From: Marinitoga hydrogenitolerans DSM 16785
Lineage (GTDB): Bacteria; Thermotogota; Thermotogae; Petrotogales; Petrotogaceae
Length of the DNA stretch: 64,000 bases
Direction: 5' to 3'
Assembly: GCF_900129175.1 (NCBI RefSeq)
Contig: NZ_FQUI01000006.1
Coordinates: forward strand, 1-64,000
This document shows positions 1 to 64,000 of the stretch, in pieces. The notes beneath the pieces were generated by a model. It saw nothing but the letters and a program-made list of their open reading frames with translations. It did not search any database and was not told where the DNA came from. Every line of letters begins with the position of its first letter. Within the stretch, counting starts at the first letter, position 1. The position numbers and the translations under genes are program-made.

Positions 1-2
1 CT

Positions 3-296
3 ATACCAGTTATTGACTTAAATAAAAGAAATACTAAATATTATGAATCTTATAATAGATATGTTATGAAATCTTTTAGAATTGCTTTTAAGAATGATTA
101 TAAATTACGTTGGGAGATTGAAAGAGTTAATGGTATTATGGATATGTCTTTTGGTACTGAATATGTTTGGTATGTTAGAAATAGAAATTATTTGACTTTT
201 GCTGGTATTACTGTTGTTTTATTCAATCTTATTGTTCTTTTTAATCTTTTTCATAATTTACCTTTAAAAAAGATTTCTAATTTTTTTGGCCTTTAG
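3..296 (+). CDS. transposase, C-terminal fragment (truncated by window edge)
   Basis: The reading frame is open from base 3, so the gene starts before the window and only about 97 C-terminal residues are seen. The fragment begins IPVIDLNKRN, has a central WEIERVNGIMD...FG segment, and ends in an aromatic/hydrophobic stretch (YLTFAGITVVLFNLIVLFN). The late glutamate in the ERVNG segment followed by a hydrophobic tail is typical of DDE transposases of the IS4/IS5/IS1182 type. Codon use is rich in T at third positions, unlike the A-rich neighbours, which fits a transferred element. The right inverted repeat should lie between 297 and about 328, but without the left end I cannot define it. The family assignment is by pattern only. 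Confidence 0.65.
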   Translation: MPVIDLNKRNTKYYESYNRYVMKSFRIAFKNDYKLRWEIERVNGIMDMSFGTEYVWYVRNRNYLTFAGITVVLFNLIVLFNLFHNLPLKKISNFFGL

Positions 297-328
297 ACTT
301 TTTAGACAGGCTAATATTAGGTGATAAT

Positions 329-2323
329 ATGAAAATATTTAAATTCAGATTGAAAACGATACATATACTTTTTATAATATTTTTATTAATATATTTAATA
401 ACATATCTTTTAAACAATCCATGGATTGAAAATTTCGAATTAAAAACGCTTGATTTAAGATACAGAATTCGCGGAGAAAAGAAAATAAAATCCGATGTCA
501 TTGTTATAGCTATTGATGAAAATTCTTTAATAAATATGGCCACAGAATTTAATGATGAGTGGCCATGGAATAGAGAACATTATGCAAGAATGGTAGCAAA
601 ATTATTTAAATTTGGCATAAAAACTATAGGTTTTGATGTTTCTTTTACGACACCATCAGAAAGCAATATAATGTCTAATGGAAAATCGAAAGATGATGTA
701 TTATTATCTGCAATTTTAAGAAAATACAATAAAGTTGTATTAGGTACTTACTTAACTGTCGAGAAACAAAATTTTAAAGAATACAATGAAATTTTCAGAA
801 AAAAACTTGAAGATAATAGATTCTATCTTAAATATTCTTTCAAGCTAAAAAACCCTGAATATTTACCATTATTTTATCCATTAACCGCATACAAAATAAT
901 TCCACCTATTCCAGAATTTTCTTCATTAGTTCCTGCTTCTACTTACGAAATCGGGCAATTAGATCCAGATGGTGTTGCCAGAAGTTTACCTCTAATTTTC
1001 AAAGAAGAATGGGCTGCTGAAAATGGTTATAGTACGGGGTTATTCCCTCATATGGATCTTTTTTTGTACGCTTTTTATAAAAACTATGATATAAATGACT
1101 TTATATTTGATCCGAAAAATTACATAATTCAAATTAACAATGAAAAAATACAAACAGATAAAAACGGATTTTATTCTTTAAATTTTTATGGAAAAGGAAA
1201 AAATGTTTTTGACACAATATCATTTTATGATTTTGTCTATACAAAAAAATATGATAATTATGATTTTAAAAATAAAGTTGCTATTTTAGGTTATTCTGCT
1301 ACTGCAAAAGGGCTATATGATTTAAGAATTACTCCTTTTTCTAATGACGAACCTGGCGTTTATTTACATGCTACAGCAGTTCAAAATCTTATTAGTAAAG
1401 ATAAAATAACGCGTGTAATTTTCTTTTACAGCATCATTATATTATTTTCTTTACTTTTATTATCTTTAATATTTTCTTCATATAAAAAAATATATGTAAA
1501 ACTTATTTCTTTTTCTATTCCATCTTCATATATATTTATATCTTATATCCTTTTTAAAAATAATATATGGGTCGATACTTTTTACCCTGTTCTTTCAACA
1601 TTGATAATTTCTATTATAGATACTGTTCAATCTGTTTTAAATGAATCGAAAGAAAAAAAGAAAATAAAATCTTTTTTCTTTAAATATGTACCAGATTTCG
1701 TTGCACAAAAGTTATTAGATCAGGGAAAAACAGAACTTGGTGGAGAAAAAAAGAACGTTGTATTGATTATGTCTGATATTGTTGGATTTACAGAAAAATC
1801 TGAAAAATTATCTCCTGAAGATGTTGTAAGATTTCTAAATTATTATTTATCTCAAATGGTTGATATTATAAGAAACAAATACTATGGTACTATAGACAAA
1901 TTTATAGGTGATTTAATTATGGCAATTTTTGGTGCTCCTATTGAATTTGGAGATGAGGTTGATAGAGCTATATCTTGTGCATTGGATATGAGAAAAAAAC
2001 TAAAAGATATAAATATAGAATTAAAAAAAATGGGATTTGATTTTGAAGTTAATGCCGGGATAGGTATGCATTATGGAGAGGTAATTATTGGAAATATTGG
2101 AGCGGATTTTAGAATGGATTATACTTGTATAGGTGATACTGTAAATACCACATCAAGAATTGAACATTTGACCAGAGAGCTAAATCAATGGCTTATAGTA
2201 ACAGAAGAAATTGTAAAACGGTCAAAAAAGTTTAGATTTAAATATATAGGCGATTATAAAGTTAAAGGAAAAGAACTGCCTTTAAAGCTATTTACGATAA
2301 AGGAAGGAGATACTAATGAATAA
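329..2323 (+). CDS. CHASE2 sensor / class III nucleotide cyclase
   Basis: A membrane receptor cyclase of 664 aa. A transmembrane helix lies near residues 10-28. It is followed by an extracytoplasmic CHASE2 domain (start VIVIAIDENSL, with WPWNREHYA and IGFDVSF) to about residue 355, then about three membrane helices (about 360-440) and a cytoplasmic class III cyclase domain from about 475. Catalytic residues are complete: metal aspartates D483 and D528, substrate-selecting K524 and T599, and transition-state N606 and R610. The K/T pair matches adenylate cyclases such as cyanobacterial CyaC, so cAMP is the more likely product, though cGMP cannot be excluded. The SD TAGGTGAT precedes the ATG. 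It is the first gene of a five-gene operon and overlaps the next gene by 8 bases. No promoter is evident between it and the transposase fragment. Confidence 0.9.
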   Translation: MKIFKFRLKTIHILFIIFLLIYLITYLLNNPWIENFELKTLDLRYRIRGEKKIKSDVIVIAIDENSLINMATEFNDEWPWNREHYARMVAKLFKFGIKTIGFDVSFTTPSESNIMSNGKSKDDVLLSAILRKYNKVVLGTYLTVEKQNFKEYNEIFRKKLEDNRFYLKYSFKLKNPEYLPLFYPLTAYKIIPPIPEFSSLVPASTYEIGQLDPDGVARSLPLIFKEEWAAENGYSTGLFPHMDLFLYAFYKNYDINDFIFDPKNYIIQINNEKIQTDKNGFYSLNFYGKGKNVFDTISFYDFVYTKKYDNYDFKNKVAILGYSATAKGLYDLRITPFSNDEPGVYLHATAVQNLISKDKITRVIFFYSIIILFSLLLLSLIFSSYKKIYVKLISFSIPSSYIFISYILFKNNIWVDTFYPVLSTLIISIIDTVQSVLNESKEKKKIKSFFFKYVPDFVAQKLLDQGKTELGGEKKNVVLIMSDIVGFTEKSEKLSPEDVVRFLNYYLSQMVDIIRNKYYGTIDKFIGDLIMAIFGAPIEFGDEVDRAISCALDMRKKLKDINIELKKMGFDFEVNAGIGMHYGEVIIGNIGADFRMDYTCIGDTVNTTSRIEHLTRELNQWLIVTEEIVKRSKKFRFKYIGDYKVKGKELPLKLFTIKEGDTNE

Positions 2324-3497
2324 TCTATACAATTTAATTTTAGAAAATTTATCGATTCTGAAAGAAATGGATGTCGAATATAAAATTTCCATTGATAATG
2401 AATCATTTGATAATATTAAGAAAAATAAAAACGAGAAAATACGGGTTTTATATAAAGGAACACATAATGTTGAAATTTCTTTTTTTGAAAAAACAGATAA
2501 TATTTATTTATTGAGTCTTGATAAAATCATAAAAAAATTTTGTTCTATTAAAAAATTTGATGATCCAAATAAAAAAATTTTTGATTTTCTTTCACAAATA
2601 AAACCTAATATTAATTTTGAAAAAACTATTGAAAATATTAAAAAAACATTGAAAGAAGTATTCAATCTTGATGATGTGGAATTTTATTTTTCCACCAATA
2701 AAAATCTTTTATTCAAAAATATATCTTTTCCTATATATTCTATGAAAAAATTCTCAGATATATCTTGTTTCTTTGATAAAACACACCTTCCTATTTTTTT
2801 AGAAAAAGAAATTTTGGGATATTTTATCTTAACTAAACATAACGGATTTGATTTATATGACTATGCCCTTTTATATGAATTGAATGATTATATAAACAAA
2901 AATATAGAAAATTCTTTCTTAGAAAATAAATTCAATATTATTTTAGATAAATCTTTAAATATTTTAACAAAAATATTAGAAACAAGGGTACCTGGTGCCG
3001 AAAAGCATTGCCAAAACATCTCAAGAAGTGCTGTTAAAATTGGAGAATATCTAAACTTGAACAAAAAAGATATTAAAAATCTCAAATTCGGAAGTATGAT
3101 TTTTGATATAGGGAAAATAGGGATTCCTGAATATGTGTTATTAAAAAAAGAAGACTTAACTTTAGAAGAAAATGAATTAATAAAAAAACACGTTAATTAT
3201 GGTTATAATCTTGTCTCTAAAATCACTACTATATCTGAAGATATTAAAAAAATTGTATTATATCATCATGAAAAATGGAATGGCGAGGGGTATCCCGAAG
3301 GACTTTATGGTGATAACATACCGCTTTTAGCGCAAATTATAGGATTACTTGATACATATTATTCTTTATTGGAAGATAGACCATATAGAAATAAATTACC
3401 CAAAAGGAAAGCTCTTGAATTAATGGAAAGTTATAGCGGAATATTTTTTAATCCTATTTTAGTAAAGGCTTTAAAAGAGGTGATAAACAATGATTGA
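2316..3497 (+). CDS. HD-GYP-type protein with altered HD motif
   Basis: 393 aa and soluble. The N-terminal half (about 1-200) is a poorly conserved, Lys/Phe-rich, possibly GAF-like sensor region. The C-terminal part (about 210-390) is an HD-GYP domain: HHEKWNGEGYP (H317, H318, GYP at 325-327), the later aspartate in LLDTYY, and the early histidine in EKHCQ are all present. The key HD dyad reads F263-D264 (IFDIGKIGIP instead of LHDIGKIGIP), so one metal-ligand histidine is lost. HD-GYP enzymes hydrolyse cyclic di-GMP. With this change the protein may be inactive, may use a different metal arrangement, or may act as a binding/regulatory partner. It starts inside the cyclase gene and ends inside the DUF3307 gene, which implies translational coupling. 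Confidence 0.85.
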   Translation: MNNLYNLILENLSILKEMDVEYKISIDNESFDNIKKNKNEKIRVLYKGTHNVEISFFEKTDNIYLLSLDKIIKKFCSIKKFDDPNKKIFDFLSQIKPNINFEKTIENIKKTLKEVFNLDDVEFYFSTNKNLLFKNISFPIYSMKKFSDISCFFDKTHLPIFLEKEILGYFILTKHNGFDLYDYALLYELNDYINKNIENSFLENKFNIILDKSLNILTKILETRVPGAEKHCQNISRSAVKIGEYLNLNKKDIKNLKFGSMIFDIGKIGIPEYVLLKKEDLTLEENELIKKHVNYGYNLVSKITTISEDIKKIVLYHHEKWNGEGYPEGLYGDNIPLLAQIIGLLDTYYSLLEDRPYRNKLPKRKALELMESYSGIFFNPILVKALKEVINND

Positions 3498-4143
3498 AAA
3501 TATTTTTTTCACTTTTTTACTTTCTCATTTGGTTGGAGATTATGTATTTCAAACATCTTATATTGCAAAATATAAAAATTCAAAAGTCCCTGTTTTACTT
3601 TTGCATATTTTTATAATTTTCATTTCTATGTTTATATTATTATTACCATCATCTTTAAATTTAAAAAATTTATCGATAATACTTTTTCTAACTTTAATAC
3701 ATTTCTCTATTGATTCATTAAAATTTAAAAATAGAGCGAAAAAATCTTTTAATTCTCACACTTATTATATATTAGATCAAGTTATGCATTTTTCTTCACT
3801 AATGCTAGTAAGTTTATTTTATAATCCGCAAAATTTATTTATTAGTTTACAATATACAAAAATCATTTCCATTGCTTTATTTAACGCTTACTTCATTAGT
3901 CTTCTTTTTTATATGATAGATGGTTTTAAAAAGCCATATAAAAGAGATTATCTTGGATACATCTTCAGAATGGCTTTGCCATTTATAAAATATTATAATA
4001 ATATTTTGTTCTTAATATTTTCTTTTATATTTATAATGTTTTCAATACTTTTAATGATAAAAAAAGAAGAAATAAACACACGTTCAGAATTAGGACCTTT
4101 ATCTCTTAGTATAATAATCACGTATTTAACTATATGGAGGTGA
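3490..4143 (+). CDS. DUF3307 integral membrane protein
   Basis: 217 aa with about six predicted membrane helices. It carries the DUF3307 hallmarks: an N-terminal HLVGDYVFQT motif, LLHIF, a second helix ending in HFSIDSLK, and ILDQVMHFSSL. These repeated His/Asp residues at helix ends are characteristic of the family, whose biochemical function is not known to me. It starts 8 bases inside the preceding HD-GYP-type gene and ends just before the FecR-domain gene, so it belongs to the same operon. Its position suggests a membrane component of the signalling unit; this is inference. Confidence 0.8.
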   Translation: MIENIFFTFLLSHLVGDYVFQTSYIAKYKNSKVPVLLLHIFIIFISMFILLLPSSLNLKNLSIILFLTLIHFSIDSLKFKNRAKKSFNSHTYYILDQVMHFSSLMLVSLFYNPQNLFISLQYTKIISIALFNAYFISLLFYMIDGFKKPYKRDYLGYIFRMALPFIKYYNNILFLIFSFIFIMFSILLMIKKEEINTRSELGPLSLSIIITYLTIWR

Positions 4144-4147
4144 AATT

Positions 4148-6232
4148 ATGTTTAAAAAGTGGGGAGTGATTTGTCTATTTTTATTAAGTTCCATTTTATT
4201 TTTTGGAAATCTTACTATTACCATTGAAAATACAACTGTTTATGCTGGTGAAAATATCCCTATCCAAATATCTACAGATCAATCTACTTTGACACATCTT
4301 TATGTTGATGTTACTAGCGGGGGTTTTGACGATCCTCTGATATTATTTGATGGATTTGATTTAATTGATGGAAAAGCTCAAATTATATTTTTAGCCCCTT
4401 TGATTCCCGGAGAATCTGTTATTACATTTTTTAACGAAGACAAAAGTATTGAAAAAAAATTAGTTTTGGATATTATTGAAGAAAGTATTAATTTACCTAA
4501 AACAAAATTAATTATTTTAGAAAAAAAAGGAAATGTATTATATAAAAAACCAAATTCAGACATTTGGGATTCACTTAGTCTTGAAACAATAATACAAGAA
4601 AATTCAGATCTATTGACTTTAAAAGATGGATTTGTCCACTTAAAAGAACCAAATTTAAACATTGAAATTAAAGTTACTTCTGATACTCAATTATATATTA
4701 AAAGACTAAGAGTTTCTGAAAATGGAGATATTGATATTGAATATGAATTAAAAAAAGGAGCAACTATAAATAAAATAAAAGAAATATTAGCTCCTGGCTC
4801 TAAATATTTGGTTGGTTCTGGTTCAGTAGTTGCCGGTGTTAGAGGAACTGAATTCGGATTTGAAAAAATAGGTGATATTGCAAAAATTAGAACATTTGAA
4901 GGTACGGTTTACACAATGGTAAATAATCGAATGTTTCCTGTAACTGCTGGAAATATGTTTAGTTATTCCCCTTCTCAAATTAACCCAACATTACAGAAAT
5001 TAGATAAACTTTTAGAAGAGTATGAAAATGATTTTATTCCAAAAGAAGAACAACCAAAAGAAGAAACCACACAACCTGCTGAAGAACAACCTACTAAAAC
5101 AAAGGCCAATATTGGCAATATTTCTTTTGGTAAACAACAAAAAGGTTTAAATTCATATTTAGTATATTCTTTTGCTCCAAATTTTGATTTTGGACCTTTT
5201 GGAATAGGTATAGGTTTTAATGCTTATCAAGAAGATATCAATAGTCCGTTATATTATGGAATACCAAGTGAAAGCGCTTCACCTTCTGAAAATATTATAA
5301 GCGCCTTATCAATAAATTACCTTAAACTAGATTTTCCAAACTTTTATATTAGATATGGAATAAGTCCATCATATACAAGAGGTTTAGGATTATTTATGAA
5401 TAATTACTATGTACCTTATTCAAGAGTTTTTGATACTGAATTGAGATTCGGAAGTTTAAAATTAGGAGGGCATATACCATATGAAATATATTCTTTAATG
5501 CCTTTTAATTATAATCAATCTTCAAATATTTTCTTTGGATATATTGATACTGATGTGGGGCCATTAAATACTGAAATAACAGCTATAATGAATTTAAACT
5601 CGGAAAAACCAGAAAATGAATTTAATCAAGCATACTTAATTACTTTATATAAAGATATTTTATTCTTCAGACTTGGAATAGAAAGCGATATTGTATTAAC
5701 TAACAGCGGAACAATAGTCTATGGATTGTTAGCTGGTCCAACAATAAACTTTCCTCCATATTTTCAATTTATGTTAGGCTTTAATTATTTATCTGAAGGT
5801 TTTAATATGGAATATTTAAATTCTTATTATGAATATAATGCTGCAAATGGTTTTTATATGGACTTAAATAGCCCTTCATCATTTGGATTAATGGGAAAAT
5901 CTACACTATCTATAGCTCCATATTTAAATGTATTGATTAACTATAACAAATTATTTAGTGAAAACCGAGATAGTTTATTAAATGGCCAAATGACTTTAAA
6001 TATTCCTTCTATTGGCGGAATGCCTCAATTAACTGCTGGATTTACATATATACAATATAAATTTTTAGAAGATCCTTCTGTAACCAATGTTTTTTTGAAT
6101 GACAATACAAACTTACAAGGATTTATATATTATCCTATTTTGGAAAACTCTGGAGTTATATATTCTATAAACTATAATATGAGAGAACAAAAATTTGAAT
6201 ATACTCTGAATTTTGAAACAAAGGAGTTCTAA
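4148..6232 (+). CDS. FecR-domain secreted protein with putative outer-membrane beta-barrel
   Basis: 694 aa. An N-terminal signal peptide (about 1-19) precedes a beta-rich region, and a FecR domain follows at about 205-275 (GSVVAGVRGTEFGFE, then RTFEGTVY and VTAGNMF). A Pro/Glu/Thr-rich linker (about 295-318) leads to about 375 residues of alternating aromatic/Gly strands ending in a Phe-containing tail (LNFETKEF). That pattern is typical of an outer-membrane barrel; no sequence match is claimed. FecR-type domains act in periplasmic signal sensing or peptidoglycan-proximal roles. The SD is GGAGGTGA with ATG at 4148. Gene spacing of 4 and 2 bases to its neighbours places it firmly in the operon with the CHASE2 cyclase and HD-GYP genes. 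Confidence 0.75.
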   Translation: MFKKWGVICLFLLSSILFFGNLTITIENTTVYAGENIPIQISTDQSTLTHLYVDVTSGGFDDPLILFDGFDLIDGKAQIIFLAPLIPGESVITFFNEDKSIEKKLVLDIIEESINLPKTKLIILEKKGNVLYKKPNSDIWDSLSLETIIQENSDLLTLKDGFVHLKEPNLNIEIKVTSDTQLYIKRLRVSENGDIDIEYELKKGATINKIKEILAPGSKYLVGSGSVVAGVRGTEFGFEKIGDIAKIRTFEGTVYTMVNNRMFPVTAGNMFSYSPSQINPTLQKLDKLLEEYENDFIPKEEQPKEETTQPAEEQPTKTKANIGNISFGKQQKGLNSYLVYSFAPNFDFGPFGIGIGFNAYQEDINSPLYYGIPSESASPSENIISALSINYLKLDFPNFYIRYGISPSYTRGLGLFMNNYYVPYSRVFDTELRFGSLKLGGHIPYEIYSLMPFNYNQSSNIFFGYIDTDVGPLNTEITAIMNLNSEKPENEFNQAYLITLYKDILFFRLGIESDIVLTNSGTIVYGLLAGPTINFPPYFQFMLGFNYLSEGFNMEYLNSYYEYNAANGFYMDLNSPSSFGLMGKSTLSIAPYLNVLINYNKLFSENRDSLLNGQMTLNIPSIGGMPQLTAGFTYIQYKFLEDPSVTNVFLNDNTNLQGFIYYPILENSGVIYSINYNMREQKFEYTLNFETKEF

Positions 6233-6234
6233 AA

Positions 6235-7491
6235 ATGTTAGATCTTGCAATACAAAACTTAAACATAAAAGGATTTAAAATCAAAAATATATTATTTGGC
6301 AATGAGGGTACTCACAGTACCCTCATTTATCCTGAAATATATGTTTTCACTGAAGAAAGATTAAATCCTTTAAAATTAATTACTCTAAAAAATGTATTAT
6401 TTAATTTAGATATTGAAAAACTAAAGAATGTTAAATTCAAAAAATCTTCAACATTGGAAATATTAAAATTAATTAGTAGTAATTTCAAACTTGAAACTGT
6501 GTTAAAATTAACAGAAGACGCCTTAAGAGAACTGCTTAATTCTGATGGTGCTTCTATATTATTATATAATGAAGACAAAAATGTATTAAACTTTTATATT
6601 ACTTCTGGTGGTGCCAGTGGAAGTATAGAAACTATCGATATTCCAATAAATGCCTCAATTGCTGGGGAATGTTTTAAAAAAAAGGAAACGTTAATTATAA
6701 ATGATGCTCAAAAAAATCCTTTACATTTTAAACAAACAGATTTAAAAGCTAAATATAAAACAACTAATTTAATTGCAACCCCTTTATTTTTCGAAAATAA
6801 TCCTATTGGTGTTCTGGAAGCTGTCAACAAAAAAGATAATTATTATACAGAAGAAGATAAATATATTATAGAACTTTTTTCTTCTTTAATATCTAACAAA
6901 TTAATGAATTCAAAAATATATAATGATCTAAGCAGTACTGTTAAAGGGTTCATTCTTGCTGTTGCTACTGCTATTGATTTAAGAGATAATTATACGCATA
7001 CTCATTCAAAAAACGTATCTAATTTAGCAATAAAAATAGGAAAAATATTAAAATTTAATGATTCCTTCTTAGAAGAACTTGAAATTGCAGCTCTTTTACA
7101 TGACATTGGAAAAATAGGTATTCCTGATAATATACTTAACAAACCATCAAAATTAACAGAAAAAGAATATAAGATAATACAGTCTCATACAATAATAGGC
7201 GCAAAACTTTTATCGGAAATTGACTTTTTATCTAAAAACATATCTCTAGGAGCTTTAGAACATCATGAAAAACTTGATGGTTCAGGATATCCTTATAACA
7301 AAAAAAATAATGACATTTCACTTTTTGGAAAAATATTAGCTGTAGCTGATATTTATGACGCTTTAACTGCGAAAAGAGTATACAAAGAACCTTGGCCAAA
7401 AGAACAGGTAATAAAAATGCTAAAAAATGATTGTCCAAAAAAATTTGATTGTGTAATAATTGAAGCGCTTGAAAAATGCGTTATTGATTAA
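6235..7491 (+). CDS. GAF domain / HD-GYP cyclic di-GMP phosphodiesterase
   Basis: 418 aa and soluble. The first 85 residues are unassigned, a GAF domain spans about 85-225 (SDGASILLYNED, GECFKKKE, PIGVLEAVNKK), and the HD-GYP domain spans about 230-415. The motif set is intact: H289-D290 in LLHDIGKIGIP, H343-H344, and GYP at 351-353 in EKLDGSGYP, followed by the conserved aspartate in AVADIYDAL. It is therefore expected to hydrolyse c-di-GMP to pGpG/GMP in the cytoplasm, with the GAF domain sensing a small ligand. The SD AAGGAG sits 8 bases before ATG. It is the last gene of the operon and is followed by a strong terminator. Codons 23-31 encode a perfect 11-bp hairpin (separate entry). Confidence 0.9.
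   Translation: MLDLAIQNLNIKGFKIKNILFGNEGTHSTLIYPEIYVFTEERLNPLKLITLKNVLFNLDIEKLKNVKFKKSSTLEILKLISSNFKLETVLKLTEDALRELLNSDGASILLYNEDKNVLNFYITSGGASGSIETIDIPINASIAGECFKKKETLIINDAQKNPLHFKQTDLKAKYKTTNLIATPLFFENNPIGVLEAVNKKDNYYTEEDKYIIELFSSLISNKLMNSKIYNDLSSTVKGFILAVATAIDLRDNYTHTHSKNVSNLAIKIGKILKFNDSFLEELEIAALLHDIGKIGIPDNILNKPSKLTEKEYKIIQSHTIIGAKLLSEIDFLSKNISLGALEHHEKLDGSGYPYNKKNNDISLFGKILAVADIYDALTAKRVYKEPWPKEQVIKMLKNDCPKKFDCVIIEALEKCVID
6301..6327. repeat. perfect 11-bp inverted repeat inside coding sequence
   Basis: AATGAGGGTAC, a 5-base loop TCACA, then GTACCCTCATT: a perfect 11-bp stem lying 66 bases into the GAF/HD-GYP gene and encoding NEGTHSTLI. It resembles the stems of the local terminators, but no U-tract follows (TATCCTG). 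It could be a pause or attenuation structure between the FecR gene and the phosphodiesterase. Confidence 0.7.
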
Positions 7492-7522
7492 AAAAGGGGT
7501 ATTTCCCCCTTTTTATTTTTTT
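7490..7522 (+). terminator. Rho-independent terminator of the signalling operon
   Basis: The stem AAAAAGGGG pairs with CCCCTTTTT around a short TATTTC-type loop, followed by a T-rich run. It lies directly on the stop codon of the GAF/HD-GYP gene and separates the signalling operon from dnaX. Confidence 0.85.
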
Positions 7523-7529
7523 GATAATA

Positions 7530-7538
7530 TGATATAAT
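7530..7538 (+). promoter_or_regulatory. extended -10 promoter for dnaX operon
   Basis: TGATATAAT forms an extended -10 element (TGN plus TATAAT) 33 bases before the dnaX start and just after the upstream terminator. No good -35 is visible because that position falls in the terminator T-run. Confidence 0.6.
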
Positions 7539-7570
7539 TTATATTGATTATTTCACAGGAGGAGAATGTA

Positions 7571-8944
7571 ATGATTACATTATATAGAAAATATAGACCT
7601 TCAACATTTGAAGAATTAATTGGTCAAGAACATATTAAAAAATATTTTGAAAAATCTATCGATAAAAACGAAATCTCACATGCATATATTTTTTCTGGTC
7701 CTAGAGGTACTGGTAAAACAACTACCGCAAGAATCTTAAGTAAAATATTAAATTGTGAAAATCCTCAAGGACATAACCCCTGTAACACATGTGAAAATTG
7801 TATAGCTATAAATAACGGAAGTTTTATGGATGTAATTGAACTTGATGCCGCATCTAATAGAGGAATTGATGAAATAAGAAAAATTCGTGATGCTGCAAAT
7901 TTCAGGCCAGTATCGGGGAAATATAAAGTATATATAATAGATGAATTCCATATGCTCACTAAAGAAGCCTTTAATGCGTTATTAAAAACATTAGAAGAAC
8001 CTCCTGAACATGTTATCTTTATTTTAGCCACTACAAATCTCGAAAAAGTTCCTGAAACTATTATTTCAAGAGCTCAAGTTTTGCAATTTAAAAATATTAC
8101 AGAAAAAGAAATAACACAACATATTTTAAATATCACTAATGCCGAAAATAGAAAGATTACAGAAAATGCTGCTAGAATTATCGCCAGAAAAGCAAAAGGT
8201 GGAGCTAGAGACGCTTTATCTCTCCTGGAACAAATTTTAAAATTTTCGGATGAAGATATAACCCAAGATGATGTTATTAATATTTTAGGATTATTTGATG
8301 AAAAATTAATAACAGATTTTTTAGCAGCTATATATGATAGTAACAAAGAAAAATTATTAGAAATATCAAATGAAATTTTTACTGAGGGTAAAGAAATAGA
8401 AGTTTTTCTTGAAGAAACTTTAGAATATATTTTTAATAATATTGAAAACTCTGAAAATTTAGAAAAAAATGTTTATATTGCTAAAAAATTGTCTGACTTA
8501 TTAAAAGATATAAAATTTTCTGAAAACAAAAAAATTTTGTTTGATATTAATATATTATTGCTTGCTATTGAAAATACAAAAAAGAAAAATTCTAATAATA
8601 ATAATAATAATCTCAAAAACATTACTACTTACGAAGAAAAATCTTTGATTGACACTGAAACATTAACCTCTAAAATATTAGACATTCTATTAAACAAAAA
8701 AGAAAAAATGGATATAGGATTATACTTTGCATTAAAAAAGGCTAATATAACAGAAAAAGATGATTATGTGAAAATTTATTTTAAAAAAGAAAATTTATTG
8801 GAATATCAAATTACCAAATCTAAATCTACTATTTTAGAATTATTATATTCAAATCAAACAAAACATCTCGTAAAAATAGATATTGTGTTTGAAGACAACA
8901 ATAATGAAGAATTACGAAAAAATAATATTTTAAAATTATTTTAA
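7571..8944 (+). CDS. dnaX: DNA polymerase III subunits tau/gamma
   Basis: 457 aa AAA+ clamp-loader ATPase. Walker A is GPRGTGKTT (about 36-44). A four-cysteine zinc module follows (CENP...CNTCENC), then Walker B/DEFH (IIDEFHMLTKEAF) and the SRC-like sensor region ISRAQ. Domain III ends near residue 335. An Asn-rich linker (encoded by AAT repeats) precedes a short C-terminal tau-like domain of about 105 aa. The start is set at ATG 7571, 7 bases after AGGAGG; an in-frame upstream ATG at 7544 has no SD. A slippery heptamer A-AAA-AAG lies in the correct frame at 8578-8584, at the domain III/linker border (see finding). Confidence 0.95.
   Translation: MITLYRKYRPSTFEELIGQEHIKKYFEKSIDKNEISHAYIFSGPRGTGKTTTARILSKILNCENPQGHNPCNTCENCIAINNGSFMDVIELDAASNRGIDEIRKIRDAANFRPVSGKYKVYIIDEFHMLTKEAFNALLKTLEEPPEHVIFILATTNLEKVPETIISRAQVLQFKNITEKEITQHILNITNAENRKITENAARIIARKAKGGARDALSLLEQILKFSDEDITQDDVINILGLFDEKLITDFLAAIYDSNKEKLLEISNEIFTEGKEIEVFLEETLEYIFNNIENSENLEKNVYIAKKLSDLLKDIKFSENKKILFDINILLLAIENTKKKNSNNNNNNLKNITTYEEKSLIDTETLTSKILDILLNKKEKMDIGLYFALKKANITEKDDYVKIYFKKENLLEYQITKSKSTILELLYSNQTKHLVKIDIVFEDNNNEELRKNNILKLF
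8578..8584 (+). other. candidate -1 ribosomal frameshift heptamer in dnaX
   Basis: A AAA AAG in frame (codons ACA AAA AAG). A -1 slip gives E-K-F-stop, producing a 341-aa gamma-like protein. I see no upstream SD-like stimulator and no convincing downstream stem-loop. In A-rich DNA the heptamer can occur by chance. Confidence 0.4.
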
Positions 8945-8958
8945 CTCGGGGGGACATT

Positions 8959-11550
8959 ATGAATCAAAAATTAATTAGTGCGTGTATAATGGCTAAAAAT
9001 GAAGAACAAAATATAGAAAGATGTTTAAACAGTATAAAAGATTTTTGCGATGAAATTATATTTGTAGATACAGGCTCTACAGACAATACTGTTGAAATTG
9101 CTAAAAAATATACAAATAAAATTTATTTTTTCCCGTGGAATGGTAATTTTTCTGATGCACGTAACGAAACATTAAAATATGCAACATCTGAATGGGTTTT
9201 TATCGTTGACGCAGACGAAGAAGCTTCTGAGAATTTAAGAAACAATATTAGAAGTTTTTTAAAATCACTTGAAAAAGATATAGTTGCAGTATATATCCCA
9301 ACAGTAAATTATCTTGATTTTGACAAAAAACACTCTGAAATAGCTAGTACAGCAAGATTTTTTAAAAATGGCAAAGTTAAATATGAAAATATTGTTCATA
9401 ACCAACCTGTTTATAAAGGAAAAACTATTAAAGTAGATCTTGAATTGCTACATTATGGTTATATTTGGACTAGATTGAGAAGAAAACAAAAAACAGAACG
9501 AACATTAGCTCTTATTGAAAAATATCTTGAAGAAAACCCAGAAGACGAATATTACTTAATACAATATATGAAAACATTATCCATAGCTCAAAAACATATT
9601 GAAAAAATGAAAGTAGGTTATAAAATTGCTCAAAAAGTATTAAAAAGCGCTCGAAAAAAGGATTACAAACCTATTCCTATGACCGTTGAATTTATCTTTT
9701 TATGGGGAATAGAATTAATGAATAAAGGATATTGGGATGAGGCTGAAAAGTGGTTCAAATTAGGTTCCAGATGGAATCTAGATGCTTTTTATGGATTAAT
9801 GAACGTATATTATAATAAAAGAGACTGGGAAAATCTTAAATTGGCAGCATATGATTTTTTAAAATATCTCAATATATTTGAAAATAGAAGAAGCGAAATC
9901 ACGTGGTCAATGCAATCATTATTCAAAAAAAATGAGGGGTTAGCATATCTTGCAATGGCGAAAATAAAAACAAAAGATTTTGAAAATCTTAAGAATATTA
10001 TAAATGATTTTGATTATACTAAAAATAATGAAAAGATTATTGCATTATATAATCTAGCTTTTGATGAATTTACAAAAGAAAAAGATTATGACATAAAAGA
10101 AAAACTAATAACATTTTTAAAAAATCTTCATTCTAATATAGTAGATAAGATAAATTATTTTGATAACAATACTAACATAAAAAAATACGACTTAATATTC
10201 CAAAAATCAGAAGGTAGAAACCCTTATTTGTTTTTGGAATATTTTGTCAATAGATTAAAAGATGAGAAAAATATAGTCGGATTTTTGTTAACATTTATTG
10301 ATAATTTATTTGAAGATGATTTTGAACAATTGTTAGAACTACTCTTAAAAATAAGACGTATTAGGAAAGATATAAGTACTGATAAAGAAAAAGCTGTGAT
10401 TGAATTATTAATTGGAGATATATTAACAAAAAACGGAAGATTCAATGAAGCTAAAACAAGATATAAGAAAGCTGTAAATTTGGAAAAATCTCTTGCAAAA
10501 TTCGTACAGGTATTAATAGAAGATATTTTAACTCAGATGAATCCTAAAGAACTGATTCCAGCATATGTAGAACTAAAAGAAGAAATGAGTAAAAAAACTG
10601 AATTATTTTTTGATATTAATATTTTTGATCACAGAGAAATATCATTATTTGATTATTACTTTGGTGAAACTTTTCCAGAATTAAAATACGTATATTGTAT
10701 AAAGATGAAAAATGATAACAAAAAATTATATGAATCACAACTGAAAAAAGTATATAATACAACAAAAAATAATTATTTTAAAGCTTTCGTAAGTTTAAGA
10801 TTATATAATTATTTCAAAGAAAATAACAAATTTGACGAAGCAAAAAAATATCTCAAATATGCCCTTGAATTAAATCCTATATTAGCTGATTTAAGTAATG
10901 GACATTATTTATACACAGGCTTTTACTTTGAAGAAAATATAAAGGAAAAAGAAGATAAGATAGTTAACGTATTAAATATAGGTGAAATAATATCATTAAT
11001 GCCTATTGTAAATCCTATAAAAACATGGTATGAATCTGAAAAAACAGGCTTAAATTATGTTTCTCCAATCCCAACATATAGTTCTATGAAAAGTTTTGAT
11101 AATTATTTGAAAAATTATTCTAAATATTTTAATTCAATTTATCCTGATCCTTTAAAAAATAAAAAACTGAATTATATACTTTCTGAGTACCAAATAGATA
11201 ATTTGTTAGAAATTAATTCTATCACCCCATTTTTTAAAAAAGAACATATTTCAATATCAAATTTAGAATATATTGAAGACAGAAAATATAACAAACAATT
11301 TGATTTAATAGTATTTTTTAATCCTGAATATTCTAGAAAATTAATAGATGATATTAATTATTTAAGGGCATTAACAAATCACTTATTAGTTATTTTTAAC
11401 CTAAATGAAAATATATTTCTAAAAGACCCAAGAGCTTTTTGGTATTTAGATGCAAAAAGAATAAATAAATTTTTCAACTATTTAGCACCATCATCTTTTG
11501 AGTTTATTAATGATAAATTCCTTCTTGTAAAATACGAAAATTTAAAATGA
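8959..11550 (+). CDS. family 2 glycosyltransferase fused to TPR-like helical region
   Basis: 863 aa. Residues 1-230 form a GT-A fold family 2 glycosyltransferase: start ISACIMAKNEEQNIERCL, FVDTGSTDNT, then the metal-binding-type motif VDADEE, similar to SunS/WaaE-like enzymes with attached TPRs. The next 400 residues are amphipathic helices with TPR-like spacing (for example GRFNEAKTRYKKAVNLE and KFDEAKKYLKYALELN). The last ~200 residues are unassigned. No signal peptide or membrane helix is seen. The donor and acceptor cannot be read from sequence. It sits 14 bases after dnaX behind a GGGGG-type SD, between dnaX and frr, which is an odd place for a sugar transferase. Confidence 0.8.
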   Translation: MNQKLISACIMAKNEEQNIERCLNSIKDFCDEIIFVDTGSTDNTVEIAKKYTNKIYFFPWNGNFSDARNETLKYATSEWVFIVDADEEASENLRNNIRSFLKSLEKDIVAVYIPTVNYLDFDKKHSEIASTARFFKNGKVKYENIVHNQPVYKGKTIKVDLELLHYGYIWTRLRRKQKTERTLALIEKYLEENPEDEYYLIQYMKTLSIAQKHIEKMKVGYKIAQKVLKSARKKDYKPIPMTVEFIFLWGIELMNKGYWDEAEKWFKLGSRWNLDAFYGLMNVYYNKRDWENLKLAAYDFLKYLNIFENRRSEITWSMQSLFKKNEGLAYLAMAKIKTKDFENLKNIINDFDYTKNNEKIIALYNLAFDEFTKEKDYDIKEKLITFLKNLHSNIVDKINYFDNNTNIKKYDLIFQKSEGRNPYLFLEYFVNRLKDEKNIVGFLLTFIDNLFEDDFEQLLELLLKIRRIRKDISTDKEKAVIELLIGDILTKNGRFNEAKTRYKKAVNLEKSLAKFVQVLIEDILTQMNPKELIPAYVELKEEMSKKTELFFDINIFDHREISLFDYYFGETFPELKYVYCIKMKNDNKKLYESQLKKVYNTTKNNYFKAFVSLRLYNYFKENNKFDEAKKYLKYALELNPILADLSNGHYLYTGFYFEENIKEKEDKIVNVLNIGEIISLMPIVNPIKTWYESEKTGLNYVSPIPTYSSMKSFDNYLKNYSKYFNSIYPDPLKNKKLNYILSEYQIDNLLEINSITPFFKKEHISISNLEYIEDRKYNKQFDLIVFFNPEYSRKLIDDINYLRALTNHLLVIFNLNENIFLKDPRAFWYLDAKRINKFFNYLAPSSFEFINDKFLLVKYENLK

Positions 11551-11592
11551 TTTATTAGAATAAAACACAAAAAAGATATGGAGGTGGATATT

Positions 11593-12156
11593 GTGTCATT
11601 AAAAAATCCTATTTTAAAAGAAGCAAAATCAAAAATGGACAAAACAGTTAAACATTTGGAAGAAGAATACAAAAAACTTAGAACAGGAAGACCTTCTCCA
11701 GCTATGTTTGAAGAAATTATGGTAGATTATTATGGAACACCAACACCTATAAATCAAACCGCAACATTAACAGTTGGTGAAGATAGAACAGTTGTTATAA
11801 CACCATGGGATAAAACTTTATGTTCAAAAATCGAAAAAGCTATAAATGCTGCTAATTTGGGAATGATGGCTTCAACTGATGGTATTGTTGTTAGAGTTAA
11901 GTTTCCTAATCCAACAGTAGAAGATAGAAAAAAGTGGGTAAAACACGCAAAAGAACTCTCTGAAGAATTTAAAATCGCTTTAAGAAATATAAGAAGAGAA
12001 GACATGAAAATCATTAAAGAAAAACAAAAAAATGGAGAACTACCTGAAGACGAAGCAAAAAAACTTGAAGAAGAAGTACAAAAAATATTAAAAGAACACG
12101 AGAGTAGAATAGACGAAGTATTCCACAAAAAAGAAAAGGAGATTATGGAATCTTGA
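11593..12156 (+). CDS. frr: ribosome recycling factor
   Basis: 187 aa, the usual RRF length. It splits post-termination ribosomes together with EF-G. Family features run in order: [54 protein letters not shown] and the helical tail ([14 protein letters not shown]). The start is placed at GTG 11593 because GGAGGTGG (11580-11587) is its SD; the ATG at 11578 lies on the SD itself. The gene overlaps uppS by four bases. Confidence 0.95.
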
Positions 12157-12854
12157 AAATACCTAAACATGTTGGAATAATAATGGATGGAAATGGCCGA
12201 TGGGCTAAACAAAGAGGTTTAAAAAGAACCATGGGACATGAACGTGGTGCAAAAGTTGCTGAAGATGTAATACAATGGGCGTCTGATATTGGTATAAGGT
12301 ATCTTACCTTATACTCTTTTTCTACAGAGAATTGGAAAAGGCCCAAAGAAGAAGTTTCTTTCCTTTTTTCGCTTATGGTAAGATATTTAGAATCAAGATT
12401 AAATAAAATAATAAGAGAAAATGTTAGAGTAAGATTCATAGGAAGAATTGAAGAACTTCCAGAAAATGTTTTTAATGTATGCAAACGAATAGAAGAAAAA
12501 AGTAAAAACAACTCAAAAATTGATGTTATTTTAGCAGTAAACTATGGTGGTCGTAGAGAAATAGTTGATGCTGTTAATAATTTAATCTCAAATAATATAA
12601 AAAATATAACTATTGAAGATTTATCAAAAAACTTATATCTTCCTGATATCCCCGATCCAGAGTTAATAATTAGAACATCCGGTGAAATACGTATAAGTAA
12701 TTTTCTTCTATGGCAAATTGCTTATTCAGAGTTATATTTTACTGATACTCTGTGGCCAGATTTTACAAAGAAAGATTTAGAAATGGCCATAAAAGATTTT
12801 TCTAATAGAAATAGACGTTTTGGAAGCATTTCATCTGATGAAGGATGTGACTGA
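12153..12854 (+). CDS. uppS: isoprenyl (undecaprenyl) diphosphate synthase
   Basis: 233 aa cis-prenyltransferase making the C55 lipid carrier for wall and glycan synthesis. Signature motifs are [14 protein letters not shown] (catalytic Asp near residue 12), [20 protein letters not shown], and the C-terminal [15 protein letters not shown] and [13 protein letters not shown]. The start is TTG at 12153 (overlap TTGA with frr stop), with AAAGGAGAT upstream. It is followed by cdsA, the common uppS-cdsA pairing. Confidence 0.95.
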
Positions 12855-12855
12855 A

Positions 12856-13701
12856 TTGGCAATAAATAAAAAAAATCTCCTTATTAGAACACTTTCAGGA
12901 CTCATTTTGGGACCAGCTGTTGTTTTTTCTTTTTTTTCTTTACCAACTTCAATAGGGTTGGTTACATCTATAATATTAATCACAGCATTAGAATATTTCG
13001 AAATGACATTAAAAAATTTCAAATATGAATTTAAAGTTTTTCTCTCTATAATGATGGCATTAACAAGTGCTGTTTATGGTTTTTCTTTAAGAGCTTATTA
13101 TTCTGGATTAGTCATTTTTGATCCTATTACTATATATTTAATTTCTATTATATTAGTTTCAGGCTTTTCTTTAATATATTTAAAAAACACAAATAAATAT
13201 AAAATTGTTATTGAAAGTTATACTTTTGGACTTATTTTAATTTCTTTATTTCTATCATACTTTTATCACATAATTTTAAATTATGGAGCAACAACTGGTA
13301 TATTAGTTTTAACTACTGTATGGATATATGATGCTGGGGCATATTTTGTTGGGCTGAATATAGGAAAACATAAATTATCTCCAAATTATTCTCCTAAAAA
13401 AAGTATAGAAGGATTGATTGGGGGAATTGTTCTAACTTATCTTTATATAATTTTTTACGAATACATAAGATCTCAATTTAATTTAAATATTATAAATCAA
13501 TTTCAAGCCATTTTTTTTGCAATTTTGGTTGGTATAGTTGATACTATCGGTGATCTTACTGAATCATCTTTTAAACGTACATTTAATTTAAAGGACTCTG
13601 GTGAAACGTTACCCGGACATGGAGGAATGTACGATAGAATAGATGGACTATTATATTTAACACCATCTTTTTATTTTTTAATGAAAATTTTTGGTATATA
13701 A
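12856..13701 (+). CDS. cdsA: phosphatidate cytidylyltransferase
   Basis: CDP-diglyceride synthase, about 281 aa with about eight membrane helices, making CDP-diacylglycerol for phospholipid synthesis. The family signature is at the C-terminus (SSFKRTFNLKDSGETLPGHG, then GMYDRIDGL). I choose TTG 12856, because AAGGATGTGA (12841-12850) is a near-perfect SD ending 5 bases before it. An in-frame ATG at 12838, overlapping uppS, lacks an SD. It lies 1 base after the uppS stop. Confidence 0.9.
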   Translation: MAINKKNLLIRTLSGLILGPAVVFSFFSLPTSIGLVTSIILITALEYFEMTLKNFKYEFKVFLSIMMALTSAVYGFSLRAYYSGLVIFDPITIYLISIILVSGFSLIYLKNTNKYKIVIESYTFGLILISLFLSYFYHIILNYGATTGILVLTTVWIYDAGAYFVGLNIGKHKLSPNYSPKKSIEGLIGGIVLTYLYIIFYEYIRSQFNLNIINQFQAIFFAILVGIVDTIGDLTESSFKRTFNLKDSGETLPGHGGMYDRIDGLLYLTPSFYFLMKIFGI

Positions 13702-13713
13702 TGGAGGGATTAA

Positions 13714-16323
13714 ATGAATTCAAAAGAAATAAGAAAAGCATTTTTAGATTACTTTGAGAAAAATGATCATAAAATAATGAAAAGTTTCCCTTTAATTCCT
13801 AGTGATCCACAATTACTATTTACAGTTGCAGGAATGGTTCCATTCAAACCTATTTTTTGGGGAAAGGTTGAACCTACATATACAAAAATTGCAACATGTC
13901 AAAAATGTTTAAGGACTAACGACATTGAAAATGTTGGTAGAACAGCCAGGCATCAAACTTTTTTTGAAATGTTAGGAAATTTCTCATTTGGTGACTATTT
14001 TAAAGAAGGTGCAATTAAATTTGCTTGGGAATTTCTTACAGAAGTTCTAAAATTACCAAAAGAAAAATTGTGGGTATCTGTGTATCTTGATGATGATGAT
14101 GCATATAATATATGGAAGAATGTTATTGGTTTTCCCGAAGAAAAAATAATAAGAATGGGGAAAGAAGATAATTGGTGGGGACCTGTTGGTCCTTCAGGGC
14201 CTTGTGGTCCATGTTCAGAAATATATTATGATACAGGAAGAACTGATTTATGTTCTAATCCAGAAAAATGCACTCCTGAAGATGATTGTGGGAGATATGT
14301 TGAAATATGGAATTTAGTATTCACCGAATATTATCAAGACGAAAATGGAAACTTATCTCCTTTACCAAGAAAAAATATTGATACAGGGGCAGGTTTAGAA
14401 AGGATTACTGCTGCTGTGCAAGGTGTGTATGATAATTTCGAAACGGACTTATTTACTCCTATAATTAATAAAATAGAAAATATATTTAATATTAAATTTA
14501 GAGAAAATGAAAAAACTGATGTTTCTATTAAAGTTATCGCCGATCATTCGAGAGCAGTTTCATTTTTAGTATCTGAAGGGATTTTACCATCAAATGAAGG
14601 TAGAGGTTATGTTTTGCGAAGAATTTTAAGACGCGCATTAAGGCATGGTGCATTACTTGGAAAAAAAGAACCTTTTTTAAACGAAGTAATTGAAGTTGTA
14701 TTAAACTCATATGGAGATATATATCCGGAAATTATTGAAAAATCTTCTTTTATTAAAAATATTGTCGAAGCTGAAGAAAAAAGATTCTTAGAAACATTAG
14801 ATAAAGGTACAGAAAAGTTAATAAACTACATTAATAATTCTAAAGAAAAGAAAATAGACGGAAGATTTGCCTTTGAACTATATGATACTTATGGATTTCC
14901 TTTAGATATAACAAAAGAAATTGCTGAAGAACATGGTTTTAAAGTTGATGAAAATGATTTTAATAAACAAATGGAACTTCAGAGGAAAAGAGCACGTGAA
15001 GCTGCTGGAGAAAAAGAATATACAAAAATGAACCCTGCATTTAAATTTATTGGAGAAAACTTAAAATCCACAAAATTTACAGGTTATGAAAAAATTGAAG
15101 ATGAAAGTATAATATTATATTTAGTAAAAAATGAAGAAATTATAGAAAGTGCAAAAGAAGGTGAAGAAATTATAATTATCTCCAGAAATACCCCTTTTTA
15201 TGCAGAAAAAGGTGGACAAATTGGAGATACTGGAATAATAAAAAATGATAATTTCAAATTTAAAGTAACAAATACAAAAATAATTAACAATGAAGTTATA
15301 GGTCATTTTGGAAAAATTCTAAATGGCGAAGTAAAAACTGGAGATAATATTAGCCTTTATGTAGATAAACAAAGAAGAGATTCTATAAGGAAAAATCATA
15401 CTGCAACACATTTGCTACATAAAGCATTGAGAGATATTTTAGGAAACCATGTAAAACAGGCTGGATCATTAGTAACAGATGAAAAGTTAAGATTTGATTT
15501 TACACATTTTGAGGCTGTATCAAAGAATGACATTAAAAAAATTGAAAAATTAGTAAACGAAAAAATATTAGAAAATATTAAAATAGTCACTGAAATAAAA
15601 AAACTTGATGAAGCAAAAAGTGAAAATGTTATGGCATTATTTGAAGAAAAATATGGAAATCAGGTTAGAGTGGTAAAAATTTCTGATTTTAGTGCTGAAT
15701 TATGTGGTGGTACTCACGTATCCTATACTGGAGAAATTGGGTTATTTAAAATAACCTCAGAAACTGCGGTATCTGCTGGAGTTAGAAGAATAGAAGCTAT
15801 TACTGGTATAAAATCTTTGGAATATTTGAATAACTTAGAAGAAACATTAAATACTATTTCTGAACATTTAGAAGCTGCACAAGAAATAGTTGTTTCAAGA
15901 ATTTTGAATTTATTAGATACAATTAAGGAGCAAGAAAAAGAAATTAAAAAATTACAGGAAAAACTAACTACACAATCCATCGATGTTTTTAATATTAAAG
16001 AAATAAATGGTATAAATGTGTATATTAAAGTTTTTGAAAATGTGGCTCAAGATGTTTTAAGAAATGTAACTGATATTGCAGAAAATAAAGTAAAAAGTGG
16101 AATTATAATTTTATTCAATAAAAAAGATAAAAAAGTTAACTTTATAGTCAAAATTACAAAGGACTTAGTAGGCCAATATCATGCTGGTAATATTGCTAAA
16201 AATATAGCAAAAGAATTAGGTGGTGGAGGTGGCGGAAGACCAGATTTTGCACAAGCAGGAGGGAAAGAACCATCTAAAATAAATGGTATAATAAATAATA
16301 TTGAAAAGTTTTTAAGGGGATGA
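13714..16323 (+). CDS. alaS: alanyl-tRNA synthetase
   Basis: 869 aa class II synthetase, normal length. Motif 1 region (DYFEKNDHKIMKSFPLIP), motif 2 (RTARHQTFFEMLGNFSFGDY), and motif 3 (NEGRGYVLRRILRRALRHG). The editing domain carries HTATHLLHKAL and the Cys-X3-His element CGGTH. The C-Ala domain ends in the glycine-rich GGGGGGRPDFAQAGG. The SD is GGAGGGA with ATG at 13714. Its last codons contain the SD of the next gene. Confidence 0.97.
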   Translation: MNSKEIRKAFLDYFEKNDHKIMKSFPLIPSDPQLLFTVAGMVPFKPIFWGKVEPTYTKIATCQKCLRTNDIENVGRTARHQTFFEMLGNFSFGDYFKEGAIKFAWEFLTEVLKLPKEKLWVSVYLDDDDAYNIWKNVIGFPEEKIIRMGKEDNWWGPVGPSGPCGPCSEIYYDTGRTDLCSNPEKCTPEDDCGRYVEIWNLVFTEYYQDENGNLSPLPRKNIDTGAGLERITAAVQGVYDNFETDLFTPIINKIENIFNIKFRENEKTDVSIKVIADHSRAVSFLVSEGILPSNEGRGYVLRRILRRALRHGALLGKKEPFLNEVIEVVLNSYGDIYPEIIEKSSFIKNIVEAEEKRFLETLDKGTEKLINYINNSKEKKIDGRFAFELYDTYGFPLDITKEIAEEHGFKVDENDFNKQMELQRKRAREAAGEKEYTKMNPAFKFIGENLKSTKFTGYEKIEDESIILYLVKNEEIIESAKEGEEIIIISRNTPFYAEKGGQIGDTGIIKNDNFKFKVTNTKIINNEVIGHFGKILNGEVKTGDNISLYVDKQRRDSIRKNHTATHLLHKALRDILGNHVKQAGSLVTDEKLRFDFTHFEAVSKNDIKKIEKLVNEKILENIKIVTEIKKLDEAKSENVMALFEEKYGNQVRVVKISDFSAELCGGTHVSYTGEIGLFKITSETAVSAGVRRIEAITGIKSLEYLNNLEETLNTISEHLEAAQEIVVSRILNLLDTIKEQEKEIKKLQEKLTTQSIDVFNIKEINGINVYIKVFENVAQDVLRNVTDIAENKVKSGIIILFNKKDKKVNFIVKITKDLVGQYHAGNIAKNIAKELGGGGGGRPDFAQAGGKEPSKINGIINNIEKFLRG

Positions 16324-16327
16324 TCTT

Positions 16328-17611
16328 ACGGAACGTACTATAGCTTTATTTATTTTTCTTTTCGCTTATACTATTTTAATCACAGAAAAAGTTAATCGAA
16401 CTATAGTCGCAATTCTTGGCGCTACTCTAATGATGATTTTAGGGATATTTGAAAATCATATTGAAGCGATTAAAAATTATGTTGATGTAAATACAATCTA
16501 TTTGTTAATGGGAATGATGATTTTTGTTTCTGTTATCAGAAAAAAAGGGCTTTTTGAATATTTAGGTATTGTTACTTTAAAGGTTTTTCAAAAAAACGGA
16601 TATGTTTTATATTTTGGTTTAACGTTTATTGTAGCTTTACTGTCAGCGATAATAGATAATGTAACCACTGTTTTAGTATTTGTTCCAATCACATTAGCTA
16701 TTACTGATACACTTGATGTTGATCCTCTACCATTTATATTTGGTGAAATAATGGCTTCTAATATTGGGGGTACAGCGACTATTATTGGTGATCCCCCGAA
16801 TATTATGATTGCCAGTGCAGCAGGACTAAATTTCACAGAGTTTTTTATTAATAATGGACCTATTTCATTTTTAAATATATTTGTTATGCAGTTATTTACA
16901 ATACTTTTATTCAAAAAGAAATTAAACTTCAAAATTGATAGAGAAAAAGTAAAATCGTTTGATCCTAATTCTGCTATTAAAAATAAAAAAGGTTTTTATA
17001 TCTCATGGCTTTTGTTAATTTTAACGTTATTACTATTTATTTTCCAACACCAACTTGAAATGGAAAGCTCTACTATCGCATTGTTTATAGGATTCTTGGC
17101 TTTGTTAATTCTGGACAGAAATGAAGTTGAAGAAATCCTTAAAGAAGTTGAATGGGGAACTATTCTATTCTTCTTTGGATTGTTTATTATGACTGGTGGA
17201 TTAGTTCAAACAGGAGTTTTGAAAGATTTAACTCAAATATTAGTCAATATTGCTGGAAATTCTATGAGAAGTTTTGCTATGATGCTTATAGGAGTTGCTG
17301 GAGTTATATCTGGCTTTGTTGATAATATACCATTTACAGCAACATTAATTCCTGTTATAAAAAATTTACAACATATAAATCCATCTGTGTTTTCTGATTT
17401 AAACCCATTATGGTACTCTTTATCTCTTGGTGCTTGCTTAGGAGGAAATTTCACACCAATAGGTGCTTCTGCAAATATTATTGCTCTTGCAATGTTAAAA
17501 CAATTTAAAAATGAAGAGATAAAATTTCTTGAGTTTTTTAAATATTCATTCTTTATTGTAACTATTAATCTAATATTATCTGCGATATACGTTGAACTAA
17601 TTTTAATTTAA
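16328..17611 (+). CDS. ArsB/NhaD-like (SLC13 / ion transporter superfamily) permease, apparent ACG start
   Basis: About 427 aa with about ten to eleven membrane helices. Hallmark re-entrant motifs are GGTATIIGDPPNIMIASAAG and GGNFTPIGASANI, as in the ArsB/NhaD/CitT transporters; the substrate is unknown. The frame is coding well upstream of the first ATG (16430): it encodes ERTIALFIFLFAYT...TEKVNRTIVAILG, the expected first membrane helix. The SD AAGGGGATGATC (16314-16325) is followed 4 bases after GATGA by ACG at 16328, where ATG would give M-E-R-T-I-A. No ATG/GTG/TTG is present in that stretch. It is either an ACG start or a start lost by mutation or sequence error, in which case translation begins at 16430. 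Confidence 0.85.
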   Translation, partial: TERTIALFIFLFAYTILITEKVNRTIVAILGATLMMILGIFENHIEAIKNYVDVNTIYLLMGMMIFVSVIRKKGLFEYLGIVTLKVFQKNGYVLYFGLTFIVALLSAIIDNVTTVLVFVPITLAITDTLDVDPLPFIFGEIMASNIGGTATIIGDPPNIMIASAAGLNFTEFFINNGPISFLNIFVMQLFTILLFKKKLNFKIDREKVKSFDPNSAIKNKKGFYISWLLLILTLLLFIFQHQLEMESSTIALFIGFLALLILDRNEVEEILKEVEWGTILFFFGLFIMTGGLVQTGVLKDLTQILVNIAGNSMRSFAMMLIGVAGVISGFVDNIPFTATLIPVIKNLQHINPSVFSDLNPLWYSLSLGACLGGNFTPIGASANIIALAMLKQFKNEEIKFLEFFKYSFFIVTINLILSAIYVELILI

Positions 17612-17622
17612 GGAGGATTTTT

Positions 17623-17919
17623 ATGATAGAAGTAAATGATAAATTAATAGAAAAATTAGAAAAATTGGCAATGATAAAACTATCTCCTGAAGAAAAAAAT
17701 ATTATAAAAAAAGATTTAAACGATATATTAAAATATATGCAAATGATTGACGAAATTGACACAAAAAATGTTAAACCCTTATTTTCACCTATTGAAAATA
17801 TGTTAAAAAATGTATTTCATATTGATGAGGAAAAAACTAGTGAAGTTATAGATAATATTATCAATGAATTTCCTAACCAAAAGAATAATTTACTAAAGGT
17901 ACCTGGAATACAGGGATAA
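17623..17919 (+). CDS. gatC: Asp/Glu-tRNA amidotransferase subunit C
   Basis: 98 aa, the usual GatC size. It stabilises the GatAB core that converts Glu-tRNA(Gln) and/or Asp-tRNA(Asn). Family pattern: LIEKLEKLAMIKLSPEEK, then LNDILKYMQMIDEIDT and VKPLFSP. The SD AAGGAGG precedes ATG. gatA and gatB are not in the window. The stop codon overlaps the ATG of yraN (TAATG). Confidence 0.9.
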   Translation: MIEVNDKLIEKLEKLAMIKLSPEEKNIIKKDLNDILKYMQMIDEIDTKNVKPLFSPIENMLKNVFHIDEEKTSEVIDNIINEFPNQKNNLLKVPGIQG

Positions 17920-18257
17920 TGAACGATAAAGGGAAAAAATATGAAGATGTTGCTGCACAATATTTGAAAAATAAAGGATTTAAAATATTAAAAAGAAATT
18001 TCACTACAAAAATTGGTGAAATAGATATAATTGCACTTGATAAAAACTGTTTAGTTTTTGTTGAAGTAAAAGGTGGTAAGGATTATTTAGAAAATCCTGC
18101 TTATAGAGTTAATTATAAAAAGCTGAAAAAGATTTCTCAAGTTGCAAATATTTATATTAAATTCACAAAAATAGACTTTGAAGAAACAAGAATTGATGTA
18201 ATTGGAGTAAACGATAAATTTGAAATTTCATATTTTCCTGATCAAAAACTATTTTAA
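17919..18257 (+). CDS. yraN: YraN/UPF0102 family nuclease-fold protein
   Basis: 112 aa. Restriction-endonuclease-like fold of the UPF0102 family: GKKYEDVAAQYLKNKGFKIL, then RNFTTKIGEIDIIA and VFVEVKGG, with the E-x(n)-E-x-K type residues in GEIDII and VEVK. The biochemical function is not settled. It is the last gene of the dnaX-yraN convoy and is followed by a terminator. Confidence 0.88.
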   Translation: MNDKGKKYEDVAAQYLKNKGFKILKRNFTTKIGEIDIIALDKNCLVFVEVKGGKDYLENPAYRVNYKKLKKISQVANIYIKFTKIDFEETRIDVIGVNDKFEISYFPDQKLF

Positions 18258-18259
18258 CT

Positions 18260-18284
18260 ATTAGGGGCATATTATGCCCCTAAT
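18260..18284 (+). terminator. Rho-independent terminator after yraN
   Basis: Perfect 11-bp stem ATTAGGGGCAT / ATGCCCCTAAT with a 3-base loop, 2 bases after the yraN stop, followed by AAAATTTTTG. The T-tract is short. Confidence 0.8.
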
Positions 18285-18291
18285 AAAATTT

Positions 18292-18321
18292 TTGAAATAT
18301 TTTTCCTTTTTGTGTTATAAT
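18292..18321 (+). promoter_or_regulatory. sigma-70 type promoter of the phosphohexomutase operon
   Basis: TTGAAA (18292-18297), an 18-base spacer and TATAAT (18316-18321) preceded by TGT, giving an extended -10. It lies just after a terminator and 53 bases before the ATG. Confidence 0.7.
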
Positions 18322-18373
18322 TTTAGTATGAATAAAATTAATAAAAATGATAATATTTCAAGGAGGAAAAATC

Positions 18374-20059
18374 ATGGAAAATATTAAGAACATTTCCTAT
18401 GAAAAATATAATTTATGGTTAGATAAAGCTGATGTTGATATTGTAAAAGAATTAGAAAATATAAAAAATAATGATGATGAAATTTTAGATAGGTTTTTTA
18501 AAGACTTAGAATTTGGAACTGGCGGATTAAGAGGAAAATTAGGTGCAGGAACAAACAGAATGAATATACATACTGTAGCAAGGGCTACACAGGGATTTTC
18601 TAATTACTTAAAGACTACATGCAGATTTCCTGCTGTTGTTATTGCATATGATACAAGAAAAAATTCTTTTGAATTTGCTAAAACAGCAGCATCTGTTTTA
18701 GCTGCAAATGGCATTACAGTACATATATTTAAAGAAGTTACTGCTACACCAATCTTATCCTTTGCTGTTAGGTATTTAAAAGCAACTGGAGGAATTGTAA
18801 TCACAGCAAGCCATAATCCTCCTGAATACAACGGATACAAAATTTATACTTCTGATGGAACACAAGCTGTTCCAAAGATTGCAAATAAAGTCATTGAAGA
18901 AATTAATAAATTAGATTATTTTGATAACATAAAAATTATTGATTTCGAAGAAGGCATTAAAAATGGAGATATTAATTGGATTTCAGATGAACTTTTTGAT
19001 GATTATATAAATACATTAGAAAGCTATTTGAGATCTTTAAATCCTCATTTGGAAAATAATATAAAAATTGTATATACACCTTTACATGGTACTGGACTAA
19101 AACCTGTAAAAGAATTATTAACGCGATTAGGGTTTAATTTAAAAATAGTCGAAAAACAGGCTATACCAGATTCTAATTTTTCAACTGTTAGAGTACCCAA
19201 TCCAGAAGAAAAAGATGCCTTTCAAATGGCTTTAGACTATGCAAAAGAAATCAATGCTCATTTAGTAATGGCAACTGATCCAGATTCTGATAGATTAGGT
19301 ATATATGTTAAAGAAAACGATAGGTATATTGCATTTACTGGAAATCAAATTGGTGTTATGTTATCTCATTATATACTAACAAGAATGCAATCTTTGGGAA
19401 TATTACCAAATAATGGGTTAATAATAAAAACAATTGTAACAACTGACATGATTAAACCTATTGCAAAAGAATTCAACGTTGCATTAGAAGAAACATTAAC
19501 AGGCTTTAAATTCATAGGAGAGAAAATAGAAAAGTACTATAATAACGGTAAAAAGAAATTTATCTTTGGTTTTGAAGAAAGTTATGGTTATTTGGCAAAT
19601 GAACATGCAAGAGATAAAGATGCTATAATTGCTGCTGGATTAGTTGCTATGCTAGTATCTCATGTTCATAATAAAAATATGTCTCTAAGTGACTATTTAT
19701 CAACTCTTAGAAAAAAATATGGTTATTATCTTGAAGAAAATATTTCTTTTACTTTAGAAGGTATTGATGGATTAAATAAAATCAACGCTACTATGCAAAA
19801 ATTGAGAACACAACCTCCTACACAAGTTGGTCAACTGAAATTAGTAGAAACAATTGATTATTTGAAGGGCATCAATGATTTACCAAAATCTAATGTTGTA
19901 GAATTAAATTTTGATAACAAATTGAAAATTATCGGAAGACCTTCTGGAACTGAGCCAAAAATTAAGTTTTATTTGTTAATAAATGGGAACATTGAATCTG
20001 AAGCGAAAGAAATTTTAACAACTGCACGAGAAGTTATAAATCATTTAATGAAATTTTGA
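18374..20059 (+). CDS. phosphoglucomutase/phosphomannomutase family enzyme
   Basis: 561 aa, the length of the PgcA/PGM2-like alpha-D-phosphohexomutases. It interconverts hexose 1- and 6-phosphates. The active serine is S146 in TASHNPPEYNGYK, the metal loop is DPDSDRLG, the sugar loop GFEESYGY, and the phosphate-binding loop RPSGTEPKIKFY. Start ATG 18374 is chosen because AAGGAGG lies 7 bases upstream; an in-frame ATG at 18347 is upstream of the SD. The exact substrate (glucose or mannose) cannot be told from the motifs. Confidence 0.93.
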   Translation: MENIKNISYEKYNLWLDKADVDIVKELENIKNNDDEILDRFFKDLEFGTGGLRGKLGAGTNRMNIHTVARATQGFSNYLKTTCRFPAVVIAYDTRKNSFEFAKTAASVLAANGITVHIFKEVTATPILSFAVRYLKATGGIVITASHNPPEYNGYKIYTSDGTQAVPKIANKVIEEINKLDYFDNIKIIDFEEGIKNGDINWISDELFDDYINTLESYLRSLNPHLENNIKIVYTPLHGTGLKPVKELLTRLGFNLKIVEKQAIPDSNFSTVRVPNPEEKDAFQMALDYAKEINAHLVMATDPDSDRLGIYVKENDRYIAFTGNQIGVMLSHYILTRMQSLGILPNNGLIIKTIVTTDMIKPIAKEFNVALEETLTGFKFIGEKIEKYYNNGKKKFIFGFEESYGYLANEHARDKDAIIAAGLVAMLVSHVHNKNMSLSDYLSTLRKKYGYYLEENISFTLEGIDGLNKINATMQKLRTQPPTQVGQLKLVETIDYLKGINDLPKSNVVELNFDNKLKIIGRPSGTEPKIKFYLLINGNIESEAKEILTTAREVINHLMKF

Positions 20060-20068
20060 GGTGAAATT

Positions 20069-20659
20069 ATGGAACCTAACCTGCTATTAATTACAAATAA
20101 TGGCGATTTTTATGTTCCAAAAGAATGTAAATTTGTAGATCCAAAAACATTGAAAATCATTCTTTATAGCGGAGAAGATCTAAACAACATAATAAATTTT
20201 AATAATGGAATTTTAGGTTATTTTATATTAAAAGAAAAAAAAGGAAACCTGGTTGGACTAAAAAGATTTCTAAAAATAGATAAAAAAATTTCTTCTTATT
20301 TAAAAGTTTCTTTTGTTGACTTTTTATCTGAAGAAATAAGAGAATTATATGGTGATTATATTGAAATAATTTCTGAGTTTATAGGACTTTATAACACTAT
20401 ACATGAATTTAATTCACTTATAAAAACTGAAAAAATACGTGAGAATTACGAAGATTGGTTAGAAAATATAGTTAACGATGTTGATGATTCTCACAAAGAA
20501 ACATTAAAAATGTACATATCTAAATTTGCAAATATTTATTTAATTAGAATTTATGAAAATATATTTTCTAAAAACATTGAATTATTAGAAAAACAAGAAA
20601 AAGAAATCGCTTATAAATTATTAGAAACTGGTGTTTTAAAAGAAAAAGGCGTTTTATAA
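20069..20659 (+). CDS. hypothetical protein
   Basis: 196 aa that I do not recognise. The N-terminal ~90 residues are beta-rich (LLLITNNGDFYVP, LKIILYSGEDL) and the rest is helical and acidic (EEIRELYGDYIEIISEF). There is no signal peptide or membrane helix. It has a good SD (GAGGTGA) and sits 9 bases after the mutase gene and 12 before truA, so it is expressed with them. The codon use is like its neighbours, which supports a real gene. Confidence 0.8.
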   Translation: MEPNLLLITNNGDFYVPKECKFVDPKTLKIILYSGEDLNNIINFNNGILGYFILKEKKGNLVGLKRFLKIDKKISSYLKVSFVDFLSEEIRELYGDYIEIISEFIGLYNTIHEFNSLIKTEKIRENYEDWLENIVNDVDDSHKETLKMYISKFANIYLIRIYENIFSKNIELLEKQEKEIAYKLLETGVLKEKGVL

Positions 20660-20671
20660 CGGAGGTATAAT

Positions 20672-21409
20672 ATGAAAAGAGTTGCTGCAATAGTTGCCTA
20701 TGATGGTACAAAATTTAACGGTTTTCAAGGTCAGCCAAAAGTAAGAACTGTTCAAGGTGAATTTGAAAAAACCTTAAATAGAATTTTCAAACAAAAAGTA
20801 ATTTCATGGGGATCAGGTAGAACAGATACAGGAGTTCATGGTTATGGACAGGTTATTGCTTTTGATGTTCCAAATGATAGAATGACTTTAAAAAATATAA
20901 AAGATGCTTTAAATGCAAATCTTCCAGAAGATATTTATGTTAGGAAGGTTATAAGTGTTCGGGATAAATTTTCTCCACGTCATGAAGCTAAAAAAAGAAT
21001 TTATCACTATTTCATTTATCAAAATGATGAACCAAATATTTTTTTAAGAGATAGGGTATGGTGGTTTCCATATGATTTAAATATTGATAAAATGAGAAGA
21101 GCTTCAAAATATTTAGAAGGAGAACATGACTTTACAACATTTAAAACCGGTAATGATGATCGAAATCCAATAAGAACTATTTATAGAATTAGAATTTTAA
21201 AAATGCGAAATAATATAATATTAATAAGAGTTGAGGGACAATCTTTTTTAAGAAGAATGGTTAGAAATATTGTAGGAGCATTAGTAAAGGTAGGGACAGA
21301 AAGTTGGGAACCAGATTATTTAAAAGAAATATTAGAAGCAAAAAGCAGATCAAAAGCACCAGCATCCGCTCCACCACAAGGATTATACTTTTATTCTGTG
21401 TTATTTTAA
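20672..21409 (+). CDS. truA: tRNA pseudouridine(38-40) synthase
   Basis: 245 aa. It isomerises uridines 38-40 in the anticodon arm. Motifs: [17 protein letters not shown], the catalytic D52 in [19 protein letters not shown]-like [18 protein letters not shown], and [14 protein letters not shown]. The SD GGAGGT precedes ATG. The last ~106 bases overlap the next gene in another frame. Confidence 0.95.
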
Positions 21410-22542
21410 TTTCTATATCAATATTTTCAAAAGAAAAAATAGGGCTAATATATAATGGCCCTTCTTATTTATTTTCTAATATTTTTTACACTCTCTATTC
21501 ATATGCTGATATAGAAACTCCTCCATCTACTAATTCTAAAAGAATGGAAATTACAATTCAGGCTTCTACTATTATTATCAACTTTGAAAAGACCGAGTAT
21601 GAAGATTCCATTGAAAATTTTTCTTCTTTAATAACAGAAATTTTTAAGAATTATTTTAAAAGGCAGATTTATCTAATAGCTAATAATTGCAAAATAATAG
21701 ACGAATCTGGAAAACCCGTAAATTCAGCCTTTTTTACATGGTCAAAAAATTTAAAAATACAACTAATAAAAAACGACATTGAACTTGAATACCCTGTTAA
21801 TTTACCTATTGGTCAAAGCTTAAAAAGTGTTCCGGATAGATGGATTAAAGTCAGTTTCTCTGGCTATACTGGAGATGCAACGTTAAATGGAAAAAAAATA
21901 GAATTAAAAAAAATTCTTGAACTACCTCCAAATCAATATACCTTAGAAACTCCTTATGAAAAAATTTCTTTCGACCTTAAAAATATATATAATAAATATA
22001 ATATTTCTCTTATGGATGAAATAATAAAACAAGAAATAGAATTTAAAAAAATACTGGCAATCTTTGATTTAGAAACAGGTATTGAAATTACTGGTGAAGA
22101 AAAAAGTATATGGATACCAAAAGATGGAGGTGAAGTTCTAATAGTTGAAAATGCTGTTTTTGTCTCACCGTTTGGTCTCCTTGAAAAGAAAAAAGGAATT
22201 CAGTTTCATGGAATACCCGTATTTGCATATGAAAATAATTTTACAATTTACCTTATTACTTCATATGGTGAAATTATAACATTGGGTTTAAGAAATATAA
22301 TTAGAGATATGGAAAGAGCTCCTGTGTCAATTAATGTAAACAATAATAAAATATATATAATAACTTTTGGTGGAAAAAAATATACAATTGACTTAAAAAC
22401 TGGTGGTTTATATTATACAGGTCAAACTACAGAAATAAAAAATAATATACATATTTATACAGAAAAAAATTTCTCTTTAAAAAATACAAACATATTTATA
22501 AAAAATAATAAAGTAAAAATAACAAAAAAAACAACAAAATGA
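21304..22542 (+). CDS. secreted hypothetical protein overlapping truA
   Basis: 412 aa, unrecognised. The frame has TTG at 21304 within truA, followed by a strongly basic N-terminus and a hydrophobic stretch (about 27-42, [17 protein letters not shown]) that looks like a signal peptide, part of it encoded in truA. The mature part is beta-rich with a region reminiscent of repeated beta-propeller strands ([27 protein letters not shown]). No catalytic motif is seen. AAAGGTAGGGA upstream may be the SD; the exact start is uncertain because no ATG is available in the overlap. It ends 9 bases before tlyA. Confidence 0.75.
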
Positions 22543-22551
22543 GGTATAAAA

Positions 22552-23277
22552 ATGGAGATGAGATTAGATCTATATTTAACTAAAAATAATTATGTAGAAT
22601 CAAGAGAAAAAGCACAACGTTTAATAAAAAATAAAAAAGTAAAGGTCAATGGAAATATCGTTATAAAACCATCACTAAAAGTAAGCGAAAAGGATAATGT
22701 TGAAGTTTTAGAAATTGAAAAATATGTCAGTAGAGCTGCATATAAATTGTTAAAAGCTTTTAGAGAATTTAAAATTAATGTTGAAAATAAAATATGTTCA
22801 GATATAGGTTCTTCAACTGGAGGGTTTACTCAAGTATTATTAGAAAATGGAGCAAAAAAGATTTATGCAATAGATTCTGGAACTAATCAATTACATATTA
22901 GTTTAAGAAATAATCCAAAAATTATATTAATGGAAAATACAAATGCTCGTTATTTAAAAAAAGAAGATTTTGATGATATTGAATTTTTCACCTGTGATGT
23001 TTCATTCATTTCCGTTACAAAACTTATAAATTCAATAAAAGAGATAACAATTTCAAATGCTGAAGGTATAATATTAATTAAACCACAATTTGAATTAACC
23101 TCCACAAAATTAATAAAAGGAATTGTGAAAGACGAGAAATCTCGAAAAGAAGCTATAAAAAAAGTAACAGATGCATTTAAAAAAGAAGGTTTTGAAATTT
23201 TAGGTATAACAGAGTCACCAATCAAAGGAAAAGAAGGCAATATGGAATTTTTATTATATGTCAGAAAAAACAATTAA
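22552..23277 (+). CDS. tlyA: TlyA-family rRNA 2'-O-methyltransferase
   Basis: 241 aa. An N-terminal S4 RNA-binding domain (MRLDLYLTKNN, KAQRLIKNKKVKVNG; residues about 1-60) is followed by an FtsJ-like Rossmann methyltransferase (SDIGSSTGGFTQVLLENGA, the AdoMet loop, then CDVSFIS and LIKPQFEL). The family methylates ribose in 16S/23S rRNA; the name hemolysin is historical. The SD GAGGT lies 5-6 bases before ATG 22552; ATG 22558 is also possible. It is the last gene of the mutase-tlyA operon; no clear terminator is seen after it. Confidence 0.9.
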   Translation: MEMRLDLYLTKNNYVESREKAQRLIKNKKVKVNGNIVIKPSLKVSEKDNVEVLEIEKYVSRAAYKLLKAFREFKINVENKICSDIGSSTGGFTQVLLENGAKKIYAIDSGTNQLHISLRNNPKIILMENTNARYLKKEDFDDIEFFTCDVSFISVTKLINSIKEITISNAEGIILIKPQFELTSTKLIKGIVKDEKSRKEAIKKVTDAFKKEGFEILGITESPIKGKEGNMEFLLYVRKNN

Positions 23278-23318
23278 CATAATATTAAATATTAAGACAT
23301 ACATTTAAAGCTTTTAGT

Positions 23319-23327
23319 TGTTATAAT
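23319..23327 (+). promoter_or_regulatory. extended -10 promoter for riboswitch-guaA-guaB
   Basis: TGTTATAAT, an extended -10, 26 bases before the riboswitch P1 helix. No clear -35 is visible. Confidence 0.6.
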
Positions 23328-23352
23328 ACAAAAAATTAAATATTTTTAGGAA

Positions 23353-23431
23353 TCTTTTCCTATATAATTCCAGTAATATGGTCTGGAAGTTTCTACCAGA
23401 TGGCCGTAAACCATCTGACTATAGGGGAAGA
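23353..23431 (+). ncRNA. purine riboswitch aptamer, guanine type
   Basis: Aptamer with all core elements: P1 strands TCTTTTCCT (23353-23361) and AGGGGAAGA (23423-23431), J1/2 ATATAA-like TATATAATT, the P2 region with ATATGGTCTGG, J2/3 GTTTCTACC, the P3 loop GCCGTAAACC and J3/1 GACTAT. The discriminator base is C (GACTAT, as in guanine riboswitches; adenine ones have GATTAT). Its position before guaA-guaB matches feedback by guanine. Confidence 0.92.
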
Positions 23432-23448
23432 GGGTTGTATATATTATT

Positions 23449-23484
23449 ATGCTCCTCTTTTCTTATAGAGGAGTATATTTTTTT
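23449..23484 (+). terminator. riboswitch-controlled terminator
   Basis: Ten-base-pair stem ATGCTCCTCT / AGAGGAGTAT (one G-U) with loop TTTCTTAT and a T-run to 23484. GGGAAGAGGG just after the aptamer can pair with the CCTCTTTTC strand as the antiterminator, overlapping P1. This predicts guanine-bound RNA terminates before guaA. Confidence 0.85.
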
Positions 23485-23495
23485 AGGAGGTGCTT

Positions 23496-25004
23496 ATGAA
23501 AAAAGTTATTATTATTGATTATGGATCTCAATACACTCAATTATTAGCAAGAAGGGTTAGAGAATTAGGAGTTTATTCTGAAGTTATTCAATATGATGAC
23601 ACACCATCCAACAATTTCGGTGCTATAATACTTTCAGGTGGACCAAAAAGCGTTAATGAACAAGATTCTTTACCTCTTCCAAAATGGGTGTTAGAGTCTA
23701 ACAAACCTATTTTAGGAATATGTTATGGATTGCAATTATTAGCAAAAAATTTAGGTGGTAAAGTAAAAAGAACTGAAGTTGCAGAATATGGAAAAACTGA
23801 AGTTGAAATTATTCAAGATCCTATATTTTATAATATACCAAAACATATAATAACCTGGATGAGTCATGGAGACTCTGTAACAAAACTACCTCAAAAATAT
23901 AATGTGATTGCTAAAACTAAAAATAATATTTATGCTGCTATTAAATTTTCAAATAATATATATGGATTGCAATTTCATCCAGAGGTTAAACATACAGATC
24001 ATGGTGAAAAAATAATCAAAAACTTTTTGTTTTATATCGCTAAATTGGAAAAAAATTGGTCATTAAACAATTTTATAGATGAAAAAATAAATGAAATTAA
24101 AAATGAAATTAAAGACAAAAAGGCTATTATTGCCCTTTCCGGGGGAGTCGACTCTTCAGTAGCCACTGTTTTAGTTCACAAAGCTATAGGGAAAAATTTA
24201 AAAGCTGTATTTGTAAATCATGGCTTATTAAGGCTAAATGAAGAAAATGAAGTGAAAAAAATATTTAAAGACTTGATTGGAATTAATTTGAATATTGTTG
24301 ATTCAAAAAAAAGGTTTTTAAATAGATTAAAGAACATCTATGATCCAGAACAAAAAAGAAAAATTATAGGAGAGGAATTTATAAGAGTATTTGAAGATGA
24401 TGCAAAAGGACATTATGATTATTTGGTTCAGGGTACTATTTATTCTGATATTATTGAAAGTGCAGCATCCGGAAAAAATACTGCAAAAATAAAAAGCCAT
24501 CATAATGTTGGTGGTCTCCCTGAAAATATCAATCTCAAAATAATAGAACCCTTAAAATTTTTATTTAAAGACGAAGTGAGGAAAATAGGAGAAATTTTAG
24601 GAATACCAAAACATATATTATATAGACATCCCTTTCCAGGCCCTGGATTAGCAATAAGAATTATTGGAGAAATAACTGAAGAAAAACTTAATATTTTAAG
24701 AAGAGCAGATCAAATATTTATAGAAACTTTAAAAGAATATAATTGGTACAATAAAGTATGGCAAGCCTTTACTGTTTTAACATCTATAAAAACAGTTGGA
24801 GTAGTAGGAGATGAAAGAAATTATGATTATGTTCTTGCAATTAGAAGTGTGGATAGTGTAGAAGGAATGACTGCAAATTGGTCAAAAATACCTTTTGATA
24901 TACTTGAAAAAGTTTCTAATAGAATTACAAATGAAATTAAGGGTGTTGGAAGGGTTGTGTATGATATTACCTCGAAACCACCAGCGACAATTGAATGGGA
25001 ATGA
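23496..25004 (+). CDS. guaA: GMP synthase (glutamine-hydrolysing)
   Basis: 502 aa. It amidates XMP to GMP using glutamine and ATP. Class I amidotransferase domain with nucleophile C76 (GICYGLQLL) and LQFHPEVKHT. The ATP-pyrophosphatase domain starts at ALSGGVDSSVA, and the dimerisation domain carries RHPFPGPGLAIRI. ATG 23496 follows AGGAGGTG by a normal gap. A GTG at 23490 overlaps the SD and is not used. It is the first gene under the guanine riboswitch. Confidence 0.97.
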   Translation: MKKVIIIDYGSQYTQLLARRVRELGVYSEVIQYDDTPSNNFGAIILSGGPKSVNEQDSLPLPKWVLESNKPILGICYGLQLLAKNLGGKVKRTEVAEYGKTEVEIIQDPIFYNIPKHIITWMSHGDSVTKLPQKYNVIAKTKNNIYAAIKFSNNIYGLQFHPEVKHTDHGEKIIKNFLFYIAKLEKNWSLNNFIDEKINEIKNEIKDKKAIIALSGGVDSSVATVLVHKAIGKNLKAVFVNHGLLRLNEENEVKKIFKDLIGINLNIVDSKKRFLNRLKNIYDPEQKRKIIGEEFIRVFEDDAKGHYDYLVQGTIYSDIIESAASGKNTAKIKSHHNVGGLPENINLKIIEPLKFLFKDEVRKIGEILGIPKHILYRHPFPGPGLAIRIIGEITEEKLNILRRADQIFIETLKEYNWYNKVWQAFTVLTSIKTVGVVGDERNYDYVLAIRSVDSVEGMTANWSKIPFDILEKVSNRITNEIKGVGRVVYDITSKPPATIEWE

Positions 25005-25018
25005 AAGGAGAGAGTTTT

Positions 25019-26473
25019 ATGTTTAGAGAAACACTAACATTTGATGATGTACTATTATTACCAAAATATAGCGAAGTTACTCCTTCACTGATTAAAACAA
25101 ATTCATTATTAGTTAAAAATATATATTTAAATACTCCGTTTTTATCTGCTGCTATGGACACCGTAACAGAAAGCTCCATGGCAAAAGCTATGGCACATTT
25201 GGGCGGTATTGGAATTATTCATAAAAATTTAAGTATAGAAGAACAAGCACATGAAATTGAAAAAGTTAAAAAATCAGAAAATGGTATTATATATGATCCA
25301 GTTACCATTTCTCCTGACACAACTATATTTAAAGCTGAAGCAATAATGCATGACTATAAAATAGGTGGTCTTCCTGTCGTGAATGAAGACAACAAATTAT
25401 TAGGTATTCTAACAAATAGAGATATGAGATTTGAAAAAGATTCGAATAAAAAAGCTAAAGATTTAATGACACCATTTAAAAAATTAATTGTTGCTAGTCC
25501 TCATATAACAATTAAAGAAGCTAAAGAAATACTTCATGAAAACAAAATAGAAAAACTTCCTATAATAAATGAAAAACAGGAATTAATAGGATTAATAACA
25601 ATAAAAGATATTGTTTCTGTAATGGAACATCCAAATGCTTCTCGAGATAATAAAGGACGATTGTTAGTTGGTGCTGCTATAGGAATTTCTGATGCATTAG
25701 AAAGAGCCACAGCATTAATTAATGCCAATGTTGATATAATTGTTCTTGACTCAGCACATGGCCATTCTAAAAACATTATAGAAACTATAAAATTATTAAA
25801 ATCTAAATTTCCTGAAACACCTATTATAGCTGGAAATATCGCAACAGAAGAAGCTTCAAAAGACTTAATAAAAGCCGGTGCAGATGCCTTAAAAGTTGGT
25901 ATTGGTCCTGGTTCAATATGCACTACCAGAGTTGTTGCAGGTATTGGAGTTCCACAATTAACTGCTATAATGGATGTAGTAAAAATTGCAAAAAAATATA
26001 ATATCCCCGTAATTGCTGATGGTGGAATAAGGTATTCAGGAGACATTGTAAAAGCTTTAGCTGCAGGTGCAAATACTGTAATGCTTGGAAGTTTATTTGC
26101 TGGAACAGAAGAAGCGCCTGGAGAAACAATATTATATCAAGGAAGAAAATATAAAACTTATAGAGGTATGGGATCAATTAGTGCAATGAAAAAAGGCAGT
26201 AAAGATAGATATTTTCAGGAGAATATAACTAATACGGATAAACTTGTTCCAGAAGGTGTTGAAGGAATGGTTCCTTATAAGGGTAAAGTGAAAGAAATTG
26301 TATATCAACTATTAGGTGGGCTAAAATCGGGAATGGGGTATATTGGCGCAAAAGATATTGATGATTTACATGAGAAAGCCGAATTTATAAAAATAACCTC
26401 TTCAAGTATTAAAGAAAGTCATCCTCATGATATTTCAATTACAAAAAAGGCTCCTAATTATTCTATAAAATGA
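25019..26473 (+). CDS. guaB: inosine-5'-monophosphate dehydrogenase
   Basis: 484 aa. It oxidises IMP to XMP, feeding GuaA. TIM-barrel N-part (TFDDVLLLPKYSEV), a tandem CBS pair at about 95-210, and the catalytic cysteine C301 in GPGSICTTR. The flap region follows (GMGSISAMKKGS) and the ending includes GGLKSGMGYIGA. Start ATG 25019 lies after AAAGGAGAGAG; an in-frame upstream ATG has no SD. It is 14 bases after guaA and shares its riboswitch. Confidence 0.97.
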   Translation: MFRETLTFDDVLLLPKYSEVTPSLIKTNSLLVKNIYLNTPFLSAAMDTVTESSMAKAMAHLGGIGIIHKNLSIEEQAHEIEKVKKSENGIIYDPVTISPDTTIFKAEAIMHDYKIGGLPVVNEDNKLLGILTNRDMRFEKDSNKKAKDLMTPFKKLIVASPHITIKEAKEILHENKIEKLPIINEKQELIGLITIKDIVSVMEHPNASRDNKGRLLVGAAIGISDALERATALINANVDIIVLDSAHGHSKNIIETIKLLKSKFPETPIIAGNIATEEASKDLIKAGADALKVGIGPGSICTTRVVAGIGVPQLTAIMDVVKIAKKYNIPVIADGGIRYSGDIVKALAAGANTVMLGSLFAGTEEAPGETILYQGRKYKTYRGMGSISAMKKGSKDRYFQENITNTDKLVPEGVEGMVPYKGKVKEIVYQLLGGLKSGMGYIGAKDIDDLHEKAEFIKITSSSIKESHPHDISITKKAPNYSIK

Positions 26474-26503
26474 ATATTCATTTATAAAATATTCATTTAT
26501 AAA
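26473..26503. repeat. tandem duplication of AATATTCATTTATAAA
   Basis: A 16-base unit occurs twice with a 15-base period directly after the guaB stop and before the terminator. It is probably a small slippage duplication. Confidence 0.7.
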
Positions 26504-26534
26504 AGGCATCCTACAAATATTGAGGATGCCTTTT
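26501..26534. terminator. bidirectional terminator between convergent genes
   Basis: AAAAGGCATCCT, a 10-base loop, AGGATGCCTTTT: a perfect 12-bp stem with A/T tails on both sides. It can end guaB (+) and the secreted-protein gene (-). Confidence 0.85.
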
Positions 26535-26544
26535 GTTTAATGTA

Positions 26545-27087
26545 TTATTTAATTGGTGGTTTGTATGGATTATAATATGGAGTTGGAAAATATCTATTCG
26601 ATTGATTAAACCCAGGTCGTTTAAATTTATAATTGTAATTATAAGGATATGGATATTGTTGCATATGTGGATAAGGTGTTCTATATTCCATTAGTTTTCT
26701 GTGATAAATCATATCTTGATATTGTTTTTTTTGGTATAATCTTCTAGCGATTTCTTTTCTTAAATCTACTGTTTTGTTTTTATAATCGATTTTCACTGGA
26801 ATAAAATATTTATCAGTTTTTAATTCTACATAATACCCATAAAGAGTTATATTTGTGTTATTTTCAAACCACTTTTCTAATATTGGTGCGTTTGGAAAAA
26901 TCGCTTTGAAATCTCCTTTATCTTTTAATGTTAAAAACATAAATCTACTGTTTTCATGAGTATTTATTTCGTCTATAGTACCCTTCACTTCAAACAATTT
27001 ATTAGCATCTAAAATCGGAATATTAACCCAGGAAAACATGGAAATGCTTAATAACATTAATAATAAAACTCCTAAAATCTTTTTCAT
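26545..27087 (-). CDS. secreted hypothetical protein, OB-fold-like with Tyr/Pro-rich tail
   Basis: 180 aa. A clear signal peptide (MKKILGVLLLMLLSISMFS) is followed by a beta-rich core (about 30-105: LFEVKGTIDEINTH, FMFLTLKD, NITLYGYYVEL, FIPVKIDY) whose strand order resembles a small OB-fold. A basic helix (LRKEIARRLYQKKQ) leads to a 45-residue low-complexity tail rich in Tyr, Pro and Asn. The function is unknown; the tail suggests surface adhesion or a matrix role. The SD is GGGGGTGAT. Transcribed alone, with its own terminator. Confidence 0.75.
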   Translation of the reverse strand: MKKILGVLLLMLLSISMFSWVNIPILDANKLFEVKGTIDEINTHENSRFMFLTLKDKGDFKAIFPNAPILEKWFENNTNITLYGYYVELKTDKYFIPVKIDYKNKTVDLRKEIARRLYQKKQYQDMIYHRKLMEYRTPYPHMQQYPYPYNYNYKFKRPGFNQSNRYFPTPYYNPYKPPIK

Positions 27088-27099
27088 ATTATCACCCCC

Positions 27100-27171
27100 A
27101 AAATTCTAAGTTTTCTATTTTTATAATACAGCACAAACCTTAAAATTTCCTTAGAAACAACTTAGAATTTT
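27100..27171. repeat. 13-bp inverted repeat flanking the promoter region of the secreted-protein gene
   Basis: AAAATTCTAAGTT (27100-27112) and its exact complement AACTTAGAATTTT (27159-27171) are separated by 46 bases. Between them on the minus strand is TGTATTATAA, a possible -10. It could be an operator, or a long hairpin after xseB. Confidence 0.6.
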
Positions 27172-27182
27172 AGTATATTTAT

Positions 27183-27443
27183 TTAACTTTCAAATTTTTC
27201 TTTAATCTCTTCAAATTTTCTATCTATTTTTTCTTTTTCTTCCTTTGTAATTGACAACTTTTCCTTGGCAATTAATAATAAATCCAAACCTTTTTTATAT
27301 ATTTCTAAGGCATATTCAATATCTAAATCGTTACTGTTTTTTTGAAATGTTTGAGATATTAATTCAAGCATATTTGAAATATCTTTAAAAGAATGCTTTT
27401 TCAATTCTGTTTTTGTCATTTTTAATATTTCATTAATAGTCAT
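27183..27443 (-). CDS. xseB: exodeoxyribonuclease VII small subunit
   Basis: 86 aa, small and helical. The central part reads DIEYALEIYKKGLDLLLIAKEKLS, matching the XseB pattern (L.EAL..YE.G..L...C...L). The N-terminal ~25 residues are longer than usual. The ATG overlaps the xseA stop by four bases, the standard xseA-xseB arrangement, which strongly supports the call. Confidence 0.85.
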   Translation of the reverse strand: MTINEILKMTKTELKKHSFKDISNMLELISQTFQKNSNDLDIEYALEIYKKGLDLLLIAKEKLSITKEEKEKIDRKFEEIKEKFES

Positions 27444-28843
27444 TTCATTTCCTCCTTATAATATTTTACCTCTTTTATTATACTTTCTACTTCTCCATCT
27501 CTTAATTTAATTTCTAAATTTTTCTTTTTATCTAATTTATAAACGCTATCAATAACTTCAGAATTTTGAACCAATACTGCTCCACCACTTAAAAATGAAC
27601 TGAACGGACTGTTTTTAGTTATTTCTAAATAATAATCATTTAATTTCTTTAAAAGATTCGATTCATAAACTTCAAAAAGATTTCTTATTGTTTTTTCAAT
27701 ATTATAATTATCATTTTTTATTATATTAATTTCATTGTTTATATACTTAGAAATAAAATCAAAAGAATTTAATTCCTTAGAAATAAAAGATTCTGAGTTT
27801 TCTAATATTCTTTCAAAAAAAGTTAGAGAATTATGATATACATTCATTTTATTTTTTTCTTCTTCAAAAAACTGATCAATTAATACGCTTAAATTATTTA
27901 GTATATTTTTTGTATAAAATTCCGCATGCAAAAAAATATTATTTATAGAATATATTATATTTTGAAAATTATCATTTATTTGATTATTAAATACTTCAAT
28001 TTGATTTACAATAGATCTTGCTACCTCAGTTGGAGTAGAAAATCTCATATAAGAAACATAATCAGGAATTGTTATATCTTGCTCATGCCCAATTCCTGTC
28101 AAAACTGGAATTTTATTATTAGAAACCCATGCAATATTTTCAGCTAAATTGTAATCATCGAAATACATCAAATCAGATTGTGACCCTCCACCTCTAATTA
28201 ATGCTATAACATCATAATTAATTTTAGATTCAATAATTCTTTTTAAAGCTTTGCTAACATTAATTGGAACTTCTACTCCTTGCATTGAAGAAGGATATAA
28301 ATGTATTAAAGGAGGATTTTTTAATTTATTAATATTTTTTATAAAATCGCCATATCCAGCAGCTGTTTCTGAAGATATTACTGCTATTTTTCTGATAGGC
28401 TGTAAAGATTCTAATTTATTTTCTCTTTCCCTTAAAAGTCCTTTAATTTTCAATCTTTTTATTATTTCTTTTCTTCTTTTTTCTAATTTTGAATCACCAA
28501 GAGGAAAAAGTGATTGCAATCTAATAGCAAAAGTGGATGTTGTTGGCCAAAATGAAATCTTACCTAAAAAATTCCAACTTTTATTCTCTAATTCCTTTAT
28601 ATTTTTTAACCCAAGATTGTCAATAAGTGTTTTTATATAATATCTAGAAAGAAATACATTTATTTTAAATGTTTTCCCCTTTTCATTTCTTTGAGAAACC
28701 TCAATAAATAAATCTCCAGCGCTACTAATCTTAGCTCTTGAAATATCTCCTTCAAAAACGACAGTATCATCAAATAAATTTGTTTTTTCCAATTCTAAAG
28801 AAATCCAATTTATTAGTTCTAATAAACTTTTAAATTTTTTCAT
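27440..28843 (-). CDS. xseA: exodeoxyribonuclease VII large subunit
   Basis: About 467 aa catalytic subunit of the single-strand exonuclease. An N-terminal OB-fold (about 1-110) is followed by the conserved core: KIAVISSETAAGYGDF, DVIALIRGGGSQSDLMYFDD, IPVLTGIGHEQDITI, and the long coiled coil ending at FLSGGAVLV. The start is set at the second ATG (28843), which follows AGAGGATGAAA with usual spacing; ATG 28849 lies on the SD. It overlaps the end of rsmI by 14 bases. Confidence 0.93.
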   Translation of the reverse strand: MKKFKSLLELINWISLELEKTNLFDDTVVFEGDISRAKISSAGDLFIEVSQRNEKGKTFKINVFLSRYYIKTLIDNLGLKNIKELENKSWNFLGKISFWPTTSTFAIRLQSLFPLGDSKLEKRRKEIIKRLKIKGLLRERENKLESLQPIRKIAVISSETAAGYGDFIKNINKLKNPPLIHLYPSSMQGVEVPINVSKALKRIIESKINYDVIALIRGGGSQSDLMYFDDYNLAENIAWVSNNKIPVLTGIGHEQDITIPDYVSYMRFSTPTEVARSIVNQIEVFNNQINDNFQNIIYSINNIFLHAEFYTKNILNNLSVLIDQFFEEEKNKMNVYHNSLTFFERILENSESFISKELNSFDFISKYINNEINIIKNDNYNIEKTIRNLFEVYESNLLKKLNDYYLEITKNSPFSSFLSGGAVLVQNSEVIDSVYKLDKKKNLEIKLRDGEVESIIKEVKYYKEEMK

Positions 28844-29519
28844 TTTCATCCTCTTTTCCAGATAAGACTACAGTTATTTCACCTTTAACATTTTTCTTGG
28901 AAAAATGTTGTATAGCTTCACTAACTTTTCCTCTAAATAATTCTTGATGAACTTTTGTCATTTCTCTAGCTATAAATATATCTCTATTTCCAACTATTTC
29001 AAGTATTTCTTTTAAAGTATTATTTAATCTTTGTGGTGATTCAAAAAAAACAAATAAAATCCCCAAGTCCTTCATTTTTCTGAAAAGACGCCTTTTGTTT
29101 TTTCCTCTTGGAAGAAATCCTTGAAACATGTATTTGGATCCTGGGAACCCACTAATAGCAATTGCAGCAGATGGTGCATTTGGTCCTGGTATAATATCAA
29201 TCTCAATATTTTCTTCCCAACATTTATTAATTAATTGATAACCAGGATCAGAAATCACAGGCATCCCAGCATCACTTACTAAAGAACAAATATTATTTTC
29301 TTTTATAATTCCAATAGCTTTATTCAAAACTTTATGTGCATTATATTCACTAAATGTAAATAACTCTTTTTTTCCAATCTCTAAACTATTTAATAATTTT
29401 ATAGTAACTCTTTTATCTTCAACAAAAATAATATCAGATTCTTTTAATATTTCAACAGCTCTTAATGATATATCTTTTAGATTACCTATTGGTGTTCCTA
29501 TTATATATAACTTTCCCAT
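28830..29519 (-). CDS. rsmI: 16S rRNA (cytidine(1402)-2'-O)-methyltransferase
   Basis: 229 aa tetrapyrrole-methylase-fold enzyme. Motifs: LYIIGTPIGNLKDISLRAVE, VSDAGMPVISDPGYQL, and IPGPNAPSAAIAISGFP. The C-terminal part ITVVLSGKED is typical. The SD GAGGTGAAA precedes the ATG. Upstream is tRNA-Leu with its terminator, downstream is xseA. Confidence 0.93.
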   Translation of the reverse strand: MGKLYIIGTPIGNLKDISLRAVEILKESDIIFVEDKRVTIKLLNSLEIGKKELFTFSEYNAHKVLNKAIGIIKENNICSLVSDAGMPVISDPGYQLINKCWEENIEIDIIPGPNAPSAAIAISGFPGSKYMFQGFLPRGKNKRRLFRKMKDLGILFVFFESPQRLNNTLKEILEIVGNRDIFIAREMTKVHQELFRGKVSEAIQHFSKKNVKGEITVVLSGKEDENEKI

Positions 29520-29535
29520 ATTTTCACCTCACATT

Positions 29536-29560
29536 AAAAAAACCCGCAAATGCGGGTTTT
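29536..29560 (-). terminator. terminator after tRNA-Leu
   Basis: On the minus strand AACCCGCA, a 2-base loop, TGCGGGTT followed by a T-run. The hairpin follows the tRNA 3' end directly and lies just before rsmI. Confidence 0.85.
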
Positions 29561-29646
29561 GGTGCCGGAGACGGGACTTGAACCCGCATAGGCTAAAGCC
29601 CATATGATTCTGAATCATACGCGTCTGCCAATTCCGCCACCCCGGC
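29560..29646 (-). tRNA. tRNA-Leu(CAG)
   Basis: 87 bases including an encoded CCA. Acceptor GCCGGGG pairs with CTCCGGC, the anticodon stem is TATGA/TCATA with loop TTCAGAA (anticodon CAG), the T-arm contains GGTTCAAGTCC, and a long variable arm confirms a class II tRNA. Its 5' end is 3 bases after the rex stop codon, so it must be processed from the leuS-rex transcript. Confidence 0.95.
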
Positions 29647-29649
29647 TCT

Positions 29650-30303
29650 TTAATCTTCTATTTCGTATATATCGTTATTAGAAACAATATCATATGTTAA
29701 TGCTTTTAACGAAATTGTAAAGTCGACATTTTCAACAGCAATGTTTTCAGGTAAAGTTAGTGATGTTGGTGCAAAATTTAAAATACCTTTTATCCCTGTT
29801 TTAACTAATTGGTCAGCAACTTTTTGAGCTACTTCGGCTGGCACTGTTAAAATAGCAATTTCAATATTTTTTTCGGTACATACCTTACTTATATCTTTCA
29901 TATCATATACAAGTACACCTGCAGATATTTGTGTTCCAATTTTCGTTTTATCTTTATCAAATCCTGCTTTGATAAAAAAACCATTTTTTTCAAGTCCTGT
30001 ATAGTTCGCAATTGCAGAACCCAAATTTCCTACACCAATTACTGCTACATTCCATTTTTTATTAAGCCCTAAAATGGTTTTTATAGAACTTTGTAATTTA
30101 TCAATGTCATATCCTACACCACGTTTTCCAAACTCTCCAAAATAAGACAAATCTTTTCTAATTTGACTTGCTTTAATGTGTAAAGACTCTGCTAATTCTT
30201 TTGATGACGTTTTTTGAAGTCCCATAGATTTTTTATTTTCTAAACACCTATAATACATTGCAAGTCTTTTAATAGTTGGTTTTGGTATTTTAGGATTTTT
30301 CAT
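29650..30303 (-). CDS. rex: redox-sensing transcriptional repressor Rex
   Basis: 217 aa. An N-terminal winged helix (PKPTIKRLAMYYRCLE, SSKELAESLHIKASQIRKDL, FGEFGKRGVGYDI) is followed by a Rossmann NAD(H)-binding domain with AVIGVGNLGSAIANY. Rex senses the NADH/NAD+ ratio and represses fermentation and electron-transfer genes. It lies 13 bases after leuS and 3 bases before tRNA-Leu, which is unusual company for a redox repressor. Confidence 0.95.
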   Translation of the reverse strand: MKNPKIPKPTIKRLAMYYRCLENKKSMGLQKTSSKELAESLHIKASQIRKDLSYFGEFGKRGVGYDIDKLQSSIKTILGLNKKWNVAVIGVGNLGSAIANYTGLEKNGFFIKAGFDKDKTKIGTQISAGVLVYDMKDISKVCTEKNIEIAILTVPAEVAQKVADQLVKTGIKGILNFAPTSLTLPENIAVENVDFTISLKALTYDIVSNNDIYEIED

Positions 30304-30316
30304 AATTTACCCCCAA

Positions 30317-32794
30317 TCACTTTTTTATTACTATATTAAGTAATTTCCCTTTTACCAAAATTACCTTTTTTATTTCAGCATTTTCTATGTATTTTTTTAC
30401 CTTATCATTTTCAAATGCTTTGTTTTTTATTTCTTCTTCTGAAGAATTAGCATTAACAATTATCTTGGCTCTTACTTTACCATTTACCTGAACAACAATT
30501 TCTAATTCCTCAACTTCTAAAGCCTTTTCATCAACCGTTGGCCATTGAGCATCTAAAACAAATGTATTATGCCCCATCATATGCCATAATTCCTCTGATA
30601 AATGTGGTGCAAATGGCGATAATAAAATAACAAAATCATATGCTAATTCTTTTAATAATTCTTTATTCCAATTCTTTTCATCAACATTATTCATATATGC
30701 ATTTAATTCATTCATTAATTCCATCATACCACTAATTGCAGTATTAAATTGAAAATTCTTTTCAATATCATTTGTAATTTTCGAAATCATTTGATGTAAT
30801 TTTCTTCTCAAAGATTTTTCTTCTTTTGTATTTAATTTCATATTTTCAATATTCACATCTTTTGTAACTTCAATTATTTTTGACATTAAATTCCACACTT
30901 TGTTCATGAATCTTGCCACACCTTCTAAACCTGCATCATTCCATTCTGCATCTTTTTCTGGTGGCCCCATAAATAACATATATAGTCTTAATGTATCTGC
31001 TCCATATTTCTCAACCATTTCATCTGGTGATACAACGTTTCCTTTTGATTTTGACATCTTAGCACCGTTTTTATAAATCATTCCTTGTGTAAATAAATTT
31101 GAAAAAGGTTCAGTAAAATCTACATATCCCAAATCATATAATACTTTTGTGATAAATCTTGAATATAATAAATGTAAAATCGCATGTTCTACTCCACCTA
31201 TATATTGATCAACAGGTAACCAATAATTCACATCATCTGAATCAAATGGTTTATCTTTCATTTTTGGATTAATATATCTCAAATAATACCAACTACTATC
31301 AACAAATGTATCCATTGTATCCACTTCTCTTCTTGCTTGTTTTCCACATTTTGGACATGTTGTATTAATAAATTCTTCTGTATAAGTTAAAGGACTTTTA
31401 CCTGCAGGTTCAAATTTTACATTAGTTGGCAATTTAACTGGTAAATCCTTTTCAGGAACTGGAACAACACCACATTCATCACAATAGACAATTGGTATCG
31501 GTGCTCCCCAATATCTTTGCCTTGATATCAACCAATCCCTTAATTTATATTGAACACTTTTTTTACCAATATTTTTTTCTTCAAGCCATTCTATTATTTT
31601 ATGTAACGCATTTCTGTTTTTCATACCATTAAATTTATCTGAGTTAACCATTATACCATCTTCAGTAAATGCTTCTGATAAATCTTCTTCAGTTAAATCA
31701 GAACCTTCGGGTTTAATAACGAGTCTTATAGGTAAATTAAATTCTTTTGCAAATTCAAAATCTCTTTGATCATGTGCAGGAACAGCCATAATTGCTCCAG
31801 TACCATACTCAAATAAGATATAATTAGCTACATAAATAGGTATTTTTTCTCCGTTTACTGGATTAATTGCATAACTTCCTGTAAAGGCCCCATCTTTCTT
31901 TGCACCTTGTGCAATTCTCTTAAATTTATCTTCTTTAGTTACTCTATTTAAAAATTCTTCTACTTCTTTCTTTTGCTCTGGAGTTGTTAATTCTTCTACT
32001 AATGGTGATTCTGGAGCTAGCGCCATGAAAGTTACTCCCCAAAGAGTGTCTGGTCTTGTTGTGAAAACTGATAATTTTTTATTATTACCCTCAATAGTAA
32101 AATTCACTTCAGCTCCAACACTCTTACCAATCCAATTTTTTTGCATAATTTTAACATTTTCAGGCCAACCTTCAAGCTTTTTCAAGTCGTCTAATAATCT
32201 CTCTGAATAATCTGTTATTTTAAAATACCATTGTTCGAGTTTTTTCATTTCTATTTCTGTTCCACATCTTTCACATTTTCCATTAACCACTTGTTCATTA
32301 GCTAAAACTGTTTTACAACTTGGACACCAATTAACTGCAGCATTTTTCTTATAGGCTAAACCTTTTTCATATAACTTTAAAAATATCCATTGAGTCCATT
32401 TATAATAATCTTCTGTACATGTTGCAATCTCTCTATCCCAATCATAACTAATCCCAATTTTTTTTATTTGCTCTCTTATAATTTCAATATTTTTAAATGT
32501 CCATTTTCCTGGATCAACGTTATTTTTAATCGCAGCATTTTCAGCTGGCAAGCCAAAAGCATCATACCCAAAAGGATGTAAAACATTATGCCCTTGCATT
32601 CTTTTATATCTCGCAACAACATCACCAATAACATAATTTTTAACGTGTCCTACATGTATAGTTCCTGACGGATATGGAAACATCGTTAATACATAATATT
32701 TTTCTTTTTCATTTTTTTGTGAAGTTTTAAAAACTCCTTTTTCTTCCCATTCTTTTTGCCAGTTCTTCTCAATTTCTATATGATTATAGTCCAT
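30317..32794 (-). CDS. leuS: leucyl-tRNA synthetase
   Basis: 825 aa class I synthetase of normal bacterial length. HIGH region [14 protein letters not shown], a zinc-type CPSC...CERC insert, the CP1 editing domain with [18 protein letters not shown], and [12 protein letters not shown] (catalytic). The SD GGAGGGAAAG precedes the ATG. First gene of the leuS-rex-tRNA-Leu unit. Confidence 0.97.
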
Positions 32795-32834
32795 ATCTTT
32801 CCCTCCTGTATATCAAGTGATAACTTTCTCATAT

Positions 32835-32843
32835 ATTATACCA
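32835..32843 (-). promoter_or_regulatory. extended -10 promoter for leuS operon
   Basis: On the minus strand TGGTATAAT, about 45 bases before the leuS ATG. The -35 region is weak. Confidence 0.6.
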
Positions 32844-32876
32844 GAAATTTATTTAAAATTAAAGTTTTATATAATC

Positions 32877-33500
32877 CTATTTCCCTCTAATAGTGGGTAT
32901 ATATAAATTTAAATCTTCAGAAATATTTTCAAGCTTAGCTGCAGGCATTTGCTTTAATCTTCTTTGTCCTGGTTCTTGAATTAAAAAATATATATTGTTT
33001 GGATTAGCTGTTTGCATCTTTGCATCATATGGAATATTAATTGTATAAGAAGTTCTAATTGATGGGTCCTTGAAAAAATAAAATTTATATGGAGATAATC
33101 CAGGCTTTAACATTCCCTGAAACACGTATTTATCACTTTTATCTTTTATACCTATCCAGACTTCCCGAGAGCCTATAATATATAACTGAAAATACCCTAC
33201 ATTTTTATCTTCCTGAGCTATAGTTAATAATTTCTCTAAATCATTTAAATGCTTTTCTAAATTGCTTTTATAATTAATAAACTTTTCTACAATGCCATTA
33301 GGTTCAAAATATTTATTCATTTCTTCAATTTTTGTATTTAATTGAGAAATGCTGTCGTTTACCTTTGTATTTTGCCTATTAAAAAGACTTTCCATGTAAT
33401 TTTGAAATTTAGAATATCTTATTTCACTCCCTATAGACATTATTATTGAAATAACTGATAATATTATGGCTAAATATAGCAAAAGTCTTGTTATCCTCAT
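32877..33500 (-). CDS. membrane-anchored coiled-coil protein of unknown function
   Basis: 207 aa. One N-terminal transmembrane helix (about 5-25) is followed by a coiled coil (about 35-95: NDSISQLNTKIEEMNK, LEKHLNDLEKLL) and a beta-rich C-terminal domain (VGYFQLYIIGSREVWIGI, YVFQGMLKPG). I do not recognise the family. Its ATG overlaps the stop of the sigma-factor gene (TAATG), so the two are translated together; a role as a membrane partner or regulator of that sigma factor is a guess. Confidence 0.75.
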   Translation of the reverse strand: MRITRLLLYLAIILSVISIIMSIGSEIRYSKFQNYMESLFNRQNTKVNDSISQLNTKIEEMNKYFEPNGIVEKFINYKSNLEKHLNDLEKLLTIAQEDKNVGYFQLYIIGSREVWIGIKDKSDKYVFQGMLKPGLSPYKFYFFKDPSIRTSYTINIPYDAKMQTANPNNIYFLIQEPGQRRLKQMPAAKLENISEDLNLYIPTIRGK

Positions 33501-34126
33501 TATTTTCCTCCTATCGTTATAGATGCATTTACATATTTCATTACCCTATTCGCAACTTTCTTAAACTTTTGTATTGTATTATCCACCTTTTTTTTAGCAA
33601 TATTTAATTCCTCTGATATCTCTTCATACGAATTATTATCTAACCACATTTTTACAATATCTTTCTCAATTTCTTTCATTTGTTCAATGGATCTTTCAAA
33701 AATATAATTATATACTACTGATTGATATAAATCTGTTTCTGATGGAACTTCAAAATAATAATCAGAATCTTCAGAATAATCCTCAAACATAGATTCTATA
33801 CTTACTGCATCTGAGAGAACTTTATTTTTTAATCTATTTAAATAAGTTAAAAACGACTTTATTTCTGATGATATATTCAAATAAGCAAAAGTTGAAAATT
33901 TTGTGTTATTGTTTTCGTCAAAGGAATAAACCCCTTGAATCAATCCTACAAACCCTATTTGTACTAAATCCTGAAATTCTGCCCAAGCACCATAATACTT
34001 AGAAGCAATAGATTTAATCATGGGTTCAAACTTTACCATGATCATATTCATTGCTTCCTTATCTCCAGATTGTGCTAATTTAATTAAAGATTCAACTCGT
34101 AAGGTTCTTAATTTATATTTACTCAT
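33500..34126 (-). CDS. sigma-70 family RNA polymerase sigma factor
   Basis: 208 aa. Region 2 is clear: EFQDLVQIGFVGLIQGVYSF then KFSTFAYLNISSEIKSFL (core binding and -10 recognition). A linker precedes a C-terminal helix-turn-helix (DIVKMWLDNNSYEEISEELNIAKKKVDNTI), the region 4 equivalent. Length and layout fit a SigH/SigF-like alternative sigma factor rather than the housekeeping one. It overlaps both neighbours with TAATG junctions. Its target genes cannot be inferred. Confidence 0.85.
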   Translation of the reverse strand: MSKYKLRTLRVESLIKLAQSGDKEAMNMIMVKFEPMIKSIASKYYGAWAEFQDLVQIGFVGLIQGVYSFDENNNTKFSTFAYLNISSEIKSFLTYLNRLKNKVLSDAVSIESMFEDYSEDSDYYFEVPSETDLYQSVVYNYIFERSIEQMKEIEKDIVKMWLDNNSYEEISEELNIAKKKVDNTIQKFKKVANRVMKYVNASITIGGK

Positions 34127-34875
34127 TATTTCACAACCAAATACATTAAATGTTCAGCAACATCAAATAAACTTTTAGAAAATTTTATTTCCAACTCTAA
34201 CACTTCTGCCCAATATTTTGAAAAATCAGAATCACCTTCCCAGGAAAAAGGCATAATTCCGTAAATATTTATATTTTTAAAAAATTGTGATAAAATTTTC
34301 TCTAAATCATTTTTAGTAAATAAAGTAGAATAAAACGACATAAATTTAGAAGATCCTATTTTTATTCTTTTTTTCTTTTTCATTACTTCTATTATATCAA
34401 AATCTTTAGAAAAAAAAGCATCAAAAATAAATTTATTCAAATTATCTACAGTTCCAATAAAATATCCGTCTTTTTTAAGTACTCTATTAACCTCATCAAT
34501 AAATTCTTCTTGATTTTCTGCATAACTCAAAACATCACCCATTGCAAGAACAATATCAAACATATTATCTTCTAACGGTAAATTTTCTCCATAACCATTA
34601 ATTATTTTTATATTATTAAACCCTGAAAATCTATTTTCTAATATTTCGCACATTCTTTCTGAAGGTTCCACAGCATATACGTCAAAACCTTTTTCTAAAA
34701 ATATTTTTGACCAGTAACCTGTCCCTGCACCAATATCAAGAATTTTTCCTTTTTTTATATTAATATTATCAAATATTATCTTTTCAGAAACTTTATTATG
34801 CATTTCCCAATAAGGCTCTGCATACATTTCGTCATAATTATCGGCAATTTTATTATAATATTCCCAAGATTTCAT
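34126..34875 (-). CDS. class I SAM-dependent methyltransferase
   Basis: 249 aa. Rossmann methyltransferase motifs: motif I GKILDIGAGTGYWSKIF, DVYAVEPSERMCEIL, and motif IV NMFDIVLAMGDVLSY. It resembles UbiE/BioC-type small-molecule methyltransferases; the substrate is unknown. The start is at ATG 34875 behind AGGGGGA; the longer reading frame extends through tRNA-Thr and is not coding. The stop overlaps the sigma-factor ATG. Confidence 0.85.
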   Translation of the reverse strand: MKSWEYYNKIADNYDEMYAEPYWEMHNKVSEKIIFDNINIKKGKILDIGAGTGYWSKIFLEKGFDVYAVEPSERMCEILENRFSGFNNIKIINGYGENLPLEDNMFDIVLAMGDVLSYAENQEEFIDEVNRVLKKDGYFIGTVDNLNKFIFDAFFSKDFDIIEVMKKKKRIKIGSSKFMSFYSTLFTKNDLEKILSQFFKNINIYGIMPFSWEGDSDFSKYWAEVLELEIKFSKSLFDVAEHLMYLVVK

Positions 34876-34895
34876 TAAAATCCCCCTGACTATAT

Positions 34896-34921
34896 AAAAT
34901 AAAATCCCCGAAATCCGGGGA
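34896..34921 (-). terminator. terminator after tRNA-Thr
   Basis: Minus strand TCCCCG / CGGGGA 6-bp stem with a short loop and a T-rich run after it, located between the tRNA and the methyltransferase gene. Confidence 0.75.
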
Positions 34922-34926
34922 GTTAC

Positions 34927-35004
34927 TGGAGCAGGTGATGGGACTCGAACCCACAACCTCTGCCTTACCAAGGCAGCGCTCTAACCTGTTGAAGCTACAC
35001 CTGC
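34927..35004 (-). tRNA. tRNA-Thr(GGT)
   Basis: 78 bases with encoded CCA. Acceptor GCAGGTG / CACCTGC, anticodon arm CTGCC-TTGGTAA-GGCAG (anticodon GGT), and T-arm GTGGGTTCGAGTCCCAT. It has its own promoter immediately upstream. Confidence 0.95.
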
Positions 35005-35015
35005 AAACCCAATAT

Positions 35016-35044
35016 ATTATACAATAAAAAGTCTTTTTAGTCAA
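35016..35044 (-). promoter_or_regulatory. consensus promoter of tRNA-Thr
   Basis: Minus strand TTGACT, exactly 17 bases, TATAAT. This is the best -35/-10 pair in the window and lies 11 bases before the tRNA. Confidence 0.85.
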
Positions 35045-35070
35045 GTAAAAAGCTGCATATTTTTTAGATT

Positions 35071-35102
35071 AATAAAATCTCCCGAATCCGGGAGATTTTA
35101 TT
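35071..35102 (-). terminator. terminator after pduL
   Basis: Perfect 14-bp stem AATAAAATCTCCCG / CGGGAGATTTTATT with loop AATC, just beyond the pduL stop; on the minus strand the T-rich side follows the GC core. Confidence 0.85.
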
Positions 35103-35114
35103 AAAAATACAATA

Positions 35115-35705
35115 TTAGAATTCTTCTACTATTTTTACTTCATCACCTGTTTTTATTAATGCTGCATTAGCTTCATCTGTATCAACATGAAATTCTAATG
35201 CATATTTAGGGCTTACTCTAATTAAAACATCCCCAAATATTAACTTTCTACTACCCTTATCAACAGCAACATAAACTAAGTCTTTATCTTTAACACCATA
35301 TTTTTCTGCATCTTCTGGAAGCATATGAATATGCCTTTTTGCTAATATTAAACCTTTATTTGTTTCAACTTCACCATTTGGTCCTACAATTTTTATACCT
35401 GGTGTTCCATCTAAATCGCCAGAATCTCTAACTGGTGGTTTCACTCCTAATTTAAATGCATCTGTTTGAGATATTTCAATTTGTGTTTCTTTTCTTACTG
35501 GACCTAAAACCCTAACCCTTTCAATCTTTCCTTTAGGACCAACTAATGTAACTACCTCTTCAGCTGCATATTGTCCAGGTTGCTTTAAATCCTTTATTGG
35601 ATGCAACTCATAACCTTCTCCGAATAATATTTCTAAATCTTCTCTTGAAAGATGAACATGCCTGTTTGAAACTCCAACAATAATACCTTGCTCTTTTAAC
35701 TTCAT
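35115..35705 (-). CDS. pduL: PduL-type phosphate acyltransferase
   Basis: 196 aa, normal PduL length. It interconverts acyl-CoA and acyl phosphate. Conserved zinc/active-site histidines: VSNRHVHLS, LAKRHIHMLPEDA, and LEFHVDTDEANA. No microcompartment shell genes are near, so it probably acts as the housekeeping phosphotransacetylase for acetate formation and ATP gain in fermentation (inference). The SD GGAGGTG precedes the ATG. Last gene of the GNAT-YdcF-YqeH-PduL group. Confidence 0.92.
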   Translation of the reverse strand: MKLKEQGIIVGVSNRHVHLSREDLEILFGEGYELHPIKDLKQPGQYAAEEVVTLVGPKGKIERVRVLGPVRKETQIEISQTDAFKLGVKPPVRDSGDLDGTPGIKIVGPNGEVETNKGLILAKRHIHMLPEDAEKYGVKDKDLVYVAVDKGSRKLIFGDVLIRVSPKYALEFHVDTDEANAALIKTGDEVKIVEEF

Positions 35706-35726
35706 TCTAACACCTCCACTTTTTAT

Positions 35727-36833
35727 TTACCCTCTTTTTGGACTAATTAATGGTTTCCTAACAATTAATTCAATATTATTAGGTTTTACTATTTCTATAT
35801 TCAAAGGACCTCTTCTAACGGAAATCCAACCCAACCCTGGAATTGCTAATTCTTCATTTTCATCTATTGTATATATTTCTTTTTCATACTCAATATTAAT
35901 AGGGTATTCCTTTTCATATGGTGGAAATAGAACATCCCCTACGTTATTTTTTAATAATTCATTTACTCTTTCTTCTTTTGTTTGATGAAAGGCTATTTTT
36001 TCAGGTGCAAATATCAAGAAAATTGGTTTTAAACTATCTTTAGCTAAAGATAAAATTTTAAATCTAAAAAATGCACTTATAAATATAACTTTACCAACAT
36101 CTGGTTTAAATGTTTTTCTACTAATAGTTTTATGCGGAATCATTTCCACCTGTGTATATATATCAAAAAAATCTGTAAATCTTTTGTTTGTTTCAATTCC
36201 AGGTGTATCATATATTTCAATATCCTGAATTTTTCTTTTTACTATTCCTAATGTTGTCCCAGGAAATGAACTTGTTGTGATTTTTACATTTGTTATGTTA
36301 TTTAATAATGAAGATTTTCCTACATTAGTTGTTCCTATTACAATAACTTTTTTTATTCCTTTTTCTTTTAAAATTCTTATTAATCTATTTATACCGAAAT
36401 CTCTTTTCGCACTTATTAAACGAATATTATCTTTTTTAATATTAATTTCATTTTTTACTCTATTATAAACCCAATCCTTCAATTCGACAAAAGGTACGCT
36501 TTTCGGTAGCAAATCAACTTTATTAATTATTAAAAATAGATTCTTATTTTTTACTAAATTTAATATATCTTTATCAAAAGTACCTTCAAAATCAATAATA
36601 TCGATAACCCATAAAACTGTATCAAATTCATGAATTATACTTTTTAATTGATTATAAAAATCTTTATTTATTGTAACTGGAATTAATTCGCCATAATGTT
36701 TTAATTTAAAGCATCTCTGGCATAAGGCTTTATCCTCTTGACCAATAAATTTTTCAAATACATGTTCTGGTAAAAAACCTGGTTTTTCCGGATTATTTGT
36801 TTGTATTTCTACTCCACAACCATGACATTTCAT
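35727..36833 (-). CDS. yqeH: YqeH-like circularly permuted GTPase
   Basis: 368 aa. An N-terminal zinc finger CHGCG...CQRC (about 3-40) is followed by a circularly permuted G domain: G4 INKVDLLP, then G1 GTTNVGKSSLLN and G3 DTPG. The C-terminal region is as in YqeH. This family assembles the 30S subunit. It lies between the YdcF gene and pduL on the same strand. Confidence 0.9.
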   Translation of the reverse strand: MKCHGCGVEIQTNNPEKPGFLPEHVFEKFIGQEDKALCQRCFKLKHYGELIPVTINKDFYNQLKSIIHEFDTVLWVIDIIDFEGTFDKDILNLVKNKNLFLIINKVDLLPKSVPFVELKDWVYNRVKNEINIKKDNIRLISAKRDFGINRLIRILKEKGIKKVIVIGTTNVGKSSLLNNITNVKITTSSFPGTTLGIVKRKIQDIEIYDTPGIETNKRFTDFFDIYTQVEMIPHKTISRKTFKPDVGKVIFISAFFRFKILSLAKDSLKPIFLIFAPEKIAFHQTKEERVNELLKNNVGDVLFPPYEKEYPINIEYEKEIYTIDENEELAIPGLGWISVRRGPLNIEIVKPNNIELIVRKPLISPKRG

Positions 36834-36862
36834 AAAATCACCCTCTTCATAAAAATATTTAC

Positions 36863-37636
36863 TTATTTAAATATAAAAAAATATATCATTCCTATATATT
36901 CATGTATTGCCATTGCATTAGATCTTAAAGCATCTATATCAGGTTTAAAATCTATCCATGTTATTTTATCCCTTGTTATCAAATAATTTGATGGGACTGG
37001 TATTATTTTTATATTTTCATTTATAAATTGCTTAAATATCTTATATGAGCGAGGCAAATGAATTGCAGAGGTTACTAAAAACATTCGATTTATTTTCATA
37101 CTTTCAATCAAAGAATTCACATATTTTGCATTTTCCTCTGTTGTTTGAGAATCAGGTTCAATAAAAATACTTGAAGGATTCACTCCAAATCTCACTAAAT
37201 AATCTCTCATAATTAACGCCTCTGGAACATATTCTGTATTTGGAGGACGCCCCCCAGAAATAACTATAGGAAAATTTGTTGTTTTATACAATTCATATCC
37301 TGCAAAAATCCTTTTAAATGTTTGATCAGACAATTCTCCTATTACTGGAGAGTTTGGGGTTTTTGGTATAGCTCCTCCACCTAAAACTACAATTATTGAA
37401 GGAATAGATTTATTTATTTCATTATAATTTATTGGTTCAAATGCATCTTCCAACGGGGAAACTAAAACTCTTGAAGTTATTTGTATTGAAAAAATATATA
37501 TAATTACTGCTGTTATTATAATCATTTTTCTTGAAATTTTCGTTTTTCTTAGTCTAAAATTTAATAATATAATTAAAGTAATAAAAAGCCCCGGAAGTTC
37601 GACAAAAGATTGAAAAATTTTTCTAATCCATAACAT
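36863..37636 (-). CDS. YdcF-family (DUF218) membrane protein
   Basis: 257 aa. Two N-terminal membrane helices (about 10-28 and 36-56) precede a DUF218 domain: IPSIIVVLGGGAIP, FPIVISGGRPPN, SQTTEENAKYV, and FLVTSAIHLPRSYKIF. ElyC/SanA-type members affect envelope integrity and lipid-carrier metabolism; this one cannot be assigned to a specific role. Gaps of 12-30 bases link it with the genes on each side. Confidence 0.85.
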   Translation of the reverse strand: MLWIRKIFQSFVELPGLFITLIILLNFRLRKTKISRKMIIITAVIIYIFSIQITSRVLVSPLEDAFEPINYNEINKSIPSIIVVLGGGAIPKTPNSPVIGELSDQTFKRIFAGYELYKTTNFPIVISGGRPPNTEYVPEALIMRDYLVRFGVNPSSIFIEPDSQTTEENAKYVNSLIESMKINRMFLVTSAIHLPRSYKIFKQFINENIKIIPVPSNYLITRDKITWIDFKPDIDALRSNAMAIHEYIGMIYFFIFK

Positions 37637-37648
37637 ATTATCCCTCCA

Positions 37649-38242
37649 TTAAAAATCAAATGTCATTTCATAAAATCCTTTTATATCAAAATATTTTTCC
37701 CATAAAATTGGGATTTTATGAAATTTGATAACTTTAAAACCTAATTTCTCATAAAGTTGTCTTGCTCTTATATTTTCTTTTATAACAAATAATTTAACTC
37801 CTTTTAAGTTTTTCTTTTTAGCATAATCAAACAAATAATATATAATTTTTGTTCCAATTCCTAAACCTCTTTTATCTGGAATAACAACAATATCATCTAA
37901 TAATAAATATTTGCCACATTTTTGCGTATTAAGTAAACAAATACCTCTAAAAATGACTTTTAAAGTTGCAAATTTATATTCTTTTAAAATGTCAATAAAA
38001 TCTAAATTTAACCATGAAAAACCTTTATATTTTATGGCAGCTATTCCTAATATGTTATCATTGATATCCCTGGAAACAATAATATTATCAAAAAAAATAT
38101 AGTTTTTGAGTAATTTTAAAGATTTTGTTTTAGTTAAAAAAACAGGTTTGAATTTTTCATAAAATGTATTATATAGTAAAGTTACTATATAATTTTTTTC
38201 CTCTTCATTATGAATACCAAATGATACTTTTACTTCTTTCAT
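37649..38242 (-). CDS. GNAT-family N-acetyltransferase
   Basis: 197 aa. The acetyl-CoA-binding motif A is VVIPDKRGLGIGTKIIYYL, and motif B is VIKENIRARQLYEKLGFKVI. The N-terminal half is longer than in RimI-like enzymes. The acceptor is unknown. First gene of a four-gene minus-strand group; the SD GAGGTGAAA precedes the ATG. Confidence 0.85.
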   Translation of the reverse strand: MKEVKVSFGIHNEEEKNYIVTLLYNTFYEKFKPVFLTKTKSLKLLKNYIFFDNIIVSRDINDNILGIAAIKYKGFSWLNLDFIDILKEYKFATLKVIFRGICLLNTQKCGKYLLLDDIVVIPDKRGLGIGTKIIYYLFDYAKKKNLKGVKLFVIKENIRARQLYEKLGFKVIKFHKIPILWEKYFDIKGFYEMTFDF

Positions 38243-38284
38243 AATTTCACCTCATGGTAAAAAGAAATATACCAGTATATATTA

Positions 38285-38293
38285 ATTATATCA
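38285..38293 (-). promoter_or_regulatory. extended -10 promoter for the GNAT-pduL group
   Basis: Minus strand TGATATAAT, about 45 bases before the GNAT ATG. No convincing -35. Confidence 0.5.
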
Positions 38294-38366
38294 TTATTAT
38301 GTTTATTTATTTTAAAATTTTGTGTTCAAAAATACAATATAATCAGAAAAGAATAAAATCAATTTG

Positions 38367-38375
38367 TGGTATAAT
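38367..38375 (+). promoter_or_regulatory. extended -10 promoter for the lipoprotein operon
   Basis: TGGTATAAT within TTTGTGGTATAATATAG, 40 bases before the lipoprotein ATG. The same TTTGTGGTATAAT string occurs on the minus strand at 56116-56128. Confidence 0.6.
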
Positions 38376-38414
38376 ATAGATGAATTTCAAATTAAAAATA
38401 TGGAGGGGAAATGA

Positions 38415-38855
38415 ATGAAAAAGGGATTTTTGGTGGTTTTAATCGTTTTTATGCTTTTTCTAACTTCATGTAGTGTAATGAATTCAAGTCCTTTTTCTCA
38501 ACCTGAAAATCAAAAAGGGGCAGCTTATCATGATTTTAAGGGATTTGGGATTATAGATTATAAAGCATTTCCGCAGGTTGCACAAGCCAAATTAGCTGCT
38601 CTTGAAGCTGCAAGGCAGGATGCTTATTCTAAAGCAGTAGAATATATTTATGGAGTTTATATTGATTCAAAAACAACCGTTAAAGATTTTGTTTTACAGA
38701 ATAAAAGCATCGAATCTTCTTTATGGGGCACAATCAGAGGTGCTCAACAAATAGATGAAGGCTTTAATATGACAGAAGGTATGGCTTATGTAACAATTAG
38801 AATATTTAGAAAAGATATTGAAGAACTATTAGGTAAAAAATTAAAAAATTTCTAA
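38415..38855 (+). CDS. LPP20/FlgO-like lipoprotein
   Basis: 146 aa. Signal sequence with lipobox LTSC (Cys about residue 19), so it is likely lipid-anchored. The mature part has the pattern AKLAALEAARQDAYSKAVE followed by IYGVYIDSKTTV and MAYVTIRIF, like LPP20-type lipoproteins. The function in this organism is unknown. The SD is GGAGGGG. It is followed at 17 bases by a dehydrogenase gene on the same strand. Confidence 0.8.
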   Translation: MKKGFLVVLIVFMLFLTSCSVMNSSPFSQPENQKGAAYHDFKGFGIIDYKAFPQVAQAKLAALEAARQDAYSKAVEYIYGVYIDSKTTVKDFVLQNKSIESSLWGTIRGAQQIDEGFNMTEGMAYVTIRIFRKDIEELLGKKLKNF

Positions 38856-38872
38856 TATGGGAGTGAGTTTTT

Positions 38873-39862
38873 TTGAAATTCTTATTTTTACACAAATTTA
38901 ATTCATATTGGAATGAAAAATTAAATAAACTAAAGTTAGAGTATCCTGATATTGAACTTATCTTTCCTGAAAAAGAAAAATTATCAAAAGAAGAGCTATT
39001 AAAAGATGCAGATGCAATAATTGGTGGCTTTATTACAAAAAAGGAACTTGAATTAGCTGAAAAATTAAAAATTATCTTTGTTCCTTTTGCAGGGGTTGAA
39101 CAATTACCATTAGATTGTTTAAAAGAGCGAAATATTATTATTTCAAATGCTCATGGAAACGGAAAATATGTTGCAGAAAGAGCTGTTGCTTTAGCATTAG
39201 CTTTACTTGGAAAAATCATTCATTTTCATAATGACTTAAAAAAAGGAATTTGGCATGGTTTTACCGTTGGTGAGTCTATTTTTGAATCATGGAACTCCAT
39301 TCAAAAAAAGAAAATTGGAATTTTGGGATTTGGTGCTATAGGCCAAAATATAGCTGATTTTTTAAAACCTTTTAATACAAAAATTTATATTTTAAAAAAT
39401 CGTAAAATTAATGAATTACCCAAAAGTGTTGATAAGGTTTATTATGATATAGACAAAATTATTGAAGATAGCGAAATATTATTTTTAACACTTCCTTTAA
39501 CAGAAAAAACTTATGAAATTATTAACGAAGATCGTTTAATGAAAATGAAAGATAAATTTTTAATAAATGTAGGTAGAGGCAAATTAATTCATGAGGAAGG
39601 TTTATATAACGCTTTAAAAAATGGTATTTTAAAAGGCGTTGCTTTAGACGTGTGGTTTAATTATCCAACTTCAGAAAACAAAAATGTAATGCCTTCAAAC
39701 TATCCAATTTGGGAATTTGATAATGTAATCCTTTCACCACATGTTGGTGGATATTCATATCATGCTACTACTGCAGGAATTAATTATACAATTGATAGCA
39801 TAAAAAAATATTTAAAAGATGGCATTCCACTTTCAATTGTTGACTATGATAAAAAATATTGA
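38873..39862 (+). CDS. D-isomer specific 2-hydroxyacid dehydrogenase family protein
   Basis: 329 aa from a TTG start behind GGGAGTGAG. NAD-binding loop ILGFGAIGQNIADF, then the substrate-domain residues FLTLPLTEKTYE, INVGRGKLIHEE, ALDVW and the catalytic His in SPHVGGYS. Substrate (glycerate, lactate, phosphoglycerate or other) is not evident. The stop codon lies 20 bases before the phoH start. Confidence 0.85.
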   Translation: MKFLFLHKFNSYWNEKLNKLKLEYPDIELIFPEKEKLSKEELLKDADAIIGGFITKKELELAEKLKIIFVPFAGVEQLPLDCLKERNIIISNAHGNGKYVAERAVALALALLGKIIHFHNDLKKGIWHGFTVGESIFESWNSIQKKKIGILGFGAIGQNIADFLKPFNTKIYILKNRKINELPKSVDKVYYDIDKIIEDSEILFLTLPLTEKTYEIINEDRLMKMKDKFLINVGRGKLIHEEGLYNALKNGILKGVALDVWFNYPTSENKNVMPSNYPIWEFDNVILSPHVGGYSYHATTAGINYTIDSIKKYLKDGIPLSIVDYDKKY

Positions 39863-39882
39863 TATTTCAAGAGGTGATTTGT

Positions 39883-40866
39883 ATTAAAGATTATTTAAAT
39901 ATCCCTGAGGAAATTGAATTAATTGAAATATTTGGTACGTATAATAATCGTGTAAAATATTTAAAAAATAAATTTAATGTACAAATTTCTTATTCTGAAA
40001 ATAAAATTATAATAAATAGTGAAAGAGAAAAAAGTCTAGTTAAAGTAAAAAATATATTAAAAGAAATTATTGATATTACATCTAATGGACATTTAATAGA
40101 TTGGACAGAGTTTCAATATATTGTTTCTTTATATGAATCCGAAAATGATTTGACAAAATCACAGAAGGCAAATTATAATCAAGTTGTTAACACTACCGTG
40201 AGTGGTTTAAGGGTTCAGGCAAAAACTCATGGTCAATCAGACTATATACAATCAATGAAAAAAAATGATATAGTCTTTTGTATTGGACCTGCAGGAACAG
40301 GAAAAACCTATTTAGCAGTGGCTATGGCTGTTGAATTTTTAAAAACCGGGAGAGTTCAAAGAATTATTTTAACCCGACCTGCTGTTGAAGCTGGAGAAAA
40401 ATTAGGTTTTTTACCTGGAACTTTATATGAAAAAGTTGATCCTTATTTAAGACCTTTATATGATTCTTTAATGGATTTCATTAACGCTGATAAAGTTGCT
40501 GAATATAAAGAAAAAGGAATTATTGAAGTTGTTCCACTTGCATATATGAGAGGAAGAACGCTAAATAATGCTTTTATAATACTTGATGAAGCTCAAAATA
40601 GCACATATTATCAAATGAAAATGTTTTTAACCAGAATTGGTTTTAATTCTAGAGCAGTTATAACAGGTGATATTACACAAATCGATTTAGAAAACAAAAA
40701 GGATTCTGGATTATTAATTGTTCAAAATATTTTAAAAAAGATAAAAGGAATTTCTTTCATTGAATTAACTCAGAATGATGTTGTTAGAAATCCTCTTGTG
40801 AAAGAAATTATAAAAGCTTATGATTATTATGAAAGAATCAAGGGTGAAAAAAATGGGAAAAACTAA
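39883..40866 (+). CDS. PhoH-family ATPase, apparent ATT start
   Basis: About 327 aa. An N-terminal KH-like region (about 10-60) is followed by a PhoH P-loop domain: Walker A GPAGTGKTYLAVAMA (about 135-149), TRPAVEAGEKLGFLPG, Walker B FIILDEAQN and RAVITGDITQIDL. PhoH proteins are linked to RNA metabolism; here it is followed by the PgpH-like gene and ybeY, a common trio. The SD AAGAGGTGA (39869-39877) ends 5 bases before ATT 39883. The only standard in-frame starts are TTG 39859, with no SD, and GTG 39874, lying on the SD. I therefore place the start at ATT. Confidence 0.88.
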   Translation: MKDYLNIPEEIELIEIFGTYNNRVKYLKNKFNVQISYSENKIIINSEREKSLVKVKNILKEIIDITSNGHLIDWTEFQYIVSLYESENDLTKSQKANYNQVVNTTVSGLRVQAKTHGQSDYIQSMKKNDIVFCIGPAGTGKTYLAVAMAVEFLKTGRVQRIILTRPAVEAGEKLGFLPGTLYEKVDPYLRPLYDSLMDFINADKVAEYKEKGIIEVVPLAYMRGRTLNNAFIILDEAQNSTYYQMKMFLTRIGFNSRAVITGDITQIDLENKKDSGLLIVQNILKKIKGISFIELTQNDVVRNPLVKEIIKAYDYYERIKGEKNGKN

Positions 40867-42214
40867 AGTTTTTCAAAATTTCTTTTTTCTTATTAATTTC
40901 CTTTTTTTATTTTTTGTTACAGAAATTTTACTATGGAATGATATTACTTGGAGTTTTTTATTTAACTTCACAATAGTTTTTATTCCTTTTTGGTTTTTCA
41001 TTATTCAATATTTAATAAAAAAAGATAAAAATTTCAAATTGCACCCATTTAATTATTGGGCTACTTTTATATTGATTTTAGACTTAGGTATTATTTTCAA
41101 TCTATTGTCATCAAAATATTTTTCTAATCCTTCAATTACCCCTTTATTTGTTGTTGTTACAATTACGCTTATGATGAATTTTTATCTAGGCTTTTTATCC
41201 TCAATAATTTTTGCTTTTTATTTTTCTTTTTTAATTGGCAATCCACTTAAAACATTTATCTCTCTTTTTATAATTGGATTTATAAGTTCTTATTTAAGTC
41301 AAAAAATATATTCTCGTGTAAGACTTATCATACCATTTTTGGGAGCTACGATTTCTCAAACAATCACCTATATTATTTATAACGAATTTAATTTGATAGC
41401 TATTCCACAAATCTTTATCTCAAACCTTATTCAAATGCTTTTTATTTTAGGAACTTTACCTTATTTAGAATATATCACACGTGTATACTCAGATATTGGT
41501 CTTTTAGAATTAGGTAATTTAAACCATCCATTACTGAGAAAACTTTCACTAAACGCTTCTGGAACGTATTATCATAGTTTAATCATAGCAAATTTGGTAG
41601 AAAGCGCATCTGAAGTTATCGATGCCAATCCTGTTTTATTAAGGGTTGGTGCTTATTTTCATGATATTGGAAAATCTCTACGACCACTATTTTTCACGGA
41701 GAATCAAAAAGGGTTAAATCCACATGATAAAATAAACCCCAAATTAAGCGCATTAATCCTAAATCTTCATGTAACAAAAGGTCAAGAATTGGCTAAAAAA
41801 TACAAATTACCGATTTTAATAGAAGATTTAATTGTTCAACATCACGGAACAAGAATAAAGCGTTATTTTTTTCATAAAAGTTTAGAATTAGATGAAGATT
41901 TATCTCCAGACGTATACAAATATCCAGGTCCTATTCCTCAGTTTAAAGAAGCTGCTATATTAATGATTGCAGATAATGTGGAAGCTATTACAAGAAGTAT
42001 GAAAGATATTAACAAAAAAAATATTGAAGAAAAAATTGATGATTTAATACAAGAACTTTTCCTTGAAGGACAATTAGACGATTGTGGACTAACATTACGA
42101 GAAATAAAAAAAATCAAAAGCGCTATGATAGAAACTGTTTTAAATATGAATCATACAAGAATTAGTTATCCAGAAATATCTAAAGAACTTCTCAAAGAGG
42201 TGAATAAAAAATGA
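40853..42214 (+). CDS. PgpH-like membrane HD phosphohydrolase, short form
   Basis: 453 aa. About seven membrane helices (about 10-215) are followed by a cytoplasmic HD domain: SLNASGTYYHSLIIANL, H270-D271 in YFHDIGKSLRP, VQHHGT and ILMIADNVEA. PgpH proteins hydrolyse cyclic di-AMP. The large extracytoplasmic 7TMR-HDED domain of typical ~700-aa PgpH is missing. Start ATG 40853 follows AAGGGTGA; it overlaps phoH by 14 bases and is followed by ybeY, overlapping by four. Confidence 0.88.
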   Translation: MGKTKVFQNFFFLINFLFLFFVTEILLWNDITWSFLFNFTIVFIPFWFFIIQYLIKKDKNFKLHPFNYWATFILILDLGIIFNLLSSKYFSNPSITPLFVVVTITLMMNFYLGFLSSIIFAFYFSFLIGNPLKTFISLFIIGFISSYLSQKIYSRVRLIIPFLGATISQTITYIIYNEFNLIAIPQIFISNLIQMLFILGTLPYLEYITRVYSDIGLLELGNLNHPLLRKLSLNASGTYYHSLIIANLVESASEVIDANPVLLRVGAYFHDIGKSLRPLFFTENQKGLNPHDKINPKLSALILNLHVTKGQELAKKYKLPILIEDLIVQHHGTRIKRYFFHKSLELDEDLSPDVYKYPGPIPQFKEAAILMIADNVEAITRSMKDINKKNIEEKIDDLIQELFLEGQLDDCGLTLREIKKIKSAMIETVLNMNHTRISYPEISKELLKEVNKK

Positions 42215-42627
42215 AAATAAATATTTTCAATGAACAAAATATTAAACATATCGATATAAAAAAAGTTGAAGAAATTACTAAGAAAGTATTAAACAATGAA
42301 ATTGGTGATAGTGACTATGAAATAAATATTCTTATTACTGATAACAACACTATAAAAAAATATAACGAAGAATATAGAAAAAAAAATGGTCCAACTGATG
42401 TATTATCTTTTGAATATGGTTTAGATGAAGAAACTATTGGAGAAATAATTTTATCTGTAAAAAAAATAGAAGAACAAGCACCAAAATTCGGAAATTCTTT
42501 TGAAAAAGAATTTTTTTATATTTTGATTCATGGTATTCTTCATATATGTGGATATGACCATATTACAGAAAACGACAAAAGAAAAATGTTTGAACTCCAG
42601 GACAAATACTTTAATGATTTATTTTAA
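42211..42627 (+). CDS. ybeY: endoribonuclease YbeY
   Basis: 138 aa. The three-histidine zinc motif is HGILHICGYDH, with the upstream RKKNGPTDVLSFEYG and GEIILSV segments. It acts in 16S rRNA 3'-end maturation and ribosome quality control. The ATG overlaps the preceding stop. Last gene of the 38415-42627 run. Confidence 0.95.
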   Translation: MKINIFNEQNIKHIDIKKVEEITKKVLNNEIGDSDYEINILITDNNTIKKYNEEYRKKNGPTDVLSFEYGLDEETIGEIILSVKKIEEQAPKFGNSFEKEFFYILIHGILHICGYDHITENDKRKMFELQDKYFNDLF

Positions 42628-42628
42628 T

Positions 42629-42657
42629 AATAATGAAAAATTTTTCATTATTTTTTT
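42629..42657 (+). terminator. terminator after ybeY
   Basis: AATAATGAAAAA / TTTTTCATTATT palindrome directly after the stop, then a T-run. The stem is A/T-rich, so it may be weak. Confidence 0.65.
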
Positions 42658-42734
42658 ATATGTAAGTATAGATGATTTTCTGCTTTAATTGATAATATTT
42701 ACTTTATAACACCTTATTTTTTTGTTAAATCTAT

Positions 42735-42763
42735 TTGAGGAAAATTACTCTAACTGATATAAT
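42735..42763 (+). promoter_or_regulatory. sigma-70 type promoter for the DUF1015 gene
   Basis: TTGAGG, a 17-base spacer, TATAAT preceded by TGA (extended -10). It is 38 bases before the GTG start. The rest of the 42658-42734 gap shows nothing I can name. Confidence 0.75.
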
Positions 42764-42800
42764 AGTTCTGGTATATAAATATAATAAGGGAGGTATTAAA

Positions 42801-44045
42801 GTGTCTATAATTAGACCATTTAAAGGATTAAGACCTAAGAAAGAGTTGGTTGAGGAATTTTCATGTCCACCATATGATGTTTTAGAAGAAAATGAGGTTA
42901 AAGAAATTGTTTCTAAACACCCAAATAGTTTTTTAAGAGTTACAAGAGCGGAAGTTGAATTTGAAAATGATATTGATCCACATAGTGAAATAGTGTATAA
43001 AAAAGCGAAAGAAAATTTAGAAAATTTTAAAAAAGATGGTGTACTAGTTGAAGAAAAAGAACCAGCACTTTACTTCTACAGAGAAACATGGAATGGACAT
43101 TCACAAACAGGAATTTTTGCTACTTTCTCTGTAGAAGAATATCAAAAAGGTCTGATAAAAAAACACGAATTAACAAGACAAGATAAAGAAGACGATAGAA
43201 CAAAACATATAATGATATTAGAAGCTCAAACTGGTCCTGTATTTTTAACATTTAAATCAAAAGAAACTATAAAAGATTTGATAAATAAAGGAATTAATGC
43301 TGCTGAAAAAATTTATGATTTTGTTGATGAAAAAAGTGTTCATCATGAATTATGGGTCTTAACGAATAAAAATTTAATTGAAGAATTAGAAAATGCTTTT
43401 AAAGATGTTGAATCTTTGTATATTGCTGATGGACATCATAGAGCAGCAGCAGCCTCAAGAACAAAAGAAATTTTAAAATCAAAAAATCCTTTACATACTG
43501 GAAGCGAAGAATATAATTCCTTTATGGCTGTTGTCTTCCCACATGATGAATTAAAAATCCTTGACTATAACAGAGTTGTAAAAGATCTAAACGGTTTATC
43601 AGATGATGATTTCATGAATAAACTTTCTGAATATTTTGAAATAGCAGAAGCTCCAGAATCCCCATACAAACCAAAATCAAGACATGAATTTGGAATGTAT
43701 ATAAATAAAAAATGGTATATTTTAAAAGCTAAAGAAAATATTATAGATGAAAAAGATCCTGTAAAACAATTAGATGTTTATATTTTACAAAATTATTTAT
43801 TATCTCCTATATTAGGAATAGAAAATCCAAGAAAAGATCCAAGAATTCACTTTTTAGGTGGAATCAGAGGAGTTAAAGCTTTAGAAGAATGGATTGACGG
43901 AAAAAATTGGAAAGTTGCATTTTCTATGTACCCAACATCTATCGAAGAATTGATGGCTGTAGCGGATGCTGATAAAACTATGCCACCAAAGTCAACATGG
44001 TTTGAACCAAAATTAAGATCTGGATTATTAATACACGAAATATAA
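42801..44045 (+). CDS. DUF1015 family protein
   Basis: 414 aa. Family hallmarks: IIRPFKGLRPKKELVEE, CPPYDVL, LYFYRETW, and IADGHHRAAAASRTKE. The biochemical role is unknown to me; the GHHR motif hints at a catalytic or binding site. Start GTG 42801 follows GGGAGGT at normal spacing, rather than the TTG at 42735, which lies in the promoter. Stand-alone unit with its own promoter and terminator. Confidence 0.88.
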   Translation: MSIIRPFKGLRPKKELVEEFSCPPYDVLEENEVKEIVSKHPNSFLRVTRAEVEFENDIDPHSEIVYKKAKENLENFKKDGVLVEEKEPALYFYRETWNGHSQTGIFATFSVEEYQKGLIKKHELTRQDKEDDRTKHIMILEAQTGPVFLTFKSKETIKDLINKGINAAEKIYDFVDEKSVHHELWVLTNKNLIEELENAFKDVESLYIADGHHRAAAASRTKEILKSKNPLHTGSEEYNSFMAVVFPHDELKILDYNRVVKDLNGLSDDDFMNKLSEYFEIAEAPESPYKPKSRHEFGMYINKKWYILKAKENIIDEKDPVKQLDVYILQNYLLSPILGIENPRKDPRIHFLGGIRGVKALEEWIDGKNWKVAFSMYPTSIEELMAVADADKTMPPKSTWFEPKLRSGLLIHEI

Positions 44046-44071
44046 TAACATCCCCCATTTGGGGGATGTTA
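44046..44071. terminator. bidirectional terminator
   Basis: TAACATCCCCC, loop ATTT, GGGGGATGTTA: a perfect 11-bp stem between DUF1015 (+) and the minus-strand convoy. Confidence 0.85.
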
Positions 44072-44192
44072 TTATATTTTAAGCCATTCTATCGCTTCTC
44101 TTATTTCATTTTTGTTTGTTTTATATATACTCAATAACAACCCCTATGCATTTTTCATTTTTAATAATTTTTGTTTTTTTATTTGAGAACAA
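44072..44192 (-). pseudogene. possible decayed small ORF
   Basis: Minus strand, directly behind the DUF5685 stop. Two frames join into one protein-like tail if one T in TATATATAAAAC is removed: first frame ...KNEKCIGVVIEYI, second frame KTNKNEIREAIEWLKI then stop. The amino-acid make-up looks protein-like (charged helix with Trp). I cannot name the family, and chance is possible. Confidence 0.25.
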
Positions 44193-45065
44193 TCATATTT
44201 TTAAGTACAAAGTATCATCAATTTTTGTTTTTTTATTTTTAGTTTTATCTGAAAGTAATAATTCTTCAATTTTCTTTTTATGATATATTGCACTAAATGA
44301 AAAAAGTTTTTTCACAAAATGTTTATTATTTATTTTTGAATTTTCAAAAATACTTATTATCTCTTTTGTTGAATAATCTATAATGAAATTTATATATTCT
44401 TTCTCTTCTTTCGATAAGTCTGATAATTTATTTACATTAAACGTAACTTTTATTGGATTAAAATTTCCTTTTTTTATATCTCTTTCAAAGTCATATATAG
44501 CATCATAGAGATATACTAAAGAACCCACATAATTACTAAAATCATCTGGAAGATCTAACCCATGCTTTTCAATTATCATTTTTGTTATTTCAATTGAAGG
44601 TAAAAAATATTCATCTAACTCATGATTATTTTTTTCTATTTCAAATTGCTTTTTTAAAATACTCTCATATTCATTTATAAATTCTTCCCCATAATAACTT
44701 ACAATCTTTTTTCTCAAGCCTTTAATAAATATATACATTTTCTCTAAATTAGAATCAAACAATTTATCATATAATTTTCCATATATGATAAAAGCATTTA
44801 AATATGAAAATTCCTTAAATTTTTCTAAATCTTTATATATATATCTTTTCTTAAATCCTACCCATGGACATCTTATTTCTTTTAAATTTCTCTCATCAAA
44901 TTTCAGTTTAATAATTGAAAAAAAAGAAACTTCTCTTACAATAAACATTCTATATAAATTTCCAAATTCTTTTTTTAATGAATGGCAAAGCGAACAATAA
45001 TGACTTGTATAATGTATTCTTTCTTTTTCATTTGGTTTAAAAAAAAGGGAGATATATCCGTACAA
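44193..45065 (-). CDS. DUF5685 family protein
   Basis: 290 aa. The N-terminus MYGYISLFFKP and HYCSLCHSLKKEFGNLYR, with paired cysteines, then YLYDAIYDFERDIKKGNFNP, match the DUF5685 pattern. It is mostly helical; function unknown. It lies 15 bases after the membrane-anchored unknown and closes the convoy that contains the ftsA-ftsZ genes. Confidence 0.75.
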   Translation of the reverse strand: MYGYISLFFKPNEKERIHYTSHYCSLCHSLKKEFGNLYRMFIVREVSFFSIIKLKFDERNLKEIRCPWVGFKKRYIYKDLEKFKEFSYLNAFIIYGKLYDKLFDSNLEKMYIFIKGLRKKIVSYYGEEFINEYESILKKQFEIEKNNHELDEYFLPSIEITKMIIEKHGLDLPDDFSNYVGSLVYLYDAIYDFERDIKKGNFNPIKVTFNVNKLSDLSKEEKEYINFIIDYSTKEIISIFENSKINNKHFVKKLFSFSAIYHKKKIEELLLSDKTKNKKTKIDDTLYLKI

Positions 45066-45080
45066 TTTTCTTTCACATCC

Positions 45081-46325
45081 TTATTGAGAAATTCCAACAT
45101 ATAAATCCATAGTTCTTTCTACAGTGTTTTCATTTGATTTTACAGCAAAAATTAGCTTATAATTACCAGGTATTGATAATTTTACAGGAGGTATATATGA
45201 AACCGAATGTATTTGAACCTTTCCACCTTCACTAATATATATTCGTTTTTTTTCGTTATTCTCATAATTATAAACAATAGTATTATTTTCAATATTTAGT
45301 AATCTTATATTATACCCTTCAATTTCTAAAAATCTTTCTTTTTTAAAATCTAAATTATTTATATAAAAATCTCCTTGAAACAGCTGGTTTACAGGATAAA
45401 AAAGATATGTGTCAATTGACAAGCTCACATTTTTTAATTTTTTTTCTATATTATTTGTTATTGCTAATGGAATATAAACAGCCTGATTTAATTCTTCACT
45501 TACAAAATATAATTCATATATACCTTTACTTACCGGAGGGATACTTATCTCAAATGTTTGATATTCTAAAGAGTTTAATGTAATATAACCTAAATTTACA
45601 GGAACTTCTTTTATCAACTTTCTTTTTTGAGTAAATATTTGAATTTTCCCCATAAGATTAATACTTTTAGTCTCAGATGAATAATTTTTTGCTTCTATAT
45701 ATAATTTAGGATATTCATTTTCTAAATAAAAAGCTTTTTCCAAATAAATATTATATTTAATTGAATGAATATATTTAAACTGTTTTTTCAATTTTATCGT
45801 TTTATTATTATAATTAAATTTCGCTTCAACAACATAATCTCCATTAGGAATCTTCGACATTGGATTAACCAAATTTAAATCGAAAATTTTTTTACTCTCT
45901 AAAGGATATAATTCGTAATCTATAATATTAGGATATTCAAATCTATAAAAAGTTTCACTAGATGAATCTGTTACTTTATATATATAAAATACAAACGAAT
46001 CTATTTTCATTTTTTTACTTTTACTTCCTGTATTAAACATATTAACATTTATACTTAATCCATCTGGATATGTGTATTCATTTGGTGACATTAGTGAAAA
46101 TGATATACTATCCATTATTAACGAATCTCCAAACCTGTATCTTGGAAAATAATATTTCGATAATATTATTAGTGCTATTGCAAAAACAGAAATAAAAATA
46201 ATAATAAGATTATTTGTTCTTTGCCTTCTTTTTTGCATTTTTCTTATATAATCCCTCTTTTCTTTTTCCTTATCATATTTTTCCCATTCTTCTGGTGTTT
46301 TACTATGATATTTCATAAAATTCAC
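45081..46325 (-). CDS. membrane-anchored extracytoplasmic beta-rich protein
   Basis: 414 aa. A charged N-terminus (about 1-35) and one membrane helix (about 37-55, NLIIIFISVFAIALIIL) are followed by some 350 extracytoplasmic residues in Ig-like beta repeats (for example NGDYVVEAKFNY, KGIYELYFVSEE, PGNYKLIFAVKS, each a G-x-Y-x-L strand). It resembles CARDB/intracellular-proteinase-inhibitor-like folds, but I cannot name a family. It overlaps the GspE-like ATPase gene by four bases, suggesting work with it. Confidence 0.75.
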   Translation of the reverse strand: MNFMKYHSKTPEEWEKYDKEKEKRDYIRKMQKRRQRTNNLIIIFISVFAIALIILSKYYFPRYRFGDSLIMDSISFSLMSPNEYTYPDGLSINVNMFNTGSKSKKMKIDSFVFYIYKVTDSSSETFYRFEYPNIIDYELYPLESKKIFDLNLVNPMSKIPNGDYVVEAKFNYNNKTIKLKKQFKYIHSIKYNIYLEKAFYLENEYPKLYIEAKNYSSETKSINLMGKIQIFTQKRKLIKEVPVNLGYITLNSLEYQTFEISIPPVSKGIYELYFVSEELNQAVYIPLAITNNIEKKLKNVSLSIDTYLFYPVNQLFQGDFYINNLDFKKERFLEIEGYNIRLLNIENNTIVYNYENNEKKRIYISEGGKVQIHSVSYIPPVKLSIPGNYKLIFAVKSNENTVERTMDLYVGISQ

Positions 46326-47467
46326 CTCTGTTCATCATTAAAAAAAGTTTTATATTCATTTATTGATATTTTGCTTTTGATAAGTAATTGGTTTAATTCA
46401 TCTTCATAAAATGTATAAAAAGGCGTTTGTTTTATTTTTTTTATGTCGTTTTTTCTTAAATATTCTTTTGTTAATTCATTAATTTCAAGAATTTCAAAAA
46501 CTGGTTTTATCGAAATATATCCTGTATTATGACATTTGTTACATCCTTTATTGTTTTCATCAACATAACAATCACATTTTATTTTTACAAAGTTTTGATT
46601 AAATATAAGCTTTACAGAATTTAAAATATCATTTTGTTTAATTCCTTTTTCAATCAATCTATTAATTACATTAAAAACATCATTTGAATGTATTGTAGAA
46701 AAAACCAAATGACCAGTCATAGCTGCTTCTACAGTTAATTTAGACATTTCTTCTGTTCTAATTTCACCTGTCATTAAAATATCTGGATCATGTCTTAAAA
46801 TATTTTTCAATAAAGTTGTTTTTTCTGAATCACTATTTATTTCAATTTGCTGAGCACCTGGTATTTGATATTCAAGAGGATTTTCAATTGTAATAATCTT
46901 TTTTGATTTATATTTCAAAATATCAAGTAAAATATATGCTAATGCAGTTGATTTACCACTACCTGTTGGTCCTGAAAACAGAATAAGGCCGCTTTTCATC
47001 ATTTTAATTTTTTCTATATAATCAATGAATTTTTCTGGATAATTTAAATTTTCAACAGTTAAATCTGAAATGTCTTTCAATTTTCTTATTACACAATTTA
47101 TACCATCTGTGTTTCTAATCAATGAAATTCTAAATCTCTGGTTATAAAAAGCAAAGGACCCATCTGACGGATCCTTATCATTAACAACATCTATTTTTGA
47201 CAATATCTGAATTTTAGTCAAAATTTTATCATATATCTTCTTTGGAATTTTTTCAAATTCTATTAATGTACTATTAAATCTATAAGATATAACGGAGTTC
47301 TGTTTATCTACAGAAAAATGCAAATCGGTTACTTTCTTTTCTAAAAGAATACCCATATACTTTTCAAAAAGTATAGCTGGATCAATGTCTTTAATTTTTA
47401 TTCCTTTATCTATTTTTTTATTAAAAAATAATTGTTGAACAGAAATTTCTTCCAAATTATTCTTCAT
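46322..47467 (-). CDS. GspE/PilB-like type II secretion or type IV pilus ATPase
   Basis: 381 aa. An N-terminal domain with VTDLHF precedes a RecA-like core: Walker A GPTGSGKSTALAY, Asp box TIENPLEYQIPGAQQ, Walker B region DILMTGEIR and His box GHLVFSTIHSND. A four-cysteine zinc element CDCYVDENNKGCNKCH follows. The usual GEIRD is GEIRT here. It lacks the long N1 domain of PilB. The gene starts inside ftsZ (11-base overlap), an unusual place for a pilus/secretion ATPase; no other pilin genes are in the window. Confidence 0.88.
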   Translation of the reverse strand: MKNNLEEISVQQLFFNKKIDKGIKIKDIDPAILFEKYMGILLEKKVTDLHFSVDKQNSVISYRFNSTLIEFEKIPKKIYDKILTKIQILSKIDVVNDKDPSDGSFAFYNQRFRISLIRNTDGINCVIRKLKDISDLTVENLNYPEKFIDYIEKIKMMKSGLILFSGPTGSGKSTALAYILLDILKYKSKKIITIENPLEYQIPGAQQIEINSDSEKTTLLKNILRHDPDILMTGEIRTEEMSKLTVEAAMTGHLVFSTIHSNDVFNVINRLIEKGIKQNDILNSVKLIFNQNFVKIKCDCYVDENNKGCNKCHNTGYISIKPVFEILEINELTKEYLRKNDIKKIKQTPFYTFYEDELNQLLIKSKISINEYKTFFNDEQR

Positions 47468-48569
47468 AATCTCCCTGCTGTGCTTCTAAATATTTTTCTA
47501 ATTTAATCTTTTCTTCATTTAAAACATTATTCCCAAACAGTCTATATATTGCAGGGATTTCATAAATATTTTCTCCGTCAAAATCATTCAATATTTTATT
47601 ATATCCAGCAGCAACAATAGTAACCTTTAGTTCATCAGGTTGCATATCATCAACTTCAGTAATACCATATTTTAAATTAACTTCATCGGTTGAATATGAA
47701 TGTAAAATAGAAGTTACTATTTTTAAATCTTTTAATGTTGGATTTTTACCTGCAACATTAACTAAAGCTGCTGTAGCATTTTGAACTGAATTTTCCAAAA
47801 ATTTGGAATTTAAGGCATTTTTGGCAGCTTCTTCAGCTTTATTAGGTCCTTTACCCCAACCAATACCAAGCATTGCGGAACCTCTTCTTTTTAAAACAGA
47901 TTCCACATCAGCAAAATCTGTATTTACCAAACCTTTTTTGGTAATTAAATCGGAAATTCCTGTTATTCCTTGATATAAAATATCGTCAGCTTTTGCAAAA
48001 GCTTGTCTTATTGGAATATCATCATTTTCTTCAAGTAATTTATCATTTGAAATTTTTATTAACGTATCAACATATGGTTTTAATTTATTCAAACCACTAT
48101 TTGCTATTTTTTGTTTTGTTGAACCTTCAAAATGAAATGGTATAGTTACAACTGCAACTGTTAATATGCCTAATTCCCTAGCTATACGAGCTATTACTGG
48201 AGAAGCCCCAGTACCAGTTCCACCACCAAATCCAGCTGTAATGAACAGCAAATCAGTTCCTTGAATCATTTCTCTTATTTCATCAGCACTTTCTTCGGCA
48301 GCTTTTTCCCCTTTTTCCGGATTTCCACCAGCTCCTAACCCTCTTGTTAATTCCTTTCCAAGTTGTAATTTAAATTTTGCATTGCTTGTTTCCAAAACTT
48401 GCACATCAGTATTAGCCGCAATAAGATCGACTTCAGCAACACCTAATCTTACCATTCTTTCAATAGCGTTGTTACCAGCACCACCAACACCTATAACTTT
48501 AATAACATACTTAGGCCTTTTATGAAACATTTCTTTAGAATTATCCTCAATAGGCAAATTAAATGGCAT
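47457..48569 (-). CDS. ftsZ: cell division protein FtsZ
   Basis: About 370 aa tubulin-like GTPase forming the division ring. GVGGAGNNAIERMV, AANTDVQVL, the tubulin signature GGGTGTGASPVIA, and the C-terminal tail motif EIPAIYRLFG, likely the FtsA-binding site, near residue 350. ATG 48569 is preferred over 48575 because AGGGGGTAA ends 5 bases before it. It overlaps ftsA by 11 bases. Confidence 0.97.
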   Translation of the reverse strand: MPFNLPIEDNSKEMFHKRPKYVIKVIGVGGAGNNAIERMVRLGVAEVDLIAANTDVQVLETSNAKFKLQLGKELTRGLGAGGNPEKGEKAAEESADEIREMIQGTDLLFITAGFGGGTGTGASPVIARIARELGILTVAVVTIPFHFEGSTKQKIANSGLNKLKPYVDTLIKISNDKLLEENDDIPIRQAFAKADDILYQGITGISDLITKKGLVNTDFADVESVLKRRGSAMLGIGWGKGPNKAEEAAKNALNSKFLENSVQNATAALVNVAGKNPTLKDLKIVTSILHSYSTDEVNLKYGITEVDDMQPDELKVTIVAAGYNKILNDFDGENIYEIPAIYRLFGNNVLNEEKIKLEKYLEAQQGDYEE

Positions 48570-49869
48570 CTTCATTACCCCCTAAAAGGATTCTTCCAAG
48601 TCTTGAGAAGAAACCTCCCTTTTTTTCTACTTTTTCTTCATGAAAATTATTTTCAACATAATCTTTTGAATCTTCTATATATAATTTTGGTATATTTGTA
48701 CCACTAAAATATAAATTTATAGTTCCTAAAATTGGTGAAAACAATGGATCTTTAAATAATTCATCTGCATTTTCAATATAAAAATTAGATGAATTGTTCG
48801 AGGCTACTCCTAACCTTGTTTGAGATCCCATAAAATCAGAAATAGTCTTTTCAATATTTTTTATTCTTGCTCCACCACCTGTATGAACTATACCTGCTTG
48901 AAGTCCTCCAGCTATTTCAAGTGTATTTTCATATTCTAATTTAGCTAAATCACTATTTAATTTATTTATTATTTCTCGAGTTCTCGCAAAAACTATTTTA
49001 TTAAGTAAATTCTGTGTAGTATATTCATAATGATCTCCAACTAAACTCAAATAGTCAACTTTCTTCACAACTTTTGTATCTTGAAGACAAACTGCCTGTT
49101 CTTCAAGAAGTCTTAAAGCTTCTCCTTCAGATGTTTTTAAAACATGCATTAAATCTTTTAATACATATTCCATACCAACCTCAAAATCCAAATAAAATTT
49201 AGGGATTCCATCCTTGAAAATCAACATTCTTGCTTTTGAATGTCCTAAATCTATAATACCAACACCAAGATTTCTATCTGAAGTATTTGTAACTCCATAA
49301 GCTGCTGCTAAAGTCGAATCATATATTGGAATTTCACCTTCTACTAAATTTTTTATTGTATTTCTAATAGGAGCAAAAGCATTTTCAGGTACCCAAATAA
49401 CATTTATCACCGCATTTAAACTATAATTCGCAACAAAAGCTACCGGATTTTTTACCTTCTTATCATCCACCTCAAAATTCACAAATTTTATATCTAAAAC
49501 CTCTTTATTTAATTCAGAATATTTTTGTTGTATATTTGATTTAATTTTTTCTAAATCTCCTTCTGTGATTTCTTTTGGTTCAGAGAATTCTAATGTATAA
49601 CTTTCTCTTGAAATTTTTAATTCATTAGTAGCATAAGATAAAATTATTTCTATTTCTTTTGCTTTATTATTTTCCCCTTCTAAAGTATAAATAACATTTT
49701 CTATTTTTCTCCTTAATGCTTTCACATCTTGAACCTGTCCTTTTACAATCCCCTCAGCTCTCTCTATTGATTTGGAAATCATTTGAAATCTTCCTTTAAC
49801 TTCCTCTAATGCTATACCTTTAATGAAAAAATTTCCGACATCAATTGCATAAATAACCTTTTTGGCCAT
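48559..49869 (-). CDS. ftsA: cell division protein FtsA
   Basis: 436 aa actin-like protein tethering FtsZ to the membrane. Phosphate-binding AIDVGNFFIKGIALEE, GVGIIDLGHSKARM, and GIVHTGGGARIKNIE. The C-terminal amphipathic helix GGFFSRLGRILLGG serves as the membrane tail. The SD GGAGGGATAA precedes the ATG. It follows the FtsQ-like gene by 10 bases. Confidence 0.95.
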   Translation of the reverse strand: MAKKVIYAIDVGNFFIKGIALEEVKGRFQMISKSIERAEGIVKGQVQDVKALRRKIENVIYTLEGENNKAKEIEIILSYATNELKISRESYTLEFSEPKEITEGDLEKIKSNIQQKYSELNKEVLDIKFVNFEVDDKKVKNPVAFVANYSLNAVINVIWVPENAFAPIRNTIKNLVEGEIPIYDSTLAAAYGVTNTSDRNLGVGIIDLGHSKARMLIFKDGIPKFYLDFEVGMEYVLKDLMHVLKTSEGEALRLLEEQAVCLQDTKVVKKVDYLSLVGDHYEYTTQNLLNKIVFARTREIINKLNSDLAKLEYENTLEIAGGLQAGIVHTGGGARIKNIEKTISDFMGSQTRLGVASNNSSNFYIENADELFKDPLFSPILGTINLYFSGTNIPKLYIEDSKDYVENNFHEEKVEKKGGFFSRLGRILLGGNEDAI

Positions 49870-49879
49870 TTTATCCCTC

Positions 49880-50350
49880 CTAATAAATACTAATTAAACT
49901 ACCTCCAGAAAGAAGATGATAATTCCCCGGTTCATATTTTTTTAATTTAATTATTATATCTTCAAAATTTTTTATAACATCTTTCCATGAATTAAAAAAA
50001 ATTTTATAACCGACATTTATGTATAATATTTTTTTTTCAAAATCAATTCTCGAAATATAATTTAATTGATTTAAAGATAATTTTGACAATTCGTTTTTAT
50101 AATTAAAATAATCATCAAAATTTATAAGAGGATATCCTACTATAGGAACATCCGAAATTTTAAAAATTATTTCATCTTTATTTAAAAGTAGATACCTGCT
50201 ATTAAATTTTACCACACATATAGGTTGTTGTATTGCTGCGATGTTAATCGTGTTTTTCTTTTGTGTAACAAAAAAACTGAAGATAATATAAAAAATAATA
50301 AAAATATACATCATCAATATTAACAGCAATAAAGAACGTGTGGCATTCAT
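49880..50350 (-). CDS. short FtsQ/DivIB-like bitopic membrane protein (tentative)
   Basis: 156 aa. One membrane helix (about 6-29) is followed by ~125 extracytoplasmic residues: YLLLNKDEIIFKI, LPxxxx-like VPIVGYPLINFDDYF, YISRIDFEKKILYINVGYKI, and a final helix NFEDIIIKLKKYEPGNYHLL. That order resembles the beta domain of FtsQ/DivIB, but with little room for a POTRA domain. The gene sits immediately before ftsA-ftsZ, the canonical ftsQ position, and directly after the gyrB stop (TAAATG). The call is inference from position and pattern. Confidence 0.55.
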   Translation of the reverse strand: MNATRSLLLLILMMYIFIIFYIIFSFFVTQKKNTINIAAIQQPICVVKFNSRYLLLNKDEIIFKISDVPIVGYPLINFDDYFNYKNELSKLSLNQLNYISRIDFEKKILYINVGYKIFFNSWKDVIKNFEDIIIKLKKYEPGNYHLLSGGSLISIY

Positions 50351-52273
50351 TTAAATATCTAGCTCCTTAATCTTTAAAGCATGTTCTTCTATAAATTCTC
50401 TTCTTGCTGATGGATCATTTCCCATCAATATTTCCAAAATTTCTTCTGTTTCTACAAGATCATCAATATTAATTTGAACTAATTTTCTTTTTTCTGGATC
50501 CATTGTTGTGTCCCATAATTGATTAGAATTCATTTCACCAAGCCCTTTATATCTTTGTAATGAAAATTTTGGATACTCTTTCTTTAATTTTTCTAATTCT
50601 TCATCGCTATATAAATAAGCTTCAAATTTACCTGATTTAAATTTATATAAAGGTGGTTGTGCTGCATATATTCTTCCCTCTTTAATTAATTCAGGCATAA
50701 ACCTGAAAAACAATGCTAATAACAATGTTCTTATGTGAGCTCCATCAACATCAGCATCTGTCATAATAATAATTTTTCCATATCTTAATTTATCTATATT
50801 AAAATTTTCTCCTATCCCAGTACCAATTGCTGATATAATATTTGAAACTTGTTCATTTTTCATTAATCTTTCAATATCATGTTTTTCAACATTAATTATT
50901 TTACCTCTTAATGGCAATATTGCTTGAAAATTTCTATCTCTAGCAGTTTTAGCATTACCACCAGCTGAATTTCCTTCAACAATAAATAATTCTGTCTCAT
51001 CTAAATTGGTTGATGTACAGTCAGCAAGTTTTCCAGGAAGTGGTGAATTTTCAAAAATTGATTTTCTTTTTACTTTATCTCGAGCTTTTTTTGCGTTTAT
51101 ACGAGCTCTTGCAGCTTCTTTTATGCGTTCAAATATCATTTTTGTATCTTTAGGATGAGAGTCCAGAAATTTAATTAAATATTCTGATAAAATTTCATTT
51201 ACAGCAACCCTAACTTCTTTACTTCCTAATTTAGCTTTCGTCTGACCTTCAAAAACTGGGTCTGGAAGCTTAATACTCAAAATTGCAATTAATCCTTCTC
51301 TTACATCTTCACCAGTAAAATTGGCTTCTTTTTCTTTTAAAAATTTATTCTTACGGGCATATTCATTCATTATTCTTGTTAAAGTTGTTTTAAAAGCTGA
51401 TTCATGTTCTCCACCTTCAATAGTTCTTATATTATTTACATAGCTATATAAATGTGGAAAATCATTTCGTGTATACATCATTGAAAATTCAACTATAATA
51501 TCAGAAAAATTTTCACCTCTTGGATTTTTTACAGCCCCTTTTCCAAAAATAGGATTTTCATGTATTGGCATTTTTTTATTCTTTTTAATCAAATGCTCTA
51601 AAAATTCTGATATGCCTTTTTCAAATTTAAATACATTTTTTTTATTTCTTTTTTCATCTATAAATTCTATTTCTAAACCAGGATTTAAAAATGCTAATTC
51701 CCTTAATCTACTTTCAATAATTTGTCCTTCTACTTCAATATCGCCATTTTCAAATATTTCAGAATCTGGTTTAAATTTTATATGTGTTCCAGTTTTATTT
51801 GTATCACTTAATATTTCTACTTCAGTTAGCTTAATTCCTCTTGAATATTTTTGATAATATATCTTTCCATTTCTATGAACCCAAACCTCTAAATATTCAG
51901 ATAAAGCATTAACAACAGAAGCACCAACACCATGCAATCCACCACTTATTTTATAAGTAGCATTATCAAATTTACCGCCAGCATGTAGTGTTGTAAACAC
52001 AACTTCTAGTGTATCTTTTTTTTCAGTTGGATGTGGCCCTACAGGAATTCCTCTTCCGTTGTCTATAATTTCTATAGAATTATCACTATTTATTTTAACT
52101 ACAATTTTACTACAAAAACCACTCATATATTCATCAACACTATTATCTACTATTTCATATACTAAATGATTTAATCCTGATTTCCCAATAGAACCTATAT
52201 ACATACCAGGTCTTTTTCTAACAGGTTCTAAACCTTTTAAAACTTTAATATTTTCTTGGGAATATTGACTCAT
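50351..52273 (-). CDS. gyrB: DNA gyrase subunit B
   Basis: 640 aa, typical GyrB length. GHKL ATPase: VRKRPGMYIGS, EIVDNSVDE, IIDNGRGIPVG, SGGLHGVGASVVNALS. TOPRIM: LFIVEGNSAGGNAK, PLRGKIINVEK and MTDADVDGAHI, then the C-terminal QRYKGLGEMN. ParE is a formal alternative. It overlaps the DciA-like gene by one base. Confidence 0.95.
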   Translation of the reverse strand: MSQYSQENIKVLKGLEPVRKRPGMYIGSIGKSGLNHLVYEIVDNSVDEYMSGFCSKIVVKINSDNSIEIIDNGRGIPVGPHPTEKKDTLEVVFTTLHAGGKFDNATYKISGGLHGVGASVVNALSEYLEVWVHRNGKIYYQKYSRGIKLTEVEILSDTNKTGTHIKFKPDSEIFENGDIEVEGQIIESRLRELAFLNPGLEIEFIDEKRNKKNVFKFEKGISEFLEHLIKKNKKMPIHENPIFGKGAVKNPRGENFSDIIVEFSMMYTRNDFPHLYSYVNNIRTIEGGEHESAFKTTLTRIMNEYARKNKFLKEKEANFTGEDVREGLIAILSIKLPDPVFEGQTKAKLGSKEVRVAVNEILSEYLIKFLDSHPKDTKMIFERIKEAARARINAKKARDKVKRKSIFENSPLPGKLADCTSTNLDETELFIVEGNSAGGNAKTARDRNFQAILPLRGKIINVEKHDIERLMKNEQVSNIISAIGTGIGENFNIDKLRYGKIIIMTDADVDGAHIRTLLLALFFRFMPELIKEGRIYAAQPPLYKFKSGKFEAYLYSDEELEKLKKEYPKFSLQRYKGLGEMNSNQLWDTTMDPEKRKLVQINIDDLVETEEILEILMGNDPSARREFIEEHALKIKELDI

Positions 52274-52569
52274 TAACTAACACCTCCGGAAAATTTTATA
52301 TCTTTTATCTTATCATATTCAAGTTTATTATTAATATCTATTAAAATTCTTTTCTTTTTAAATACAATTTCTTGCTTAATATAATTATCATTTACATACA
52401 AAAAAAGTGTGGAGGTTTTCAAATCTACATTAACCACCTCCACTGAGGTTAAACCATATTTCTCAAAAACATTTTTTATTATATTTTTTAAGTCTTTTAT
52501 CATCAAAACCTTTTTTAATACGTTATTTTGGCGTCCTAAATCTTTAAGAATTTCATTTAATTCTTTCAT
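52273..52569 (-). CDS. DUF721/DciA-like protein (tentative)
   Basis: 98 aa from ATG 52569 behind GGGAGTAA. It reads MKELNEILKDLG... and ends with a KH-like pattern: TLFLYVNDNYIKQEIVFKKK, LIDINNKL, IKDIKFSGG, close to the DUF721 (DciA) consensus of a strand, a bulky w/y-x-x-E/L segment, and inter-lg-x-x-i-x-x-i-x-f. DciA loads or activates the replicative DnaB helicase. It lies next to gyrB, as DUF721 does in Actinobacteria. The extra 34 residues upstream of 52569 have no SD and overlap the aminotransferase gene. Confidence 0.6.
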   Translation of the reverse strand: MKELNEILKDLGRQNNVLKKVLMIKDLKNIIKNVFEKYGLTSVEVVNVDLKTSTLFLYVNDNYIKQEIVFKKKRILIDINNKLEYDKIKDIKFSGGVS

Positions 52570-52570
52570 T

Positions 52571-53392
52571 TTACTCCCAATACTCATTATTAGCAATAAT
52601 AAAATCTTGCCAGTAATTAATAAGCGTTTCCGTTGAAATCCCTGGAGCATTAAATGTAAAATTAGGAACAATCCTTCTAACTGGTATTATTCCAACACTA
52701 GTATGAGTCAAAAAAATTTCATCTGCAGAAAGCAGTTCCCATACCTCTATATTTCTCTCTTCAAAATCCATATTAAAACTTTCTATTAATTCTAAAACTA
52801 TTTTTCTTGTAACTCCCGGTAAAATCCCGGCAGAAATTGGAGGAGTCGTTATTACTCCAGCAGTTACAATAAAAATATTAGATTTAGTACCCTCAGTAAC
52901 ATATCCAAATTCATTTAAAACAATAGAATCATAATAGGCATTATATTTTTGCCTTAAATACATACTATATCCGTTCAATGTTGTTTTTACATAATATGGA
53001 ATCACTGGATTTTTTGGTTTTCTCTCGCGAGAAATTGTAAGAACAACACCACTTTCTCTTAAATCATCAATTTCTCTTATCGGTTCTATAAAGGCATAAA
53101 AAGTTTTTTCTTTAGACGTATATTTATTTATCAATATTTTTATTCTCACATCATTTTTGCAATTAAAGTTTTTTATGCCACTTATTAATGTGTTTTTTAA
53201 AATTTCGTATTCTGGAACTTCCAAACCTAAAAACATCGCAGATTTTTTTAATCTCTCATAATGAAAACGAAGAGCAAAAATATTTTTATTATAAGTCCTC
53301 AATGTTTCATAAGTAGAATAACCATTAAAAAGGTCAAAATCTTCATTTTTATATATTGTTTTTTCAATCCAATTTTTAGAATTATAAAACAC
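52571..53392 (-). CDS. class IV aminotransferase (BCAT/DAAT/ADC-lyase family)
   Basis: 273 aa PLP enzyme. NGYSTYETLRTYN, the catalytic lysine in YYVKTTLNGYSM, then LNEFGYVTEGTKSNIFIV and PPISAGILPGVTRKIVLEL. The exact substrate (branched-chain amino acid, D-alanine or aminodeoxychorismate) cannot be told. It overlaps mtaB by 11 bases at its start. Confidence 0.88.
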   Translation of the reverse strand: MFYNSKNWIEKTIYKNEDFDLFNGYSTYETLRTYNKNIFALRFHYERLKKSAMFLGLEVPEYEILKNTLISGIKNFNCKNDVRIKILINKYTSKEKTFYAFIEPIREIDDLRESGVVLTISRERKPKNPVIPYYVKTTLNGYSMYLRQKYNAYYDSIVLNEFGYVTEGTKSNIFIVTAGVITTPPISAGILPGVTRKIVLELIESFNMDFEERNIEVWELLSADEIFLTHTSVGIIPVRRIVPNFTFNAPGISTETLINYWQDFIIANNEYWE

Positions 53393-54668
53393 GTGAAATC
53401 ACCCCAGTACTATCAAAGTTTTCTATCATAACATTATAAAAAACATTATTGTTCAATATTCCATTTATTTTATGATAAATATAATATTCATCATAACCAA
53501 AACTTTTATTACCTTCAACTTTTTCTATTAAAACTTTTACCCTTTTCCCTGTTAAATGTTTTATATATTTATTTGTTGATTGACTAATATATTTTTGCAG
53601 TTCTTTCATGCGATTTTTTTTAATGTTTCCAGGAATTTGATTTTTCATCCTTGCCGCTTTAGTATTAGGTCTGCTTGAATATCTAAATGCATGTATACGT
53701 GAAAAATTATATTTATTTAAAAAAGTAATTAACTTTTCAAAATCGTTTTCAGTTTCCCCAGGAAATCCAACTATCAAATCAGCTGATATAGAAAAATCCG
53801 GGTTTATAGTATATATCATATCAAATAATTTATATAAATATTCTTCTGTATATTTTCTTCCCATAGTTTTTAAAATAGTAGTTGAAACATGCTGTAAAGA
53901 TAAATGTATATGTTTTTCAAATATTGAACTATTATTTAACAGTTCAATAAATTCTTTATCTATAAAATCTGGATATAAAGAGCTTATCCTAAATCTTATT
54001 TCTTTACTTTCAAATTCATTGTTTATATCAAATATCAATTTTTTTAAATTATAACTCGTTCTATACCCAAAATATGATAGGTTAATCCCTGTAAACACTA
54101 CCTCTTTTATGCCTTGCGAATAAATATTTTTAATACTTTCAAAAATTTCTTTTTTTTCAACACTTCTAATTTTATTTCCTCTAGCAAAAATAATTCTACA
54201 ATATGCACAAAATTCCATACATCCTTCTTCAATTGGAAGAAAATATCTTGAATATGAGTTATATGGCTTAGTTGGAATAAATAGTTTCTCATCATTTTTA
54301 TTCCAATATGCTTTTTCAACAAATACTCCATTTTTATCGATATATTTTTCAATGTATTTTTTTTCTAAATTTCCTAATATTAAATCTGCTCCAGCTTTTC
54401 TTATTTCATCCACACTTGTATGTGAATAGCATCCAACAACAACGACTTTTTTATTTTTATTTTCTCTTTTAATGCTTCGTATTAGTTGTTTAATCTTCCT
54501 TTCAGCTTCTTTGGTTACAGTACAAGAATTAATCAACACATAATCACTGTTTTTGCCTTTTTTGTCATACTCTACAAAAAAATTTAATTGTTGTAATTTT
54601 TCTCCAATATATTCACTCTCTGCTTGATTTAATTTACATCCATAAGTAATTATATCTATTTTTTTCAC
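53382..54668 (-). CDS. mtaB: tRNA (t6A37) methylthiotransferase MtaB
   Basis: 428 aa radical-SAM methylthiotransferase adding a methylthio group to t6A37. UPF0004 domain with three cysteines (TYGCKLNQAE, NSCTVTKEAE, VGCYSH), the radical-SAM triad CMEFCAYC in EEGCMEFCAYCRIIFARG, and VGFPGETENDFE. The C-terminal TRAM domain is short. It overlaps the CBS gene by four bases. Confidence 0.9.
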   Translation of the reverse strand: MKKIDIITYGCKLNQAESEYIGEKLQQLNFFVEYDKKGKNSDYVLINSCTVTKEAERKIKQLIRSIKRENKNKKVVVVGCYSHTSVDEIRKAGADLILGNLEKKYIEKYIDKNGVFVEKAYWNKNDEKLFIPTKPYNSYSRYFLPIEEGCMEFCAYCRIIFARGNKIRSVEKKEIFESIKNIYSQGIKEVVFTGINLSYFGYRTSYNLKKLIFDINNEFESKEIRFRISSLYPDFIDKEFIELLNNSSIFEKHIHLSLQHVSTTILKTMGRKYTEEYLYKLFDMIYTINPDFSISADLIVGFPGETENDFEKLITFLNKYNFSRIHAFRYSSRPNTKAARMKNQIPGNIKKNRMKELQKYISQSTNKYIKHLTGKRVKVLIEKVEGNKSFGYDEYYIYHKINGILNNNVFYNVMIENFDSTGVISRVL

Positions 54669-55120
54669 GGCTCTTTTAATATCCCCTTTGCAGCAAGACT
54701 CAATAATTTTATTCTTCTCACAATACCAACTAATCTATTATCATAATCAACAACTGGAACAATTTTTAAACTATTTTTGATTATTACATCTGCAACATGT
54801 AAAGCAGTGTCATCATAATAAACTTTTGTTGGATTTTTATCCATAATGTCCGATACTGTTTTGTGAAGAATATTTCCTAATCCTTTAATAAATTGTTGTG
54901 AATCCGGAATAAACGATGTAGATTGCATCAAAGAAAGGTATCCCGGTATAGACGCCTTAATAACCATAGATTCACTCAGTAATCCTACAAGATGAAATTC
55001 TGTATCAACAATAGGAAAAGCTGAATAACCATGTCTCTCACATAATATGATAAATCGTTCTATAGTAACATCTTCAACCAAAGATGTGACATCTTTTAAC
55101 ATTATATCTTCTACTCTCAC
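54665..55120 (-). CDS. CBS-domain pair protein
   Basis: 151 aa made of two CBS repeats (MRVEDIMLKDVTSLVED..., YSAFPIVDTEFHLVGLLSES; then VSDIMDKNPTKVYY..., IVPVVDYDNRLVGIVRR). It probably binds an adenine nucleotide and regulates a partner; adjacency and TAATG overlap with the PfkB kinase gene suggest a regulatory link, which is inference. Confidence 0.88.
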   Translation of the reverse strand: MRVEDIMLKDVTSLVEDVTIERFIILCERHGYSAFPIVDTEFHLVGLLSESMVIKASIPGYLSLMQSTSFIPDSQQFIKGLGNILHKTVSDIMDKNPTKVYYDDTALHVADVIIKNSLKIVPVVDYDNRLVGIVRRIKLLSLAAKGILKEP

Positions 55121-56076
55121 TATTTCACCTTCTTTACTTCGAAATAATTAAAGTATTTATTGATTTCTTCAATATTTTCAATATATTTTTCAACATGATG
55201 AACTTTTGCAATAGCTGTTGCCATTCCAAATTTTGCAGCTTCCAAATAATTATATCCGTTTTTTAAAATATGATATATTATACCCGTCATAAAAGAATCT
55301 CCAACTCCAAATAAATGAGATCTATCAATAGTCTCATTAACTTTAAATAACCATACTCCCTCATTTGTAGCGATAACATCACCCTCAACATGATAACTTA
55401 AAACTGACAATTTGGCTCCATGTTTAATAATATCTTCTGCGGCATAAATATAATCTTCCATATCTTTTAAGTTTCTATCAAAATACTTTTTTTCTTTTCT
55501 CAAATCTACTCTAACAACTGCTGGACAAGCTTTTTCTACTGCTTCATTAAAATGTTCTCCATTAGATTCCATATAAGTTGTAATCCCTCTTCTCTTTGCC
55601 ATAGAAACCAATTTTGAATAAATATCTTTAGGAGTATTTGGCGGAACACTTCCAGAAATTAAAACGTGCTCAACTAGAGATAATGAATTTTCATATCTTT
55701 GAATAAAATGTTCAATATCTATTTCTTGTAATCGTGGCCCACTAGAATTAATTTGAGTAATTGTGTGATTTTTTAAATCTAATATAGCAATATTTTCACG
55801 CGTTTCTTCTTCGACAAAAATAAAGTTAGCTGTAATATTTCTATCTTCTAATAATTTCTCTAAAAAAACTCTTCCAATAAAGCCGCCTAAAAATCCCAAA
55901 GCCATATTTTCTATTCCTAACTTACTAAGCATTTTTGATACATTCACACCTTTTCCACCCGGTTCCATAACTGCATTTGAGGGGTTCGATATTCTAAACA
56001 TTTGACCACATTTAAAATCTTCTACTATTATTTCTCTATCAAGAGAAGGATTTAACGTTACTGTCATTACATCCAT
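55120..56076 (-). CDS. PfkB-family sugar-phosphate kinase (1-phosphofructokinase-like)
   Basis: 318 aa ribokinase-fold kinase. Start TVTLNPSLDREI, GGKGVNVSKML, ISGSVPPN, and FGVGDSFMTGIIYHIL with the catalytic aspartate. The usual GAGDS reads GVGDS. No PTS genes are nearby, so 1-phosphofructokinase versus tagatose-6-phosphate kinase is open. The SD GGGGGTT precedes ATG 56076. First gene of a twelve-gene convoy. Confidence 0.85.
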   Translation of the reverse strand: MDVMTVTLNPSLDREIIVEDFKCGQMFRISNPSNAVMEPGGKGVNVSKMLSKLGIENMALGFLGGFIGRVFLEKLLEDRNITANFIFVEEETRENIAILDLKNHTITQINSSGPRLQEIDIEHFIQRYENSLSLVEHVLISGSVPPNTPKDIYSKLVSMAKRRGITTYMESNGEHFNEAVEKACPAVVRVDLRKEKKYFDRNLKDMEDYIYAAEDIIKHGAKLSVLSYHVEGDVIATNEGVWLFKVNETIDRSHLFGVGDSFMTGIIYHILKNGYNYLEAAKFGMATAIAKVHHVEKYIENIEEINKYFNYFEVKKVK

Positions 56077-56115
56077 GTTTTAACCCCCTAAATATATAGT
56101 ATTTTTTTCACTTTA

Positions 56116-56124
56116 ATTATACCA
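56116..56124 (-). promoter_or_regulatory. extended -10 promoter for the PfkB to DUF5685 convoy
   Basis: Minus strand TGGTATAAT within TTTGTGGTATAAT, 40 bases before the PfkB ATG. The hexamer TTGAAC upstream is only 9 bases away, too close for a -35. Confidence 0.6.
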
Positions 56125-56180
56125 CAAATCGTTCAATTATAGACATATTTAATACAATTAAAATCTGAATTTTATAATTT

Positions 56181-57671
56181 TTATAACTTATTTTTATTTA
56201 TAAAATGAATTATATTTTTTAAATATTTAATTCCAAAGAAATATGAAGAGAGCAAGTAAATGCTGCTACCAATAAGAATTAAAAATATTGTATATAAATT
56301 TGAAGCGTACATATTTTTTGAAAAATATAAAATTACGCTCATAATAAAAGTAGATAACACAATTTTAATAATATCCACATAATCTTTTTTATTAAATTGC
56401 GAAAAGAAATCCCAACCTAAAATTAACATACCAACTAAACCAGAAATGCTGGTTGCTAAACCTATTCCTGCTACACCCATATATCTTACAAGACCTATAT
56501 CCAGAACAATATTTATCAAAACCATAACAAATGAAATTCTTGTGGGTTTTTTTGTATTTAATTTAGAATAAAAATTTCTAACTAGAATCCCATGAATTGA
56601 ATAAAAAATAATACCTATTGAATACATCACAAGTGTAAAAGAAGTTATCAATGTATCTTCTTTTGTGAAATTACCACGTTGGTATATGAGTTTTATGATT
56701 TCTCTACTTAAAACAACTAATCCTGATGATGCTGGTATAGTTAAAAAAAGCGAAATTAATATAGCATCTTTAAATTCTTGAATAAATTTTTCTTTTTGAT
56801 TATTAAAAGAAAGTTTTGATAATCTTGGTAAAATCACATTAGCTATACTTACAGAGAAAATAGCTAAAGGTAATTGATATAATCTTAAAGCATATTGTAT
56901 AGTAGCAACTCCTCCTTCACCTGCCCACGTTGCAACATTTGTATCTACTATACTATTTATATGAGATATAGCGACCCCAAAAAACGCTGGAATAAAAAGT
57001 TTCATTATTTCATTTACATATTCTTTTTTTAACGAAAAATAATAATGAAAATGCCCTTTCTTTTTCACATAAACAAACAAGAAAATCATTTGGAAAAATC
57101 CACCCATAAGGAATCCAATAGTTGGTCCATATATTTTAATTGAAAATACATATGAAAATATTATACCTAATATAGTAAAAATGTTCGTAATTGCTGGAGA
57201 AACAGCTGAAACAAAAAAATTATTTTCATTATATAAAATACCTGAAAATATAGACCAAATTGAAATAAATGTAATAAATGGAAAAGTTATTTTCATAAGA
57301 TTAGAAGATAATTCAAAATAATCATTACTTAGACCGCTACCAAGTATTTTTACAAAAATAGGTGAAAAGAAATATACTATTACATATAAACTAAATGTAA
57401 TTATCAATAAAAAATTAATTGCTGTGCTGGCAAAAATGTCAGCATCTTTATTTTTTTTCCTTGTATATAACGGAACAAATACAGTTGAAAAAGCACCCTC
57501 AGCAAATATACGTCTTAAAAAAAATGGTAATAATATAGCGATTATATACGCATCATATTCACCACTTCTACCAAAATAATACGCAAACAAAATATCTCTA
57601 AATAACCCTAAAAATCTACTAACCATTGTAGCTGAAGCAAATATAGCTGTAAATTTTAACAACTCAGACAT
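56181..57671 (-). CDS. murJ: lipid II flippase MurJ
   Basis: 496 aa, about 14 membrane helices (MviN family). N-terminal MVSRFLGLFRDILFAYYFG, RRIFAEGAFSTVFVPLY, and the conserved motif IYQRGNF. It moves lipid-linked peptidoglycan precursor across the membrane. AGGAGGTT precedes the ATG. It ends about 57 bases before the PfkB promoter region; no strong terminator is seen. Confidence 0.95.
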   Translation of the reverse strand: MSELLKFTAIFASATMVSRFLGLFRDILFAYYFGRSGEYDAYIIAILLPFFLRRIFAEGAFSTVFVPLYTRKKNKDADIFASTAINFLLIITFSLYVIVYFFSPIFVKILGSGLSNDYFELSSNLMKITFPFITFISIWSIFSGILYNENNFFVSAVSPAITNIFTILGIIFSYVFSIKIYGPTIGFLMGGFFQMIFLFVYVKKKGHFHYYFSLKKEYVNEIMKLFIPAFFGVAISHINSIVDTNVATWAGEGGVATIQYALRLYQLPLAIFSVSIANVILPRLSKLSFNNQKEKFIQEFKDAILISLFLTIPASSGLVVLSREIIKLIYQRGNFTKEDTLITSFTLVMYSIGIIFYSIHGILVRNFYSKLNTKKPTRISFVMVLINIVLDIGLVRYMGVAGIGLATSISGLVGMLILGWDFFSQFNKKDYVDIIKIVLSTFIMSVILYFSKNMYASNLYTIFLILIGSSIYLLSSYFFGIKYLKNIIHFINKNKL

Positions 57672-57690
57672 CGAATAACCTCCTAATACT

Positions 57691-57718
57691 AAAATAAAGC
57701 CTGAACAGGCTTTATTTT
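57691..57718 (-). terminator. terminator after CoA-binding protein gene
   Basis: AAAATAAAGCCTG, 2-base loop, CAGGCTTTATTTT: a perfect 13-bp stem 11 bases beyond the stop of the CoA-binding gene and before murJ. Confidence 0.8.
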
Positions 57719-57728
57719 AGTAAACAAA

Positions 57729-58106
57729 TTATATTGTCTCTACCATAATACACTTATGAAATAAATATTCAATTTCAGGATCATCTTGCGATTCTAAATA
57801 TTCTTTTATTTCTTTAGATTCCGCACCTGGTTGATACCAAAATTTTTTAAATCCATTTTCATAAGCCTCTTTGGTAATCTTTAACCCTATTTTAGGCGGA
57901 ACAACAAAATTCAAAATATCTACTTCTGGCAAGTCTTTTACTGATTTATACGTTTTTATACCTTCAATTTCATCATAATTAGGTGTAACTGGAAAAACTT
58001 CATATCCTTTAGACACCAAATCTTTCAAAATTTTATAGCCAAATTTCGACTTATTAGTTGTTGCTCCAATTAACGCTATTTTTTTTATTTTGCTTACATC
58101 AAACAC
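57729..58106 (-). CDS. CoA-binding (YccU-like) protein
   Basis: 125 aa Rossmann-fold CoA-binding domain protein: KKIALIGATTNKSKFGYKIL, YEVFPVTPNYDEIEGIKTY, VPPKIGLKITKEA, and KFWYQPGAES. These small proteins bind CoA or nucleotide; role unknown. It follows the AEC transporter gene by 13 bases. Confidence 0.85.
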   Translation of the reverse strand: MFDVSKIKKIALIGATTNKSKFGYKILKDLVSKGYEVFPVTPNYDEIEGIKTYKSVKDLPEVDILNFVVPPKIGLKITKEAYENGFKKFWYQPGAESKEIKEYLESQDDPEIEYLFHKCIMVETI

Positions 58107-58119
58107 TTTTTATCCCTCC

Positions 58120-59031
58120 TCAAATTAAGGTTATAAAATAATACAACAACGGAACAGTTAAAACAGATAGTATAGTACTAATAAAAACTAATAAATTCCC
58201 AAGCGCTGGATTAATATTTAATTCTTCTGTGATAAATGAAACATTCATTCCTACTGGCATTCCTACTTCAATAACAAATATACCTGCTAAAATAGGATCC
58301 AGTTTTAAATACTTAACTAAAAACACTGCAATTATAGGAAAAAGTATTAATTTAAAAATTGTAGTGAGGATTGTATCATATAAATCATATATTTTTATTT
58401 TAATTCTTGACAATGAAACCCCTATATTAATTAAAATAATAACAATACTTGCATCTTTTATCATTTTTAAAGGTTCATATAAAACAAAAGGTAAATTATC
58501 CCAAAATAAACCATTAGCTCCTAATAACCAACCAATTAAAAATCCCCAAAGCATTGGAAGTTTCAACATATTTGTTAAACCTTTTTTTATATTTCCAGTT
58601 AATATAATTATTCCAATTGAAAAGGACAAAATTGTCATAACAATAACATAAATTACCGCTTTAGAAATATATTCATCACCAAATAAAGCACCTACAACTG
58701 GATATCCTAAATACCCTCCATTAGAGAACATAAGAGCAAATGATATTATCCCTCTTTCAGCTTTTATTAATCCGAATTTTTTTAAAATATATGGAACTAT
58801 TATAGCTAATACAAATATTACAACATATCCCAAAAAATAGGCTTTTAATTCATTAAATGATGGAGGATTAGAATTAATAGCTGTAAAAGCTAATACATTT
58901 CCCGCTATCCATATTGTTATCTTATTTAAAATTTTATTGTCTAAATCAAAAAAAACTTTTCCAAGAACATATCCTAATAAAATAATTAGAAACAATGGCA
59001 AAATTTTAAACAATGTCAAAAAAAACAGCAA
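58120..59031 (-). CDS. AEC family transporter
   Basis: About 303 aa with some ten membrane helices in two repeats, of the auxin efflux carrier family (FALMFSNGGYLGYPVVGALFG; EVGMPVGMNVSFITEE). Many such carriers move malate or other organic acids; the substrate is unknown. The start is set at TTG 59031 because AGGTGA ends 5 bases before it; the GTG at 59040 lies on that SD. It overlaps none of its neighbours with this start. Confidence 0.85.
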   Translation of the reverse strand: MLFFLTLFKILPLFLIILLGYVLGKVFFDLDNKILNKITIWIAGNVLAFTAINSNPPSFNELKAYFLGYVVIFVLAIIVPYILKKFGLIKAERGIISFALMFSNGGYLGYPVVGALFGDEYISKAVIYVIVMTILSFSIGIIILTGNIKKGLTNMLKLPMLWGFLIGWLLGANGLFWDNLPFVLYEPLKMIKDASIVIILINIGVSLSRIKIKIYDLYDTILTTIFKLILFPIIAVFLVKYLKLDPILAGIFVIEVGMPVGMNVSFITEELNINPALGNLLVFISTILSVLTVPLLYYFITLI

Positions 59032-59036
59032 AAAAA

Positions 59037-60227
59037 TCACCTCACTGATTTCAAAGCATATACCTCAGTTCCTATTCCAGTTAAAAAATCTAATAATTCC
59101 ACATCTTGATTAAAAAGCCTTATACATCCATGCGAAATTCTTTTTCCAATTTCCCATGGTTTAGTTGTTCCATGAATACCATATTGTTCTTTAGATAATT
59201 GCAACCATCTACTCCCAACACCATTAATAATAGAACCTGGTTTTATATACTCTCCATACCAATATAATGCCGGCTCTTTTTCTTTATACATTATTCTATA
59301 ATATCCAGGAGGTGTTGCGTCACTTCTTCCAACTGCTGCCGGAAAAGTTAAAACTTTTTTACCTAAATAATATAAATTAAGAATAGATTTATCAAGATCA
59401 ATAGTTATTATCAAAGGACTTTCACCAAATCTAAGTTTACCAATCTTTAATAATTGGCCTGGATAAATAGTTTTAGGATCTGAAATATTATTATATAATA
59501 TTATTTCTCCTGGCTTGACATTATATTTTCTCGCTATTTTGTATATTGAATCTCCTTTTTTTACAAGATAATTATCAATAAATTCTACTCTAAATGTTGC
59601 CCCTTTTAAATTTGACGAGGAATAAAACCAATCTTTTTTAAAAAATTTTATTATTTTTTCTCTCTCAATATCATATTTATTTAAATACAAAACTTTAATT
59701 TCATGAAATCCATCATCCATATTTTCAGGTAAATAATATAAATTATTCTCACTATTATATATTTTTATTTTATCATCAAGAAACACTTCTTTTATTTTAA
59801 ATCTACTATTAGAATTATTAACTAAAACTCCTTTCCAACCATCTAAAGTTTCTATAGTGGAAACTTCCAATTTAACTTCATCGAAAAATTCTTTAATTTC
59901 AATGAATTTTTTTATTTTTATTATTTTTCTCCCATTCAATGAATCATATTCCATTTCAAAGTCTAAAATATCATTTTTACTAAAATCATTAATATTTATT
60001 TTTATATCAATATAGGTTGGACTATAAGAGTATTTTGGTCTCACTCTAAAACCAACATCACTTAAAAAAATTTTAGGATTTATTATTCTTTCTTTAGTAA
60101 TTATTCTTAAATAAATAATATTATTCCGAAATTTTAAAAACGATATTTCAGGCTTTGATAAAACCACTATTTGAAATATAATCAATAATCCTAAAAGCAA
60201 TATCTTTTTTTGTAGATTTTTCAACAT
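59037..60227 (-). CDS. LysM / L,D-transpeptidase (YkuD) protein
   Basis: About 396 aa secreted wall enzyme. Signal peptide (about 1-24), a beta-rich N-domain, LysM at about 220-265 (YLVKKGDSIYKIARKYNV, NISDPKTIYPGQLLKIG) and a YkuD domain with nucleophile C368 in SHGCIRLFNQD. It probably makes 3-3 cross-links or anchors envelope proteins to peptidoglycan. ATG 60227 fits the SD GGGAG; ATG 60236 touches it. The start lies inside coaBC by 80 bases. Confidence 0.88.
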   Translation of the reverse strand: MLKNLQKKILLLGLLIIFQIVVLSKPEISFLKFRNNIIYLRIITKERIINPKIFLSDVGFRVRPKYSYSPTYIDIKININDFSKNDILDFEMEYDSLNGRKIIKIKKFIEIKEFFDEVKLEVSTIETLDGWKGVLVNNSNSRFKIKEVFLDDKIKIYNSENNLYYLPENMDDGFHEIKVLYLNKYDIEREKIIKFFKKDWFYSSSNLKGATFRVEFIDNYLVKKGDSIYKIARKYNVKPGEIILYNNISDPKTIYPGQLLKIGKLRFGESPLIITIDLDKSILNLYYLGKKVLTFPAAVGRSDATPPGYYRIMYKEKEPALYWYGEYIKPGSIINGVGSRWLQLSKEQYGIHGTTKPWEIGKRISHGCIRLFNQDVELLDFLTGIGTEVYALKSVR

Positions 60228-61362
60228 GGGTAACATCTCCCATTTTATTTATTATATAAGTTTCATTTAAATCTGAATCAAACCCTATATCTTTTTTAGA
60301 TACATCATTAGCAATTATAATATCACAGTTTTTTTCTATTAATTTTTTCTTTGCATAATCTAATAAGTTATTTGTTTCGGCTGCAAAACCAATTAACAAT
60401 TGTGATTCTTTTTTTACTTCTCCTAATTCTTTAAGAATATCAGGATTCTTTATTAATTGGAGAGTTATTTCTCCACTATCTTTTTTTATTTTCACATCAG
60501 AATAATTTTTCACCTTAAAATCTGAAACTGCCGCGGTCATAATTATAATATCCGAATTTTGATAATATTTCATCACCGCATTTCTCATTTCATCTGCTGT
60601 TTTTACACTAATAAATTTTTTTAAAATATAAGGTGGATTTACAGATGTAGGTCCTGAAATTAATACAACATTTGCTCCTCTATATGAAAACGATCTTGCC
60701 AATTCATACCCCATTTTCCCGCTAGATCTATTTGTTATATTTCTAACTGGATCTATTGGCTCTATTGTAGGTCCTGCTGTTATTAATACATTTTTCCCTT
60801 TCATATCTTTTTTCGTTAATGAATATTCTAAAAATTCTAATATCATCTTATTTTCTGGATATCTGCCTTTTCCTATTTCTCCACAAGCCAAATGACCTAT
60901 TTCTGGTTCAACGATAATCCATCCATCTTTTTTTAAAATTTCTAAATTTCTTTGTAAAGCAGGAGATTCATACATTCTTGTATTCATTGTTGGAACCAAA
61001 ATTTTAGCTTCTTTTCTAAATGCAAGTGCTATCAAAGACAACAAATCATCTGCAAAACCATTTGCAATTTTAGCTATTATATTAGCAGTAGCTGGAGCAA
61101 TAATCAAAGCATCAGATTGCATAGATAATTGCGTGTGTGGAATCCATCCATCTTTAACTTCATTAAAATAATCAGAGTATACTGCACAATTGCCAACCGC
61201 TGAAAAAACTACAGGAGAAATCATCTTCTTTGCATCTTCAGTTAAGACTATATTTAAATCCACTTTTAATTTTCTCAATTTTGAAGATAAATCTACTGCT
61301 TTATAAATAGCAATACCACTACTTACACCTAAAATTATTTTTTTATTTTCCAAAATATTCAT
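60148..61362 (-). CDS. coaBC: bifunctional phosphopantothenoylcysteine decarboxylase / ligase
   Basis: 404 aa. The CoaC flavoprotein part (1-180) includes LGVSSGIAIYKAVDL, PHTQLSMQSDALIIAPATANIIAK, and PTMNTRMYESP. The CoaB part includes NVLITAGPTIEPIDPVRNITNRSSGKMG and MTAAVSDFKV. It catalyses two steps of coenzyme A synthesis. It overlaps gltX (20 bases) and the L,D-transpeptidase gene. Confidence 0.95.
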   Translation of the reverse strand: MNILENKKIILGVSSGIAIYKAVDLSSKLRKLKVDLNIVLTEDAKKMISPVVFSAVGNCAVYSDYFNEVKDGWIPHTQLSMQSDALIIAPATANIIAKIANGFADDLLSLIALAFRKEAKILVPTMNTRMYESPALQRNLEILKKDGWIIVEPEIGHLACGEIGKGRYPENKMILEFLEYSLTKKDMKGKNVLITAGPTIEPIDPVRNITNRSSGKMGYELARSFSYRGANVVLISGPTSVNPPYILKKFISVKTADEMRNAVMKYYQNSDIIIMTAAVSDFKVKNYSDVKIKKDSGEITLQLIKNPDILKELGEVKKESQLLIGFAAETNNLLDYAKKKLIEKNCDIIIANDVSKKDIGFDSDLNETYIINKMGDVTHVEKSTKKDIAFRIIDYISNSGFIKA

Positions 61363-62746
61363 TAATATACACCTCAGCTTTTCTTAGACGAGTAATAACT
61401 CTAATCTTTCCTAATACAGAAATTGACTCAAATAAACCTGGAGTAACAAGTTTACCTAAAACAGATCCTCTTATTATCTGAAATGTGTTTTTCTTAGAAG
61501 TAAATTTTAGTTCAGCAATTTCTCTAACTGTTTTTTCAACATTTTCCAGTGAATAGTCTTCTAATTTTTCAAATTTTTCAATTGATACTTTAATTACATC
61601 TTTAGCCCATTCTTTCTTTAAATATTTTTCAACAAACCTTTCTTCATAATTAAAATCATCAATAAAAAAATTATACATAAATTCTTTCAATTGTTTAAAT
61701 GTATTTATTTTTTCTCTACAAATCCCCAATACTTTTAAAGAATATTCTTTATTTTCTGATATTATATTTTCTGTTTTATAATCCTCAGTATATTTTAACC
61801 ATTCAATAAATTCAAAATATACGCCATTAATATCCTTTTCTCTTAAATGTTTCCCACATATCCATTCTAACTTTTCATAATCAAATATTACACCTTTATT
61901 GGATATTTTTTCTGGAGAAAAACTATTTATTTTATCCTTAAATTTAAATATCTCATTATCCACTGTCCATCCTAATAATGCTAAATAGTTCATCAAAGCA
62001 TCTTTTAATATTCCTTCTTTTCTAAAATAATCAACAGTTGTACCTCCATGTCTTTTACTTAATGGTTTCCTATCATTACCTAAAATCAAAGGAATATGCA
62101 TAAATTTAGGAATTTCCCATCCTAAAGCGTTATAAATCATTATTTGTTTTTGTGTATTAGAAATATGATCTTCTCCTCTAATTACATGAGTTATATGCAT
62201 AAAATGATCATCAATAACAACAGTAAAATTATATACAGGTATTCCATTTGAACGTAAGATAATAAAGTCCTCTATTAAATTATTTCTAAATTGAATTCTC
62301 CCCTTTAATAAATCATTAAATTCTGTATTTATATTTTTATTCACTTTGAATTTAACTACTATACTCTCATCTTTGTATTTTTCCGGATATTCTTTAGAAA
62401 CATGTATTATATTATTATTTTTATCATAAACAGCATAATAAGCCATATTTTTTTCAATTAGCAAATTAATATACTTCTTGTAAAGTTTTATTCTTTCACT
62501 TTGCCTATATGGGCCAAAATCCCCACCAATATCTGGACCTTCATCCCAATCTAAACCACACCATTTTAATGCTTCTATTATACTTTCTTCATATTCCTTA
62601 GTGGACCTTTCTAAATCTGTATCTTCAATTCTTAAAACAAATTTGCCATTATATTTTTTAGCAAATAACCAATTAAATAAAGCTGTTCTAACACCACCAA
62701 CATGTAAATTTCCCGTAGGACTTGGAGCAAATCTTAGTCTAACCAT
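61343..62746 (-). CDS. gltX: glutamyl-tRNA synthetase
   Basis: 467 aa class I synthetase. HIGH region RFAPSPTGNLHVGGVRTALF, IEDTDLERS, GIPVYNFTVVIDDH and the KMSKS variant KPLSKRHGGTT. Start ATG 62746 follows TTAGGAGGACGATT; the 27-base longer frame has no support. With gatC in the window, a non-discriminating role for making Gln-tRNA is possible. Thermotogota often have two gltX genes; which one this is cannot be told here. Confidence 0.93.
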   Translation of the reverse strand: MVRLRFAPSPTGNLHVGGVRTALFNWLFAKKYNGKFVLRIEDTDLERSTKEYEESIIEALKWCGLDWDEGPDIGGDFGPYRQSERIKLYKKYINLLIEKNMAYYAVYDKNNNIIHVSKEYPEKYKDESIVVKFKVNKNINTEFNDLLKGRIQFRNNLIEDFIILRSNGIPVYNFTVVIDDHFMHITHVIRGEDHISNTQKQIMIYNALGWEIPKFMHIPLILGNDRKPLSKRHGGTTVDYFRKEGILKDALMNYLALLGWTVDNEIFKFKDKINSFSPEKISNKGVIFDYEKLEWICGKHLREKDINGVYFEFIEWLKYTEDYKTENIISENKEYSLKVLGICREKINTFKQLKEFMYNFFIDDFNYEERFVEKYLKKEWAKDVIKVSIEKFEKLEDYSLENVEKTVREIAELKFTSKKNTFQIIRGSVLGKLVTPGLFESISVLGKIRVITRLRKAEVYINEYFGK

Positions 62747-62756
62747 AATCGTCCTC

Positions 62757-63278
62757 CTAAAGTTTGCGTTCAAATTTTTTTAATAGGTTTTCTAAATCCA
62801 TTAAATTATCAACAATATGTATTTCTGATAATTTTCTGTTATCTAAAAATTTTCCTTCAATTAAAATGTTCTGAATTCTATCAGTCCAACCACCAGTTCC
62901 TTTTAATAAAATAATTGGCTTTTTATTAGCGTATGATCCCAATATTTCAATTCCGGTACCTATTTCACCACCTATACTAACAACAACATCCACACTTTTC
63001 ACAAGAATATATGACCTCATTGAAAAATCTAAACCTGTTTTAATTGAAACATCAAGATATTCATTACCCTCTATTTCCCAAGGTAATATGCCTATACTTT
63101 TTCCGCCAAATTTTTTATTAGCTTTAGAAACAATTTCCATCACGCCATTTCTTCCACCACTAAACAAAATCCAATTATTTTTTGCAATCATTTTTCCAAC
63201 TTCAAAAACAATATTTTCTAATGGTTTAATTGGTTCTTGCTGTGGATCTCCAGAATAACCTATAACAGCTATATTCAT
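62757..63278 (-). CDS. SLOG-fold (TIGR00725-like) nucleotide-binding protein
   Basis: 173 aa. MNIAVIGYSGDPQQEP, ILFSGGRNGVMEIVSKA, and VVVSIGGEIGTGIEILGSYAN are the pattern of the TIGR00725/LOG-related family with a Rossmann-like fold. Some relatives process cytokinin-type nucleotides or act as nucleotide sensors; the role is unknown. Start ATG 63278 follows GGTGAT; the longer frame overlaps lptB. It sits between lptB and gltX. Confidence 0.82.
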   Translation of the reverse strand: MNIAVIGYSGDPQQEPIKPLENIVFEVGKMIAKNNWILFSGGRNGVMEIVSKANKKFGGKSIGILPWEIEGNEYLDVSIKTGLDFSMRSYILVKSVDVVVSIGGEIGTGIEILGSYANKKPIILLKGTGGWTDRIQNILIEGKFLDNRKLSEIHIVDNLMDLENLLKKFERKL

Positions 63279-63282
63279 TAAA

Positions 63283-63987
63283 TCACCATCCCAAATAATT
63301 TTCAATTACGGCTCTATCTTTTAATACAATTTCTGGTTCACCATAAGCAATAACTTCACCTTTATGCAACACATATAAAATATCAACAACTTCTGCTATT
63401 TCATCAACATTATGATCTGTCACAATGACTCCTAATTGTTTATTAGAAAGAGATTTTATTATTTTTTGTATATCTTTTACAGTTATTGGATCAATTCCCA
63501 CAAAAGGTTCATCTAATAAAATAAATTTTGGATTTGTAAGCAACGTTCTTGCAAATTCCAGTCTTCTTTTTTCCCCTCCAGAAAGGGAATCTGCTATTTG
63601 ATTCTTTAAATCATATATTCCAAATTCTTCTAAAATACTTTTTATAAAACCTTCTTTGTTTTCAATTTTTAACATTGTTGCTATTAAATCCATATTATCC
63701 CACACAGTCAAATTTCTAAAAACAGATGGTTCTTGTGGAAGATAGGCAATACCTTCCTTAGCTCTTACATGAACAGGTAAATGCGTAATTTTTTTATTAT
63801 CGAGAAAAATATCTCCACTTTTTGGAACAACAATTCCTAAAATTGATTTAAATAACGTAGATTTACCAGCACCATTGGGACCTAAGATCCCAACAATTTT
63901 ACCGATGCTGGCCTCAAAATCTACATTATTTAAAACTGTTTTTCTTCCATATTTTTTTGTTATTTTTTTACAAACTAATTTATGCAT
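63283..63987 (-). CDS. lptB: LPS-export-type ABC transporter ATPase LptB
   Basis: 234 aa. Walker A GPNGAGKSTLF, Q-loop YLPQEPSVF, signature LSGGEKRRLE, Walker B FILLDEPFVGIDP, H-loop TDHNV, and the C-terminal VIENYLGW typical of LptB. It drives lipid or glycan export to the outer membrane, in line with a diderm (toga) envelope. Gene start is 13 bases from the window end; upstream partners are not visible. Confidence 0.9.
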   Translation of the reverse strand: MHKLVCKKITKKYGRKTVLNNVDFEASIGKIVGILGPNGAGKSTLFKSILGIVVPKSGDIFLDNKKITHLPVHVRAKEGIAYLPQEPSVFRNLTVWDNMDLIATMLKIENKEGFIKSILEEFGIYDLKNQIADSLSGGEKRRLEFARTLLTNPKFILLDEPFVGIDPITVKDIQKIIKSLSNKQLGVIVTDHNVDEIAEVVDILYVLHKGEVIAYGEPEIVLKDRAVIENYLGW

Positions 63988-64000
63988 AACTATTTTTTCA

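Follow-up and report, generated by a model that had tools for sequence, protein, structure and literature searches.

The analysed window comprises 64,000 nucleotides of contig NZ_FQUI01000006.1 from Marinitoga hydrogenitolerans DSM 16785 and contains, all on the minus strand, gyrB (50351..52273), an open reading frame of 156 amino acids starting with ATG (49880..50350), ftsA (48559..49869; PF14450, E=7e-10) and ftsZ (47457..48575; PF00091, E=8.6e-49, and PF12327, E=6.4e-17), in this order. The stop codon of gyrB abuts the start codon of the ORF without a gap (TAA directly followed by ATG), and a Shine-Dalgarno motif, AAGGAG, is located 12 nt upstream of this ATG within the 3' end of gyrB (50363..50368, minus strand). 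At the other end, the stop codon of the ORF overlaps the Shine-Dalgarno motif AGGAGG of ftsA (49876..49881, minus strand), an arrangement that, judged from the sequence, probably reflects a tight operon with translational coupling. Directly upstream of gyrB lies a small DciA-like ORF (52273-52575; PF05258, E 1.8e-5), while ftsZ is followed by a T2SSE-type ATPase gene, downstream of which lies the gene of a protein of 414 aa (45081-46325) that has a single hydrophobic stretch, at its N-terminus, and no Pfam match. The FtsA of the family to which this genome belongs is strongly diverged: in the FtsA/FtsZ tree described below its stem branch measures 0.99 changes per column, and the SHS2_FTSA match of the protein encoded at 48559-49869 falls just below the Pfam cut-off.

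The 156-aa ORF is a real gene under purifying selection, since it is intact in six congeners (56-74% identity) and shows a dN/dS of about 0.24-0.35 in the five congeners compared, with most of the differences falling on third codon positions. The only Pfam match of its product is PF16235 (DUF4894; E 1.2e-7, 32.6 bits against a curated cut-off of 28), a domain to which Pfam assigns no function and of which no mention was found in the literature searched. At E<=0.01, PF16235 is detected in 80 of 103 Thermotogota genomes and, among 14 control genomes, solely in Thermotoga maritima; in other genera of the family to which M. hydrogenitolerans belongs, members missed by Pfam occupy the same gene position. 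Loci were read from 97 genomes, and a domain-profile search recovered a homologue in 94 of them; the remaining three all belong to one family (f7 in our numbering of the Thermotogota families), for which the ftsA region alone was fetched and in which the gene is not beside ftsA. Nearly all genomes carry a single copy, which adjoins ftsA in every family except f7, where it follows gyrB; gyrB is also its neighbour in most of the other families, f5 and f9 being the exceptions.

No competing FtsQ is recognised in any of the 103 Thermotogota genomes by the FtsQ_DivIB_C model (PF03799), although this is an insensitive test, since the same model finds matches in 5 of the 14 control genomes. A second FtsQ is likewise not detected in the genome of M. 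hydrogenitolerans itself by PF03799 and protein searches. The window protein gives no PF03799 or NCBIfam FtsQ match, its direct sequence similarity to FtsQ lying below detection, and phmmer and hmmsearch against PDB sequences returned no meaningful match. Scattered single NCBIfam matches were rejected as chance matches.

Hydropathy and structure prediction both describe the protein as a single hydrophobic helix followed by an alpha/beta domain, bearing out the original prediction of a bitopic protein of 156 residues placed ahead of ftsA and ftsZ, where ftsQ belongs. The transmembrane helix spans residues 7-25 (50276..50332, minus strand; mean hydropathy 2.88) and residues 3-32 in the model. 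It is followed by a short linker at about residues 26-42 (50225..50275, minus strand), with a model pLDDT below 50 at residues 32-40, and by a predicted FtsQ/DivIB-type beta domain at residues 43-156 (49883..50224, minus strand), within which the PF16235 match covers residues 48-154. The distance from helix to beta domain thus amounts to about 18 residues, whereas relatives that carry a POTRA domain at this place have about 70, in line with the earlier suggestion that the POTRA domain is missing. As an FtsQ, the protein would be oriented with its N-terminus inside and its C-terminus outside; its own positive-inside charge count is balanced (2 versus 2), and across the family the rule favours N-in by 23 to 12.

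The AlphaFold model of the window protein has a pLDDT of 77.9, with blocks of the beta domain mostly at 74-87. When it was compared with 350,542 PDB chains using Foldseek, the best match was the extracytoplasmic part of DivIB (1yr1; probability 1.00, E 3.4e-3, TM 0.54 by target, 115 aligned columns), followed by a runner-up with a probability of 0.28. A Pseudothermotoga relative sharing 19% identity with the window protein yielded a model matching chain 8bh1_C, the FtsQ of the Pseudomonas aeruginosa FtsWIQBL complex (probability 0.95), and 1yr1 (0.92), the next match being at 0.15. The TM-scores of both models to FtsQ are moderate (0.38-0.54), with Foldseek E-values of 0.003-0.03, and the two models are not fully independent, since both were built on one and the same four-sequence alignment; a contig scan intended to deepen it added only three Pseudothermotoga-type loci, hence the small alignment. 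The models predict an FtsQ/DivIB-type beta-domain fold for the window protein and its Pseudothermotoga relative, as the original proposal had anticipated for the former. The region by which E. coli FtsQ contacts FtsB (around Y248) is not recognisable residue by residue in the window protein.

A bridge to canonical FtsQ is provided by the basal relatives within the phylum, which mostly measure 228-250 aa and can be aligned to the window protein across the entire domain at about 15-25% identity. In family f5, an FtsQ-type POTRA recognised by Pfam precedes DUF4894 (E 1.2e-4 in locus L106, E 1.3e-3 in locus L096), and the f5 gene of genome G004 exceeds the curated cut-off in the genome-level POTRA scan. 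Of 49 relatives, 3 are weakly matched by the FtsQ_DivIB_C model, all under the cut-off (best E 0.0027), and in locus L009 its match (E 2.7e-3) coincides with the DUF4894 stretch. The end of the textbook dcw cluster reads murC-murB-ftsQ-ftsA-ftsZ; locus L096 has the order murC-murB-homologue-ftsA-ftsZ, and L106 has murB-homologue-ftsA-ftsZ, the fetched stretch starting inside murB. A POTRA profile built from f7 alone matches the f5 POTRA (E 5e-5) and gives no match to f6, f2 or the short forms. POTRA itself is present in f5, and f7, f3 and f4 possess regions that align to it. The profile-profile comparison called for by the original prediction did not lend support: run with hhalign against one E. 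coli FtsQ sequence, the family profiles gave no significant score, the top alignment being in register through the POTRA.

Linker lengths measured in 94 genomes reveal a gradual erosion of the region between helix and beta domain. Spacings of 67-76 residues are found in f3, f4, f5 and f7, and of 72-96 residues in f6, there without a match to the POTRA profile (L094, L095, L105). Family f2 has 55-60 residues at this place and part of f10 has 34-52, whereas the remainder of f10 and families f1, f8, f9 and f11 have 11-26. Reduction of the POTRA is accordingly common to most Thermotogota families and not private to this genome. An FtsA/FtsZ tree with E. coli as its root places the long forms basally and every shortened form in one clade (support 91); one main loss of the POTRA followed by further shrinkage would be the simplest reading of this tree, which is a quick one with long branches.

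The M. hydrogenitolerans genome contains a cluster mraY-murD-ftsW-murG-murC, with no FtsQ-like gene after murC, and a second stretch in which a 91-aa ORF with a helix and a coil lies between mraW and ftsI. This ORF is a cryptic FtsL-like candidate (L175:2947-3222, minus strand, on contig 1 of this genome, G000), and a 114-aa ORF on contig 12 of G000 is a cryptic FtsB/DivIC-like candidate (L240:480-824 in reverse-complement coordinates). PF04977 matches across the phylum were set aside as evidence for FtsB or FtsL, being mostly generic coiled coils, and only small ORFs with a basic-TM-coil layout were kept as candidates. The 114-aa candidate ends in NYNYVPQT, and a similar tail of the NVPQT type occurs in some other families; to judge from its sequence, this tail may be the strand that binds FtsQ.

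An FtsL-like gene follows mraW in all 41 genomes read (M. hydrogenitolerans and 40 others). In families where a POTRA is recognisable, the extracytoplasmic part of this protein has a mean length of 62 residues (56-73), compared with 48 (41-56) in the remaining families. A strand-like C-terminal tail of the G..YYV type is matched in 9 of 10 genomes of the POTRA families (in the tenth by eye) and in 0 of 31 others. The shortening of FtsL alongside a POTRA-less FtsQ is to be taken as a lead, since it was noticed post hoc and rests on few independent events. We consider it conceivable, at somewhat less than an even chance, that in Thermotogota the components of the FtsQ-FtsL-FtsB complex became more compact together, with loss of the FtsQ POTRA on one side and shortening and tail loss of FtsL on the other; the beta domain would then cap a shorter coil, nearer to the membrane. 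If true, the natural FtsQ series would demonstrate that the protein can do without its POTRA and would reveal what makes up for the loss. As for the original proposal of a minimal version of the divisome, "minimal" is too strong a term, because ftsA, ftsZ, ftsW, ftsI and candidates for ftsL and ftsB are all present.

In E. coli, the final strand of the FtsQ beta domain is joined by a strand from FtsB, and recruitment by FtsK is attributed to the POTRA and the membrane helix (PMC6134095). According to a review, the POTRA of Streptococcus pneumoniae DivIB seemed loosely structured, the FtsL/DivIC rod being held by the beta domain (PMC3152878). By analogy, the Thermotogota protein would keep the binding domain and drop the recruitment domain. 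It would be a protein of the cytoplasmic membrane with an extracytoplasmic beta domain and most likely the hub of the FtsQ-FtsL-FtsB complex, in which the beta domain would cap the coiled coil of FtsL and FtsB at its end, a strand of FtsB would pair with the last beta strand of FtsQ, and the complex would help to control FtsW-FtsI. Binding to FtsB and FtsL and septal localisation would thus be expected of the window protein, and its recruitment without a POTRA would have to depend on the membrane helix, FtsL/FtsB or further partners.

The absence of a direct Pfam or NCBIfam FtsQ match and the low identity to the long relatives would also be compatible with a non-homologous bitopic protein in the place of ftsQ, or with an unrelated division protein that resembles FtsQ in size and position only. 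We consider this improbable, since FtsQ/DivIB came first in an unbiased PDB search with two different models and since in L096 and L106, where the gene order is murB-ftsQ-ftsA-ftsZ, this domain is preceded by an FtsQ-type POTRA. That the gene is a decaying, functionless remnant of ftsQ might be suspected from its length of about half the normal and the loss of one domain; however, the dN/dS range across the five congeners, a frame that is intact in every orthologue read, and the persistence of the gene and its operon signals across essentially all families make such decay hardly credible. An FtsQ relying on a different protein to provide a POTRA-like module in trans would account for recruitment without a POTRA, and we regard this as very unlikely, although slightly less so than decay: in the M. 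hydrogenitolerans genome a POTRA_1 search at E<=0.1 finds nothing, and its matches in other genomes lie mostly in frames of about 560-880 aa, which are probably outer-membrane proteins of the BamA type, next to two short frames of 225 and 447 aa (E 0.01-0.08).

We therefore hold it to be highly probable that the window gene is ftsQ (divIB), encoding one TM helix, a short linker and an FtsQ beta domain, with the POTRA lost, and that its product acts at the FtsQ-FtsL-FtsB hub. The cryptic FtsQ/DivIB identity originally put forward is supported by the fold match, by POTRA-bearing relatives in dcw order and by the lack of any other FtsQ detected in this genome or in the 103 of the phylum, in a genome that does carry ftsW, ftsI and candidates for ftsL and ftsB. 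Because the POTRA is absent, the window protein is classed as an FtsQ homologue by descent, a POTRA-less variant and not the canonical two-domain FtsQ. With this assignment DUF4894 gains a function, that of FtsQ, and the apparent absence of FtsQ from the Thermotogota, as judged by the Pfam model, is filled. The graded series of distances between helix and beta domain (about 70, 55, 35 and 11-26 residues) reveals which part of FtsQ is kept and which half of this hub, central to cell division, is open to loss, and the role of the POTRA in FtsQ recruitment becomes testable with natural forms, beyond truncation mutants.

Compared with FtsQ/DivIB as known from other bacteria (PF08478 POTRA_1 plus PF03799), the window gene shares the location just upstream of ftsA-ftsZ, the single N-terminal membrane helix, the predicted fold of the beta domain, the occurrence as one copy per genome and the company of FtsW, FtsI and FtsL- and FtsB-like proteins. 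It differs in that the protein lacks the POTRA and has 156 aa rather than the 276 of E. coli, that its beta domain is too diverged for PF03799, and that the gene has left the vicinity of the mur genes for a place after gyrB. A partial precedent is the chlamydial FtsQ (Ct764), which was identified via structure prediction and whose POTRA is not identifiable by sequence (PMC4643143); there the POTRA is unrecognisable, whereas in the window protein its residues are physically absent. With respect to PF16235, the window protein is a member of DUF4894, which corresponds to the beta domain, and the basal members carry upstream of it a POTRA that lies outside the Pfam domain.
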